Assembly (NCBI RefSeq): GCF_037126465.1
Contig: NC_088201.1
Span: 224,570,016-224,634,015 of the forward strand
Reading direction: 5' to 3'
DNA: 64,000 nucleotides
Source: Ornithodoros turicata
Lineage: Eukaryota > Arthropoda > Arachnida > Ixodida > Argasidae
The number at the start of each line of letters is the position of its first letter. The first letter of the stretch is position 1. This document shows, in pieces, positions 1 to 64,000 of the stretch. The notes beneath the pieces are model-generated. The model saw nothing but the letters and a program-made list of their open reading frames with translations. It ran no database searches and was not told where the DNA came from. Position numbers and translations under genes: made by a program.

Positions 1-1099
1 TAAACTGCTGGAAATAAACATTCCGTAATTCCCCTTTTGAAAATAAGCTGTCTAAAATGCACGGTCGTGCCGGGCAAATTGCAAACCAACGAGCTACTAA
101 CCTGAAGAAAATATGCAAACACCAAACTTGACCTGATAATAACCTTGTGCGGCGTGTTTGCTCTGTTATAAGCATAACGGTCTCTCAAATATGACTTTCA
201 TTCTTCAAAAGGACTTCGACAGATATCGAATATGCGTTGAGCTAAGAGATCGATAAGCTAATCTAACAGATAAGCTAAGAGAGCTATCAGCGCTATTGGC
301 TTTTTAAACGTGGAATATCCTCTTACAAAGCAATCAAGCATTTTCTTTGTTTCAAGGCCGTGAATTTGAGATCAGGAATTTTGCAACCGGGAATATCGAG
401 GCCCTCCCAAATAAGCATACCCTATGAGTAAGAACTACGTGCTCTATAACCCAGCCTGCAGTGTTGCAAAATACTTACTATTACAGTTGAAAAAAAAGAA
501 AGAAAAGAGAACACGCTCCATTGAATGCGGACACGGGTACGCTGTGCACGTCTAGAAAGTAAAGTCCCTGAATTGGGAAAATTACCGCCATCCCTTGTTC
601 TTGCCGCCTCGACCTTGGACCTTTCATGGCGGTCGTACCACGCAAACCTATGCTATGGTCGCCATTAAGGGTCCAGGGCCGTGGCGGGAAAGGGGACAAA
701 CATGTCGCTGCTTTTCCCAATCCAGGGACTTTATTTGAAAGTGCTCCGAATTCCTCATCCAATCTTCTATCTGGATAGTAATCTTCCAGTAAATCAGAGA
801 GATAACACCGGAAAATTTCCCTAAACTAACTCTAAACGTAAAGCTTTGATAATTCGGTTCATACCAAGCAGAAGAGGGCCAACTCCCGTGTGTAGCAGAC
901 GACATAGCTCTACGCGTACGTGTGTGACGTCATAACCCCAGCTTACCATGCTTTGGAGCAGAATCGAGAAGAGTTGTTACGAGGGTTAACTCTGGCTATT
1001 TTTCCCCGCAGAGTTATGCCCTCCTTTCCGCCACTCGGGCTATTTTTCGCCCGCTCCGAGTTGCCAGTGTTTAACAAGAAAACGCGCCCAAACGCAGTC
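1..1099. other. No gene recognised
   Basis: AT-rich DNA with no open frame that resembles a protein family. Short imperfect direct and inverted repeats occur near 590-730, but I could not define an element boundary. Confidence 0.4.
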
Positions 1100-1830
1100 T
1101 ACCAGGAAAAAATATCACATGAAAACGAGAAAGAGTTTACTAAAACTTGACAACGTGTGAGTGGGTCGTACGACCAATCTTTACGTTCATAGAAGGATGG
1201 GAGGTTGCGAAGGGTAGCACAAAAATATAAAAAAAATATGCGGCTCAGCAAGAGTGGGGAATCAACACAGGAATGCACAAATTTGTAGATGAATGTGGCA
1301 TCAGCAATTTGACGCCGCGATGACTGGCGGAGCAGCTTAAAGCGCCTCAAGAGACTTCAGTAGTCTAATGATTCAAAGCCAGGGACCTCCCGGAGGTTAC
1401 AGTTGTGAAGAAAGTGAAGTGCGCGTTTCTGTACAGCCTCAAGGCGATTACTCTCGGTAACGTATAAGGGCGTTCTATGCTACAGATGCGTGCTCCAGTT
1501 GCGGTAGAACGAATGTCTTGTAGAGTTTAACAAAAATAGGACGGGTACCCAATACTTTACACGTACACGTTAAATGACCCAGTATCCGAAGAATAGAACA
1601 ACGAACTGCAGCGACATGGTCATGGACATGATTAGTTTGTCGTCAAAAATAACTCCAAGGTCACGGACTGTATTACCCCGCGAAATTTCTGCGGTTTGCA
1701 GGTAAACAAAGACGGCAATGTTAGTGCCCATAGTTAGGAGTCCACTGAATGTCCCAAAAGGGGTACTACCCATTTTAATTTTTTTTTTACGAAACTCATT
1801 TGAATTTTTATTTAAATAATGATCGGCAAC
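1100..1830 (-). mobile_element. Non-LTR retrotransposon (CR1/Jockey-like) reverse-transcriptase 3' fragment
   Basis: Read on the minus strand, frames in this stretch spell the C-terminal part of a LINE reverse transcriptase. NTVRDLGVIFDDKL (about 1674-1633) is the conserved block after the YADD region. RLEAVQKRALHFL-like text follows at about 1450-1400, then a tail with YKFVHSCVDSPLLLSRI at about 1290-1240. The blocks are in different frames and separated by stops, so this is a dead fragment without 5' end or ORF1. The clade is uncertain (CR1, L2 or Jockey); the family call as a non-LTR RT is firmer. A related fragment in the same orientation occupies the other end of the window (63180-64000). 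Confidence 0.6.
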
Positions 1831-1872
1831 CACTCATTCACACGGTGCGCACCTTGTAGGTGATATCGGACA

Positions 1873-2908
1873 CAGGGTGTCGAACCGAAACGTTTTTCGT
1901 TCCGGTTTTCGTTCCGGTTCTATCATAAACGGTCCGGTACCGGTTCTGCTCCGGAGCAAAAAAATAACGGTTCATACCGGTTTTGAACCGGTTCTGCTTC
2001 TGGTGGGCATATTCATTCCCAGAAAAAAAAATGCTGCAAAATGTAAACCCCTTTATTCCGCACACATGGTATTTAATATTAATAGGCAGCTGTGAAATTG
2101 GTAGCTCCTGGTTCCTGTAGGTGACTGTCTGTTCAAATAGGCTTTCCCCTTTCTTGAAGCCCATGATACAGACGGAGTTTGTCGTGATGTCATACGTAAA
2201 GTACTTTCTTGCTGGATTGGTGCGATCGCGTCCCATCCGAATGTCTGTTGCTGCTTCCTAGCCAGCAAGCACCACCGCACGAGTACGACGCAAATCGATC
2301 AACACCTTCACTTACAAACGCGCTCGACGGCTCCGTTTTCTTTTCTTCGTGTCCTGTCCACAAAAGAAGCGCCACTTCGTACGCGCTTGCCCTCGCGGAT
2401 ACGTAAATGTATTCAACTTCCAACTTCGCTGTTCTCAAACAAGGGACGCGTTGCGCGACATTACCGATAGAGCATTACGCTACGAGAACATTACGCAGCC
2501 CCCTTTGGTCGTGTTTAGTTAAGGAGGGTTTGGGCGGATGAAATTAAAACGAACTCTACGGCACATTGGTAGAGAGTCACAACCGGTCATATGTACCTGT
2601 AAGTCTATGTGCGCGAACGATAAAACGTTACCAAGGGGTCATAGTATACCGACATACATTCCACCGTAACCGTAACCCTCGTAAAGTATCCGTGACATGA
2701 CTTCAGAACACACGACGTCAGTTTCATTCGCTCATTCGTAGTCCAAACCGGAGAAGCTTTTTCTTGGAGCGAAAACCGTTCAATAAATTTTTCGGTTTCC
2801 ATCCTGAGCGAAAAAAACGTATACGGTTTCGATTCCGTTCCGGTTCGCACTAAAATAGCGGTTTTTTTCGGTTTTCGGTTCTGGTTTTCGGTTCGCTCCG
2901 ACACCCTG
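1873..2908. mobile_element. hAT-type MITE, long version (copy 1)
   Basis: Starts CAGGGTGTCGAACCGAAAC and ends with the inverted form GACACCCTG. Both ends are rich in the repeated motif CCGGTT/AACCGG. It shares its outer ~180 and ~250 bp with the shorter copy at 17403-17818, but holds about 620 bp of extra internal sequence (about 2048-2660). The short copy is therefore an internal-deletion derivative, or the long one gained an insert. No transposase is visible. The flanks (ATCGGACA / GGACATGT) do not form a clean 8-bp duplication, unlike copy 2. Confidence 0.75.
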
Positions 2909-3849
2909 GGACATGTACTTGTAAAAAAGAAAGTTCGCCGATTGGTGCACCCGTTCGCGAATTATTTAGCCCGGGGAGTAACTGAGGCACCCGGTATATC
3001 TATTATCCCACCATGTGCTGCCTGGGAAGTAACGGCACGTGAAAATAATACACCTGGTCATTTTCCTTTTCGCGTGCAATCAGGCAAAAGTATGCGCCCT
3101 CTGTGAGTACAGTACGTTTAATTTTGCTCCGCCAGCGGAGTTTGGACTTTTAATCTGCTCCGTGAGGCGCCTCCGTTATACCTAGTAAGGAAGACGTAAT
3201 CATGCAATATATAACCGTGCGCCGCGGATACACCTTTCGGCAATACAAAATAAGATCATAGCGCAATGTGAGGTGAGCGTTGAGAAACAATAACACTTGA
3301 AACATACCTGAGAGCCACTGCGTTTGGAACAATTTGCACATATGGAACTTGCATCGACTTCCCCGGCACTATTTGCAAACGCCATCTGTCAATTTGAAAA
3401 TAACGGGGCGATGACGATGTGTCCGCCCTGCGCCCTTTGCCATCGTTGGCTCTGAAATGCCGCCGACGGGGCTACACTGCTGCCAGCAACAATGTGCGCT
3501 GCCGCGCTGCCCTGTCATGTGTCTTTTTGGCACGCATTTTGCTGTCTGTTTATGTAATGTCTGTGCATATTTGAAATTCGTCAGCTTGTTCCCAGCGTAT
3601 CAGTAGCGTTTATAGTGAAGGAGAGCTGGCAGTGTAGGCTGGACTCCAGTGTCGTAATGTTTCCGTCGCTAGTAAACGCTGCACAAGTGTGCTTTGTCAT
3701 ATTAAATATCCTGAACAGTAAACGCTCTCCTCTGTTTGCGCGTGTTTTTCGTGTTTTTTTTTATCTTCAGAGCACACGGTACGCTAAATAATGATGTGGT
3801 ATAATAGTCCGCTCTCACTGTTCGTACGACATTTCGAGGTGCATGCATA
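2909..3849. other. No gene recognised
   Basis: No coding frame resembling a known family and no clear repeat structure. Confidence 0.4.
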
Positions 3850-4724
3850 CAGGGTGTCTCAGAAAGCGTGTCATTGAATTGTAATAAAATAACTACACCA
3901 CCTAGAATAATGCGCGCGGTTAACGGCGTTTGTTCTTACTAGGTTTTTGCCACCTACTGATGTTAATGTCTTGTAATGTAAGTGTAATTATGTAAATTTT
4001 TGCGAACTGAACTCGGGAATTTGCCAAGTTAATGTCACTTTTTCACCCCACCAATGTGAAGAGCGTGCCGAATTTACTCAAATTAATGGTAATTGACAGG
4101 GATATTGAGGGGTTACCCCACTGGAAAAAACAGCCGAACATCACGCTCTACGGAGCTCCCACAGGGTAGCTGGTGACAAATTTTCAGCGCAGTCGTTGTC
4201 AGTCCGACGAAAGGAGGTCGTAAACCCAGCACACACCGGCATCGTAGAAAGAGATAACACAGGCGTAGCCTATCACATCCGGCTTCCGCTGGGATCATGC
4301 CCTCCCACTCCCAATTTGAGGAACTGTCACTTTTTCTACTATCACGTTGTGGGCTGGGTTTGCGACCTCCTTTCGTCGGACTGGCGGCGTTTGTGCACAA
4401 AAAGTCTTCGCTCGTTAGGCTTGGGTGCTCCGTAGAACATGATTTTCGACTGTTTTTTCGATGGGATAGCTCCTGAATATGACTGTCTATTATCATGAAT
4501 TTGAGTAAATTCGGCACCTTCTTCGTATTGGTGTGCTGAAAAAGTGACCTTTACATGGCAAATTTCCGAGTTGAGCTCGCAAATGTTTACGCATTTTAAC
4601 TTAAGTTACATGACATTCCATCAGCAGGTGACAAACACCTAGTAAGAATAAATGGGGTTGACCGCATGGTCCTACGTGGCGTAGTCTGTTTTATTATAAT
4701 TCAATGACACTTTTTCTGAAATAC
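3850..4724. mobile_element. Long palindromic (foldback) MITE
   Basis: The whole stretch folds back on itself. The left end (CAGGGTGTCTCAGAAAGCG, then GTGTCATTGAATTGTAATAAAAT) matches the reverse complement of the right end. The inner arms also pair: a block around 4198-4230 containing GACGAAAGGAGGTCG matches 4349-4382 inverted. No open frame is recognisable. The right tip has drifted from the left tip, so the target-site duplication cannot be read with confidence. Confidence 0.7.
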
Positions 4725-5716
4725 AATGAAATATAATGCATAGCAACACTGCCACCATACGCATATTGGCGATGATGTATATCTTACAGCAATAAACCAT
4801 AAATTAATTTAACATCACTTAAATGTTATAAATTGTATTTTATAAATTGTAAATAAAGAAATTTGTTATTAAATTAACAACACATTTTTAATGTCCGATA
4901 CTATAAGGCAATGGTTGAAAGTACGGCAGAGTACCGTAAAATCTACAGCTCACCGTAATTATGATTACGCACACACTACCGTCTTATTTACGGTCATAAT
5001 TACGGTATATTTCATTTGCGCCATATTAATTACACTACTTGGACAGTATTTACAATTAACGCAGCTCGCCTGTTCCTTCTACGGCAAAAAGAGGGTTTTG
5101 ACCACGAATGTTACGGCAACTTTTTACAGTGCACTACACCACATTGGTCTGTTATACACAACAGATAGGCTGACCAGATGCGACCCTTCAAACCTGGTTA
5201 CTTTTACGGCTCTCAGGTAAGCCACATGATAATGCATTTAAGTTGCGCATGTGGGACGGGATTAATGCAGTGCGTTACTAAATTTACGCATGTGTGTGTG
5301 TGTGTGTTTGTGTGTACCCGCACTGGAATATAGAGGCAAATTATCTAACAGGCACTCGTACAAGGGCGTACGTTAACCAGCCTTTATTTTCTTTGTCCTT
5401 AAAAAGCCTTGATGCATCCCTCCATGGATTCTTCAGTCCAGCTTTGACTTGAACTTCGTTCATTTATTTCACACAGAATACGATATTTTTTTTAAAGAAA
5501 AAGAGCCTGCATGGTAAACGGGTGGTCGCGCTGTGTGTCGTCTTGATGTGTGGTACTGTACTTTGTCCAGTCATGCCCAGTCATGGAAGTACCGAGATTC
5601 AAGGGAGTGCATGTCTATGTGCTTCACTTTGTCGAAGTGTACACAAAATTGCCAAACAACAAATAAAAAACATGAAGGTGGCAAGCAAAGGAATTTTTAC
5701 TTAGTTGTTTAACACT
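4725..5716. other. No gene recognised; (TG)n microsatellite at 5290-5315
   Basis: AT-rich sequence. An open frame at 4891-5220 contains repeated TACGGTAAT-like words and resembles no protein I know. A short (TG)n tract lies at 5290-5315. This is the region downstream of the last GH18 exon, so the 3' untranslated region of that gene probably lies here. AATAAA-type signals on the minus strand occur near 5465 and 5385, but I cannot choose between them. Confidence 0.4.
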
Positions 5717-5917
5717 CTATTTCCGATGATTAGAAACTGTAGAAACTTCAACGTTTTTTGTCAGATTATATACTATCTGTTGTAATGGAAATGTCTTCGG
5801 ATTTGCGGGCGGATTGTTTGCAGTCTTGATTGCCTTCCCGCAGTCGCCATTCATATCATCATCATTCAGTGTGTAGGTCATGACGCCACCATAGCTATTA
5901 TTCACTATCCATTGCAC
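5717..5917 (-). CDS. GH18 chitinase-like gene, terminal coding exon
   Basis: This is the last coding exon of a host glycoside hydrolase family 18 protein. The acceptor is TTTTTTCTCAG before 5917. The exon opens in phase 0 with VQWIVNNSYGGVMTY, followed by an LNDDDMNGDCG block. This is the strand-8 GGVM.W..D.DD..G.C signature that closes the GH18 barrel. It ends at a TAG (5719-5717) after an Asn-rich tail with NLT. It joins in phase to the exon ending at 33956. In family members this segment contributes to the floor of the substrate groove; here the usual Trp of GGVMxW is Thr-Tyr (GGVMTY), so catalytic competence is doubtful. Confidence 0.85.
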   Translation of the reverse strand: MQWIVNNSYGGVMTYTLNDDDMNGDCGKAIKTANNPPANPKTFPLQQIVYNLTKNVEVSTVSNHRK

Positions 5918-6156
5918 CTGAGAAAAAAATAATAACATAGTGAGGTCAATCATTAGTAGGCAGAGGTGTACAAGTGCTTCATGCTTTAAAAAACACTGGT
6001 ATAGTATGCAGCTCACTATCCAAATACAGGTGAATGTACCGGATGTATCTTGTGCTAAGATTTTATGTCAGTGTAGTCACTCGTGTCAAATTGCTGCGAA
6101 TAATTGGTGAAAATTAAAAACCCACACTCTGCTTAGCATTTCATATAGCCCATACT

Positions 6157-6653
6157 TGCAGTTATGCGCGGGCCGCAGGCCCGGCCCGAGCCCCGACTTC
6201 CTTGACTTACCCGGCCGGGCCCGGCACGACGGCTGAATACCTAGGCCAGGCGAGGCCCAAGCCTGAAGGATTCTAATTTTCCCTGCCCACGCCCGGCCCG
6301 AGCTTGATTCATTGATAGTCTACCCGGCTCAGCCCAGCACGGCGATGTGTATCAGACCGGGCTAAATCCGACCGTGACTAGCTAACAGAAGGGTAAGAGA
6401 GGCTCGAGCACGACCTAGGCCAAGCAGTGTACTGGCCCGCGCCAGACTCTGGCTCATAATGGTCAACCCCGAGCCCTGTCCGGGTCCGCAAAAAAGCTTT
6501 GTCCGGCCCGGTCCAGCCCGACCCGTGGAACTGTCTGGCCAGGGCATCGGGCTTTGGTAAAAGCCTCGTGGGATCGGCTGACCCGTGGGATGACCCGTGA
6601 GACGGGCCGACTCGTGAGATCGTGTTTTGAGATTAGCCCGAGCCCGTGCAGTC
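6157..6653. repeat. GC-rich CCGGCCCG-motif repeat (probable non-autonomous element)
   Basis: About 500 bp much richer in G+C than its surroundings, built from many degenerate copies of CCGGCCCG, GGCCCGAG and ACCCGTGGGA. A 10-bp word TAGCCCATAC occurs immediately on both sides (6147-6156 and 6654-6663) as a direct repeat, which would fit a target-site duplication. No protein is encoded. Open frames crossing it are by-products of the low stop density. Confidence 0.55.
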
Positions 6654-6971
6654 TAGCCCATACCAGTGTGTTCCTTCCTCTGGATGGCGCCACAATCGGA
6701 AACAGCATTGCGGACGGCATTGAAAACAACGAAGTGCATCGAACTTGATGCACAGAACTGTTGTATAAAGCGATTTTCTATACAGACAAAAAATTATGAT
6801 TGCAATACGCAGTGTAAAACGGCGAAGGCGAAATATGAGAATGAAGGCAACCAAGTAGCACTCAAGCAGACGATTCTGATTTCCTAGGTATCGTCGGCAA
6901 ATGTCTTCAAGTTATTCGACATAATTAGTAATTGACAGAATGGTGTAAATGCAGGCTAGCTGGTGGATAAA

Positions 6972-7118
6972 TTCCGTGGTAGGCAAGCCTGAGCGATGGG
7001 CACGACACGTAAACAAACACAAACACGAAGGCTCAAGCCTAGAAGCCGAAGGCTAGAGCCTTCGTGTTTGTGTTTGTTTACGTGTCTTGCCCATCGCTCA
7101 GGCTTGCCTATCATGGAA
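6972..7118. repeat. Near-perfect 147-bp hairpin at the left edge of the Polinton
   Basis: The left arm begins TTCCGTGGTAGGCAAGCCTG and the right arm is its inverted copy ending GGCTTGCCTATCATGGAA. Each arm is about 65 bp around a ~15-bp loop near 7045. The right arm ends inside the presumed Polinton target site. It resembles in design the hairpin at 19895-20005. Confidence 0.85.
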
Positions 7119-7120
7119 TA

Positions 7121-7935
7121 AGTAGTAAGTACTGGACTCTCATAGTTCACAACGCTCAACTGTCCTGAACACGATTTAATTAGCAATTAGAGCTAATTGC
7201 CCCCCACGTTAATCAGCACCCTCCAGGAAGCCACCACACTAATTGGGGAGCGTCTATCTCGTGTCCAGAGCAGCTGAGCGTTGTGCACTACGAGAGTCCA
7301 TAAAAAATAAAAAATAGGTAGAAAATAAAATAAATAGATAGAAATAGAGTGGAGAGAAACAATTTATTCCAAAATCAACGATGCCGTCCCGAAAACCGCT
7401 CCGGAAGAGCTGAGTGACCAGCGCCCACCATGTTGGCAGTTGGCACCCAGCAGTTGCAGAGATCGACGACAGGTTGCCAAGTAGTTGCAAGGCATCACAC
7501 CAGAATCACTCGCTGGTCACCGTTAAACAAGTCTAAACATGGGGGCACGGTCAACATGCGAGAAGAGGAGCACGGTAAAACAACGCGGCAAATCACTCAC
7601 TTTTTCCCCCGCGGCGACGGGTGCGACTGCTCCATCCGAGAGTCAGGCAGAAACTGAGCGAGCGCGGAGACTGCGGAGCAACCGAGCACACGTCTGCTCT
7701 CCACGACAGCCAGCGAGCAACCGACTGGGGCGACGGGCCACGGCAGCTACGCACGCGCTCTTAGCGCCCTCTGCGCCGCCCACCCGCGGGTGGTTTCGAT
7801 TTCGGCTCTCCGCTCCTTCCGCTGCGAGCGCGGGCTCCTAGTGGCGACGGGTGGCTTCTCAGTTTCGGTTTCATTCTCCTTTCTTTGCGCGCGTTTATCT
7901 GTATAAAGCAAGAGCGCACCTCGCTCGCATCATCA
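7121..7935 (+). repeat. Polinton left terminal inverted repeat
   Basis: Matches the reverse complement of 27588-28712 from the tip to just past the TATA box. Landmarks in order: an ACTAATTGGGGAGC block (about 7238), an A/T run containing AAATAGGTAGAAAATAAAAT, a GCCACCATGTTGG-like block near 7427, then GC-rich sequence from 7600. It lacks a ~327-bp segment present in the right repeat. The same landmarks occur in the outer arms of the giant foldback at 51156-62816. Confidence 0.85.
7902..7908 (+). promoter_or_regulatory. Inward TATA box in the left TIR
   Basis: TATAAAG lies 38 bp before the first ATG (7946) of the leftmost gene. The mirrored TIR carries the same TATAAAG in the same context (TTTATCTGTATAAAG) on the minus strand at 27624-27618. 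Each TIR therefore supplies a promoter pointing into the element. Confidence 0.65.
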
Positions 7936-7945
7936 ATACGTGAAG

Positions 7946-8404
7946 ATGTTGGGCTACCACTTGTTACAAAATTGTTCCCGCACCCACGCTTCTTGGGAAG
8001 AAGTGGAGAAGGAATGTTTCAGCAGCGAAAGTCCCCACAACGAGCTCATCATCACTGCTTTTCGCTACGTGATAGACATGGTAGGCTTTGGCAATATAGG
8101 AGAGATCTCGCCGGGGCCGCTGCAGGAGATGGTGCGTCGGATCTACGCCCGTTACAAGAACGTCTGCATAACGGTCCTGGACGGACCCCTGGGACTGATG
8201 AGCGAATTTGTGAGTCTGACCAACGCAGAATTCAACTACTTCGCTGCAGACATCGTGGACCTTCTCGCTCGTGCCATTACTCATATTAAGTACGCCCTGC
8301 GGAAGCAGCGACATTTGCAAGTAGTCTACATCGCGAACTTTGTCACCGACTTATTGAAATACCGCTTGGTTATCGACATGCAACGCATTAAACAGTCCGA
8401 ATAA
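7946..8404 (+). CDS. Polinton leftmost protein, unknown function
   Basis: A 152-residue open frame, first gene inside the left TIR, directly behind the TIR TATA box. I chose ATG 7946; an in-frame GTG lies two codons upstream. The sequence has no signal peptide or clear membrane segment. It is rich in Ile, Leu and Tyr, with an LLQNCSRTHASWEEVEKE start and a basic tail ending DMQRIKQSE. I do not recognise the family. Its position matches the unnamed accessory genes that Polintons carry next to their ends. No stop or frameshift is seen, which is unusual in this otherwise broken element. Confidence 0.55.
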   Translation: MLGYHLLQNCSRTHASWEEVEKECFSSESPHNELIITAFRYVIDMVGFGNIGEISPGPLQEMVRRIYARYKNVCITVLDGPLGLMSEFVSLTNAEFNYFAADIVDLLARAITHIKYALRKQRHLQVVYIANFVTDLLKYRLVIDMQRIKQSE

Positions 8405-8751
8405 CTTTGATGAGACTCTGTGTTTTCTTCCACTGAAACATATTTATTGAATGCATACAAAAGAGTTGGTCGATAGATGCCTGCACCCTGCCTGTCTTGT
8501 CTGATCTCACGAGCATTACGAGATGATCAGACGTGCAGAAAAGGAACAGAAAATCTTCATCGCAGCATCGTCATTGCGCGGGTCACTGCACCAGCACGAT
8601 GATGGAATGGTCATTCTTTTCGTACACCCATTCCGCTACCACACTGCCACATCGACCCGTGTCTCTCCTGTCTGCAAGAGAGAGAGAGAAACATGTCTCG
8701 ACTAGAAGTTTTATTCTCGATTATATGCGTGTGCAGCTCTTTATTCCGCGG
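8405..8751. other. Spacer between convergent Polinton genes
   Basis: Lies between the leftmost plus-strand gene and the 3' end of polB on the minus strand. It contains the minus-strand polyadenylation signal for polB (8746-8740) and a further TTTATT at 8447-8452. No coding frame is convincing. Confidence 0.5.
8740..8746 (-). terminator. Polyadenylation signal for polB
   Basis: AATAAAG on the minus strand starts 5 bases after the proposed polB stop codon (8754-8752). Confidence 0.5.
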
Positions 8752-11700
8752 TCACTCGATGCCTGACGTCGACGGTCTCGTGCTCTCTTCCGGGTTTTTC
8801 GTTGTTGCACAAAGAGGGAGTACTATCGTAATATGATACGCGTCAAAACACCAGGAAAGCTTACCGTATTCGCAGCTTCCATAAGGGAAGGAGTGTACGG
8901 CATCCACGAGATAGCGTTTGTCGTCGTAGGGGACCAAGCTCTTCTTGAGTCTCGAAATGGTGTACATCGTTTGCTTTATACTCTGGATGGTGCACTGCTT
9001 CTGAGAGACCATCTTTTCATTGAACAGAGAATCTCGGTACACTTCGTGCTATAAATGTTTCCTCACCGCGTCTTTCTTAACTCCTTTCGCTCTCGCAATC
9101 TGTTTGTGTGTCCCAGCCAAGAGAATGCTGTACATTTTGGCTCAGATGGCTACGACTTCCTGAATAACTCCACCTCCCGTCTAGTCTTTGAAGTACCCCA
9201 TCTGATTCGCGTGCTCGTCGTTGAAAAGCGGGTGGGCTGGTGGATAGGAGTACAGATCTAAGTCGTCCTCAATTTTCATCAGCTGCTCTTCCAGGCTTTC
9301 ACACGTGAGAAAAAAAAAATTATGCTGTCTGTGCCGCTATAGATCAATTGCACTGGACACGTCAAGCGAGAAAAGAGCGACTTGTAGATGAAGCTGTACA
9401 TTCGGACTTTGGATATCTCTAGAATGGCAAAGCCCACGTAAGGGTGGTGCGTGCATTTGATGCGGCGTTGTTTCATCTCGTACAAGATGCACTTATCACT
9501 CAGAATGTCAAAATGCTGACTGTCGACGGAGCTAGCGTTTCGGAGCCCGCTTTTTTTGCCGTAGGCTATACCGTACCTTTTCATGCATGAAGTCGTTTTA
9601 TTTTCATGCCCAACCTCACGTACAGAGCGAGCAATCATAATGAACGACGTAACGTTCTTTGTCGTAACACGTCAGCAAGAGTTTCTTTGTTGGAGGGGTG
9701 TTTAGCGCCAACGCGTGTTTCAAGTGCTGCTGGTAGGGGGAGAGTTCGCTGTAGTCCACGCACCTGTGTTCGGGTGCGAGGGGAAAATCCCTGGTGAGCG
9801 CGTGCAGTTCTTCGGGATACGACAAATCTACCATGTACACGTAACCCACTTCCGAATGGTGAAGAATGCTGAGAAAATCGATCTCGCTCCACCTCGAAGG
9901 ATCGACCCACTCAAAACCACCTGTCGGGAGATGGAAAGTCATTGCGTACGGGTACAAACTGTTCACGTCGAGGTACTGGATAAAAGTCTTTTCTTGCTGC
10001 GGATCGTAATCGTCGCACCCCTCGTGATTAGCCCGACAGTACCTGTGGAAGCTGTTACAAATACCTACCCTGATCCCTTTCTCGATCATTTCGTACATCT
10101 CGCGATCGCTCATGAGCTCGAGCTTGACTTTGGTGAGCTTCACAGCGGCGCTCCACGCGTACCTGGTGAAGGACACGGTACGTAGGATATCTAACCTATC
10201 CGTCTCTAGCGCTATCTTCGTGAAATACAGCACGACATCACAGAGCTGACAAGCGTCGAGCGTGACGTAGAGACGCGTGTAACCGCCGAGGTTCTTACAT
10301 TCGAAAATCTTGAGGGCGTACTGATAGTCCTCGTTCGTGATCCCTTGGTCGTTCAGGTCACTTTTGAAAGCTCCCTTTGGCGGTAGTGCGGGCAAATTGT
10401 ACACTTCAAAACTCTCGACGAAGGTGTACGGGTAAATGCCCTTCCTGAGGAGGCGCCGGAAACGGTCACCATACATTTGACAGGTACAGTGAAACAAGCT
10501 CTCGCCACCGCTTGCGAGCAGGGTTTCCACCAGGTTTGACAAGGACAGGTTGAAAAACTGCGTGGTATCTCGGAAATGGAGATCATCAATGTTGAACCCT
10601 CTTATCTTATCCGACGTCGAAGCTAAAATCCACGGTTCGCTCAGATTTAGAACGTGCATGTGGAGGAGAAGGGAGCTCAAATCGTATTGCAGGTTGTGCA
10701 TGCACACGACGAGTTCTTTGGTGTTACGACACGTAAGGTTACACGTATCACACAGCGTCGCAACAAAATTCGAAGAACCGGACTCTACGAAGCGAGTGTG
10801 GTCGTGATGCGACACCTTCCGTGCGTGACGGTTAAATTCGATTCCACAAAATTCGCAGTGCATCGTGCTCTGGTGTGGAAAGTGGTCTTCCATACTCATG
10901 ACCAATGGCGCGGGACAACAGTTCAACCTTTCGATTTGATCGCTAAATCACTTGAGCGAGAGCAAGCATTTCTCTGCCGTGTTGGGTCCCAAATAGCCAT
11001 CTAGGCCTAGTATTTTTCCGTCCCAACTTCTCTATACAACGATGTAGTATGAGATCATCCTGTGCACACTCACGCCGTCCTTAACGAGTGCATCCTTTCC
11101 TCCGCGGTGTTGGACACTCTCCGTGTCCAACACCGCGAAATAGGGATAGGGATGCATGTACTGTATCTTGTTGAAAAGACGCTCTCCCCTGCTTTTGGCA
11201 TTTCGAGAATCACTTCGTTTACGTCTCGACACAGACGTTCGTGCTGCTCCAACGCCTCTCTCGTCCCATAACCGCTCTTGCATTTCTCGCAATAAAAGTA
11301 GTCACTTCGTCCCATGAAAGTGCTAAATTTTCTGATTCCTGTTCCGTCCTGTTGTTATGTCGTAATGTTCCGTCCTGTTGTTATCGAACTCATCTGCTCG
11401 TCGAACACGTAGATGTACACGGAGATTTTGTTTTTTCTCTCCCATAGAGAAATGTCTTCGTAAGTGACTGGGAAGCATGGCGGCCAGTACGTTACGCGGT
11501 ATCTGACATAATCGTTTGGGTTGTTCCTCAACGGATGCAAGAGTGCCAGCACGCTATACTTGAAACACTCGTTTTCGTGATTTGGTGGAACTTTGACGTT
11601 TGTGAGAGTCTGTTTTTCTTTTGACCAGCTCAGGAAGCTCGATCGTGCACCCAATCCACTTCGGTTCCAAACGCGTTAGTTTTAAGTCGACACACTGGAC

Positions 11701-12848
11701 GTCGTTAGAGGTGAAACCAGACCATTCTCTCGCATAGTTTTCTACGCGTTGCGAGGACTCCGCGATAGCAGCATTTATGGCGTCTTCGATTTCTTGGCGG
11801 TTATGAACCACTCTCATGTGAAGGTTCACGTGAAGGAGATGAGAAGTCAACCCGTCGGCTCCGTCCTTAACCATGAGCGCTTTCGAGCACAGACAAACTT
11901 TGAAAGGCATGGGATATGCTTTCAGGACGCGCGTGATTGCTGGAGCTATGCTCGGTAGATAGAGTCACAAATCACAAATCACGGGGAACAGAGAAGCGTG
12001 TACCTAGTAGTCGTTCTGTCAAATGCCTTATCTGTGACAAAGAAAGGAAGGAAACGCCTCTCCGTGATGGAGGGATGATTCTCTATGACATGTTCTCGTA
12101 ATTCAACAATTCTACGACCCTGGACAAGCCCATCTTCGTTACGAAATTCTGGGCTTGCATCTGATGATTCATCTCGAACCCTACCGGACAGAGAAATGAA
12201 ATCCTCATACGACTGATCCCCTTCCCTCATGAGCAGTTGGTGTGCACTGTCGTGTCCATCTAGGGGCTCGTCATCGTCGTCCGTTTCACTTATTACGAAA
12301 GGCGGACTACTAACTCTGTTGTCGTCGTCATCATCTGAAAGGACGACAGGACTGTTACCGAGATTCTCTATTCTAGCTTCGTGCTCTCTTTCTACGGCCG
12401 CGAGCATGGCATCGATGGGGTCGTACTGACATACGAGAAGCATGGCACTGCGGTCAAACAAAATTAGTACGAGATTCCCCCTCACGAAACAATGATCACT
12501 TTTCCCTTCAGTTGAGGAATGCTTGAGATTGATGATAAGAGAGGATGGGATGAGTCCCTGTGTGTGTTCAGTGTCATGCGGTGACAGCGGCTATCGCTTC
12601 CTGAAAAACAGTGCCATACATAGAATACACTCACACAGCAGAACCGATCAACTTACATTTTGCTCCACGAAACGTCTCACGTCGTAGATGAATGCCCCTC
12701 GTGGGCTTCCTATCAATCGTCGTAGAACCAGAGCACCTTTTATAGTCGCTACATTGCTCTCCTCCTCCTCGCATTGCGACGGTGCTGTTTGTACTTTGAC
12801 CACCCCGCCTTCCGTCTTTCGCGCCTTTTTTTCTTTGCGATGTCGCAT
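8752..12848 (-). pseudogene. polB: Polinton protein-primed DNA polymerase B, degenerate
   Basis: Family B, protein-primed type polymerase that would copy the element. From the N-terminus: a short exon (12848-12657) with donor GTAAGT; an intron to 12426; then an acidic stretch rich in Asp (12425-11980), the KVPPNHENECFKYSVLALLHP block (about 11600-11530), a CxxC finger YFYCEKCKSGYG (about 11300), the exonuclease I motif FAVLDTES (about 11130), and polymerase motif A YLDVNSLYPYAM (about 9980). Motif C reads YSGTDS at 9341-9324: the first metal-binding Asp is Gly. The C-terminal block KKSLVPYDDKRYLVDAVHSF lies near 8930. A small 3' intron (8864-8763) would place the stop at 8752. Breaks: frameshifts in the N-terminal third, an A10 run at 9310-9319 that shifts frame just after motif C, and in-frame stops near 9180, 9157 and 9057. 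It is non-functional. Confidence 0.9.
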
Positions 12849-13252
12849 ATGACAATGATACCATCGACGTTGAATAAAACATTACACTAATGTCTAGCCT
12901 ACACTCTGGGCCGACTTCTATATGACGACGAGAAGATCCAGTGTGGGATTTGAACCCAGGATCCTCCTACACTGGACGCGATACACTAACCACTAGTCTA
13001 ATTCGTGCTGCGTGACGCTTTTCTTATCGCGGGGCTCGTGTCTAAACACGTCAAAACATGTTCAAACACGTCTTAACAAATCCAAACACGTTCAATGACG
13101 TCATAGAGAGGGAGCGAGAGGAACTAGTGTGTCCAGGGACGACTTCGACGGTTCGCCCGTGTCTAAACACGTCCAAACATATTCAATGACGTCATAGAGA
13201 GTGAGAGGAAAAGCTTTACTATAAATGTCGAAGGGAACGTTTGATCGCCATC
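12849..13252. promoter_or_regulatory. Divergent promoter region between polB and the plus-strand gene
   Basis: Between two divergent start codons. It holds a duplicated block (about 13038-13108 and 13159-13218) made of AAACACGT/CAAACAT words ending in TTCAATGACGTCATAGAGAG, so the CRE-like palindrome TGACGTCA appears twice (13096-13103, 13197-13204). A TATAAAT box at 13220-13226 precedes ATG 13253. A tRNA-like fragment lies at about 12935-13010. The duplication suggests upstream activating repeats for the right-facing transcript. Confidence 0.55.
12935..13010 (-). repeat. tRNA-like fragment (degenerate)
   Basis: Read on the minus strand it contains an A-box-like TAGTGGTTAGTGTA and a B-box-like GGGTTCAAATCCC at tRNA-like spacing. 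The acceptor arms do not pair and the T-stem has an outer mismatch. I therefore treat it as a tRNA-derived remnant or SINE head rather than a working tRNA gene. Confidence 0.35.
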
Positions 13253-13508
13253 ATGCTCAGCTTGGTAGATCCTCGTAAGTAATACCCATGTCGTCATCAT
13301 CGTCGAAATGTTTGAAGAGTTTCGTTTCCAGTTTACAACACTTTTGCTGCGTGTCAAGTCGGTTTTTTCCCGCCTCGCATATTTCGGGAGATTGGCAGCG
13401 CCCGCTTCTTCTGCACCAACTGCGGTGGATTGTGGTCAAAAGGTACGTCTCCTCGTTATTTTTAATACGTTCTATAACCAGTCACTTTTTTTTCAGAGCA
13501 AAAGCTTC
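13253..13508 (+). pseudogene. Plus-strand Polinton gene, 5' part, cut by a transposon
   Basis: An ATG 27 bases after a TATAAAT box opens a short exon ending at a GTAAGT donor (about 13275). A second exon candidate runs from an acceptor near 13329 to AAAAG|GTACGT near 13441, followed by an acceptor TTTTTTTTCAG at 13487-13497. The next exon is cut after eleven bases by the CACTA-like element at 13509. The product is unknown; the visible peptide is short and Leu/Arg-rich. The 3' part continues at 21360. The exon model is tentative, but the TATA box, splice signals, interruption and downstream poly(A) signal fit one gene. Confidence 0.4.
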
Positions 13509-13700
13509 CCAAGTAGCACACAATGTTGCTGCAACGTTGCCTGAATGTACTCAATGTAACCGAAACGTTTCCGACAATAACTCAACGTTCCTGGAACGTT
13601 GCAGACTCAACGTTACATATTCAACGTAGAAAAACGTTGCGTTGACGTTACACATGAAACGTTGTGTGAACATTGACACCACAACGTTTTTGTAACGTCT
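13509..13700. repeat. Left terminus and AACGTT subterminal array
   Basis: At least ten AACGTT or near-AACGTT words within 190 bp, for example GCAACGTTGCC, GAAACGTTTCC, TCAACGTTCC and GGAACGTTGC. They probably serve as transposase-binding sites, as subterminal repeats do in CACTA elements. Confidence 0.7.
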
Positions 13701-14347
13701 TGCAGTGCACTAATTGCAGCTAGGCTTTTTAGTTATCACGGCTTGTCAAACACCACCGCTACATTAAGTTCACTCCCACTTGTGCTTCCCCTGTTACACA
13801 TATTTAGTGAACCGTGAGGCGACGCGTTGTCACAGTCATATTTTAAGGCGAAGAATAAAAGAAAAAAATGCACAATACGTAATACCGAACAAACGTAAAC
13901 TGTGTGCAGAATTAGTAATAGCCGAGCTCGCGTAGACTCGCCCGTAGAGAGCGCAAGCGATATCCTCCTGGCGGTGTGTAAAGCGTAAAAAAAGCACAAA
14001 TTTTTTCTGATGTTGTATCGCGTGCAGGGTGGTTTACTTGGAGTCATACGAATGCACGAATGACCTATGTCAACGTGATGTACGGAAAGAAACAAAAATG
14101 AACGAAGTACAAGCTCTACGCCGGCTAGGGAAGCCGCGATTGTCATCGACACCGCACATCCAGTTCCGCTACTGCCGGCAACAAGCACGGAAGAACCCGC
14201 CAAAGGTGCCTGCAAGAGAACTGGGACGCTTGTTGCGCTTTCCACTTGAAAGGTGATTTTATAAAAGTATATGCATGCTTGTATCCATAGTACAGTGAGT
14301 GTGTGTGTTGTCGCAGTGCCGTTGGAATTACAACAAGAATTGTCGCG
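13701..14347. other. 5' region of the CACTA-like element
   Basis: No coding frame is convincing. It lies between the subterminal array and the transposase ATG, so it should hold the transposase promoter and leader. A short open frame at 14029-14256 resembles nothing known. CAG acceptor-like sites precede the transposase start. Confidence 0.4.
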
Positions 14348-16453
14348 ATGAAGCGGATCAGGCGTCCCATGTGCGATATAGGTAGCCGGCAGAAGCGTCG
14401 ACGTATTGCAGAGCAAATGAGTTCGCATCTCGCCTCTGTTTCTCAAACTGAAGATAGTTCTCGAGTTGAAGATAATACAGGCCATACAGTAAACCCTGAA
14501 AGAGACGAGGAAAGTTCAGAGGAGATCATGCAGCCTTCTGAAACTGAAAGTGGCTCGGACGACGTCAACAATGACAGTAATGTTAGCGTTGTTTCGTCAT
14601 CTGAATGGGACTCAGAAATAAGTACACCTGAACGGAAAATACAGCCTCTTGACGAACGCTCCGCAATATCAGATCCTACTGTATCAGGACAAGGCCAGCG
14701 ATCACAGGAAAGCTTGGAAACTAAACTAAAGAAATGGGCGCTGCTCACAAATACGTGTGCGTCCCACATGACAAAACTTCTCAAAATTCTACAGCCGTAC
14801 CACCCTGAACTTCCTGGCGATGCCCGGACTTTGTTGCGAACTCCAAGAGCCACAGATATCATTCAAATGGGCAGTGGGCTGTACTTTTATTTTGGTGTTA
14901 GGTCTACCCTGAGTAGCTTGATTTCAGCAGGTCATGTGCCGGATGACTGCACAGAGTTAACGCTGTCAGTGAATGTGGATGGTCTCCCAATTTCTAGGAA
15001 CTCGAGGTCCCAGTTTTGGCCTGTGCTGGTTCTAGTAAAGGAAGCAGCTGCAGGAACACCATTTATTGCAGCTCTCTATACAGGGAACAGCAAGCCTCAA
15101 AATGTGGTAGACTATCTGAAAGACTTTGTGCAAGAGATGGGCATGCTCATGCATGAAGGAATTGTTTGCCGAAACAAGAAGTACAGTGTGCGCATTCACA
15201 CCTTTGTTTGCGATGCCCCTGCAAGAGCATATATAAAATGCATAAAGGGACACAACGCGTTCTTTGGTTGCGAGAAGTGTACACAAAAAGGGGTGTACTC
15301 CACAGAGTACAGAAAAGTAATATTTCCTGATGTACAGTCCCCACTTCGTACAGATGAAAGCTTCCTCAATCAAGATCAGCCAGAGCACCACCATAGCACC
15401 CCCCTTTGCTTGACATAAATGTTGGCCTTGTTACACAGTTTCCGGTAGAGTACATGCATTTGGTTTGCTTAGGGGCAGTGAAGATGCTCCTAGCCAAGTA
15501 CTGGCTTTGTAGCACACCATCAGCGTCTAAGCTTCCTGTTCAATCTCGACTAGACATATCTGAGAGTTTAGTGGCCTTGCAATCCCGTACTCCTTGTGAC
15601 ATACACCGGAAGCCTCGCCCTCTTTCGGAGCTCGATCACTGGAAGGCTACGGAATTTAGAAGCTTCCTCCTGTATTTTGGGCCTGTAGTGCTGAAGAATT
15701 TCATGGGACGCCAATATTATGATCATTTTGTAATGCTCAGTGCAGCAATAACTATTCTGGCCAGCCCACGATTGTCTTCTACTCACTGCAGTTTAGCCGA
15801 TCATCTTCTGAGCGACTTTGTTAGAATAGCCGGGGGCCTGTACGGTAATGGTGTTTACGTGTACAACATTCATTCACTGCTCCATTTGGCTAGTGATGTT
15901 CATACTCTTGGACCTCTTGATACATTTTCGGCGTTTCCGTTCGAAAACTTTTTAGGTCGTATCAAGAGGCTGTTGCGGTCACATGCGCTGCCCCTTCAGC
16001 ATCAAGAGGGTGTCAGAGATTGGTTCGATGCATAGGACTACCGCTAATCAAAATCAAGCACAGTTGTTCAACACACACGCACGGGGACCGTCACCACCTG
16101 GTTTCAGTGGTACGCAGTATGGAGCTATTGCACTGCGTGGTATGTACCTCTCGCTGAAGACACCTGATTGCTGTGTGAAACTGAAGAATGGTAATGTCGT
16201 CATGATACAGAATATCCTTCAGGAAGGCCATACCACAAGCTTCTGTGGAAACTATTTTGCTACACTGCGTGATCTCTATACCGCTCGAGTACCGTCATCA
16301 GAACTGGGTATTTACAAGGCTACAAAACTTTCTCGAAGTTTGTCGGTGTGGGACATAGATAGCATCGAACAGAAGTGCATTTGCCTTCCATGCAGTGATG
16401 GCGGCTATGCAGTGTTACCTCTTTTGCATCTTCAAGTTCCTGATTCCGTGTAA
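14348..16453 (+). pseudogene. CACTA/EnSpm-like transposase, frameshifted
   Basis: DDE-type transposase that would cut and move the host element. It starts at ATG 14348 with a basic MKRIRRPM head, then a Ser/Glu-rich linker to about 14720. The conserved core runs from KKWALLTNTCASHMTKLLKI through LSVNVDGLPISRNSRSQFWP (about 14960) to a zinc-knuckle-like FFGCEKCTQKGVY (about 15260). The frame breaks at a C6 run at 15398-15403. The next frame carries FPVEYMHLVCLGAVKMLL and NIHSLLHLASDVHTLGP with FPFENFLGRIKRLLR (about 15870-15980), the DUF4218-like C-terminal block. A second shift near 16010-16030 leads to the last 140 residues, ending at 16453. Two frameshifts make it inactive. Confidence 0.75.
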
Positions 16454-16627
16454 ACTGCAAACTGACACGGCTTCCTTCTGTAAATAATGTATATACTCCC
16501 CGCTTTGAACAGGCAAATGACTACGTATGAATGATTGTGTGTCTTTTTGTGATGATTCACAAAATATTCATCACAGTCACAAATAATACAAAACTAATAG
16601 TCAAACCATACTTTTGCAGTGGACGAG

Positions 16628-19600
16628 ATGTACAGCATAGTTCACTTTACTGACAAAGAAGACGTTGCTGTGGTTCCCACTAGATGGGTGAAAAATGGCG
16701 TATCGGCATGGCCACCATACAAAAGTATCAACAGAATCACCAAAGCCATAAAGGAGAGGGAAATCCCAGGGCCTGACTGGGATTCATTCGACTGCAGGGT
16801 CCTCTCATCCTCTGGTAAGTTTTCCCGTTGTATCTTTCTACAAGACTGTCAAGTGATGTGGTGATTGTTACTGCTTTTGGTATTTGTGTAATTTTATGCC
16901 TCCTGATTTCACTGACTCTCGTTAGCTTCGAGATTTCGACAAATCTGACACGAAAAATGCTTGTATTTAATAATGGAGATCTACGCAACAACAACACAAT
17001 TCCTTAAGGGAGAGAAAGGAAGAGTAACGACTGTACTAAGTTACCGATTGTCAATTCCCAGGTAATGTTCCAGTGCCTTCGAGATACTCACTTCTTAGAA
17101 GCGATATTGGTGGTTTGAATATGAAGTGCAAGGTGACCCATATCAATTTCATCTGCACAACGGAGTACTGGCACTTTTTAAGGGTCACTACTGGCATTTT
17201 TCGACGTTTAATCACACTTTGGCAGTTGCGCATGCGTAGGCACTAACGCCGGGATAAGCATTGATGGGCACTATCAAAATGATACAGGAGGTTCCCCATT
17301 ATCTAATTCGTGCTCCTGTGTCAAAAAGGCACTATTAGAAAGAAACGAAAAAATTGAGATTTGCCTGCAAATCCGGTGATTACACAAGCCACCAGTATTG
17401 TACAGGGTGTCAAACCGAAACGTTTTCCTTCCGGTTCTATTATAAACGGTTCAGTACCGGTTCTGCTCCAGAGCAAAAAAACACTGGTTCATACCAGTTT
17501 TAACCAGTTCCACCCCTAGTGGGCATATGCATTCCCAGAAAAAAAAATCAATGTTGCAAAATGCAAACTACATTCCACCGTAACCGTATCCCTAGTAAAG
17601 TGTCCGTGATATGACTTCAGAACATGCGACGTCAGTCTCACTCGCCTATTTGTAGTTCAAACAGGCAATTTTTTTACCGAAAATCGTTAAATTATTTTTT
17701 CGGTTTCTGTCCAGAGCGAAAAAAAACGTATACGGTTTCGATTCTGTTCCGGTTCGGATTAAAATAGCGTTTTTTTTGTTTGTTTGTTTTCCGGTTTTCG
17801 GTTCGCTCCGACACCCTGGTATTGTACTGTCGTGATATGGCAACACTTTGTTGCAATAATAAAATTTAAGTAACTATCTTATGCAGACTCCTATGATCTG
17901 GCAAAACAGAAAGAGAAAAGGGCCGAGGACACCTCAGACTTGACAACGGATGAAGACTGCACTCAAAAACGGAAAAGGAGAGCACCTAGACGGTTAGCTT
18001 CATCATCTGAGGAAGAAGAATTGAGCGAACCACCACGTAAGAGCCGAGAAGTGACGTTCCTGCCAGCTGCTTCAACTCCAACCTTTCTGCCACCACCCCC
18101 TCCACGTCATGTTAGCCTCGACCCTTCACTGTCTCAGAAAAAAATCTCAAAGCAAAGGGCGGCAATCAACGATTGCAAAGGCAAGTATAACATCTAATTT
18201 GTCTTGGGCTTGGCGTATGTCATAGTAGAGGGAAATTGCTGTATGATCTACTTGAGCATTAAGCTAAAAGCATTGCCATGTGCAGCTCATGAATAATTGT
18301 TCAATTACATGATGGACACACACACTACAGATCTGCAGGTGAAGACCCTGAACTTGCTTGAGACTATATGTGTCAAATTGGATGACCACACAAAGATCCT
18401 GAAGAGCCTGGCAACAAATCAACTTTCAACTGAGACGCCACAAACCGAGAATGAGCTACTCTCTCTGCTTCCTGTGCTGTCACCAGCAGGACTTGAAGAA
18501 TTGGAACGAATGTTAGAGTGCCTTGACAAAAGAGAAGCTCTGGTAAATTTGTACCAACTAGGATATTTGCATGGTTATTATATTTCTCTTTCTGACTCTT
18601 TCTTCCAGAATTCTATTGTGTTCACCGCAGGGAAACACCCACTAAGACTAACCTTTTACGTGACCCATTATGTTTTCATTGTATCAAAACATGCGTAATC
18701 GAGACAGCAGTTTTGCTTAAGTAAACGCTTCATCAATCTGGAAAATGTATCTACCAGCTAGAAGGCAAAATACTTCACATGGTTTGTTGAATAGTAACAT
18801 AGTTCCCATAATAACCCATTCTAGTGCTAAAGCGACTTCACAGAGAGAGACAGAGAGGGATTATGTGTTTAGTGTCACAAAGGCGGCAAAGGCCAAAAAT
18901 CGATTTCAAGGCTGTGATGTTACGATTAAAGGCCAAATTACGGCTGTGAAACATTATAACGTAATGATGGATTGCTCGCTTGCTCACAGTCACCATTGTT
19001 CAGCATTTGAGACAATAACAGTAGCATTGTGCCTGAGCATTGTCAGTCATATATGCAGCACGAATGACTGCAGGCTTGCTACACAAATTCAAACATAGTT
19101 TTTGCTCATCGCATATTTGGATGAGCATGTGTTATTCGAACTTGTCATATTTAAAAAATACATTTCTAGTGCTCTTGTCTTTGCACTCCATTACACTTCA
19201 GCTTTTCATCTCTCTTATTTTTTGTTACAGATCTCACATCTTTCGCTAATAGGCGGATCCTCAATAAAGGATGCGGTACGCCATGTTATGCGACGTTGCA
19301 TGGATGATGCTGTGGCCAGACAGTACTGTATGACGGGGAGAAAAGGGAAAGCCCCATTTGCCAACCTTAAGCTGCGCGTAGTCATACTTGGTATGCGGTG
19401 ACTGTTCCTGTATTTATTAGTTGATGTTAACTAGTACTTACCTCATTGCCAGCTCAAAATGCCTATTACCAATCATTAACCATAAACCAGCATTGTCCAG
19501 TCCAAGACCATTAATTAGTCGCGTAATTGTTTTACAGGTGCACTCCGAAAGGCATACCCAACAGCAACAGAGGTAGTGGCAACGCAGCTGGTGGGAGACT

Positions 19601-19634
19601 GGCTTAGACATGCCCCCACACGAATTAAAAGGCG
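16628..19634 (+). CDS. DUF4806-type companion protein of the CACTA-like element (at least five exons)
   Basis: Exons, all with splice signals and matching phase: 16628-16814 (donor GTAAGT), 17887-18180 (donor GCAAGT, a GC-AG intron), 18331-18542, 19231-19390, and 19538-19634 (donor GTACGT). More 3' sequence is probably missing from this model. Exon 2 encodes an acidic, Lys/Arg- and Pro-rich linker with RRLASSSEEEELSEPPRKSR, likely nuclear. Exons 3-4 carry the DUF4806 core: ENELLSLLPVLSPAGLEEL, then IGGSSIKDAVRHVMRRCMDD and MTGRKGKAPFANLKL. Proteins of this family often travel with such transposons; their role is not established, with DNA binding or transposition cofactor the likely guess. No stop or frameshift is seen in any exon, in contrast to the transposase. 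A hAT MITE sits in intron 1. Confidence 0.75.
17403..17818. mobile_element. hAT-type MITE, short version (copy 2)
   Basis: A 416-bp element with tips CAGGGTGTC / GACACCCTG and a perfect 8-bp target-site duplication GTATTGTA (17395-17402 and 17819-17826), diagnostic of hAT. It is inserted in intron 1 of the DUF4806 companion gene and matches the outer parts of the 1036-bp copy at 1873-2908. Confidence 0.9.
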
Positions 19635-19894
19635 GTACGTTTAAATCTCTGAACTCCTGTATAGAGCATAGTGTATGCATGCATGGGTCATCAATTAGTG
19701 CAAAGAGCTTTCTCAAGTCAGTTTATGGTGTAGTTTTATTCTAGGCCAGCCCATACTTATACTAGCCTATGTGCTTTAGGACTGGTTGCAACAAGGCCAG
19801 TTAACTTTTCACAGACATCAGTCACCCCTTAGTCACTATACGTATCTCTTAAGTAAAGTAACAATCACATAATTTTTGGAAACATCAGTGCTTT

Positions 19895-20005
19895 CCATAA
19901 CTTAAAAACCCCGAGACTAGGGGACAAAAAACGACAAACACAGACAAGGTCTTGTCTGTGTTTGTCTTTTTTTTGTCCCGTAGTCTCGGGGTTTTTAAGT
20001 TATGG
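19895..20005. repeat. 111-bp near-perfect hairpin
   Basis: Left arm CCATAACTTAAAAACCCCG and right arm CGGGGTTTTTAAGTTATGG, pairing across almost the whole length with a tiny loop at GACAAGGTCTTGTC near 19945. It is located in the 3' part of the CACTA-like element, after the last recognised exon of the companion gene. Confidence 0.85.
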
Positions 20006-20782
20006 ATCTATACCACCAGCTCGCTTGCTACCTCTCTATCCTCTCGTTATCAGTGCTTTATTGTGAGCACTAGTAATTAACATTAACAAGAACTATAGAG
20101 TTAAATTCAAATTTCAATTTGAGGATCTGCCATTGATTTCTGCTGAAATGTTAAATGACATTCAGGTAGGTCCTTAGTGTACAGGAGTTGTGCAACAGAA
20201 ACTAAGGCATAGTGACTAGGCTTATAATGGATGGCACATGCCTAGAAAGTGAGAGGCTCTCAGCTAATTGGGATTATTATGATATTGCGAGTAATGTAGT
20301 CGAGAGTTAAAGGTCACACTATACATTTCCATCTTGCAGGCAACTTGACGCAAACTATGCTGCATAAGTCCAGACTGCCAGGGTACCACAACTACCAGAA
20401 ACGATAATTTCGTGGCAAGTGTACACGTTGATACCTGAATAATAATAATATAACATCCGTCATTAATACACTGTGTGAAATAAAAATGACAAGACTGCAT
20501 TTTTTCTCTGTGTTTGATACTGTTGCTCAGACAAACTGTTTGTTTCCTGCTGTGTCTAAAACAAGACTAAAAAGGAGAACAGAGTACATGTTCACTTGTG
20601 TGCCAAGTACCTTCGACGTTGAAAGCTGCCGACTGATGTTGTCTGTCTGATGACATGATGCTTCACGAGACAGGCGCTCAGTGCATTCCTTTCAGAATAT
20701 AATCAGGGCCCTTAAAGGGTGCATTCACTACACGCCTAAATTGGTGTCATGACGTCCCATTTTGCTTGCAAGGTACTCTGTA

Positions 20783-21068
20783 CTGTTGGGGACACGGCTG
20801 CCTAAAATCTCCAGTCGGTAGCTGAGCAGTCCCCCTATCGGTGATGTCGTGCACGAAGAAACTATACCATTACAATCTCTGTGGTAAGGCCACGCAGTGC
20901 CACCTGTCGGGAGTACCATCGGATTATCAGCGTCGTCTGCTAGGGAGCGCACTTCAGCGCGGCCTCCCCTCAGGGAGGGTGTTGGTATAGATCCTTCGTA
21001 CGCGACATCGCCGATAGGGGATCGTTCTTCCACGAGCTGGACATTTAAGACAACCCTGTCCCCAACAG
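20783..21068. mobile_element. TA-flanked MITE (Tc1/mariner-type)
   Basis: A 286-bp non-coding element with inverted ends CTGTTGGGGACA...TGTCCCCAACAG and a TA dinucleotide on each side (20781-20782, 21069-21070). Inner sequence is partly palindromic. Nested in the CACTA-like element. Confidence 0.75.
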
Positions 21069-21099
21069 TACATAAGCCACCATCCCATTTGTAAGTATT

Positions 21100-21359
21100 T
21101 TTTATGCCTGTGTGTGAACAGGGACATCGCAGGAAAATCGTTGAAGTAACGTTACACCAATATATTAGTGGAACGTTAACAGTTTACGTTGCTGTGATGT
21201 CATGGAGTCAACATCACCGTAATGTTGCCTGCTAACATTGACTCAACGTTTAAAAGAAACGTTGCAGGCAACGTTGACTTCGCGGACATTAGCGACATCT
21301 GGGCAACGTTACAGGATGACATTTATGCAACGTTACTGTGACATTCGGTGCTACCTGGG
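21100..21359. repeat. Right terminus and AACGTT subterminal array
   Basis: Mirror of the left array: GAACGTTAACAG, CAACGTTTAAAAG, AACGTTGCAGGCAACGTTG and others, ending in GTGCTACCTGGG. Confidence 0.7.
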
Positions 21360-21744
21360 TTTGGACGGACAGATTGATTCGCCAATTTCTCGGCTGTCGG
21401 ACGGTACCGTTCGACGTTCGTTGCGAAGGACATGGAGGAAGATGGATAAGATGGACCATCAGTGTCACTCTGTGACTGAAGAAGATTGTACGTGTGTTTC
21501 AGATAAAAACACGTGTTTCTCACGCTCCTTTCGTGCAGATTACGAATGGCTACTGACGGGAGATCTACCCCTGGTCCTAACCTTCAAGCCTCCTCCAAAG
21601 ACCTTCTTTTTGCGGATCGGCGATCAACTGACCACCTGTCGTTGCGGTGGACTCTGGTCAAGAAACCCCAGCCATTGGTTAGACTCGAGCTTTCGTCCGT
21701 ATTTGGGCTGTCTTGCCGGCTACGAAACCAAAGCTGGAGCCTAA
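21360..21744 (+). pseudogene. Plus-strand Polinton gene, 3' part, cut by a transposon
   Basis: Continuation of the gene interrupted at 13508. The last open stretch, after an acceptor TTTCGTGCAG at about 21538, begins YEWLLTGDLPLVLTF, includes TTCRCGGLWSRNPSHW, and ends at TAA 21742-21744. Cys/Trp content suggests a small folded protein, but I do not recognise it. A polyadenylation signal follows at 21768. Confidence 0.45.
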
Positions 21745-21767
21745 TTCATGTGTAACCTCTCACGATC

Positions 21768-21773
21768 AATAAA
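21768..21773 (+). terminator. Polyadenylation signal for the split plus-strand gene
   Basis: AATAAA followed by an A-run, 24 bases after the stop codon at 21744. Confidence 0.55.
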
Positions 21774-21853
21774 AAAAAAGGTTACGTATATACTCTTATT
21801 CCGTGTCAGTCATGACGCCCGAGCAGAGGTTTGCAACCTTTGGCAAACGCGAA

Positions 21854-22185
21854 TGTATCGGGACTTGCTGCTATTACGCGATTACATTCACAGCGACGGC
21901 TGCGAGGGTGACTTTCGCTCGATTCTCAAGACGATACCCTTATGTCTGTTCAGTGGGAAGATTGCAAAGAAAATGAAGCGTTTCGAAGAGTACAAGCTCG
22001 AGCTGTTGGAAAAGTATAGACGAAGAGAGGCAGCCGACCCGTGTCTCATCAACGCGGACTTCAACCGACCTATCGTCCATCGCTACTGGCTTCTCCACAC
22101 ATCCCTCGACGTCACGGTGACCGGTGACGAGCGTCGGGTCAGCAAGTTGGAAGATCGTCTCGCAAGCGTCTTGTGTATGTCATGA
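21854..22185 (+). CDS. Small Polinton protein, unknown
   Basis: A 110-residue frame starting at ATG 21854 (the frame is open further upstream, to 21748). It is highly charged, with KKMKRFEEYKLELLEKYRRR predicted to form a helix, and ends ASVLCMS. It ends 14 bases before the convergent protease gene. It is unrecognised, and its place next to the capsid and protease block suggests a structural or regulatory role. A second ATG at 21812 in another frame also starts a protein-like run, so an early frameshift is possible. Confidence 0.45.
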
Positions 22186-22199
22186 AAAAATAGACTATT

Positions 22200-22637
22200 T
22201 TACGAAACGAGTTCGCTCACGAGGAGACGTTTCATTGTTTCGTCATTCTCTTCGAGGTTACGGGAAAATATGAGGACACAATTTTTCAAGCTGTGGCGTT
22301 TCGACATGCGCGTGGCTACGCAGATACAAAAAAGCCCGCAGTAAGGCGAAAGAGGCGATTGAATACACAGGTCGTTATACTCGTCCACTAGTAAAGTCCT
22401 TCGAAGGTTTGCTTCGATGGGGGGAAGTCCGTAACTGTCGAAAAACACGGCAGACCCGTCGTAGTTTTTCAGGTAGAGCACCCAGTACTGCCCGCGCTTT
22501 CTGCGCTCTTCCGTATTGATGATTAAATAGCCGGGCTTGTGTAACACGAAGGCTTCGTCGGAAGCGCAAATGCCTCTCAGCATGGAGGAAGCGAGCAGGT
22601 TCAGGGACACGAGTTCCAAGATTTCGCTCTCGTACAT
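22200..22637 (-). pseudogene. Adenovirus-type cysteine protease (Polinton PRO), catalytic His altered
   Basis: A 145-residue frame matching the C5-like maturation protease that Polintons share with adenoviruses and virophages. Visible blocks: GYLIINTEERRKRGQYWVLY, the acidic VFFDSYGLPP, and QSPLSPYCGLFCI with the nucleophile Cys and the oxyanion Gln. The family's catalytic His precedes a Trp (G-x-H-W). Here the codon at 22486-22484 is TAC, so GQYW has Tyr instead. The length is normal and the frame is open, so only the active site is spoiled. It lies 5 bases downstream of the major capsid gene on the same strand, so it is probably co-transcribed. Confidence 0.8.
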
Positions 22638-22642
22638 CTTTT

Positions 22643-23951
22643 CTATGGGAAGGTGACCGTATGGTCCTTGTCAACGCACATGAGCTTGGGTCTCTCTTTG
22701 GAGCACTCTGAAGTCAAGAGGACGGTGACCGCGTGTGGAAGGGCTTTAGCGAAGCGTAATTGCGTGCGAACGTTTCCTTTTCGCCACTCGTTCAAATGCG
22801 AAGGAGAAGAACACTTGTCCACGTCCAAGTTGAAGTAGAATAGGAACCCGTTCGTTTTAAATCGCTCGTAGCTGTACTTGAAATGTTTTTCACCCAGTTC
22901 TTGCAAGAAGTTAAAGTAGAGAATTCTGACGAGGTCGCTCTTAAAGTCGTACTCGGCTCGCACTTGCTGGCCGTCCACGGAGAGCATCGAATGAGACAGG
23001 TCGTAATGGCGGAATTTGTAGGGGTTCGATTGGATGTCGCCGAGAAAGTCGGGCGTGGCGAGCAAGGCGACGCATAATTTGGAAGGTACCCTTTCGGGAT
23101 AAACGTTTTTCAAAGTGAGCGTCCAAGCTCCTGGCACTCAAACTCCACACTTTGGTTTCCAATCCGTGTAACACATAGATGGCCGGCGTGGTCTGAAGCC
23201 GCCGCTCGTATTCCAAAAAGAGGGAAGGTGCCAGCATCACCTTTTTCAAGTGTAACGTCATTTCTTTGATGTCCACCTCGTAATTGTATTTTTTCTTGTC
23301 GTTAGGGACCGATATGAGTTTAAATTCGTCGTTGTTTAACAGGAAAACGACGCGAATTTCGACGGCAGGTATCATAACACGCACCTGTTGAAACCGGTCC
23401 GTATTGATCTATCCTACCAGGTTAAAGTATTTTCCACCCTTCGTCGCTTCGTAACGTTGTTTCGGACCGCGAGACGAGACGTCGTAATTGTTCTTTAAAT
23501 GTTCGTCGTCCTCGACACGGTTCAGTCGCGTGCACGGTTTCTTGAGCAGGGGCGTGGAATGAAGCACGACGTCCAAAATACTCCTGTAGGCGTACAACTC
23601 GTTGGAACTGACGAGCTTGTTGTTCGCATAAACGGTGACCGTCTTAAACATGCCGCTCAACAGATGATTTATTGGGAAAACGACATTTTTCTCGTCCATT
23701 TCTTCCCTGTCGTCGCGAACAATGCGCGCGTTCAAAGACACGAAGCTACCGTAGAGATCCAAGTGTGCCCTTTGTAGATTTTGAATAGAAAATTCCATCA
23801 CGGAATTATTTACCCCGTTGACCAGATAAAAGAGTTGGTACGAAGTATCTTCCACGCCGTATTGAATGGAAGGGGATTCGAATATCATCACGTCACTCGT
23901 AAGACAATGCGGTGACCGTTGCGTCTGTATTTTTCCTTTCGTTGACGTCAT
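22643..23951 (-). pseudogene. Polinton major capsid protein (double jelly-roll), broken
   Basis: Starts at ATG 23951. The N-terminal half has YQLFYLVNGVNNSVMEFSIQ and a VFPINHLLSGMFKTVTVYAN block (first jelly-roll). The C-terminal half has LTLKNVYPERVPSKLCVALL, FLGDIQSNPYKFRHYDLSHS and RTQLRFAKALPHAVTVLL (second jelly-roll). Total length of about 436 residues fits the hexon-like capsid proteins of Polintons. An in-frame TAG stands at 23411-23409 and a one-base frame change at about 23140. The capsid identity rests on these blocks and on the order minor capsid, small basic protein, major capsid, protease. Confidence 0.75.
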
Positions 23952-23983
23952 GACTGACGGAGCGCGCAGCGGATGTGTGACCT

Positions 23984-24316
23984 TCACGGCGTACCAAAGA
24001 TATCTGCAGGTGTGTCGTGTGTCGGCGGCTTTTGTTGTCTTTTGCGACGTTTCTTTCCATTGTTGTTGTTTACAGAGCCCTCCATGGAATCCAACACGTC
24101 TCTCCCCATTGCTATGGCCGTCTTTTTTACTGCGCGCGATACTCTGTGGCCGTCGGCCAAATTCCGCGCCAAGCGCTTCAACGTTCTCTTGGCGATCAGT
24201 TTTATTTGCTGCCACATGGGAACGATAAACTTGGATATGTTGCTCAACACATTGCTCCCTCGTTGGAAAAGGGGTGCCGTGTACACGGGAATTATTTTGA
24301 GGGAATTACGGTGCAT
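23984..24316 (-). CDS. Small basic Polinton virion-type protein
   Basis: 110 residues, intact. The N-terminus reads MHRNSLKIIPVYTAPLFQRG, followed by an amphipathic stretch and a very basic middle (KRTLKRLARNLADGHR) and C-terminus (GKKRRKRQQK). Its ATG overlaps the last codons of the minor capsid gene by 11 bases. Position and composition resemble internal core or membrane-active minor proteins of adenovirus-like virions; this is an inference. Confidence 0.55.
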   Translation of the reverse strand: MHRNSLKIIPVYTAPLFQRGSNVLSNISKFIVPMWQQIKLIAKRTLKRLARNLADGHRVSRAVKKTAIAMGRDVLDSMEGSVNNNNGKKRRKRQQKPPTHDTPADIFGTP

Positions 24317-24764
24317 ATTTCAAATGCAACGTAAAATTGGTTCTACCTTTGGACTGCAACAGCAAACGTCTTCCCGTTTCATCCGCGAGAACAATCGTCA
24401 CTGAGGGAATTTCGAATTGAAACAGGTGAAAATACTGGATGTTATCTAACGTTTAGGTGACGACGTGCTTATCTTTCTCGTAATAAAAGGGTAGTATTTT
24501 TAATATCGTTTTTTTCCCGCTCCCCACGTACGTGGGTTCCACGATATCCGTGTGGATGATTATGTTGTGAAATGGTGGTTCCAGGAGTACCTCGACGGAG
24601 CTCGTGGCATCCTCCCCCCCGTGAACACGGTACGCGATTCGAAGGCCAAAAGCACGGCCAGGTACTCGGAAACTCTTAAGGGGGAGGTGCCCTCGGAAAG
24701 CCGAATTTTACATTTCTGTTCGGTTCCGTCGAAGCTGAAGCGCGCGCGTTCGACTACGCGCTGG
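24306..24764 (-). pseudogene. Polinton minor capsid protein (penton-like), broken
   Basis: The middle and C-terminal parts are readable: FHNIIIHTDIVEPTYVGSGK (about 24565-24506), ILKILPFYYEKDKHVV, then VTIVLADETGRRLLLQSKGR (about 24400-24340), ending at TAA 24308-24306. An in-frame TAA stands at 24455-24453, and the N-terminal part is shifted relative to the rest near the C7 run at 24614-24620. The HTDIV/YVG block and the gene order support a minor capsid. The N-terminal start is not resolved because it abuts the decayed integrase tail. Confidence 0.55.
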
Positions 24765-25822
24765 CTAATCGCATCCAGGCGTGCTTGCGGCGTCGCTGCT
24801 CGGAAGCCAACTGTTGTGTTCTTTGTCGTACCCGAACCAGCGAACCAAGGAGAAGCTCTGACCGTTCACTTGCTTCTTCTCAGCACTTTCGTTACTGGCC
24901 AAGGCTGATTGGTGTCTCGGGTTACGAGGAGTACCTCCTCCGGGTAGAAAGATCCGTCCACTTCCTTACCCCGGTACTCTTCCAGGTGCACGACGAGAGG
25001 GGAGGTGTCCCTCAGGCGGGAGACGGTGAAAATCTGAGGCGACCAACTCCCTTCCGAGCTCTTATGAAAACCTTTTCTGTGTAGTAGGACCCTCACTTTA
25101 TCCCCCACATTGAGCTTCTTTTTCACGGAGGGTACAACGGGCTTCCCATTTATCTTATTGAACAGCTCCAATTCGTTTTCAGGTGTGACTTCGGATGGGC
25201 TGATGCCCAAAGTCTTGTGTTTGGTGTTGTAGTCGCGCACGATCTTGGGAAGCGCGGAAACGAAGTGGTATTTTCCGGTTACTCTAAAATAACGGAATAT
25301 TCTGTCGCATAAAGTGTGTATCACCCGTTCTGCCTGCGATGCTTTGATTACTGGAGAGAAGGTGGAATACATGTGGACCTTCTTTCATGACAGATACCCC
25401 TTGACGGCCTTGTTGTAGAATTCCCCTCCTCTGTCGCAAAAAATGCGTGTAGGTGCATTACCTCCCCGAAAAAGTTGTATCATAGCCCTTTTCATTTCGG
25501 CGGGGCGTTTCGTCTTTAGCAGGAGGGTGCGCAGAAAGCGGGAGAGGGAATCGATCGCCATGAGAATATAGCGGAAGCCACCGTTGAATCTCTTGTATTT
25601 TGAAAAGTCGGTGAGGTCCATTTGCCACACGTCGTTGATTTTGAGCGCGATGACGCGTCTCCTATTAAACTTTCTTCTGACCGGATGGTGAAGCGTGTAG
25701 GCGTCCAGCTTTGTGAGAATGGCAAGAGCCTTCTTTTTGCTCAAGTGATGCGATTTTCTATAGCGGTCCACACCCCCCAAACCACCCTCTGGTTTCTCCA
25801 TATCCCTCCATAAGTCGTCCAC
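24765..25822 (-). pseudogene. int: Polinton retroviral-type integrase with chromodomain, broken
   Basis: Catalyses element insertion in the family. Start ATG 25822; a helical N-terminal region (LSKKKALAILTKLDAYTLH) precedes the DDE core: WQMDLTDF (first Asp, about 25615), IFCDRGGEFYN (second Asp, about 25435), and KASQAERVIHTLCDRIFRYF (Glu, about 25335). An SH3-like block with KLNVGDKVRVLLHRKGF follows, then VTKVLRRSK and, after a frame change near 24870, a chromodomain LVRWFGYDKEHNSWLPSSD ending at TAG 24765. An in-frame TGA at 25387-25385 sits between the second Asp and the Glu. The core residues are otherwise intact. Confidence 0.85.
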
Positions 25823-26274
25823 GCAATGGAGGCCTGCTGCTGCTGCTGTTGAGGCTCGCGAGATTTGGGTAGAAAAATCAGGCGCAATAGTTTCGAGACT
25901 TTGGGGAACCAGGAAGGTTTCTTTCCCGTCTTACGTTGCAACAAATAATTGAAGAGTTCGTAAACGGAGGAATGCCTGATGGGCTTGCCCGACACGGAGA
26001 CACAACCCTCACGATCCCAGAAAAGAACCTTCTTTAATTCTGAGACGACCCTTTCCGCTTCCTCTTCATCCACCTCTGGAGAGAGGAGCGAATAGTCAAA
26101 CTCATTTGTAGCGTCGGACGCCTTGTTTTTATTGTCATAGGGGTCAAATTCGTACTGCTTGACTGTGTGATACAGTGCTTGCAGTATGAGTTTCACTTTG
26201 ACGTCGTCACTCTCCGTCGAGGAAAGAATGTTTCCGATGGAGGAGGAGGTGGTCACTTCAATTGTCTTGGCCAT
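25741..26274 (-). CDS. Polinton protein of unknown function with poly-Gln tract
   Basis: 177 residues as read. The N-terminus MAKTIEVTTSSSIGNILSST is followed by an acidic region and a globular middle (SGKPIRHSSVYELFNYLLQR). A basic KVSKLLRLIFLPKSRE run comes before QQQQQQ. The last ~45 residues overlap the integrase start in another frame and look like read-through, so the ancestral stop may have been earlier. The ATG overlaps the end of the next upstream gene by 17 bases. The family is common in Polintons between ATPase and integrase, but its function is unknown to me. Confidence 0.5.
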   Translation of the reverse strand: MAKTIEVTTSSSIGNILSSTESDDVKVKLILQALYHTVKQYEFDPYDNKNKASDATNEFDYSLLSPEVDEEEAERVVSELKKVLFWDREGCVSVSGKPIRHSSVYELFNYLLQRKTGKKPSWFPKVSKLLRLIFLPKSREPQQQQQQASIAWTTYGGIWRNQRVVWGVWTAIENRIT

Positions 26275-26602
26275 TGGCGAAAAGGTTCAACACGGCGGAA
26301 AGTAGGAGAGGAAGCACCGACGAAAGAACGCCATGTCCTCGCTGCTGAGACAGATAGCGCTTCAAACGTTGCGGATTCTTGTGAATCTTTTTGTAGGCAA
26401 GCCGTCGTAAGAAGCGTTTGTGCTTCTTCAAACGCGCGAACGTGTCTGGAGCTAGAGCCACCTTTCCGTTCAATACATTGAGGCAAGTTTCGGAGAGGTG
26501 TTTCATGTCGGACGAAGAAGAACGTCTCAAGACGTCGCGACGGCGCGGAGGGGGTAGAGTGGAGAGTACTTTGAGTAAAGTGAGGTGAGGGCGGAGGTTC
26601 AT
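26258..26602 (-). CDS. Small basic protein with hydrophobic C-terminus (Polinton)
   Basis: 114 residues, intact. It has a Lys/Arg-rich middle (ARLKKHKRFLRRLAYKKIHK) and a hydrophobic C-terminal run (GVLSSVLPLLLSAVLNLF). This layout recurs in Polinton and related virus-like elements and would suit a nucleic-acid- or membrane-associated virion protein; the role is inferred. It overlaps the ATPase stop by ATGA (26602-26599), suggesting coupled translation or tight packing. Confidence 0.55.
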   Translation of the reverse strand: MNLRPHLTLLKVLSTLPPPRRRDVLRRSSSSDMKHLSETCLNVLNGKVALAPDTFARLKKHKRFLRRLAYKKIHKNPQRLKRYLSQQRGHGVLSSVLPLLLSAVLNLFANGQDN

Positions 26603-27267
26603 TTTGGAGCGTAGATATATTGACGTTCTCCCGGAAAAATATTGCTACGCAACCTGTGGTCCTCGTGCGTATAGTTGTGAAGATCCACGAGTACATAAGC
26701 GTGGGGCGACGACATCGCTTGTTTATATGCGTCCAGAAAATACTCCAATATTTTTCTGCCAAATAGCTGTTGGCCGAAATGTTCCATCTGGTGCACGCTG
26801 CGCCACAGGACGACGTAATTGGCGTTGTAGGATATAGTTCTAAAATGGTTACTGTCGAAAAAGATGTTTTGAACAAGTAAGAAGATCAACGCGTTGGTGT
26901 GGTGAGAGCCCCGAATCAAAAGATCGGTCATCTCCTTCAAGGAACCGGCGTCAGTCATGTGATCGTCGACGACGATCAGCGTAGCGCGCGACGTGTCCCA
27001 CTCTCGCCGTAGCTCCTTGGTAAATTTTACGGAGTCCACAAATTCGTCCTGCATGCTCGACGAAGCATATTTCTGCTCGTAGAATATTTGTGACGGACGC
27101 TTGTCCACCACATCGTTCAGGTTCGCAACGAAAGTAGATTTGCCGCACATGAAGGGTCGCTTAACATACAGCGAAAGGAATGAGGAAGCGAAAAGGTTCG
27201 GGGGAAGACATGTTGCGTGAGTACACGTTGCGTGAAGAAAAAGAAGAGACAGAGAAGAGGAATGCAT
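26599..27267 (-). pseudogene. A32/FtsK-like packaging ATPase (Polinton ATP), Walker A altered
   Basis: About 222 residues from ATG 27267; the true start is unsure because the first ~30 residues are low-complexity. Walker A reads KRPFMCGKSTFVANL: the first Gly of GxxxxGKS is Arg (codon CGA near 27157), while GKST is kept. Walker B is ATLIVVDDHM. The sensor region LIRGSHHTNALIFLLVQNIF is the family signature shared with poxvirus A32-like packaging ATPases. The enzyme would pump DNA into capsids. Apart from the Gly change the frame is open. Confidence 0.8.
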
Positions 27268-27276
27268 TGCTTTTAT

Positions 27277-27492
27277 TTACACGTCGTTGTCGTCCTCTAG
27301 ATCGGAACTGCGTTCCCAATACAGATTATTCAGGCTAAAGTTGGACTTCTTTTTCGTCAGTCTGTCCGCCGCTAAGATACGGTCGAGTGTCTTCATGCTG
27401 TCCTGACACATTTCTTGACGTGCTTGCAACCATTCCAGGCGGTGGACTTGAAAGGCCACTTGAAAGACGCCGAAAGGCCTCCACGATGCCAT
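27277..27492 (-). CDS. Small protein adjacent to the right TIR
   Basis: 71 residues from ATG 27492, beginning MASWRPFGVFQVAFQVHRLE and ending in an acidic tail EDDNDV. A TATA box in the right TIR (27624-27618) points at it. The stop overlaps an AATAAA (minus strand, about 27276-27271), so it might be a short transcript of its own. Unrecognised. Confidence 0.45.
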   Translation of the reverse strand: MASWRPFGVFQVAFQVHRLEWLQARQEMCQDSMKTLDRILAADRLTKKKSNFSLNNLYWERSSDLEDDNDV

Positions 27493-27617
27493 GAATAAAT
27501 GCACAAAGTTCTTCGTTTTTTGTCTTTTCTCGCCGACGAGAAACGCAGGAGAATAAACCACACAGGGCGTTTTCCAGGTATCGGTCAGAATGATGACGCG
27601 AGCACGCAACGCGCTGC

Positions 27618-27624
27618 CTTTATA
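27618..27624 (-). promoter_or_regulatory. Inward TATA box in the right TIR
   Basis: TATAAAG on the minus strand within TTTATCTGTATAAAG, the mirror of the left TIR box. It could drive the long minus-strand array ATPase-integrase-capsid-protease. Confidence 0.6.
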
Positions 27625-28000
27625 CAGATAAACGCGCGGAAAGAAAGGAGAGCGAAACCGAAACTGAGAAGCGCATCGGAAGGAGCGGAGAGCCGAAGGC
27701 GAAACCACCCGCGGGCGGGCGGCGCAGAGTGCGCTAGGAGCGAGCGCGCATGCGTAGCTGCCGCGGCGCGTCGCCCCAGTCAGTTGCTCGGTGGCTGTCG
27801 CGGAGACCAGACGTGCGCTCGGTTGCTCCGCAGTTCCCGCGCCCGCTCAGTTTCTGCTTGACTCTCAGCTGGAGCAGTCGCACCCGTTGCGGCGGGGGAA
27901 ACGGTGAGTGATTTGCCACATTGTTTTTCCGCGCTCCTTTTCTCGCATGTTTGCCGTGCCCCCGTGTTTAGACTTGTTTAGCGGTGACCAGCAAGTGATT

Positions 28001-28327
28001 TGCCAATGTTTGACTGCGCTCGTGTTAAGCCTTTTCTCGCCGTACGCGCATGTTTAGACTTGTTCAGCAGTGACCAAGCCTTATCTCCGTGTTGACGCAC
28101 GTTTAGTGGTTCCCGCCTTGTGTTAGCTGCATAGTGTTGTGACGCTGTGATTAGGCCTAGTCGATTGCCTTTTCCCAGATGTCTAGTGTTTTCTCCGTGC
28201 TGCTTAGCAGTAGCGGTTAGACCTTTTCTCTCGCATTCCTAGACTTGTTCAGCAGTGTTGGCATTTTCTACCTGCCGCTAGTATCTTGTTCTGTCTTTCT
28301 CGCAAAGAGCTATGATGGTGGGGCCAT
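28001..28327. repeat. Segment present only in the right TIR
   Basis: The left TIR reads directly from the GGTGACCAGCGAGTGATT-equivalent to CTGGTGTGATGCC. In the right TIR about 327 bp intervene, built of variants of TAGACTTGTTCAGCAGTG and CTTTTCTC words. Similar words (GGACTTGTTCAGTAGTGTTG) recur in the giant foldback near 58683 and 58882. Confidence 0.65.
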
Positions 28328-28823
28328 CTGGTGTGATGCCTTGCAACTACTTGGCCACCTGTCGTCGATCTCTGCAACTGCGGGTGCCTACTACCAACAT
28401 GGCGGGCGCTGGTCACTCGGGTCTTCCGGAGCGGTTTCTTCGGGACGGCAACATTGATTTTCGAATAAATTGTTTCTCTCCACTCTATTTCTATCTATTT
28501 ATTTTATTTTCTACCTATTTTTTTATTTTTACTGACTCTCGTAGTGCACAACGCTCAGCTGGTCTGGACACGAGATAGACGCTCCCCAATTAGTGTGATG
28601 GCTCCCTGGAGGGTGATGATTAATGTGGGGGCCCAATTAGCTCTAATTGCTAATTAAATCGTGTTCAGGACAGTTGAGCGTTGTGAACTATGAGAGTCCA
28701 GTGCTTACTAGTGACATACACCTTTTCCTCTTATCGTTCACTCTTTTCTGATTGTTTACTGCGTATTCACCTGCTGTCCTAACATGTATATACCGCGTTC
28801 CAACTTTATTCACATTGCGCACA

Positions 28824-29400
28824 ATGCGCCAACTAAGTGTACAGGAGCGCACAGGCGTAGTCCACTGGTACACGAAGCTAAGAATTCTTGCACTCGTGGA
28901 AAGAAAATCAAGAGCTACATACACCGGCCTACGCCGTCGCACCACACCATAAGAAGATGGGCAAAGCGCTTCACCCAGAAAGGGTAAGCTTCGGTTAAGA
29001 ACAAAAGGCATGATTATCCGAACATAACTCGCCAACGTCGTGTTGGGGACATTTAAGGACCGTTCAGGCATGCGCTCAATCAAGGCCGCGCGATTGTTCG
29101 GCGCAGGAAAAACTACGTTGTAAAGCGTCATCAACGGCCGTTCTTTACGTACAAATTGTAAATGCTTAACGAACTCTGGTGAGGAGATTGTGACCGCTGT
29201 ACGCAGTTGTGCGATGGCGAGCTGCGGTGCATTCCTGACAGCCCACTATGACCAGAATTCAGGGACACGACACAGAAAGTCGGCTTCGCAGGATAGCAGA
29301 CAACCATGCAAGAAAGCCGACTTGACAGATTTTCACGAGGATATCGAAGGACTAAAAAATCGGGGAGGGACGAGGAGGAGAGATAAGAAAGAGAACTTTT
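28824..29400 (+). mobile_element. Mariner-like transposase N-terminal fragment (DUF4817-type HTH), decayed
   Basis: From ATG 28824 the reading QLSVQERTGVVHWYTKL matches the start of the DUF4817/HTH domain seen in arthropod mariner-like transposases. A frame change follows, then HHTIRRWAKRFTQKG (about 28942-28987). Further decayed text such as KRHQRPFFTYKL and FRDTTQKVGFAG runs to about 29320. A possible matching C-terminal end lies at 32780. Confidence 0.5.
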
Positions 29401-32224
29401 AACGTCATCTGCACGGCAATAACACTGTGGGCACGCGGGGCACGCACGAGAGCTCGTGCTCACGTAAAAAAAAATGCAACGCGTGGCTCAGAATTGAAAC
29501 ATGCATCAAGCCTTTTTTGTTGGTTGAATGTCGTTGCGAAATAAAAAATCGCGCTATAGAAGCTCGTGAAGCGAAATGATTGGTCCGCGTGAGAAAGGCA
29601 CGATCTTAATATTAATAATTGGTGGCGCCGACTATGATCATGAGCGACGCCACCGTAGATAGATTGGTCTATTTGTGAACAATTTCCACCGTAGATAGAT
29701 TGGTCTATTTGTGAACAATTTCATGATGCAAAGGCAGCTATGGCCTTAGTGTAACCTTTAGTGGAAATTATTCTCGAGTACATCGTTCATGTATATATTA
29801 TTTTGTATTGCAATTAAAAAAGAGTAGACAGGGACATCCAGAGATCGCTATTGCAGACCTGCTGTTCGTCAATCACTACCAATGTAGCAACATTTACGGG
29901 ATCACTTATTTTTAGTACGTACCCGACGTAACCACTCGCGACAGTAAGCAAACAAGAAAATGAGCCAGCAGCTGGGAGTCCTTTTTCAATGTGGTCGCAA
30001 TTATGTCGCTGTCTTCACCTATCTTTGAATGAAGCGGTAGCATACGTTTCTCGGTGCTTATCATCACTCTTATACGGTGTTTTATGAAGGCCTGTGTTGA
30101 ATTATTTGTAAACAAGTGGTGATATCTACATATCTAAAATATTTCTTTTTAATGAGCATAGCAATTAGCATGCGCTCATTAATTAAATAAAAAGCCCGTT
30201 TTTACTGGACGCTTCCGGAACCTCTATTTTATTTAAAAAAACTCCGCGTCGATTATTAAAAAGCCGCGTCGACACTTGGTGATTTTCTCCAGTAATTAAT
30301 TGATTGATTGATTAAGATAATCGGTTCTACATTTGAGTCCCAAATTCTTGTCTGTATGGATCTTACTTTCATCTTGAAGACACCAATACATCTATGGTAG
30401 AGCCAAGCGAACCAATAGTCACAACGAAATAAAAGACGACGGTAGTTTCGTTTTCCGAAACACACGGACTCGGGCCGCGCATGGGCAAGTGCATTTGTTC
30501 TATGGATACGTCGGTGGCATCAATTTTAGTGCAGTCTTGTTGACCACACTCGCTTAAAGCCTTCGCCTTCTCCGCTGAGTCTTGACCAAGTCTACCCTCA
30601 CACAAATTTCGAGCCGTCACTCAGGACTCGACGGTAGGATGATTTTGCCAGTAATCCTCAACAGCAGACCCCCGAGCTGGATTGCACAACTCATCGATTC
30701 TATCACCTGCTCTCCACGACCTGAATCGACACCGAGCTGCGGTCCGGGGGAGGTTCCGTCACATCACATGCCACACCTCCGGAGACAGCATCCCACGTTG
30801 AAGTGTTTTTTCGACATCACATACTATGAAAGGCATGTTCTTAAAACGTGCTTCTGATCAGCGCCGTCTGTACCAATGTCCAGCGACAGAGCAATCTACA
30901 CAACTGCTCTAAGGCATGCGCTAGCTGCTGGGCTGTCGCAGGCACACAGGAGCTGCAACTACGCAAGTTAAGCTAGTTAACGAAAGAGTCATATTGGCGA
31001 ATGTTCAGCCGCTCTGCTTCTACAGGGACAGGCATGAACTAATCCATACTTCCAGTTGTGGACGACACTGTGTGCAACACTCAGTATACTGTGCTATCTT
31101 ATCGAAACTACTAAATTACGTCGCGCCTACGGTGGTGATCTGCAGGCAGGTAAAGCCAATTTTATGAGCAAGTGTACCTGAATTCTAAGATTGTGTGTAT
31201 TTTTCAAACGAAGGCATGTCCTCTCAGCGCAGCAAAAACATGCATTGTTGCGCTTTCGGGTTCTTCATATTTAGGACTGTCACACTTTTTGTTTCTAGCC
31301 GTGTTCACAATGTATTTAAATTGAACCAGACCATAATTGAAGAAGTTGAGCCCGCATTAGGCTCAACAGAATATTTCTTATATTCACCTATACAGTGCCC
31401 CATCCGATAATGGAGTGCCTTGTCATCGAATGTGGCTCATATGTTGCCTGATGTAGCGCTTATAAAGTACTTCAGGTATAATAAATGAAATAAAAAATGC
31501 TATGATATGTGTATAAAAAAAGTACCACACCAAAGATTGAACCCAAGAACGCAAACCCACAACGCGCTCACTATACCACGAGACCAGCTACGCAACAACA
31601 CAGCGCGAATAATTTGTTTAGAAATACTCTGAAAGCCATCGCAGGCCTATCGTGTACTTTTTTCGTCGTGGGAAAAAAATTAGGACCTCCTGCAACTGCG
31701 CATAAAGTTGCAGAGTGCACAAGACAGGCCAGTCTTTCATGTCCAATGTGGACACTTTTGGGGGAAGCCCTGGTTTTGACGTATTTTAAGGATTAAGACA
31801 CGCCAATGTATTCTGCAATGAAGCCAACACGGCGAAAATAAGTCCCTCAGGAAAAAAAGTGTGATGGTCTCCAGCTACCAATCTACTTGTGGACAATCGA
31901 GGAACCTTCTGCCGTCACGCCTAGATGTGGACACTATTTCCAAAGCCCAAAGTCAAAATGAAGGGTGAGCGTGTCTAAGTTTAATTCGATGCGTGCACAA
32001 ACAACACTGAAATGATGAATTGCATGTCGTATTAACTCACCATGAAGATGATGCATCTGTTTCTTACTGCTTTTGGTTTCAGACATGCACTTGGTCCATC
32101 GAAAATCGAACTTATACACTAATACACCATTCCGCGTTACACTCTCACCCAGGTGACATACCGCGATTGGAGTAAGATGGCAAGACGTTGGCCTACGAGC
32201 TGGTTTCTTCGTACGGATCTGTCC
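29401..32224. other. No gene recognised; intron DNA of the GH18 gene
   Basis: Apart from the 36-bp tandem duplication at 29650-29721 I see no coding family or clear element ends. Short frames at 30582-30857 and 31509-31796 look random. Confidence 0.4.
29650..29721. repeat. 36-bp exact tandem duplication
   Basis: CCACCGTAGATAGATTGGTC continues to CAATTT and is repeated immediately and exactly at 29686-29721. Confidence 0.9.
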
Positions 32225-32690
32225 CCTCGCCGACAATATGCCATACCTTACTCTGCCTATCACTATGCAACATTGCGCCAACGTTAGCTGGCCGAAGGAC
32301 TCGCTGGCGAGATGTGATCTGACTTTTTGCCAACCGCTGGCCATCGACCATATTGCTTGCACCCGCCGTATGCTAGCGTTGCGTCCAGCATGTTTCGACA
32401 TGCTGGATTCTTCAGAACTCGTTGGCCGACCGCATACCACACATTGTTATGCCGTGCGGTTGCCAACGTCGTATGAGCGTTGATTGACCGACCGCTTACC
32501 AAGCATTGCTCTTCCGCGCACTTACCGACATGGCATAAATGTTCGTTGGCCGACTGATTGCCAAGGGCGGTTGTGTCGTCCTCTGGCCAACATCGTGCCA
32601 CTGTTGGTTGGCCGACGGCTCGTTGACCCATCAGCAGCCAATATTTGCCCAACCCTCGGCCATCGGCCATTGCTTGCTTGGGGAAGTCTG
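32225..32690. repeat. Degenerate minisatellite, period about 62 bp
   Basis: Successive units share TTGGCCGAC...TACCA/TTGCCA...CATTG (for example at about 32420, 32485, 32545 and 32605), with strong drift. Open frames across it reflect the repeat. Confidence 0.5.
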
Positions 32691-32769
32691 CAGATTCAGG
32701 ACCGGACACCACCACATTCGAACCGGTGCGTTCACTAGTGTCTGGACAAAACATTCACTCGACGGTGGG

Positions 32770-33000
32770 TGAGCAGGGGCTCGCATAACATGGAGCGGCA
32801 TCCCGGATCCCTAGATCTTACCCCATGTGACTCATTTTTTTTTGCGGGGTGGGGGGGGGGGATTACGTCAAAGACCAGGTTATCGCGACACAATCAACAC
32901 GGTGGGAGATTTCGGTCAAAAGATTGAGCAAGCGTTTCGCTACATTGATGATGGCATCATCAACAGTATCATCAATTTTCGGTAGGTGGGAGCGCCTACC
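32770..33000 (+). mobile_element. Mariner-like transposase C-terminal fragment
   Basis: The reading HPGSLDLTPCDSFFF, then after a G-run DYVKDQVIATQ, matches the end of the DDE/D core (PRSPDLTPxDFFLWGYVK) of mariner-type transposases. It may be the 3' end of the element whose N-terminus is at 28824. Confidence 0.55.
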
Positions 33001-33530
33001 GAAGGAATGTGAACTGAAAGTGTGTGAGTCGCAGCAAGGCGCTGCATCAATGTTCGCGGGGCCTATGTTGATGCATAACGACCTTCGCAAACGGCTACAA
33101 GAGGTTTGCATTTCGAAAAGGCCCTCTTCTTGGCCAATCATTTGCTGTCATGAAGCCAGGCGGTCCTGTCGCCAAAGACCCTTCGGTCGCTCCTTTATGT
33201 GGCGTGCTAGTGGTCAAGGGCGCTGACTGGTTGGACTTGCCCCTAGTGTCGCTTTCTTGAATTTGCAGGGAGTGAATTCCGGCATCGTCGACATCCGTCT
33301 TCTGCTCTTGTCATGTATCGCAGCAAACTGCACAGAAACTACTTCCCTAATTGGTGTCGCACATTCGGCATTCTTGTCGAACGGGTAAAACGAGTAAAAC
33401 GTTACCATACTTTTTGAATCGACAGGGTCGGATGCGGTCGTGCCTGCAAGCATTTGCATCGGGAGTAAATCCTATGATGCAAAAATATTCCAAAAGCCGG
33501 GAGATGACATAACTAGACAAAAAAGAAGAG
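33001..33530. other. No gene recognised
   Basis: Intron DNA of the GH18 gene; no family, element ends or repeats seen beyond the flanking features. Confidence 0.4.
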
Positions 33531-33794
33531 AACTCCGACTTAACATAACATAGTAACAAGGTTTACTCAGATGTTTCGTCCGTCAGGCGACGGAGATCAT
33601 TAGTGCCAAACTGAATGAGAGATTACACACCCGGTCGCTATTTAAATTTGCGCCAATTAAATAGCGACCGGTTGTGTAATCTCTCAATAAATAGCGACCG
33701 GTTGGTGTAACCGCTCATTCAGTTTGGCATTGATGATGTCCGCATGACGGACGAAACGTCTGAGTAAACCTTGTTATTTTGTTAAGTCGGAGTT
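33531..33794. mobile_element. 264-bp palindromic MITE
   Basis: AACTCCGACTTAACA at the left matches TGTTAAGTCGGAGTT at the right; the pairing continues through TTTACTCAGATGTTTCGTCC and CCAAACTGAATGAG. The centre holds a partial tandem copy of AATAGCGACCGGTTG (about 33659 and 33690). Confidence 0.75.
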
Positions 33795-33955
33795 ATCTAC
33801 TTTTTTTTGTATAAATCCTTGAGTTGAGGGAGTCAGCAGTCGTTCTGTTTGCTGCTTCTTCTTCATTGTGCGTGCCATTGCTGCTACTTATATCCCAGCA
33901 TGTGGAAATCCCAACTGACACAGGTTACCACATGAGTACAAAATAAAAGGCTTAC

Positions 33956-34078
33956 CTTGTCACGAACACTATCTTCGTCGTCGTAAGAGACCCATTGGTC
34001 ACCTTTGTATGCATACGGCGTGTGGCTGGCGTTATCCCACTCCTTTTTAGTACCGCTTTGCGCGAGGAAATGGCACGT
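33956..34078 (-). CDS. GH18 chitinase-like gene, penultimate exon
   Basis: Acceptor CTTACAG before 34078, donor GTAAGC after 33956, 41 codons, phase 0 at both ends. It encodes TCHFLAQSGTKKEWDNASHT and then PYAYKGDQWVSYDDEDSVRD, matching the GH18 barrel segment with the conserved YKGDQWVxYDD. The Trp and Asp residues here line the family substrate groove. It joins upstream to 38109 and downstream, over a 28-kb intron that contains the Polinton, to 5917. Confidence 0.9.
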
Positions 34079-34448
34079 CTGTAAGATGCAAAGCAGCCGT
34101 TGTACACACTACTGTGTCCCACTTGAATCCCAACTGGGACCCATGCTAGCGACCCTTAGTACATAAGCGCCTGCCTCTTCCAGCTCGCACGCTCAGAGAA
34201 CTAAATCGACGGCTTTGCACCAGTATACTAACACGTTGCTGATCTTGGACATTCGCATCCCGCTGTACCCTGCATTAGAACAGGGCCTTTATTGAGCTCA
34301 ATTTACTCAAAGGCATAATTACACTGTAGCGAGCACACTTCTGAGAGTTTTTGTGAAATACTTGCGTTTGTGCTGAGCTCTGCACAGATCTAATTCCTTG
34401 GATGAAATATACCGTCAGCGAAGAGACAGTAAACGCATTCCAAAACAA
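34079..34448. other. No gene recognised
   Basis: Intron between GH18 exons; nothing recognisable. Confidence 0.4.
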
Positions 34449-34938
34449 GGGCGGATCCAGACCCTCAGTTTTGGGGGTGGGGGGTCCTTGTCGAATCGCG
34501 TAGTGAGGGGGGGGAATGTGCAACTTGATAGATATGAAGGATAAAATGAATGATTGGACAGAAGGTGAAGAGACTGAACCCGAACCTCCCCCTGCTCGCA
34601 CACAAAGGTATTACAGACGAGGAGGCCGGGAGATAACACAAAATATAGTAGGAGAGAGGGGAGAGATGTTCTATCTTCCAGCAAAGCCACGGCCGACGGA
34701 GCGACCACGGCAGGACCGGCAGGGGAGGGAAGACCCCATCAAGCCCGACGTCCATTCAATCTGTGAAGATAGCCGCCGTGTTGGTTCAGGTCTGACAAGC
34801 CCCCATATGCGAGACAAGTCTCGCGGAAGCGGCCAGGCTCCTGCAACGGCTGTGGTTTCTGTTGCATGTGAATTGGCCCCACTGTCAGTCCGGCATACCC
34901 CTTAAAAAGGGACCAAACCGCTCCCTGGATCCGCCACT
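34449..34938. mobile_element. MITE-like element with GGCGGATCCAG ends
   Basis: Begins GGGCGGATCCAGACCC and ends CTGGATCCGCC, inverted. Between them are a G-run, a plus-strand frame of 129 codons (34516-34905) with no known relative, and GAGG-rich text. Ends of the same kind flank fragments at 45455-45605 and 46103-46175. Confidence 0.55.
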
Positions 34939-36493
34939 GATTCTAAATACGCTGATGTTCCAAACTAGTATTGAAGGCATGTACCCTTCGCAAAATGAGA
35001 AACAACTTCGTTTTGAATGATGACTAGTGGCAAGTTTCATCGCCACGGACGATACTCCGATACCCCCATTTCTGCAGAGTTAGGAGCAAGACCCTGCGAC
35101 GTCCAAAAAGTTTAGACTAGAGTTTATAGCAGAGCATTGGTGCGCTGGAGTTGGCCATCTACCAAGCAATTATAGCATAGGGTGGGGGCGACAGTCCAGC
35201 TTATTTAGAGACAATGAAAGTGCATATCTGACAGGTTGGCATCGCGTGTACTGGAGAAAGATGTGCTCTAGACCTTCCATATCACCGCAGTGAGTGCATG
35301 TAGGGGAGCCAACTTCTCGCACGCGCTAGCGCCATTCAGCTGTAAAATCTACATAACGATGGATTTGATGAATTAATGCAGCGTTTTGAGGAGAAGCGTT
35401 TGCTGGAATAGGGAAAGCGTTGGACTAACTCTTGCATGCATAGATGGGGGAGAATACACGTCGAAGAATGGAACGACAGTCTCCTCGAAGAAGCGCAATA
35501 TCCGTTCGTCTCTTAGATGAGAGAGCTGCTTCTGGTACGCTGTCAGCTAGTTCCGTCACCACGACACCGCAACGGGCTGGAACTCAAGGGAGAACTACCC
35601 TGTCTCCTGCTTTCTGCACATCCTGGCAAGCCATTAACACATCCCTCACTAGTGGAGTGGACAAGCCTCGTACGCCAGTGTTCTCAATAACTTGCAGTCT
35701 ACTCACGCGGGCTCAGGTCAACTATGTGCCACGGAAAGAATCGAATCGAGTTCTACAGCTGCTGTTGAGGTAAAGTAAAAATTTGAAACAATTTGTTGCA
35801 TTATTGAAAACGAAAAGAATGAAGGGAATTGCATCAGGCAGGGCATTCAGGGCAGGGCATTCGGCAGGGCATTCAACATGGCTTATCGTTCCTTTCCCCG
35901 TATACCGCTTGTGTGCGGGGGGTCGCTTACGGATCTTCTGGTGGCTAGGAGTGCATAGTAAGGTATAGCACCGGCGTGTTTGCTAGGTGATGTTATCACG
36001 AGGTACCTGCGGGCACAGGAGTGCTACGTTTGTATTCCATCTTACAAGTGAGACTGCAAGGTAGTTAAGCGACGTCTTGCTCCGTCGTTTCGTGGTCCTT
36101 CAGAGATGAAGAAACTGTCTTTGTTGGACTTCCCATGCTGGTTGCCGTTGTCTACGCGTTGAACTAAACCCCGATATCGTCGTCATTCCAACAGCCGAAC
36201 GTCATCCCGACAGGTTTCATGTGAATATGCTTCAGTTAATTAAAATAAATGGCTCACGAGATACTCAGCAAACAAAAATTGCGTGCGTCATTCGCTAGAG
36301 GCCTGCCAGCGGCAGTGGCGCAATATTCGATTTTGGTTTGATTGTGAATTTGACTTTTTCCTCGTACCGCGTCATCCTCTCTACAGCATTACACCATAAC
36401 TCACTGTAGTTATGCTCCTACATTTGACCGATATCTGCAAACCATTACTCTAAGTTAAAAATTAAATGTTAAATTAAGTTAAATTAAGTTATA
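34939..36493. other. No gene recognised; small GCAGGGCATTC tandem at 35839-35877
   Basis: Intron DNA. Three to four copies of a ~11-bp GCAGGGCATTC unit lie at 35839-35877. No coding family is recognisable. Confidence 0.4.
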
Positions 36494-37620
36494 AATGCTT
36501 TCACCAAATCATGCTCGCTGGACAAAGAGGCACTTCTTTCCAGCCAACCTAACGAGGAACACAGAAACATTACGTTCGTGACCACCTACAACAAAGCCCT
36601 TCGTAACACGAAAACTATTTTTCAGCGCCATCTTAACGTTCTACACAGTGACGAAAAATTGAAAAAACTATTTCCTTGTGCCCCCAGTGTCACATTCCGC
36701 AGGTCAAGGAATATCCGGAATATCCTTACTTCTTCGCGCTTGCGCCGTACTACAACACCTGGTTCAGGTCCCTGCAATGGCGCACGCTGCCAAATTTGTA
36801 ATCTTATTTCTATCTGCTCCTCAGTCTCCAGTACCATAAACAACTACACCTTTCAAATTAAACAATCATTGCACTGTAACTCCTTTAACATTTGTTATCT
36901 AATAACATGTATGAAATGCAATGTTCAGTACATTGGTGAAACCACCAATACCGTGCGTCAGAGGTTTTACGGTCATAAATCCGACATTGTCAATAATCGC
37001 CCCACCCCCGTTGCTATACATTTTAATCATCCCGGGCACGTCATGGATACACACCTGTCTATTGCAATTCTAGAACCTGGCTACACCACCGATTTCAAAC
37101 GCAAAAATCGCGAGTCCTTCTTCATTTCTAAGTTTTCTTCTTTAAAACCACGGGGACTACACGTTCATGGCGGTCCTCTGCAGTTGTTCAACCCATCACC
37201 CAGCTAAGCTACTTCATTCACCTTCTGTTCTTAGCATTCTTAGCTCCATTTTTCCTTCAGCCCATAAAGTCACTCGGACCTTCCCACGCAGTTCAACAAA
37301 AGCTGTGTTCTCCACGTACGCGGCTAGACATCCACCTGTGCCCCGTTTTGTCACCACCAAATCTTTTGAACCCCAATTCTCCGAATGTCTCATTTACCAG
37401 TACACTTTCTCTTTCCCGATTCTTATGTGACCGCCGCTCACGTGATGCATTGTATTACTGTCTGGTTGTTTTCTGTTTACTTGGTTCTGGAAACCTGTTT
37501 TATTGTATCTGTTCTCTTGGGTTGTATATATACTTGTGTCGCACTTAGTTTTGTAACCTGAAGAAGTGCAGTCTCTTGCACGAAAGTTCTTGTTCAAATA
37601 AATCTTAGTTGCCCCTAACT
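36494..37620 (+). mobile_element. Penelope-like retroelement, 5'-truncated, with GIY-YIG endonuclease
   Basis: An open frame from about 36494 to stop 37205-37207 carries the C-terminal part of a Penelope-like element protein: a post-RT linker (FVTTYNKALRNTKTIFQRHL), a CxxxxCxxC finger (GPCNGARCQICNLI), then the GIY-YIG endonuclease CYLITCMKCNVQYIGETTNT with VRQRFYGHKSDI and a conserved later ESFFISKF. The reverse transcriptase is missing, so the copy is 5'-truncated. The 3' untranslated region runs to the AATAAA-containing end near 37600 and includes CCTGAAGAAGTGCAGTC, a word shared with a second tail at 50833. The endonuclease frame itself is open. Confidence 0.85.
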
Positions 37621-38108
37621 GTTTTTCATGTTACGTGTGTGATTAAAAATTATCCTCACATTTTCCTAGCAGTTCAACGACTGATATTGCATTACTCCTC
37701 GTTTAATCAGCCTTTATCTGTAGTACTCTTGTACGGCACTACACCGTCAATACGACGCCGTACCCTCCAAAAGAGCAATACATTGTATCAACTACCCCAG
37801 TTTAGAAGCGTTGTCAAATGTGCGTACGCTATGAGAACGGTTAGGAAACGGCAAAGGACAAAGGTCTGTCGATCATTCTAACTACTGAGAAGTTTTCTTG
37901 TTCATCTGGTGCCACGAAATCCAAGGATTTTTCCGCAAAAACCTCCGCATTTCGGCACATGAACAGCAGCCGGGATCCCAAAATTCCGAGAGTTGGGATA
38001 TCCCGGATCCCAAACACTAGTCAGGGCGCACGGCAACATATCACAGGGCATCTTTTGGCACTGTAGTTCTACGATTTTCTAAATGAATGGAAGTGGAAAG
38101 ATCCTTAC
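37621..38108. other. No gene recognised
   Basis: Intron 3' of the GH18 exon 38296-38109; no family seen. Confidence 0.4.
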
Positions 38109-38296
38109 CCAGTTGTAGCTGACCTTCGCGTCAACCTTGACCTTACTGCGATTTGTCTCAAGCGGCAATGCTGGCGCAAGAAATCCATGTTTTGATGTTT
38201 CCTTAAGCTTGAATCTTCTTCCAAAGAAAGAAACGCCAACAATGAGCTTTTTTTGTCCAACTTTAAAGTTTCAGTCCAGTTTTCAGCAGACCATTT
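38109..38296 (-). CDS. GH18 chitinase-like gene, exon with one-base frame break
   Basis: Acceptor TATTTTACAG before 38296, donor GTAAGG after 38109. It opens KWSAENWTETLKLDK and, after an A7 run (38231-38237 on the plus strand as T7), continues in the next frame with KLIVGVSFFGRRFKLKETSK and ends KVDAKVSYNW. KLxxGVxFxGRxF is the GH18 strand-6 signature. As written, the exon is 188 bp and the frame changes inside the A-run. Flanking exons are phase 0, so the host gene is either a pseudogene or the assembly is one base off here. Confidence 0.85.
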
Positions 38297-38356
38297 CTGT
38301 AAAATATGCGGTCCCGTCAGAGCCGTACCAAAAGAAGCAGAGGATGATGACATTAA

Positions 38357-41300
38357 AGGGACCGAAAAGTGAATATAAACCTATCGAAACTATATGTTCA
38401 GCGAAAAGCTTGAACCTTCAAAAGTTCAAATATCAAAGAACTCCGCTGAAATCGTTGTAGTTTTTCTGTAATCGAATTTTCCATAATTGCATGTCCAGGG
38501 ACCTAGTAGGAAACCGAGCAGTCTGTCAACAATTGCATGACCCCGCGCCATCTGTCGAGGACGCATGTAATACGCGCACTTCCGGGCGCTAATCCGGCGA
38601 AAACGAAAATGGCAGTGGGCATTTGTGACCACTTTCTACGTCGAGAATGTCGAGCCTCTTGAACATGAGTGCGCTGGAATTCCGCATTCGAGAACTGTCG
38701 CTCACACAGGTTGTTCGTGCGTTAGCGTGCTGGAAAGTGTGTTCTTCGCAGCAGAAGATTCCTCGTCCAGAGATTAATCAGAGTCACATTCGTCCTCAGC
38801 AGTAGCTCACCGTGCCGTGAACATGGACTGCTTTGTGAAATTTCCATGTATCAGGCAGAAGCACTTGTGTAAGCCGAAACAAGCACTGTTTTTTCGTCGT
38901 GCAGGTGTTAATGTGTGAAATGCAAACCGACGGATACTACGGATGGATACTACGGTTTTTGCTGCCGAGAGGTAAAGAATGCGTGTGAAAAGCAGACAGA
39001 CGATTGCATCAGAACTAACGAATATTTCGAAATACTGTGCCTTGACACCGAAGTACTGCAAGTGTCTTTTACATACATCCGAGAAACCGAAGAGCATGGC
39101 AACATACACGGCAGCGCCGTGTGGTCTTTACGCGCTACTTGAACGGCAAACTGGACGGAAAGCCCTTATTTCTGCAGGAAATTCCGTTATACCACCTGTC
39201 GGCCATTCACAAGAAGGATATGGGGTGCTCCGAGAAAATACAATAGAAAGTACTCCACTGGATCTCGATCTGCGTCATGCATGCTATTAGGGATGTTTTC
39301 CCATCAGTGCGCTGACCTGTAGAAATGTTGTCAACATATTTTCATTTCTTGTTTGCTGTAAGTTTTTCTCATTGCTTTTTCTTTGCTATCACAGCATATT
39401 ATAATTACTAGTTTGTTCCTGGAGGGTTAAATAACCTGTGGGCATAGATGTATTTGTAGGTTATACTCATGTCTCAATTGAGTCTCATGTCTCATGTGAG
39501 GAGTAAGTAAGATAATTTTCATCAGTGTCATTCAGCTGAACTGTGTTCATAACCTTCTAGTATACTTCTTAGTAACCACGTTTCCAAATGTCAACTAATA
39601 ATTGAACCAAGATTGGGATTCAGCACTTAATTAACTCTGTTTTGCTAAACGGAGTACTTGTAACTGATTCATTATCACGTCACCAACTAACATTTGTAAA
39701 GAAGGACTTGAAGGCTGACTTCAAGTATTATTAACCCTTGATCTGGGTTCAAAGTTAACCATGCACCATTGGTGTGCATAGTACTCCAAAATGGCTAAAT
39801 AATTTATTGCATAAGTTCTCTGTTACTGTGATTGAGATGTACTTTTGTAAAGTACTTTTGACAGCCCTGCAAATTGAAACTGGCTACAAATGCAACGTAT
39901 CATTTAATTGAAATATAATATAAGGGCAGAAGCAACATTTTGTCACAACTCAAACCATATCTTTCTTTTTTATTGTCCACGGATTTAGGAAACAGAGTAG
40001 GACTTCCTGCCCTCTGATGTTTTGACGTACTTGATAGAGTTGTAAAACCTGCAACAAAATAAACAAGAGAAGTATAAACAGTTTCGTCTTTCCCTTTTGA
40101 ATTTAACAAGCTAGTTATATTTTACCATTTGTTCACTTTTGTATTCTCTGTTGGTGAAAAGATTACAGGAACAATAATGCTGCAGATCGAACGACGACCT
40201 GTCATCTTGATGAAGATCAGAACATTTCTTCAGTCATGCTAAGTGAGACAAAAGAAATGTACAATGAAGGTTGTACAAAAACAGCAAATCTCCGTCGACT
40301 AAAACTTTACATATGTGGATGTTACCACATCGTGTAGTTTCCATCCAAAAGTAGGACTAGGCAAGGTTGTTTAGTAGGTTGTTGGCATGTTGATGTGCTA
40401 TACCGTTACAGCACATCAATATAGATGAGGGGCAAACACAGTAGACAGCGTGATGGCTGCAAACTCAAGTGAAGATTTATTCAACAGAACAAGAAACTGA
40501 AAGCATGAGTATAGAGAAAGGCAATGCCCATGCAGTGTATGGTGAACTACATTAATCTCTGAGAAGGTAGGATCGGAAGAGCAATAAAGCGAAATGACAG
40601 TTGCGTCTGAGATAGGGGAACTCTGCAAATTTAGGACCAATATGATGTGGTAACCTTCACACTGTAGCTCTGACACACATTGAACAATTCCAGTAGTGGG
40701 GCTTCAAAGACCACGAACGTTTGCTGTTTCACTGGGCATTCAAGTGTAGAGGATGCATCTATAGAAAATTAATTAGCGTTCCTTAGTCATAAAGTCATGA
40801 CTACATCTCAACAGGAAGTATTCTTGCACCCTTCAAACAAGCTAGTAGTTCTCATCGGTTTCTTCTCCCCTTGTTGACGTCATACTAATGTTCTGCACCT
40901 GTCCAAAGACTGAAAAAAATGTCACAAAGTCTGCAACACGTAACAAATCTAGTGCTTCAATCTGTGGACTTTGCATACCTGCTTTCAGCTATTTCTGTCA
41001 TGTCAACTTGAGTGCCTGGATCACAGACACACCAAACTGTTTTGCGCCACTTCAACACTGGAAGGCCCCTAAAATTAAATTTGTTGATGTTGACAATGTT
41101 GAGTACGGGACAAGTAGGATAACATAAGTTAAATGGAATACGTCGTCGCTATATTATAATTTATACATGTGTGACGCCTGTATATACCTAGGACGTTGTG
41201 TTGAACTCGTCACCTCGGTGAAGCAAAATCAATGGGTATTGAGCATCAGTGTGCTTCGGACGTCTTCGCAATTCGCCTTCTACGGCATCTTCGTAGTCAT

Positions 41301-41965
41301 CGGCAGCAAAATGAGCTCAGCACACACGACACGACTGCTACATCTAATAACCGAGTGTTTCGAACCACATTCGTTTTCGCGCACTCTCCTGTTGAATCTT
41401 GTGGTAGAAAACGCCCGCCGCCGATGGTGAACATGATTTTTGCATCCCCGAACACCAAAACTAAACCAGGCATATGTAGGTCTCTCGAATAATTGACACA
41501 ACAACCACGAACATGTCATTCACTTCTCTTCGCGCGACCAACACGACCACCCACGACGTAAACAATAAACGCGATAACACAGACGGCCTAGCAGATGGCG
41601 CGGCGGATCGTAGCTCGTAGCGGCGAAGTAGCTGAATGCTTTGTTAACGTAAAAGCTATGGAAGTGAGCGTCATTTTTAAAATGGCGTTTAGCTGTAAGA
41701 TAATGTGCGTCAGCTTTGTTCTCTAAAAAATTAACTCTCACGTGGTAAGGCTTGACCAATCCCTGGGAGCCTTGGACCTGAAACCCAAGTTGCTCTTTTT
41801 CGCCGTTCGCTGGCAGCACCGTCCATGTTCCGGCAGTCTTCAAAATATTTATACGTCAAAAATATGCGGAATTGAGAAGTAATGCTTTCTGTATCTTATC
41901 AAACAACGATGTTGTGCACGACAGTGGGCAAAAATATGGGGGTTATTTTTCACTTTTCGGTCCCT
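38357..41965. mobile_element. TTAA-flanked DNA element, 3.6 kb
   Basis: Ends AGGGACCGAAAAGTGAA (left) and the inverted TTCACTTTTCGGTCCCT (right), each bordered by TTAA (38353-38356, 41966-41969). TTAA targets are used by piggyBac and Kolobok. I could not recognise a transposase: frames at 38807-39290, 40888-41127 and 41520-41843 are short and unrelated to anything I know. Its left end is only 57 bp from the splice acceptor of the GH18 exon at 38296. Confidence 0.65.
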
Positions 41966-41969
41966 TTAA

Positions 41970-43861
41970 TGTTTCAAATATTGTCTAGTATGGGAAACCG
42001 CTTATGCTGCTGTTCACTAATGACGAGTGAGTACATTCGGACGATCACCGATAAGATAATCGCTCTCTAAAGACGCTCATTAAGTTAATACATTTTGTTT
42101 GTGGACTTTCCGGCTACTGTGTGATCCAGTGGTAACGTCCAAGGACTATTCTAATTCTATACCGGCATTCTTTAAGCAACAAGAATGAAACTGAAGTACG
42201 TGAGTTGACGAACCGTTGCCAGCGTCAGTGGGAAGAATAAAACCCACAAGCTAAGTTTCTGATTGATGGTCATGTGTGCTACGATTACATTCCGCCCGAC
42301 GTAGTATAGCGTAGTATAGGACGCCCCGCGTATTATAGGAGCCCGCGTAGTATAGGACGGCAATCAGAGATGCGTGGCTTCGAGATGTGAGTGGTTGAAT
42401 GAGCAATTAAGGCAAACCGAGCACGTACTCTTCACCAATGAGCGAGCAATGATCTTAAAGACGGCACTCGACGAAAAATCTCTTGCACTTGATATTCGCG
42501 AGCAAACAGAAAACTGGGACGATTTCATTCAGATTCAGGCAGAGCGCTAACCTTCAGGTCTCCGACTTTCTCCGTTATTTTTTATCAGATAGCCCGTCAT
42601 GTGAAACGAACACTAGCGTTGGTCCCATGTTCCGAGATGAAGTGGTACACGAGATATAAAATCAAGAACGCCAGGGGTGAAAACAACGGCTTCGCTCTGA
42701 CGCGATCCCCCCCCCCCCCATTCCGGCGTCTGCAACGACCACAGCCTCCAGTTTTCCCTCAACGTATTCAACATGCCATAGGCTCTCTCGCTGATTGGTA
42801 TTCTTTGCCTCCGACGAGCAAAAGCACTCATAAAAAATCTGCGAAAAGTGTTCCCTACTCACTTTTTGTACATTCGTGTTTCTAGCACGTTAAATGAAGC
42901 ATAACATTCGCTCTATTCATCGATGTGCAGCACGCGTCTCTACATTGTGTCGTTCGGATGAAATTTGTGCCCCAGCTGGAATCGGTACGAAAATTTTGTC
43001 GAGGCCCTGGCGCAACAAGGCCAAGGTCGATTTGGGAGAACAAGTTATGGTTCACGACGGACGCCTTAGCTTTCTTTTGACGTATAATTCATCGTTGCTT
43101 AAAACCTACGCGACTGAAGTTAAAGCCATTACGAACTGCCCGACTTCGCCACGCCCGCCGGACTGGCGTACTTCGCCGTCACTTGATATTTCCAAGCATG
43201 TGTACTGACCACATGTTCGTAAAAGCTGGTGTATGAATCACAATACAAGTACCGGTACATAGCGAATATACGTATATTCACTTCAAATACATTCCACTTG
43301 CAGAAAGGAAAAAGAACAGAGGATGAAAAGAGGTGCTGCTCGCGACACGGTTGCACGTAATTAGCGTCCTGCTGTTTATCCTATCCTAAATCTCTAGGTG
43401 TTGCAAGACCACTGGGGTGGCACTCAGTATAGTGCTCCGTAGACTAAAGCGTGCTGGGCGAACGCAATGCATCCTGGACAGGTCCTGGTCGCACGTCACA
43501 GCAAACGCCATGGCACACGTGACCTTAAAGATGGCGACGCCCGTGATCGGCGGCCAAACCGTTTGTAGACAATGCTGTTCTTGTTTCTGCGCGACGTTTT
43601 TGATGTCTTTCGATCACGGTAATTCTTTTTATCCGACAATCTCTCAGTAAAATGCTCAGTTTTGTACGTAAGACCTCGTACTGTTGATGACTTCCAAAGA
43701 TGTGATGATGAACGAGCGTAGAAATGCGGGGTAGTTGGTATTCTGTTAGTTGAGAGTCAGCAGTTCGTTTGTGCACTTCCTCGTCCGTGTCCCTGGCTGC
43801 GTTTCGTTTATTGTTATGTGATGATGAACCCGCGTTAGGACTCACCGATCAGATGCGATAG
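41970..43861. other. No gene recognised; short GCGTAGTATAGGA repeats at 42298-42358
   Basis: Intron DNA. Three to four imperfect copies of a GCGTAGTATAGGA unit lie at 42298-42358, and a C-run at 42708-42719. No coding family is seen. Confidence 0.4.
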
Positions 43862-43863
43862 TA

Positions 43864-44556
43864 CAGGGTTCGCCAAGATAAACTTCGGGGTTTGTAACGA
43901 AGATAAAACAAATAAGAACAGTGTCGGAAAGCTAAAGTAGAAGTTAGAGGACGTATTATGCCCCAAAATATTTTATGTTCATAATGCCGCCTAGTCTGTT
44001 ACTCTGCGGATAAGTCGTGAAGATTAAAAAACCGCCGCTGCCTAATCGGCTATACTTGTGTTCCAGCTACATTCCTATGATGGCGACACGAGCGAATGCG
44101 GCGTCGCAGAGAACTAATATGCATTCAGTTCCACATGTTCGATGTTGTCTGCAACGCCCGCGCTCGACCGCTTCGCCATCTGACGGAAAGGAGCTGAAAT
44201 ACAAACTGTGGTTCAGCTCCTTTCCGTCAGATGGCAAAGCGGTCGAGCGCGGCGTTGCAGACGACATCGAACATGTGGAACTGAATGCAGACTACATGGC
44301 AGACTAGTTCTCTGCGACGCCGCATTCGACCGTGTCGCTATCTGAGGAAAGTAGCTGGAACACAGGTATAGCCGATTTTGCAGCGGCGTTTTTTTTTATT
44401 TTCACGACTTACACGCAGAGTAACAGACTAGGCGGCATTATGGACAGAAAATTTGGCGACATAATACGTCGTCTAACTTCTACTTTAGCTTTCCGACACT
44501 GTTCTTATTTGTTTTATCTTCGTTACAAACCCCGAAGTTTATCTTGGCGAACCCTG
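43864..44556. mobile_element. 693-bp palindromic MITE flanked by TA
   Basis: CAGGGTTCGCCAAGATAAAC at the left pairs with GTTTATCTTGGCGAACCCTG at the right, and the arms continue to a centre near 44205. TA dinucleotides lie on both sides (43862-43863, 44557-44558), fitting a Tc1/mariner-mobilised foldback. The inner arms contain the block CCATCTGACGGAAAGGAGCT and its inverse. Confidence 0.85.
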
Positions 44557-44558
44557 TA

Positions 44559-45449
44559 TTTAAACTAAGGAGAAATGGGCTACCATGTTGCGGAAGAAGC
44601 ACTGCATGTTTTACGCTGGCAAAATATGTTCATCTATTGGCTTTATGAAGACGGAGATATATCGGTAAGCGGCTAAACGACGTGTGAATAAAGTCGCATG
44701 ACTTCAGAATGACGTTTTCTGTGACATGTGACCAGGACAAGATGGCAGTTTAGCCAAAGGCACTTCCTTGAAGGTAGTTACAACAATGGCGGGTTTGTAT
44801 CACCCCAGTATGCAAGACCATTCCTTTCGAGTAATAAACATGTACACCATGTGGTCCAACTCTAAATACAATATTGACACAACATTCCGGAGTGCAGCCT
44901 GGGAAGCGCGGACTGCAGATCCACTGATCTACGATTTCAGACAACCGTGTATCGAGCAGTACAGGCACCACCAACATTATTTGAGACGATGAATGGGGAG
45001 TTTAATCGGCCGGGGCATTGCTCCACCCCATCGCTGCTGCTTGTGCTGTTGGTGGAAAAGAGGTAAAGAAATGAGCGAGCCGAGCGGGAGGCAATCTTGT
45101 CTGGTTCTTTTGTCTTCGGATGAGCGCAGCGCACCATTAAGGAAGAAATCTCCACAGCCCAGTGTGCTTCATATACGCATTCCTTGTTCTTACAGGCTTT
45201 GCAGATTTAACTCGTAAGATGCGACCTGCGCACTCTACTAATCTCGCTCTACTCCTGGCGACAACATACGCGCTGTGCCGGAGGCGTTTCCCGCCACTGC
45301 ATGATCATTTTCATCAGTGCCGTTCCTGGTGCTATAAAAAAAATTGCCTGTCGCGAATATGAATAAAAAAAGAAAATCATGATCAACATTACCTTCCCAT
45401 GAGATTTGAACGTAGGTGAGAAAACTACAGTTCTTACTTCCCGCGTCTA
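44559..45449. other. No gene recognised
   Basis: Intron DNA. A 74-codon frame at 44768-44992 is open but unlike any family I know. Confidence 0.4.
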
Positions 45450-45454
45450 TGGCA

Positions 45455-45605
45455 GGGATGTATCCAGACTCTCGGTTTGGCGGGGGGAGGTGCGGTAGCT
45501 TTGTCGAAGGGCGTAGCGTAGCGGGCGAGGGGAGAGAGGGAAATCCAATGTAGAATTTCAGTTTTTTGGGGCCATCCCCCCTACCCTGGATTCGCCACTG
45601 GTCCA
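45455..45605. mobile_element. MITE relic with GGATTCGCCACTG end
   Basis: Left CAGGGATGTATCCAGACTCT and right CCTGGATTCGCCACTG form drifted inverted ends of the GGCGGATCCAG type. Its right ~80 bp (from GGGAAATCCAATGTA) recurs at about 46108-46184. Confidence 0.5.
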
Positions 45606-45629
45606 CGGAGCAGTGAACGGGGACCCCCC

Positions 45630-46098
45630 TTGGTGTAAAGCGCAATGTGTCATATATGGCCGCAGACGTCTATAGTACAAAATGTGTGTATTGTTCGGAC
45701 CACGATTCATATTCATTTTTATGGTTCATTCGGGGTAGTTCACTTGCAGTATGTTATACATACCGGTTTCTGTTTCGCAAATGTAAAGTAAAAAAGTAAA
45801 ACAAAAATGAATCAAATGACACAAATTATATTCCTACTTCGATCGCGATTAGCAAATGAGGGCTAGTGATACTGAGGAAGATTGCCAGACCAGACTGCCG
45901 GATTAACAAGTAACTAAAAGGAATAACAAGAAAAAATCGGCTTCCCCTCTCTCCCTATTTTTGTTTTTTTTTCTCTATGTGTGTTCCACGTCTTTGATAT
46001 AATGAAAAGTAGCGGTATAGCGGAATTGTAGAATGATGCCGCCGCTACCCATATGTCTAGCGGAAGCAGCAGTTTAAAATGTAGCGGGATCGCTGCTC
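45630..46098. repeat. Direct duplication, copy A (about 469 bp)
   Basis: TTGGTGTAAAGCGCAATGTG through GATCGCTGCTC, repeated at 46719-47187 with a constant offset of 1089 bp and only a few substitutions. Confidence 0.9.
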
Positions 46099-46718
46099 GC
46101 TGGACAGAGGGAAATCCAATGTATAATTTCACTTTTTGGGGGGCCATCGCCCCCCTACCCTGGATTCGCCACGGAGCACTGAACTACCCCCCTAGAGATT
46201 CAATATTTCCGGAAATGTTGAATCGGTCGAAAAAAAAAAACATTTTTTTTTCAGAAAAATATGAAAAAATGGAAATACATGTGGTTACTGCTGATTTGAA
46301 GCATTGCTGGCCAGACCACAGCATACAATGAGCTAGAAGCTTTAGTAGTGTTCATCCTCTATGCATAAATGCAGAGCAGATCATCCCATGAGACTCCTGT
46401 CTACCCAGTTATAGGTAATTACAACAACCTGTCCACTCCGACCAGAACTCCGGTATTATGTGAATGCGATGGCGATCGGTTGGAGCGGCCAGACGGAGCA
46501 CTAAGTTGGTGGTTGGCTGATTAGAGGCACCTAAGACACTGTTGGCGGGTTGGAACGCATCAAAGGCACGAAAATTTACATTTTTGAATTTGGTCGCCTG
46601 GAAATCTTGGGCTATTTAACCGGAGACGATGGAAAAACCGAAAAGAAAAATTTTCCCCAAAAATTTCCGTTTTCTTTTCTTTCTTTTTTTTTTCGGGGCT
46701 TCACATCTCTAGACTCCC

Positions 46719-47187
46719 TTGGTGTAAAGCGGAGTGTGTCATATATGGCCGCAAACGTCTATAGTACAAAACGTGTGTATTGTTCGGACCACGATTCATA
46801 TTCATTTTTATGGTTCATTCGGGGTAGTTCACTTACAGTGTGTTATACATACCGGTTTCTGTTTCGCAAATGTAAAGTAAAAAAGTAAAACAAAAATGAA
46901 TCAAATGACACAAATTATATCCCTACTTCGATCGCGATTAGCAAATGAGAGCTAGTGATACTGAGGAAGATTGCCAGACCAGACTGCCGGATTAACAAGT
47001 AACTAAAAGGAATAACAAGAAAAAATCGGCTTCCCCTCTCTCCCTATTTTTGTTTTTTTTTCTCTATGTGTGTTCCACGTCTTTGATATAATGAAAAGTA
47101 GCGGTATAGCGGAATTGTAGAATGATGCCGCCGCTACCCATATGTCTAGCGGAAGCAGCAGTTTAAAATGTAGCGGGATCGCTGCTC
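46719..47187. repeat. Direct duplication, copy B
   Basis: Second copy of 45630-46098. It continues into CGCTACCGACAAAAC, whereas copy A continues into a MITE relic, so the copies share only this internal block. Confidence 0.9.
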
Positions 47188-47712
47188 CGCTACCGACAAA
47201 ACAAGGGAACACGCTAGCGGCGCTACCAGTAGCACTCCAACGTATAGAACACCTGCTCTGAGCTCTGCTATGCACGCTCTCGGTTGAATAACGGACGTCT
47301 TCAGGTCTGTGCATGCGCGGAGTTGACAGGTAGGAGTTAACTTTTATTGTTCTATAGGTTTATGAATTATGTACACTCAGTCTTTTTATGGCCTGTTCTT
47401 TTGGCTCGTTACAGGTTCACTTTTTTTGTTAGTATTAATACGTTATAAGAAGTATGTTTCTCGTTGTAAGATGGAAAAACATCGTTCATTTAAGTCGTGT
47501 ACTCGCTAAGGAAATTTTATTCGTATTCTTAAGAAGTGCCACCTACCACCTACGCATGCAAGTGATCTGAATCCAGTTACCTATCCTAAAAAGAGCGTAT
47601 GTGTTCCCACACACTCAACGTACGAAGAGTACGATCACCGTATTCGGCTGATAGCCTGTACAAATATGTGGGGAAACATGCCATGAAGGGAAAGAAGACA
47701 ACACAATACCAC
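47188..47712. other. No gene recognised
   Basis: Intron DNA next to a GH18 exon; nothing recognised. Confidence 0.4.
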
Positions 47713-47851
47713 GTATCTGGTATCCTCCCTTGAGTGTGGATTGCTGTAGTTGCTCCACGCATAAAGCGGACTGTTGGGACCCGTGAAATTGCGATATCTC
47801 TCGCTGAAGACGTTGTAGTCGTAGCTCATCAAATTCGCGAAGCTTATCCAC
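47713..47851 (-). CDS. GH18 chitinase-like gene, exon with strand-5 motif
   Basis: Acceptor TTCTACTTACAG before 47851, donor GTGGTA after 47713. After a split codon it reads WISFANLMSYDYNVFSERYR, then NFTGPNSPLYAWSNYSNPHS. The ANLMSYDYN block is the classic GH18 NLMxYDxxG motif, where Met, Tyr and Asp contact the substrate. The phase joins upstream to 50169 (split Gln codon CA|G) and downstream, phase 0, to 38296. Several N-x-S/T sites suggest a secreted glycoprotein. Confidence 0.9.
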
Positions 47852-48603
47852 CTGTAAGTAGAACGCGTTCACGATATAGAGGGTATCTTTTTTAGGCGAT
47901 ACAGATTTTTCATAAAAAAATAAGGGCTATAGACATGCTGTTTTCACTTCTATCACCTCTGGGCCGGTGGACGTTCTTGGCCATATGTTGCTCAACCGTC
48001 AAATCACTAAATACCTAAAAATCGTCGAATATTTCGACGTTGAACGGCAGGGTGTCGAAATTATCCTTATAGAAGGCTATTAATATTATCATTCTATTTA
48101 TACATTTATATTTGCCTTTGTCACCTTAAACTCTTGACGCCGAAGTAATGTTGAAATTTGGGCGGGTCAGTGGTCCGTGCTAAAATCAATAAAAAAAACT
48201 GCAAGGAGAAAATAAACAAGGACAAAGGCGAGACGATACAAACACTGCCTTGGACACGAAACTTTGGTTGGCAGTGAGCTCTTATGTCGTGTCACTTTTG
48301 TACTTTTATTTTTTTTTTGTTCGGCGCCTTGCACTGTTTATGTTATTTCTTTTATCCATTTTAGAAATTCATTATAGTTGCTAGTCTGCAGTGGTGTCTG
48401 TCGATTATTGTACGTATATATCCTACCTGCTATACCGGTATATAACCTAACCTATCCGTGTAATCGCAACAACAACAACAACAACAAATAAGTGATGATG
48501 ATGTGGTGAGATGTTTGACCGCAGTTCATTACTTCGCTAAGAAATTATCCGTCATCCTATTGCGCGGCATGTACAGCATGTCGTCACAGAAATAGGCTGA
48601 CGC
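47852..48603. other. No gene recognised; (CAA)n at 48467-48488
   Basis: Intron DNA with a short (CAA)7 microsatellite. Confidence 0.45.
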
Positions 48604-48605
48604 TA

Positions 48606-49005
48606 GAGTCGCTAAATAAGCTACGCTTCAGAGTAGCGACACTGAGTTCCAAGAACGAGCATGCGCCATCTTGTTTCCGCGCTACGCTACACACGCGCAG
48701 GTGCAATGCGGACTTTAGCGCACGATGCCATCCACCGTGCGCGGGTGAAATGTTCCTTTCGTTTGCAAACAGCAGTTGACGGCCTTGAGCTCACGTTGAC
48801 ATCAACGGGACGCTCTGGTTGACAATACATGGGTTATCGCCCAAAAATCATACACGTTTCTCTATATCCCACAGGGAGCATTATGTTAGCCATCTTTGAT
48901 CCTCAACTGGGGATAATACCGGTGTGGTGCGGAAACAAGATGGCGCTCCTACTCTCCCTTGGACCTCAGTGTCGATACTCTGAAGCGGAGCTTATTTAGT
49001 GACTC
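48606..49005. mobile_element. 400-bp inverted-repeat MITE flanked by TA
   Basis: GAGTCGCTAAATAAGCTACG pairs with CGGAGCTTATTTAGTGACTC; the arms continue through a GATGGCGC / GCGCCATC block. TA stands on each side (48604-48605, 49006-49007). Confidence 0.75.
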
Positions 49006-49229
49006 TACCTGGTGCACCTTACATGTACATCTCCTCCAACTGCTTTTTATTTTATTTGTACGTGTGTGTGCGTGTGACACTTTTGTACCAGATCATTTAG
49101 GTAAATATAATCATCTGTCACGCTTTTCCGCTGCCAGAGGTGTGGCCGTGTGTATACAAGGTCCGCTAATTTGCGGTGACCGCGTGGTCACTCTGTTCGG
49201 TCAGAGTCAGTCGCAGTGAGTACGAAGTA

Positions 49230-49424
49230 CAGTGCTGGACAGAAGTTTACGGAACGCCGGCACATTCCTCCCTCAGAGTGACATGTTAGCAGCTAATGGT
49301 ACTCTGCAGACATGCTAATAGGTGACTGGGTTACCTAGGCACATGTCTATAAATCGTTACGGTACCATTCGCTGCTAGCGTGCCACTCTGAGCAGGGTGT
49401 CGCGTAAACGTTTGACCAGGACTG
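49230..49424. mobile_element. Tc1-type MITE, 195 bp
   Basis: Ends CAGTGCTGGACAGAAGTTTA and inverted GTTTGACCAGGACTG, bordered by TA (49228-49229, 49425-49426). The end sequence is typical of Tc1-family inverted repeats. No coding capacity. Confidence 0.8.
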
Positions 49425-49426
49425 TA

Positions 49427-50168
49427 CACATAAAAGTGCTGAGGATGTTACGATGCGGTGCAAACGACAACGCTGAGGAAGATTAACATCGCATTGCTAA
49501 CTGTCGCTGTGCAAGTTAAGCCGGAATCACTTCTTCAGAAATCTATGGGCGATTTTCGTTCGCTCAAGACACGTTAGCGCTTTAAACGATCATCTTAACA
49601 GTGGTACTGCGCGTGTTCTTTTAGCTTTGCTCTGGTCAATGACGTATTTTTTAGAGGACAAGGTTGAGCCGTTGATTTTTTTTAAATTAAAGTTTGGTGC
49701 GTCTCGAAGATGTGCTGCCATCTCGATAGAGTGTCGCACACTAAAATATTTGCGAATTCAGGCTCAATGCAAATCGACGGATAGTCCTGGAATTCTAAGA
49801 AATGTGTCATTGACGAGGGTAATACAAGGATAACACTCCAGTTCTTCTGTTTTGACGATATTTTAATGCGTTTCTGAGCGCTGTGCTAACAAACATTCTT
49901 TGTTGTCTTGCGCAGAAGTGATTCCCCCTTAATGTCCTAAAACATGGAGAAAATTTTGTTCTTGAGTGATTGTTTTGTGTGTGATACTGTACGTCATTCA
50001 CAATCCCAGTTGCGTGAAGAGTGCTTCAGACATCCAAACTGTATGGAATTTTAATGAACTGTTGAGACTGCATTCACAATAGTTCTTGGCACAGGGTTGC
50101 GGTTTCACGCAAATCACAAATGTGTGACTAAGGTGCATCAGTTATTGTGAGCTTTAATGTATACTTAC
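49427..50168. other. No gene recognised
   Basis: Intron DNA between the last MITE and the GH18 exon at 50281; nothing recognised. Confidence 0.4.
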
Positions 50169-50281
50169 TGTGATATATTAGCCACCATAGGTGCGTCAAA
50201 GCCGTTTTCTATATCACTGGACCACCCTGGTACAGCGATGGTCAGCGTCTTATTTTTGCGTTGGAACTTTTGATACGCTTC
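50169..50281 (-). CDS. GH18 chitinase-like gene, first recognised exon
   Basis: Acceptor TTTTCTTTGCAG before 50281, donor GTAAGT after 50169, 113 bp. It reads EAYQKFQRKNKTLTIAVPGW and then DIENGFDAPMVANIS, the GH18 strand-4 LTxAVP..... segment that follows the catalytic DxxDxDxE motif in family members. The exon encoding that motif should lie upstream (higher coordinates), but I could not find it in the window. Confidence 0.85.
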
Positions 50282-50529
50282 CTGCAAAGAAAAGGCGTCG
50301 GAGTGAGTAAGGTGCTGAGATGCGGGGTTAGAATCTTACATAATGGCAATACTTATAATATATTCATTTCCACAAATCGTTTGTGGCGGAAACTGCGCAG
50401 GCCCACTACAATTATTTAACCCGTAAATATCATTTCTCGCATAAAATAAAATAAAGTAATGATAAACAACACACACAGAAACTGTAAAACAACTCTCCAT
50501 TTGTGTTTCCATATTCTCTTCGTTTGACT

Positions 50530-50640
50530 CTCCTGAGACCACATCTGTCTTCATATCCTCACGGTCCACTGGTCACCTTTGTACTCCGCACTTGTGTCCT
50601 CATTCCGTTGCCATAACCCCCTTTTTATCCTTAATTCCTG
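50530..50640 (-). pseudogene. Decayed duplicate of a GH18 exon
   Basis: On the minus strand, text reading RNEDTSAEYKGDQWT aligns with the WDNASHTPYAYKGDQWV segment of the exon at 34078-33956. On the plus strand the shared words are GGTCACCTTTGTA and CCTTTTTA at matching spacing. A stop follows at once and the frame changes, so it is a relic. It lies upstream of the first recognised exon, which implies a second GH18 domain or gene in tandem. Confidence 0.6.
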
Positions 50641-50659
50641 GAACGTGACCTACATGCGT

Positions 50660-50925
50660 TTTCGTTCCCTGTGTGATTCCTTGAACTGGCGTTATGTTGC
50701 GCTTCTGATACCTCTGCGTTTGTATTTTTGTTCTTTCCATTTTTACCCGTTTTTGCATCCTTTCCATCACACTGTTACCCTCTCATGCCAAAACTCTCCC
50801 ATCAACTGTATATATGTTCCTGTACCATGTTCATATTTTTGTAACCTGAAGAAGTGCAGTCCTGTGCGCGGAAGTATCGTCACCATGTGTAAATAAATAA
50901 GTTGCTTCTCCCGTTTAATATCACT
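50660..50925 (+). mobile_element. Penelope-like 3' tail relic
   Basis: Shares TTTTGTAACCTGAAGAAGTG and an AATAAATAAG-type end with the tail of the Penelope-like element at 36494-37620, preceded by similar T-rich sequence with GTATATAT. No coding part remains. Confidence 0.5.
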
Positions 50926-51149
50926 CTTTGATGTAGTACTCACCACCGGCAACTTGGCATCGCCTATTTTTCTGCCTTCGAAAAAGCATTGACAGGCTGA
51001 ATAGCTCTCAGTGCATTGACATTGGTAACGAAGATTAAGTACAAGAACTGAAATTACGTATACACATAGCTGCATACATTAATTATGAATAGTTTTTCGT
51101 GTTAGTGGCAATGGTGTAAATGAACAGACAGCTTTACTGACCATGGGTT
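50926..51149. other. No certain gene
   Basis: Holds a minus-strand frame with Cys-rich text (CQCTESYSACQC) ending at a possible GTGAGT donor near 50945. I do not recognise it. Confidence 0.3.
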
Positions 51150-51155
51150 CTTCAA
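51150..51155. repeat. Target-site duplication, left (CTTCAA)
   Basis: CTTCAA immediately before AGTAGTATATG; the identical hexamer follows the right end at 62817-62822. Six bases is the Polinton duplication length. Confidence 0.9.
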
Positions 51156-54100
51156 AGTAGTATATGATCAGCTCAACTTGCCCACAACTCACACAGTGGC
51201 CTGGACGCCATTAATGAGCAATTAAAGCAATTTGGGACCCCCCCCACCAGCTCCGGTGGCGCAGCGGTAACGCGTGCGCTTGGAGACTGGGAGGTCCGCG
51301 GTTCGAATCCGCGGGCCGGCTGTGCTGTCTGGGGTTTTTCCTGGGTTTCCCTCAGATGTGTAATAGGCGTATCCCGGCACAGTTCCCCTGAAGTCGGCCC
51401 ATGGACGCGGCTATCCTCCCCCCGAGCGGATTCCGCTCGGTCTTCCACTTCACCCTTTCCTCTCCTCCTCTCCACCACCTTTCCCTTCCCGAGAAACATG
51501 CCGCCTAATCAGGAAGGCAGACCTCTCGGGTTCCTCCCAATGACACTCCTCCTCGGGACCCCCCACACTAATTAGGATCATTCAGGGAGTCATTACACTA
51601 ATTGGGGAGCATCTAAGACGTGACCAGACCACTGTGTGAGTTGTGGGCTAGTTGAGCTAATAAAAAAAAATAGGTAGAAAATAAAATAAAAAGTGGAAGA
51701 CAGATGTCGCCATCTTGAAGAAAGCGGTCCCGAACGGCCACTGACCATCGCTGGGCAACGGAGCACATTGCATCGCAGCTATGACCACAAGTTCCGGACA
51801 TCCTGTGACGTCATCATGACGTGTCTGGGCAGCTTAGGACAGCTCTGGGCATGCGAGGAGAAAAACACTCGTAATACAGAGGCTGGGAAAGCAACAGTAA
51901 ATATGCAAACCTTCAATAGCTAACAAGAAAAAGAATTAGTTACACAACAAATGATCCCACCACAACAGCAGTCTAGGGGAGCGCAGAACGATGCGACTGC
52001 TCTATCCGACAGCCAGGCAGAGAACTGACTCGTAATGGTTTTTTTCTCCTGTATAAAGCCCCGTAGTTGCACACCCTAGCGGTTACTTTCTCAACTAATC
52101 TAACGACAAAATTATTAAGAATCATGCCAGCACTACTACCGTTCCCAAGGCAGAAGAAGACAGAAAATGGCGAGGATGCCCGGACAACAGGAACCAGCAC
52201 CCGACGTGCACAGGCATGAAAATCGCAAACAAAGCGGGGACAAAGTTGGCGAATGAATTAGTTACACAACCAATCAACCCACCACAACAGGAGCGCAGAC
52301 TGATGCGACTGCTCCCTCCGAGAGGCAGCGCTGAGTGAGCGCGGGGACTGCGGAACAACCGAGGACACGCCTGCTCTCCGCGACAGCCAGCGAGAAACTG
52401 GCTGAGGCGCCGCGCCGCGGCAGCTACGCATACGCGCGCTCCTAGCGCCCTCTGCTCCACCCGTCCGCGCATGCGCGCGCGCTCCTACCGCCACCTGCGA
52501 GAGGCTAAGAGAGAAGAGCATTCCTGCGCCCTCTTCTTGCGTTACTCATTGGTCGTGACGTCATCCGATTGTCTCAGGGCTACCCTGCTTTTTTTTTCAC
52601 ACAGTCGACACGACTGGACAAGGTCAATCTGCAATGAAGCTATGGCATAATGTCATCATGCACCTGCGTGGCTCAAGGACGCGTACGCTCTAGACAGGGG
52701 ACCTATTATTTATTGAATCACTATCCCAAGATTATTTCCTTTATTCTTCTATAACGTTTGCATAGGAAACTATTGCAGATGAGCACCATGCATGAAAGCT
52801 GATCGTAGGAATTCCAAAGTCTTACTAAATGAGACTTGCAAAAGAACAAAATATCCTAACACGTAACTCCATCAACGGCTAATAAGAGGACTAGGCACTC
52901 AACAAAACAACACCGAGTACAGGTAACAAGGAGCGCAGAACGATGCGTCTACTCCATCCGACAGCCAGGCACGGAACTAAGTCGTAATGCTTTTTCTCCT
53001 CTATAAAGTCCTGCATCTGTCCCTCTTGCGGTTGATTTCTGAACTAATTTAATCGCGAAATTATTAAGAATAGCACTATTCCCATTTAGGGCAGCACTAT
53101 CGTCAAGACAACAATGTTCCTTGTCAAAAAAGAAAAAAATACTAAGCTTCAACAAAGGAAAGCATGCATATTGGGGCATGTCAGAACATGTCAGGACAAA
53201 TTGCACGACTGCTGGGCAACAGAGGAAAACAAACACTTGAACAGAGTGAAAAGACACTCACTATCATCGGACACGTACACTTTCCCTCATTGTAAATCCG
53301 CTCGTCACAAAATCCACCTGCATCGTCGAATACCATTCACCAGTGACGAACCACACATCCGCACCCTATCAGAGGCAGACAGAACCCCAGCGAAACTAAG
53401 CTCTTCCACTGACGGCCAACGCAATTGCTAGGAGCAGAATTAACGTGTCCAGACCCGCCAATGTTCAAGAAAGAAGTGAATCCTTGCGCCCCCTGCAGGC
53501 CGTTCTCATTGGTCGTGACGTCACCCTATTATCTTACGGCTACACTGTTTTTTTCCACTAATGCTCCTCTAGACAAGGTCAACCTGAAACAATAGTGTTG
53601 CAGTAGGACGTCATCATGCAGGTGCGTGGCTCAAGGACGCTTACGCTCTAGACAGGGGACCTGTTATTTATTGAATCACTACCTCTAGATTATTTTCTTT
53701 ATTCTACTATAATGATTGCATAGGGAACTATTGCACAAAAACACCATAGATAACAGGAGATTGTAGCCTTTCATAAGTCCAAAGTCTTACTGTACAGGAA
53801 AAAACAAAATAATGGTTCAGCAAGACATGTCCATCACAGCCGAGAGCCATGCAGCTAACTCAATAATGACGCTTTGTTCCTCCTGAATAAAGTCACACAC
53901 CTGTCCCCCTCGCGGTTACTCTCTGAACTAAATGAATCGCAAAATTATTAAGAATAGCTCTACTTCTATTCAAGGCAGCACTATCGTCAGCATCAAGAAT
54001 ATTCCTTGTACAAAAAGAAAAAAACTACATGTAGAAGGAAAGCATGTCAGGACAGGTCAGAGAATGTCAGCGCATGCTTGGCAGACAACAAGGGGGAAAA

Positions 54101-57043
54101 AAGCGAAAAGAAACAAAGAAGAAAACCAGCATCAAACTATTGCTAAGCACACACACTCCTCTTATTCAAAAACAGTGCTCATCATAAAGCCGTCCAGGGC
54201 AATACACACCATTTTTCAATTGCTACACTTTTTTCCAGTAACGGTCAATGCATTGCTACAGACTGCGTGACGTCATCACATCCTGTCTGAAGAAGACAGC
54301 GGCAAAGACAAAGACTCTTATTATTTATTGAATCGCAAGATTATTTCGTTTGTCCTACTCTTAATGACATTCATTCTCTGATTAAAATTCAACAGAAAAG
54401 CAGCGTGCATACTAACGATTTTCACGCCAAAGGCTAATCATGGTCATTAGAATTACAGTAAACTACCACTTCTCTTTAAAATAATAAGTGAGTCCACTCA
54501 ACATCTCCTCCAGGCTTATGTAATACATGACTCTTTCTATGCTCATACATTCGTTGTCTGAGGCTACACCTCCGAGCAAAAAGGCGCGAAAGCCGGGGAG
54601 CAAAGTTCCATTCGCGCACGCCAAAGCACAAGACAGAACGCCTTTACGGGAACATGATGACATTCCCACCATATTAATGACCTTGCATTGCAGTTTAGAA
54701 AAACTACTAGAAAACTATAATTTTAGGAGCCCATTAAAATTCTACTTTCTATGGAAACCATAATTGCCCTATTACTCGGATCGCTATAAATGAAGAACTC
54801 CAATTTCTTCTCTCTTCCTATGTCAGCCTTGTCATGCAGTGAAGCAGACTCACATCCAAAATAATTAATTTACACTGAGGGTGCCATGCTTCAGGAATTC
54901 CTATCCTGCGCTCAGATGCAAGCATTTCTTCACGGATACCTTTAACAGCTGACTTCCTCAACATACCGTGCTCCTAACAACATGTAACAAACAATCAGAG
55001 GAACCCTCTTCTCAGCCGTACCATGCGACTTTCTTCTGCGTAAAATCGGTGATTTGAGGAAGAGAGCAGCGAAAAATTGCGCGCACTTGTGCTTGACTTA
55101 AAAACCTGAAGCATATGATAATAAACTAAGAAAAAGACACTCATGTCTGGTATCTGATAGTGCCACATACACAGACGCATTGCCCTCGCGTAAAGAAAGC
55201 ACAGGACAGGGATACACAATTTTCCTTAGGTGAGCAGGGAAAAGGCTTAAGACCTCAGGTTACCACACATCGCCACGCGGCTAGCACAACATGACACCAA
55301 CAAGATACTAGCAGCGGGAAGAACTGCAACACTGCTAAACAAGTCCAGACATGCCATGATGACGTCACAAATCAGGAAAAAAGCACACGCATGCACGCAC
55401 ACAGGACAACGCATTAAACACACGGAGCGCTGAGGAATAATCGTAATGTTACCGCACATCGCTACGAAGCTCAACGCCTAACACAAGACGACAGCAACAA
55501 TATATTAGCGAAGGGTAAAAATTGCAACACTACTGAACAAGTCCAGACATGCGACATCGCATACAAAACACTGTTCATCGGGGAAAAGGCCTAAGCCTGC
55601 GGCCGCTCATCATAGAGTATACACAACTTCATTTTTCTATTTCGCGTAAACTAAACGCGGTCTGCTTGGAAAACGACGTACAAATTTTCTTAGAGAACAG
55701 ATAAATATAGAAATTTCTACTCTGGTGCTCAGATACCAGCATTTCTGCTCAAAAACCTGCAAAATTAAGCACTGCTTACTTCGTCAAGATATTGAACACC
55801 CATCAAAATCAAACAAACAACCCCACTTCCACTGATAGAACTCTATTCAGCTTTTACGCAGGAGGCTTTCTTCTGCATAAAAATAGAGAAAATAAGAAAA
55901 GAGCAGCGAAAAATTACACACACTTTTGCTCGCATAGCTATAAGAGAAAAAATAAAAATAACGACGCACACGCTAATAAACAGTGACAAAGACACCCATT
56001 TCTGCTATCAGATAATTATTGCATAATGCTAAATACTCATTTGCATTGTCTCCGGTGCGTGAAGAAAGCACAGGACAGGGATACACAGTTTATCTTAAGC
56101 GAGCACGGAAAGTCACTTCTACTCGAACAGCTTAATACCATAAAGTCTGAATTTTGGCAAATAAAATAAAGCTTGAACAGGGCTACAAAGGTGACAGACA
56201 CATGCTAACAAACAAACAAACAAACACTTCTATTCATTTCTATTGATAAAGGCGTAAACCACACTACCAGAACAAAGCACACTGCTTCAGGAAAGCGTAT
56301 CAAATGCAACGCAACAGGACCGGCTCTCATAAAATAGTCTGCCCAAAACAAAGACTTCACCAGGTTCGCGAGGCAATTCTATTAAAAACGCTCTCGGTCT
56401 ATCCAACAGATACCAATGCAAATGCGACTACCCTTATTTTTTTAACCACTATTTCATGCAATAGTACATAAATGTATCACTCGTGTCACACGAAAAGGCA
56501 AACACTTGTCAAGTGGGGTCCCAGCGCACGCGCACGCACACACACACACACACACACACACATTTTCACACTCACAAACACTATTCTCACAACCACATAA
56601 ATCCATATTATTCCTCAGGTCAATAATTATCCTACCATGGTCAAAAGATGGCTCGCTCTTGTATGCGATCGCAAAGCGATAGGTCCTTGTTCCGGATGTA
56701 ATAGGATATCGCCACTCGACCGACGCGAACCAAAAAAGAAAGAAACGAATGCACGTTCGCAATACCTCCACGAAGAAAACGGTGCCGTGCTTCTACGCAG
56801 CGATCATCATACAGGAGTGAATTGCCTTCTTCGTTTTCCTTTTATTTTCTTGCACCCATATATTTTGCAAGAATACTATAGAGGCCCAACAGAGCAGTGC
56901 GCTCCCATCAACACAACTTGGGCTGACCTTACACACCCAAAGCCTTTTCTGAATACATTCTGCTGGCGCTGGAATAAAAAGATTTATCGCCAGGGTACAA
57001 CAATGTCAGCTCTGCTTCCGTTTAAGTGATAAAACAGTGCGCC
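51156..57043. repeat. Foldback left arm, made of tandem modules
   Basis: At least three modules of roughly 0.6-1 kb recur. Each contains TATAAAG/AATAAAG followed by a CGGTTACT/GGTTGATTT word, then AAATTATTAAGAAT (about 52040-52120, 52990-53070, 53885-53955), and a TTATTTATTGAATC word with ATTATTT (about 52710, 53665, 54320). A TGACGTCA palindrome falls in each: 51806, 52556, 53516, 54268, 55360. A further pair of related segments covers about 55020-55300 and 55860-56120 (CAGCGAAAAATT ... AGCACAGGACAGGGATACAC). A (CA)n tract is at about 56533-56562. Confidence 0.75.
51245..51554 (+). mobile_element. tRNA-derived SINE (Ruka-like)
   Basis: Starts with a tRNA-like head: A box GGTGGCGCAGCGGTAACGCG and B box GGTTCGAATCC. 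A C/T-rich body with CCCGAGCGGATTCCGCTCGG follows. The word GGGACCCCCC lies on both sides (51234-51243 and 51555-51564) as a target-site duplication. The corresponding place in the right arm (62733-62742, inverse) has a single GGACCCCCC and no insert. tRNA-derived SINEs of this build (Ruka) are known from ticks; naming is by recollection of the tRNA-like head. Confidence 0.85.
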
Positions 57044-57170
57044 CGAACCGCGCCCCATGCGAACCGCACGCGGGCCCGTTCTCGCGACGCGACGCGCGCG
57101 ATTCCCCGTGCGAGCGCAACGCGGGCCCCGCGGTTTGGACGCGCGCGATGTGTTACCGTTTCCCCGAGCA
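57044..57170. other. GC-rich loop of the foldback
   Basis: 127 bp between the arms, very rich in CpG, with repeated CGCGCGAT, GCGAACCGC/GCGGTT and CGGGCCC words that allow further pairing. Single-copy in the window. Confidence 0.75.
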
Positions 57171-60100
57171 GGCGCACTGTTTTATCACTTAAGCAGTGAT
57201 ATCACGGAAGCAGAGCTGACATTGTTGTACCCTGGCGATAAATCTTTTTATTCCAGCGCCAGCAGAATGTATTCAGAAAAGGCTTTGGGTGTGTAAGGTC
57301 AGCCCAAGGTGTGTTGATGGGAGCGCACTGCTCTGTTGGGCCTCTATAGTATTCTTGCAAAATATATGGGTGCAAGAAAATAAAAGGAAAACGAAGAAGA
57401 CAATTCACTCCTGTATGAATCGCTGCGTAGAAGCACGGCACCGTTTTCATCGTGGAGGTATAGCGAACGTGCATTCCTTTCTTTCTTTTTTGGTTCGCGT
57501 CGGTCGAGTGGCGATATCCTATTACATCCGGAACGAGGACCTATCGCTTTGCGATCGCATACAAGAGTGAGCCATCTTTTGACGATGGTAGGATAATTAT
57601 TGACCTGAGGAATAATATGGATTTATGTGGTTGTGAGAATAGACTTTGTGTTTGTGAGTGTGAAAATGTGAGTGTGTGTGTGTGCGTGCGTGCGCGCTGG
57701 GACCCCACTTGACAAGTAAGTGTTTGCCTTTTCGTGTGACACGAGTTATACATTTATGTACTATTGCGTGAAATAGTGGTTTTAAAAAAATAAGGGTAGT
57801 CGCATTTGCATTGCTATCTGTAGGATAGACCGAGAGCGTTTTTAATGGAATTGCCTCGCGAACCTGGTGAAGTATTTGTTTTGGGGAGACTATTTTATGA
57901 GAGCTGGTCCTGTTGCGTTGCATTTGATATGCTTTCCTGAAGCAGTGTGCTTTGTTCTTGTAGTGTGGTTTACGCCTTTATCAATAGAAATCAATAGAAG
58001 TGTTTGGTTGTTTGTTAGTATGTGTCTGTCACCTTCGTAGCGCTGTTCAAGCTTTATTTTATTTGCAAAAATTCAGACTTTACGGGATTAAGCTGTTCGA
58101 GTAGAAGTGACTTTCCCTGCTCGCTTAAGATAAATTGTGTATCCCTGTACTGTGGTTTCTTCACGCACCGGGGACAATGCAAATCAGTATTTAGCATTAT
58201 GCAATAATTATCTGATAGCGGAAATGGGTGTCTTTGTCACAGTTTATTAGCGTGTGCGTCGTTATTGTTATTTTATTTTTTCTCTTATAGCTATGCGAGC
58301 AAAAGTGTGTGTAATTTTTCGCTGCTCTTTTCTTATTTTCTCTATTTTTATGTAGAAGAAAGCCTCCTGCGTGACAGCTGAATAGTGTTCTATCAGTGGA
58401 AGTAGGGTTGTTTGTTTGATTTTGATGGGTGTTCAATATCTTGACGAAGTAAGCAGTGCTTAATTTTGCAGGTTTTTGAGCAGAAATGCTGGTATCTGAG
58501 CACGGAGTAGAAATTTCTATATTTTTCTGCTCTCTAAGAAAATTTGTACGTCGTTTTCCAAGCAGACCGCGTTTAGTTTACGCGAAATAGAAAAATGAAG
58601 TTGTGTATGCTCTATCATGATCGGCCGCAGGCTTAGGCCTTTTCCCCGATGAGCAGTGTTTTGTATGCGATGTCGCATGTCTGGACTTGTTCAGTAGTGT
58701 TGCAATTTTTACCCTTCGCTAATATCTTGTTGCTGTCGTCTTGTGTTAGACGTTGAGCTTCGTAGCGATGTGCGGTAACATTACGATTATTTCTGAGCGC
58801 TCCGTGTGTTTAATGCATTGTCCTCTGTGCGTGCATGCGTGTGCTTTTTTCCTGATTTGTGACTACATCATGGCATGTCTGGACTTGTTTAGCAGTGTTG
58901 CACTTCTTCCCGCTGCTAGTATCTTGTTGGTGTCACGTTGTGCTAGCCGCGTGGCGATGGGTGGTGACCTGAGGTCTTAAGCCTTTTCCCTGCTCACCTA
59001 AGGAAAATTGTGTATCCCTGTCCTGTGCTTTCTTTACGCGAGGGCAATGCTTCTGTGTATGTGGCACTATCAGATACCAGACATGAGTGTCTTTCCTTAG
59101 TTTATTAGCATATGCTTCAGGTTTTTTAAGTCAAGCACAAGTGCGCGCAATTTTTCGCTGCTGTCTTCCTCAAATCACCGATTTTACGCAGAAGAAAGTC
59201 GCATGGTACAGCTGAGAAGAGGGTTTCTCTGATTGTTTGTTAGATGTTGTTAGGAGCTCGGTATGTTGAGGAAGTCAGCTGTTAAAGTTATCCGTGAAGA
59301 AATGCTTGCATCTGAGCGCAGGATAGGAATTCCTGAAGCATGGCACCCTCAGTGTAAATTAATTATTTTGGATGTGAGTCTGCTTCACTGCATGAACAGG
59401 CTGAAATGGGAAGAGAGAAAAAATTGGAGTGCTTCATTAATAGCGATCCAAGTAATAGGACAATTATAGTTTCCATAGAAAGTAGAATTTTAATGGGCTC
59501 CTAAAATTATAGTTTTATAGTAGTTTTTCTAAACTGCAATGCAAGGTCATTAATATGGTGGGAGTGTCATCATGTTCCCGTAAAGGCGTTCTGTCTTGTG
59601 CTTTGGCGTGCGCGAATGGAACTTTGCTCCCCGGCTTTCGCGCCTTTTTGCTCGCAATGCGCGAATGGAACTTTGCCCCCCCCCCCGGCTTTCGCGCCTT
59701 TTGCTCGCAGGTGTAGCCTCAGACAACGAATGTATGAGCATAGAAAGGGTCATGTATTACATAAGCCTGGACGCCATGTTGAGTGGACTCACTTATTATT
59801 TTAAAGAGAAGTGGTAGTTTACTATAATTCTAATGACCATGATGAGCCTTTGGGGTGAAAATCGTTAATATGCACGGTGCTTTTTTGTTGAATTTTAATG
59901 AGAGAATGAATGTCATTAAGAGTAGGACAAAGGAAATAATCTTGCGATTCAATAAATAATAGGAGTCTTTGTCTTTGCTGCTGTCTTCTTCAGACAGGAT
60001 GTGATGACGCCACGCAGTCTGTAGCAATGCAATGACCGTTACTGGAAAAAAGTGTAGCAATTGAAAAATGGTGTGTATTGTCCTGGACGGATTTATGATG

Positions 60101-62816
60101 AGCACTGTTTTTGAGTAAGAGGAGTGTGTGTGCTTAGAAATAGTTTGATGCTGGTTTTCTGCTTTGTTTCTTTTCGCTTTTTCCCCCCTTGTTGTCTGCC
60201 AAACATGCGCTGACATGCTCTGACCTGTTCTGACATGCTTTCCTTCTACATGTAGTTTTTTTTTTTTGTACAAGGAATATTCTTGACGCTGACGATAGTG
60301 CTGCCTTGAATGGGAGTAGAGCTATTCTTAATAATTTTGCGATTCATTTAGTTCAGAGAGTAACCGCGAGGGGGACAGGTGTGTGACTTTATTCAGTAGG
60401 AACAAAGCGTCATTATTGAGTGAGCTGCATGGCTCCCGGCTGGGATGGACATCCATTATTTTGTTTTTTCCTGTACAGTAAGACTTTGGGAATGAAAGGC
60501 TACAATCTCCTGTTATCTATGGTGTTTTTGTGCAATAGTTCCCTATGCAATCATTATAGTAGAATAAAGAAAATAATCTAGAGATAGTGATTCAATAAAT
60601 AACAGGTCCCCTGTCTAGAGCGTAAGCGTCCTTGAGCCACGCACCTGCACGATGACGTCCTACCGCAACACTATTGTTTCAGGTTGACCTTGTCTAGAGT
60701 ATCATTAGTGGATAAAAACAGTGTAACCGTGAGACAATAGGGTGACGTCACGACCAATGAGAACGGCCTGCAGGGGGCGCAAGGATTCACTTCTCTCTTG
60801 GACACTGGCGGGTCTGGATACGTTAATTCTGCTCCTAGCAATTGCGTTGGCCGTCAGTGGAAGACCTTAATTTCGCTGGGGTTCTGTCTGCCTCTGATAG
60901 GGTGCGGATGTGTGGTTCGTCACTGGTGAATGGTGTTCGACGATGCAGGTGGATTTTGTGAAGAGTGGATTTACAATGAGGGAATGTAGTGTACGTGTCC
61001 GGTGATCGTGAGTGTCTTTTCACTCTGTTCAAGTGTTTGTTTTCCTCTGTTGCCCAGCAGTCCTGCAATTTGTCCTGACGTGTTTTGACACGCCCCGATA
61101 TGCATGGTTTCCTTTGTTGACGCTTTGTATTTTTTCTTTTTTGACAAGGAACATTGTTGTCTTGACGATAGTGCTGCCCTGAATGGGAATAGTGCTATTC
61201 TTAATAATTTCGCGATTAAATTAGTTCAGAAATCAACCGCAAGAGGGACAGATGCATGAGTTTATAGAGGAGAAAAAGCATTACGACTCAGTTCCGTGCC
61301 TGGCTGTCGGATGGAGTAGACGCATCGTTCTGCGCTCCTTGTTACCCGTACTCTGTGTTGTTTTGTTGAGTGCCTAGTCCTCTTATAAGTTGTTGATGGA
61401 GTTACGTGTTAGGATATTTTGTTCTTTTGCAAGTCTCATTTAGTAAGACTTTGGAATTCCTACGATCAGCTTTCATGCATGGTGCTCTTCTGCAATAGTT
61501 TCCTATGCAAACGTTATAGAAGAATAAAGGAAATAATCTTGGGATAGTGATTCAATAAATAATAGGTCCCCTGTCTAGAGCGTACGCGTCCTTGAGCCAC
61601 GCATGTGCATGATGACGTCATGCCATGGCTTCATTGCAGATTGACCTTGTCCAGTTGTGTCGACTGTGTGCAAAAAAAAAGGCAGGGTAGCCCTGAGACA
61701 ATGGGATGACGTCACGACCAATGAGTAACGCAAGAAGAGGGCGCAGGAATGCTCTTCTCTCTTAGCCTCTCGCAGGTGGCGGTAGGAGCGCGCGCGCATG
61801 CGCGGACGGGTGGAGCAGAGGGCGCTAGGAGCGCGCGTATGCGTAGCTGCCGCGGCGCGTCACCTCAGTCAGTTTCTCGCTGGCTGTCACGGAGAGCAGG
61901 CGTGTGCTCGGTTGTTCCGCAGTCCCTCCGCTCGCTCAGTTTCTGGCTGCCTCTCGGATGGAGCAGTCGCATCAGTCTGCACTCCTGTTGTGGTGGGTTG
62001 ATTTGTTGTGTAACTAATTCATTCGCCAACTTTGTCCCTGCTTTGTCTGCGATTTTCATGCCCGTGCACGTCGGGTGCTGGTTGCTGTTGTCCGGGCATC
62101 CTCGCCATTTTCTGTCTTCTTCTGCCTTGGGAACGGTAGTAGCGCTGGCGTGATTCTTAATAATTTTGTCGTGAGATTAGTTGAGAAAGTAACTGCCAGG
62201 GGGTGCAGCTGCTGGGCTTTATACAGAAGAAAAAAACCATTACGAGTCAGTTCTCTGCCTGGCTGTCAGATAGACCAGTGGCATCGTTCTGCACTCCCCG
62301 TGACTGCTGTTGTGGTGGGATCATTTGTTGTGTAACTAATTCTTTTTCTTGTTAGCTATTGATGGTTTTCACATTTACTCTTGCTTTCCCAGCCTCTGTA
62401 TTACGAGTGTTTTTCTGCTCGCATGTCCAGAGCTGTCCTAACCTGCCCAGACATGTCATGATGACGTCACAGGATGTCCGGAACTTGTGGTCATAGCTGC
62501 GATGCAATGCAGCCTGCCTCTGTGCTCCGTTGCCCAGCGATGGTCAGTGGCCGTTCGGGACCGCTTTTCTTCAAGATGGCGACATCTGTCTTCCACTTTT
62601 TATTTTATTTTCTACCTATTTTTTATTTTTTATTAGCTCAACTAGCCCACAACTCACACAGTGGTCTGGACACGTCTTAGATGCCCCCCAATTAGTGTAA
62701 TGACTCCCTGAATGGTCCTAATAACTGTGGGGGGTCCTAAATTGCTCTAATTGCTCATTAATGGCGTCCAGGCCACTGTGTGAGTTGTGGGCAAGTTGAG
62801 CTGATCATATACTACT
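57171..62816. repeat. Foldback right arm
   Basis: Inverted copy of the left arm. Differences: no SINE (empty site near 62735); a tandem duplication of about 55 bp around a C10 run (59634-59710, units containing CGGCTTTCGCGCCTTTT); and a shorter, mixed (TG)n at about 57668-57692. Inverted TGACGTCA sites are seen at about 62464, 61707, 61614 and 60743. Confidence 0.85.
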
Positions 62817-62822
62817 CTTCAA
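62817..62822. repeat. Target-site duplication, right (CTTCAA)
   Basis: Identical to 51150-51155. Confidence 0.9.
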
Positions 62823-63179
62823 CAGCGGCTTTCGAAAAGTTTACTGACAAGACTGCTCTCTCAACTCAAACAAAGACAACGGGTAGGTTACGGATTTCCT
62901 ATGGCCTGTTTGATACCAACAAAGCAGTCTACATCGGTGTAAATTGCGTATTTTCAAGAGGCCGTTGATGTTGACGAAAAATAATACGGGAGATCGAATC
63001 CGTCAAAAGACCGTATTTCTTAAAAAGTCCTGCGGTGGTGTTATGGTACGATAGCTAACCAAAAATACTTTTTTTTCAATATAAATAACTTGTCGAATTT
63101 GACCTTGCGGTAGAGCCCATACCAAAACATGCAGTAATTGAGGTGCGAAAAAATTAACTCGTAATGAAGTAACCTAATG
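62823..63179. other. No certain gene; possible short minus-strand exon at the insertion site
   Basis: With the foldback removed, the minus-strand reading across the insertion point is SVNFSKAAVEEPM, between a weak acceptor (GAGAGCAG, about 62862-62869) and a GT site after 51132. It could be a GH18 exon segment but is too short to be sure. Confidence 0.2.
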
Positions 63180-64000
63180 ACAGACCTAGTCATTGTGCTT
63201 TGTATCTGCCGAGCGTCCTTGGAGGGACCCTAATCCACATGTAGTGAACAAGACAGGTAGGAGGTGAAGATTACACCAAAGAATATTAACACTGTCAACT
63301 AAGATGATAACTGTGCGATTGATCGCGAGGTTCTCTCTCTGTTTTCTATGTTTATTTTTGGCGTAGAAGACAACTGATTTAGTTTTGGCACCGTTTATCT
63401 TCAAACACTTGTAATCTGCCTAGGATATTGCTTCCTCGGTTACTCGATTTGCAGTAATAACTATAGTGTGTCTGTGTCAAAGATTAAGTACATCTGCTAA
63501 AGGAGGGCATATGACGTCCAGCATTGTTTTAACAGGACCTATCTCCATATTGTGCACATCTAATGGTCTCGGAGGTTAATGGTCTCGGAAGTTTTATTTT
63601 TTAGTAAACTATATACGAGAAAGTTCATCACGCTTTCTAATAAGTTTGAGGATGATATTGGTTATCCGCGGCTTCCGTGCTGCTCTAGGTTTTGATTCGT
63701 AGACGAAAGAAGACCTGGATCAGACTGGTGTCATCAGCAATCAAATCAGCATCATTCTATGTTGTTTTAGCTCTTTGTTACTACAATATCATTGATGTCA
63801 ATAGAAAGAAGAAGATGGTCTTGAAGAGTTCCTAGTGGGACCTGTATCTTATTAAGAAAGGAAGAGCAGCCACTAACAACAACCTTCTGGTAACGGCTTG
63901 ATAGGTATGACAAGAGTAATGAAAATGTAGGACCCCGAATCTCGTACCGTCATAGTTTGAGTAATAGCAGTTTGTGTGATGTGGAACCAAACGCCTTGCT
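63180..64000 (-). mobile_element. Non-LTR retrotransposon RT fragment, runs off the window end
   Basis: Minus-strand frames spell a LINE reverse transcriptase. KAFGSTSHKLLLLKL is at the edge, then LLSYLSSRYQKVVVSG, VPLGTL and INDIVV in one frame. The catalytic block appears as LIADDTSLI near 63740-63710, and KCLKINGAKTKSVVFYAKNK at about 63410-63350 after shifts. Several stops make it inactive. Same type and orientation as the fragment at 1100-1830. Confidence 0.7.

What the first reader, a model, noticed from the sequence alone, without database searches (positions are those of the whole stretch)
51150..62822. 11.7-kb giant palindrome that is a TIR-only, non-autonomous Polinton
Seen: two inverted ~5.6-kb arms, tips AGTAGTA..., and a perfect 6-bp CTTCAA duplication. 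Ordered landmarks are shared with the TIR of the coding Polinton in the same window, and no coding trace is present. Known: Polintons begin 5'-AG and make 6-bp duplications. Inference: a Polinton lost its whole coding core and kept only expanded TIRs, becoming a 'Polinton MITE' or foldback. Such very large TIR-only Polinton derivatives are not a standard described class to my knowledge.
Basis: partly seen in the sequence, partly recalled or inferred. Interest (0 to 1): 0.9.

Follow-up and report, generated by a model that had tools for sequence, protein, structure and literature searches.

The report
Gene-free giant palindromic Polinton family
The tick stretch is a gene-free, almost perfectly mirror-image mobile element related to virus-like Polinton transposons, and the same genome holds further copies at other sites, so it belongs to a family that has spread and is not a one-off wreck.

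Summary
51156-62816 is an 11,661-bp palindrome: arms of 5,888 and 5,646 bp (about 96% identical), a 127-bp GC-rich spacer, (AGT)2 tips and an exact CTTCAA duplication. The outer ~1 kb of each arm matches the TIRs of the window's coding Polinton (202 bits; best of 300 shuffles 32.8).

Of 18 further elements taken in E-value order, 14 show inverted second-arm sequence, and none matches a Polinton gene piece in the parts fetched. Ten copies have both tips read: nine have exact, distinct 6-bp duplications, one has 5/6. Seven of the 18 share the central spacer, so the family spread as a palindrome.

Two results go further. The arms of a copy are each other's closest relatives in 7 of 7 copies testable on the TIR segment, as if equalised around insertion. 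All 29 tips examined fold into a ~175-nt hairpin with many compensatory changes.

Best reading: a non-autonomous family moved in trans by Polinton enzymes. The replication route is inferred.

The parts
51150..51155 (+). left target-site duplication CTTCAA
51156..57043 (+). left arm, tip AGTAGTA inward, 5,888 bp including the 321-bp insert
51167..51661 (+). left tip hairpin (stem strands about 51167-51210 and 51618-51661), its loop now carrying the insert
   Evidence: stem limits carried over from the right arm
51231..51551 (+). 321-bp insert in the left arm; tRNA-like promoter boxes seen by eye (SINE-like, name recalled); duplication GGGACCCCCC at 51234-51243 and 51555-51564
   Evidence: absent from the 28 other tips aligned; ARAGORN and Rfam gave no hit
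51560..51693 (+). block homologous to the coding Polinton TIR (78%)
52294..52469 (+). block homologous to the coding Polinton TIR (82%)
57044..57170 (.). central spacer, 127 bp, about 74% GC (computed on 57049-57172), homologous in seven of 18 further elements
57171..62816 (-). right arm, 5,646 bp, inverted copy of the left arm
62632..62805 (-). right tip hairpin, about 174 nt; the predicted fold leaves a 14-nt unpaired tail
62817..62822 (+). right target-site duplication CTTCAA
7121..28712 (.). coding Polinton in the same window (yardstick): polymerase B and integrase domains, TIRs of 815 and about 1,122 bp, same type of tip hairpin; its own flanking hexamers agree at only 4 of 6

Best explanation
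It is one copy of a multi-copy, gene-free, non-autonomous Polinton family in a soft tick. Shown: Polinton-type tips and 6-bp duplications, TIR homology, insertions at many sites, a shared palindromic centre, arms that are sisters within most copies tested, and a conserved tip hairpin. Inferred: the element borrows the protein-primed polymerase and integrase of coding Polintons. Its tip (short (AGT)2 repeat, then hairpin) acts as origin and integrase site. Because the element is self-complementary, a displaced strand can fold back on itself; mismatch repair in that stem, or template switching by the polymerase, equalises the two arms before integration. After integration the arms drift apart as ordinary chromosomal DNA.
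For: Ten copies with both tips read: 9 with exact 6-bp duplications, 1 with 5/6, all distinct. TIR homology at 202 and 136 bits against a shuffle maximum of 32.8. Of 18 elements fetched in E-value order, 14 show inverted second-arm sequence (L014 and L030 only by 78 and 124 bp); no stretch matches any of 18 Polinton reading-frame pieces. The spacer alone matches in 7 of the 18 (70-125 of its 127 bp, 82-90% identity, E of 3e-19 or lower). Arms are sisters in 7 of 7 copies testable on the TIR segment (bootstraps of 60: W 60, C 60, I 60, J 60, B 56, A 47, G 37), in 4 of 4 on a middle segment and 4 of 5 on an inner one. Arm divergence is even along the arm in 7 of 9 copies tested (W, C, E, H, I, J, K; p 0.52-0.86). 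The genome has at least 96 polymerase B matches, 87 without an internal stop by my count, so enzymes in trans are plausible. (AGT)2 tips, 6-bp duplications and the jumping-back role of tip repeats are described for vertebrate Mavericks (PMC8097293, passages).
Against: No experiment shows movement, trans-acting proteins or a hairpin intermediate. Arm sisterhood is not complete: copy K fails on the inner segment (7 of 40 bootstraps), G is weak (37 of 60), and by raw identity one arm of B and one of C (TIR segment), F (middle) and K (inner) are marginally closer to another copy. D, E, F and H could not be tested on the TIR segment. Arm divergence is uneven in B (p = 0.0001, identical run of 313 where about 122 is expected) and in F (p printed as 0.0), so local conversion or alignment trouble plays a part there. 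The inner ~3 kb of the arm has no shown Polinton origin. Copies D and F are only 53-54% covered by inverted repeats at 88% identity or more (five copies tested). Several of the 18 elements were fetched only in part, so genes outside the fetched parts are not excluded.
Confidence: 0.72

Rival explanations
1. In-place loss: a full Polinton with unusually long TIRs inserted here and later lost its coding core by deletion on the chromosome.
For: Would also keep tips and the 6-bp duplication. Most vertebrate Maverick copies are defective (PMC8097293, passages).
Against: Both deletion ends would have to fall within the 127-bp spacer, and a homologous spacer recurs in seven other elements at other sites. 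The longest TIR given for vertebrate Mavericks is 1,447 bp (PMC8097293, passage) and the window Polinton has 0.8-1.1 kb, against 5.6-5.9 kb here. No gene piece was found in the fetched parts of 18 further elements.
Confidence: 0.06
2. Arms are equalised after insertion by chromosomal gene conversion between the two arms, as in Y-chromosome palindromes (recalled), and not before insertion.
For: Would also make the arms of a copy sisters. Two of nine copies tested, B and F, have uneven arm divergence, B with an identical run of 313.
Against: Conversion leaves patchy identity, yet 7 of 9 copies have even divergence (W p = 0.61; C, E, H, I, J, K p = 0.52-0.86). In the window copy the longest identical run is 197; the 210 printed as expected is too generous, and the formula used gives about 132, so this run alone is no argument either way. 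The insert in the left arm was neither copied nor removed.
Confidence: 0.18
3. The tip hairpin is kept without selection, because hairpin-templated repair copies one stem strand onto the other.
For: Blocks of the stem change together on both strands (copy D carries one type outside and another inside, on both strands).
Against: All 29 tips keep the core of the fold, 28 of 29 with a 10-14-nt unpaired tail; much of the loop sequence is also conserved.
Confidence: 0.3
4. Assembly artefact: a missed sequencing adapter turned one strand into a false palindrome.
For: Such artefacts exist with long reads (recalled).
Against: Arms differ by 4% with a CpG bias, one arm alone has an insert with its own duplication, the two flanks differ beyond the 6-bp duplication, and further copies lie on many contigs.
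Confidence: 0.01

Closest known systems
Polinton/Maverick self-synthesising transposons
   Same: (AGT)2 tips, 6-bp duplications, TIR homology to a coding copy in the same window, presence in a genome with many polymerase B genes (PMC8097293 passages)
   Different: no gene found, arms of over 5 kb that meet at a 127-bp spacer in the window copy, copies of 6.8-14.4 kb; vertebrate Mavericks have TIRs of 46-1,447 bp and sizes of 12.7-24.6 kb (PMC8097293 passage)
Galileo and Foldback-type elements of Drosophila
   Same: non-autonomous copies made of two long TIRs, TIRs grown by internal tandem repeats and by recruiting inner sequence (PMC3573991 passages)
   Different: Galileo TIRs reach about 1.26 kb and its transposase is of the P superfamily (PMC3573991 passages); tips and duplications here are of Polinton type
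MITEs
   Same: gene-free, TIR-only, several copies with duplications
   Different: more than ten times longer than the usual limit (limit recalled)
Self-complementary defective genomes of adenoviruses and panhandle intermediates of linear plasmids
   Same: palindromic DNA with origins at both ends, expected from protein-primed replication; panhandle-shaped replication intermediates of invertron plasmids are proposed in PMC1864894 (passages); the adenovirus case is recalled
   Different: those are transient or episomal; this one is a heritable, dispersed family

Membership tests
Polinton/Maverick | 6-bp target-site duplication | tested here: met
   9 of 10 copies exact, 1 of 10 at 5/6; the coding Polinton of the window itself shows only 4/6
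Polinton/Maverick | terminal 5'-(AGT)2 ... (ACT)2-3' motif | tested here: met
   both window tips begin AGTAGT; motif from PMC8097293 (passage). Single-base departures in some other tips (for example L024, L018, L030)
Polinton/Maverick | TIR homology to a coding Polinton | tested here: met
   202 and 136 bits against a shuffle maximum of 32.8, over the outer ~1 kb only
Polinton/Maverick | own protein-primed polymerase B and retroviral-type integrase | tested here: not met
   no Pfam family at its cut-off in the 10 arm frames scanned; no match to 18 Polinton frame pieces in the fetched parts of 18 further elements. Filed as a non-autonomous derivative, not as an autonomous Polinton
Polinton/Maverick | capsid, ATPase and protease genes | tested here: inconclusive
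   none seen, but capsid and ATPase genes were not identified in the yardstick Polinton either
Non-autonomous transposon family | several insertions at independent sites with own duplications | tested here: met
Non-autonomous transposon family | proteins of an autonomous relative act on it in trans | not testable with these tools
   only the presence of at least 96 polymerase B matches in the genome is shown
Foldback/Galileo | long TIRs with internal tandem repeats | tested here: met
   tandem duplications in the arm, offsets about 960 and 870 bp, 77-84%
Foldback/Galileo | 7-bp duplications (Galileo) | tested here: not met
   6-bp duplications here; the 7-bp figure from PMC3573991 (passage)
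MITE | short length, below about 1 kb (recalled) | tested here: not met
   11,661 bp

The most novel reading that the evidence does not exclude
A lineage of heritable, gene-free, self-complementary satellite genomes of Polintons: one ancient palindrome with tip hairpins that replicates through a long snap-back stem on a helper's protein-primed polymerase, has its arms reset to identity in each cycle, may ride in the helper's particles, and has spread at the helper's expense as a transposon counterpart of defective interfering genomes.
Probability: 0.35. Interest if true: 0.88.

Novelty: new variant of a known kind. Interest (0 to 1): 0.74.

Why it matters
Polinton biology has been read mainly from genes. 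A gene-free family shows which DNA parts travel without them: the tip repeat, the tip hairpin and the 6-bp duplication. The sister-arm pattern is a record, written in chromosomal copies, of how the element is copied, and makes fold-back replication of a Polinton relative testable by counting. The hairpin, kept with compensatory changes in gene-free and coding elements of this tick, is a concrete candidate for the replication origin or integrase site of this Polinton lineage.

Tried and rejected
Tip 19-mer: 1 hit in IMG/VR and 2 in GTDB genomes. For GTDB (257 billion bases) I reckon about 1.9 by chance; for IMG/VR I did not reckon it. The viral hit shares only 25 bases with the window; the comparison of the two GTDB loci failed for want of a file and was not repeated. 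A-rich box in IMG/VR: 0 hits. PolB scan of IMG/VR: 2 distant loci; the one held end of L004 folds like its shuffles, that of L005 somewhat better (-26.4 against -19.8, sd 2.3) but as branched short stems; whether those ends are true termini is unknown. Rfam and ARAGORN: no hits. Coding traces in arms: no Pfam match at its cut-off, no protein relatives for 2 frames. Of 16 arm frames tested for openness in other copies most were interrupted in many; a few in the GC-rich TIR part stayed open in 12 of 15 and 14 of 24 near-full hits, on both strands, which I read as composition. Strand asymmetry of the arms was left unexplained. Central spacer fold: nothing special (z = 0.64, on 57049-57172).

Literature: all ten searches of the open PMC library were used. 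Those aimed at non-autonomous, palindromic, foldback or hairpin Polintons listed no paper that, by title and start of abstract, describes gene-free palindromic Polintons, but the lists are capped: 20 of 54, 15 of 20, 15 of 21, 15 of 58, 15 of 149, 11 of 11. Exact phrases such as 'non-autonomous Polinton' gave 0 papers. Passages of PMC8504770 and PMC12220804 added nothing; PMC4028283 holds none of the four terms asked. Subscription papers and Repbase were not searchable; two papers were not held.

Limits: W_L was left out of the 29-tip alignment because of its insert; D_R, E_L and F_R (segment too short) and H_R (no hit) dropped out of the TIR tree. The genome DNA searches score only the best 40 of 5,135 and of 4,125 candidates, so copy numbers are lower bounds. 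By my count 17 of the 38 non-window primary matches were not fetched. One nucleotide match of the Polinton core in L021 (183 bp) falls on the MITE at window 19894-20052, not on a gene. Changed on checking: the gene-conversion rival was raised from 0.15 to 0.18 because one search found B and F uneven.
Full report
WHAT IS THERE. The window holds an 11,661-bp palindrome at 51156-62816. The left arm is 51156-57043 and the right arm 57171-62816, with a 127-bp GC-rich spacer between them. Both tips begin AGTAGTA and CTTCAA stands on both sides. The arms differ at 223 of 5,547 aligned columns; the differences are evenly spread (p = 0.61) and enriched at CpG (12.1% against 3.2%). One arm carries a 321-bp insert with a 10-bp duplication that is absent from the 28 other tips aligned. 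Near-equal arms at the start, followed by ordinary chromosomal decay, fit these facts; a sequencing artefact does not.

RELATION TO POLINTONS. The region 7121-28712 is a Polinton: a polymerase B domain (PF03175, E = 2.7e-6) and an integrase core (PF00665, E = 1.3e-8), with a weak, below-cut-off adenovirus-protease match. Its TIRs are 815 and about 1,122 bp; its own flanking hexamers agree at only 4 of 6 and its right tip has one changed base. The palindrome's arm matches these TIRs in two collinear blocks (76-77% and 85%, up to 202 bits). In 300 dinucleotide shuffles the best score was 32.8 bits, and five other blocks of the window, both strands, gave at most 29.2. Further in, the arm is built of tandem duplications (offsets about 960 and 870 bp) up to about position 2,566. 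The innermost ~3 kb has no match to this Polinton beyond short repeats. The (AGT)2 tip and perfect 6-bp duplications are hallmarks of vertebrate Mavericks, whose TIRs measure 46-1,447 bp; the repeated tip is thought to serve the jumping-back step of protein-primed replication (PMC8097293, passages read).

THE FAMILY. The host is very probably Ornithodoros turicata: the window's contig C1 is 235,596,939 bases long and C2 150,342,175, the lengths given for two O. turicata contigs that carry polymerase relatives. A search of that genome with the outer arm gave 92 matches, only the best 40 of 5,135 candidates being scored. I fetched the first 18 elements in order of E-value (20 stretches) and some continuations. 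Of the 18, 14 show inverted second-arm sequence in what was fetched: A-K, L017, and, by only 78 and 124 bp at the centre, L014 and L030. Four do not (L021, L023, L026, L032); their stretches stop too early or are broken up. No fetched stretch (L014-L037) matches any of 18 Polinton reading-frame pieces at E of 1e-4 or better; seven of the 18 elements were fetched only in part. In ten copies, the window's included, both tips could be read: nine have identical 6-bp flanks and one has 5 of 6; all are different. Those copies measure 6.8 to 14.4 kb. G lacks a recognisable right tip, and no tip was found for the right arm of H. The spacer alone matches in 7 of the 18 (L014, L018, L019, L024, L030, L031, L033; 70-125 of 127 bp, 82-90%, E of 3e-19 or lower). 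So the palindrome arose before these insertions and spread as such.

ARMS EVOLVE IN STEP. If arms were simply inherited, an arm could be as close to arms of other copies as to its own partner. Over whole arms, identity within a copy is 93.3-98.6% (nine copies); it exceeds the best other copy in seven of nine, B and F being beaten by a short 671-column overlap. On a TIR segment the two arms of a copy are sisters in 7 of 7 testable copies, with 37-60 of 60 bootstraps, although by raw identity one arm of B and one of C are marginally closer to another copy. On a middle segment they are sisters in 4 of 4 (F weakly, 26 of 40) and on an inner segment in 4 of 5, copy K failing. Divergence between arms is even along the arm in 7 of 9 copies tested (W; C, E, H, I, J, K) and uneven in B (p = 0.0001, an identical run of 313) and F. 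The simplest reading is that whole arms are equalised around insertion and drift afterwards, with some later conversion or realignment in B and F.

THE TIP HAIRPIN. The first ~185 nt of the arm fold into one long hairpin that leaves the (AGT)2 tail unpaired (z = -10.2 for the palindrome's right tip, -7.0 and -6.1 for the two Polinton tips). In 29 tips from 20 elements (W_L left out), 13 pairs show changes on both sides with pairing kept; 119 cells do so, against 48.7 in shuffles (0 of 500 as high) and 3-17 when the partner is slid. On the same control two weaker measures do not stand out (pairs with a change on both sides, 50 of 500; pair types, 429 of 500), and shuffles do not allow for relatedness. 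Between the three main tip types the outer stem differs by 7-10 fully compensated pairs against 1-2 broken ones and 0-3 one-sided ones; between closer types (L033 with B, L032 with the Polinton) there are no compensated pairs and 4 broken ones. All 29 tips fold the core of the stem, 27 with all 8 core pairs and 2 with 7; 28 of 29 keep a tail of 10-14 nt and L032 one of 5. The hairpin is therefore an old shared part of the coding and gene-free elements seen here. It may be kept by selection or by hairpin-templated repair; my data do not separate the two.

HOW IT MOST LIKELY WORKS. Shown: mobility, in the sense of insertions at many sites with 6-bp duplications; no gene found; a common palindromic ancestor for copies that share the spacer; arm sisterhood in most copies tested; a conserved tip structure. 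Inferred: Polinton polymerase and integrase act in trans. The genome has at least 96 matches to the window's polymerase fragment, 87 without an internal stop by my count, and TIRs of the window's coding type lie about 11.0 and 11.8 kb from two of them, on C3 and C4 (by eye). A displaced strand of a palindrome can fold into a stem of more than 5 kb whose open end looks like a normal terminus, so one end is enough for initiation; mismatch repair in the stem, or template switching, would equalise the arms. Panhandle-shaped intermediates have been proposed for linear invertron plasmids (PMC1864894, passages); palindromic defective adenovirus genomes are recalled, not looked up.

WHAT IS KNOWN. Galileo in Drosophila shows the same trend on a smaller scale: its longest TIRs (about 1.26 kb) sit in non-autonomous copies and grow by tandem repeats and by recruiting inner sequence (PMC3573991, passages). 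A review of giant transposons describes Polintons as typically 15-25 kb, up to 40 kb, with 5-10 reading frames (PMC6431247, one section and passages); in what I read no gene-free palindromes are mentioned. The library searches, with capped lists, named no paper that by title or start of abstract describes them (see Tried and rejected). I rate this a new variant of a known kind. The most surprising parts are the scale, the spread as a ready-made palindrome, the arm-sister signature and the conserved tip hairpin.

Noticed in passing
43862-44558; 3859-4719; 33519-33806; 48604-49007; 19894-20006: Other, much smaller palindromic or inverted-repeat elements with unrelated tips (for example TACAGGG, TCAGAAA), MITE-like repeats; a relative of the one at 19894 lies in L021.
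   Followed up: partly
6971-7119 and L029:1609-1628: A 149-bp palindromic MITE abuts the left end of the coding Polinton; palindrome copy E sits in what looks by eye like another copy of the same MITE.
   Followed up: no
7115-7120 and 28713-28718: The coding Polinton's flanking hexamers GGAATA and GACATA agree at only 4 of 6, and its right tip reads ACTAGTA where the left has AGTAGTA.
   Followed up: no
C1:224714881-224731091 of the window's genome: A second TIR pair, 94% and 93% identical to parts of the window's coding-Polinton TIR, lies about 137 kb away on the same chromosome.
   Followed up: no
51156-62816: The strand running inward from each tip is rich in A and C (A 0.32-0.33, C 0.25-0.26, G 0.19-0.20, T 0.23) in both arms; cause unknown.
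   Followed up: no
57044-57170: The central spacer is about 74% GC with CpG observed/expected of about 1.65 (computed on 57049-57172) beside arms of 44-45% GC, and is kept among copies.
   Followed up: partly
L027:151-380 and 6744-6973: Copy D has a hybrid tip: outer stem of one type, inner stem of another, changed on both strands together, which hints at hairpin-templated exchange.
   Followed up: partly
L024:151-10000: Copy B has a stretch where the arms are almost identical (run of 313) between more diverged parts, a possible conversion tract.
   Followed up: no
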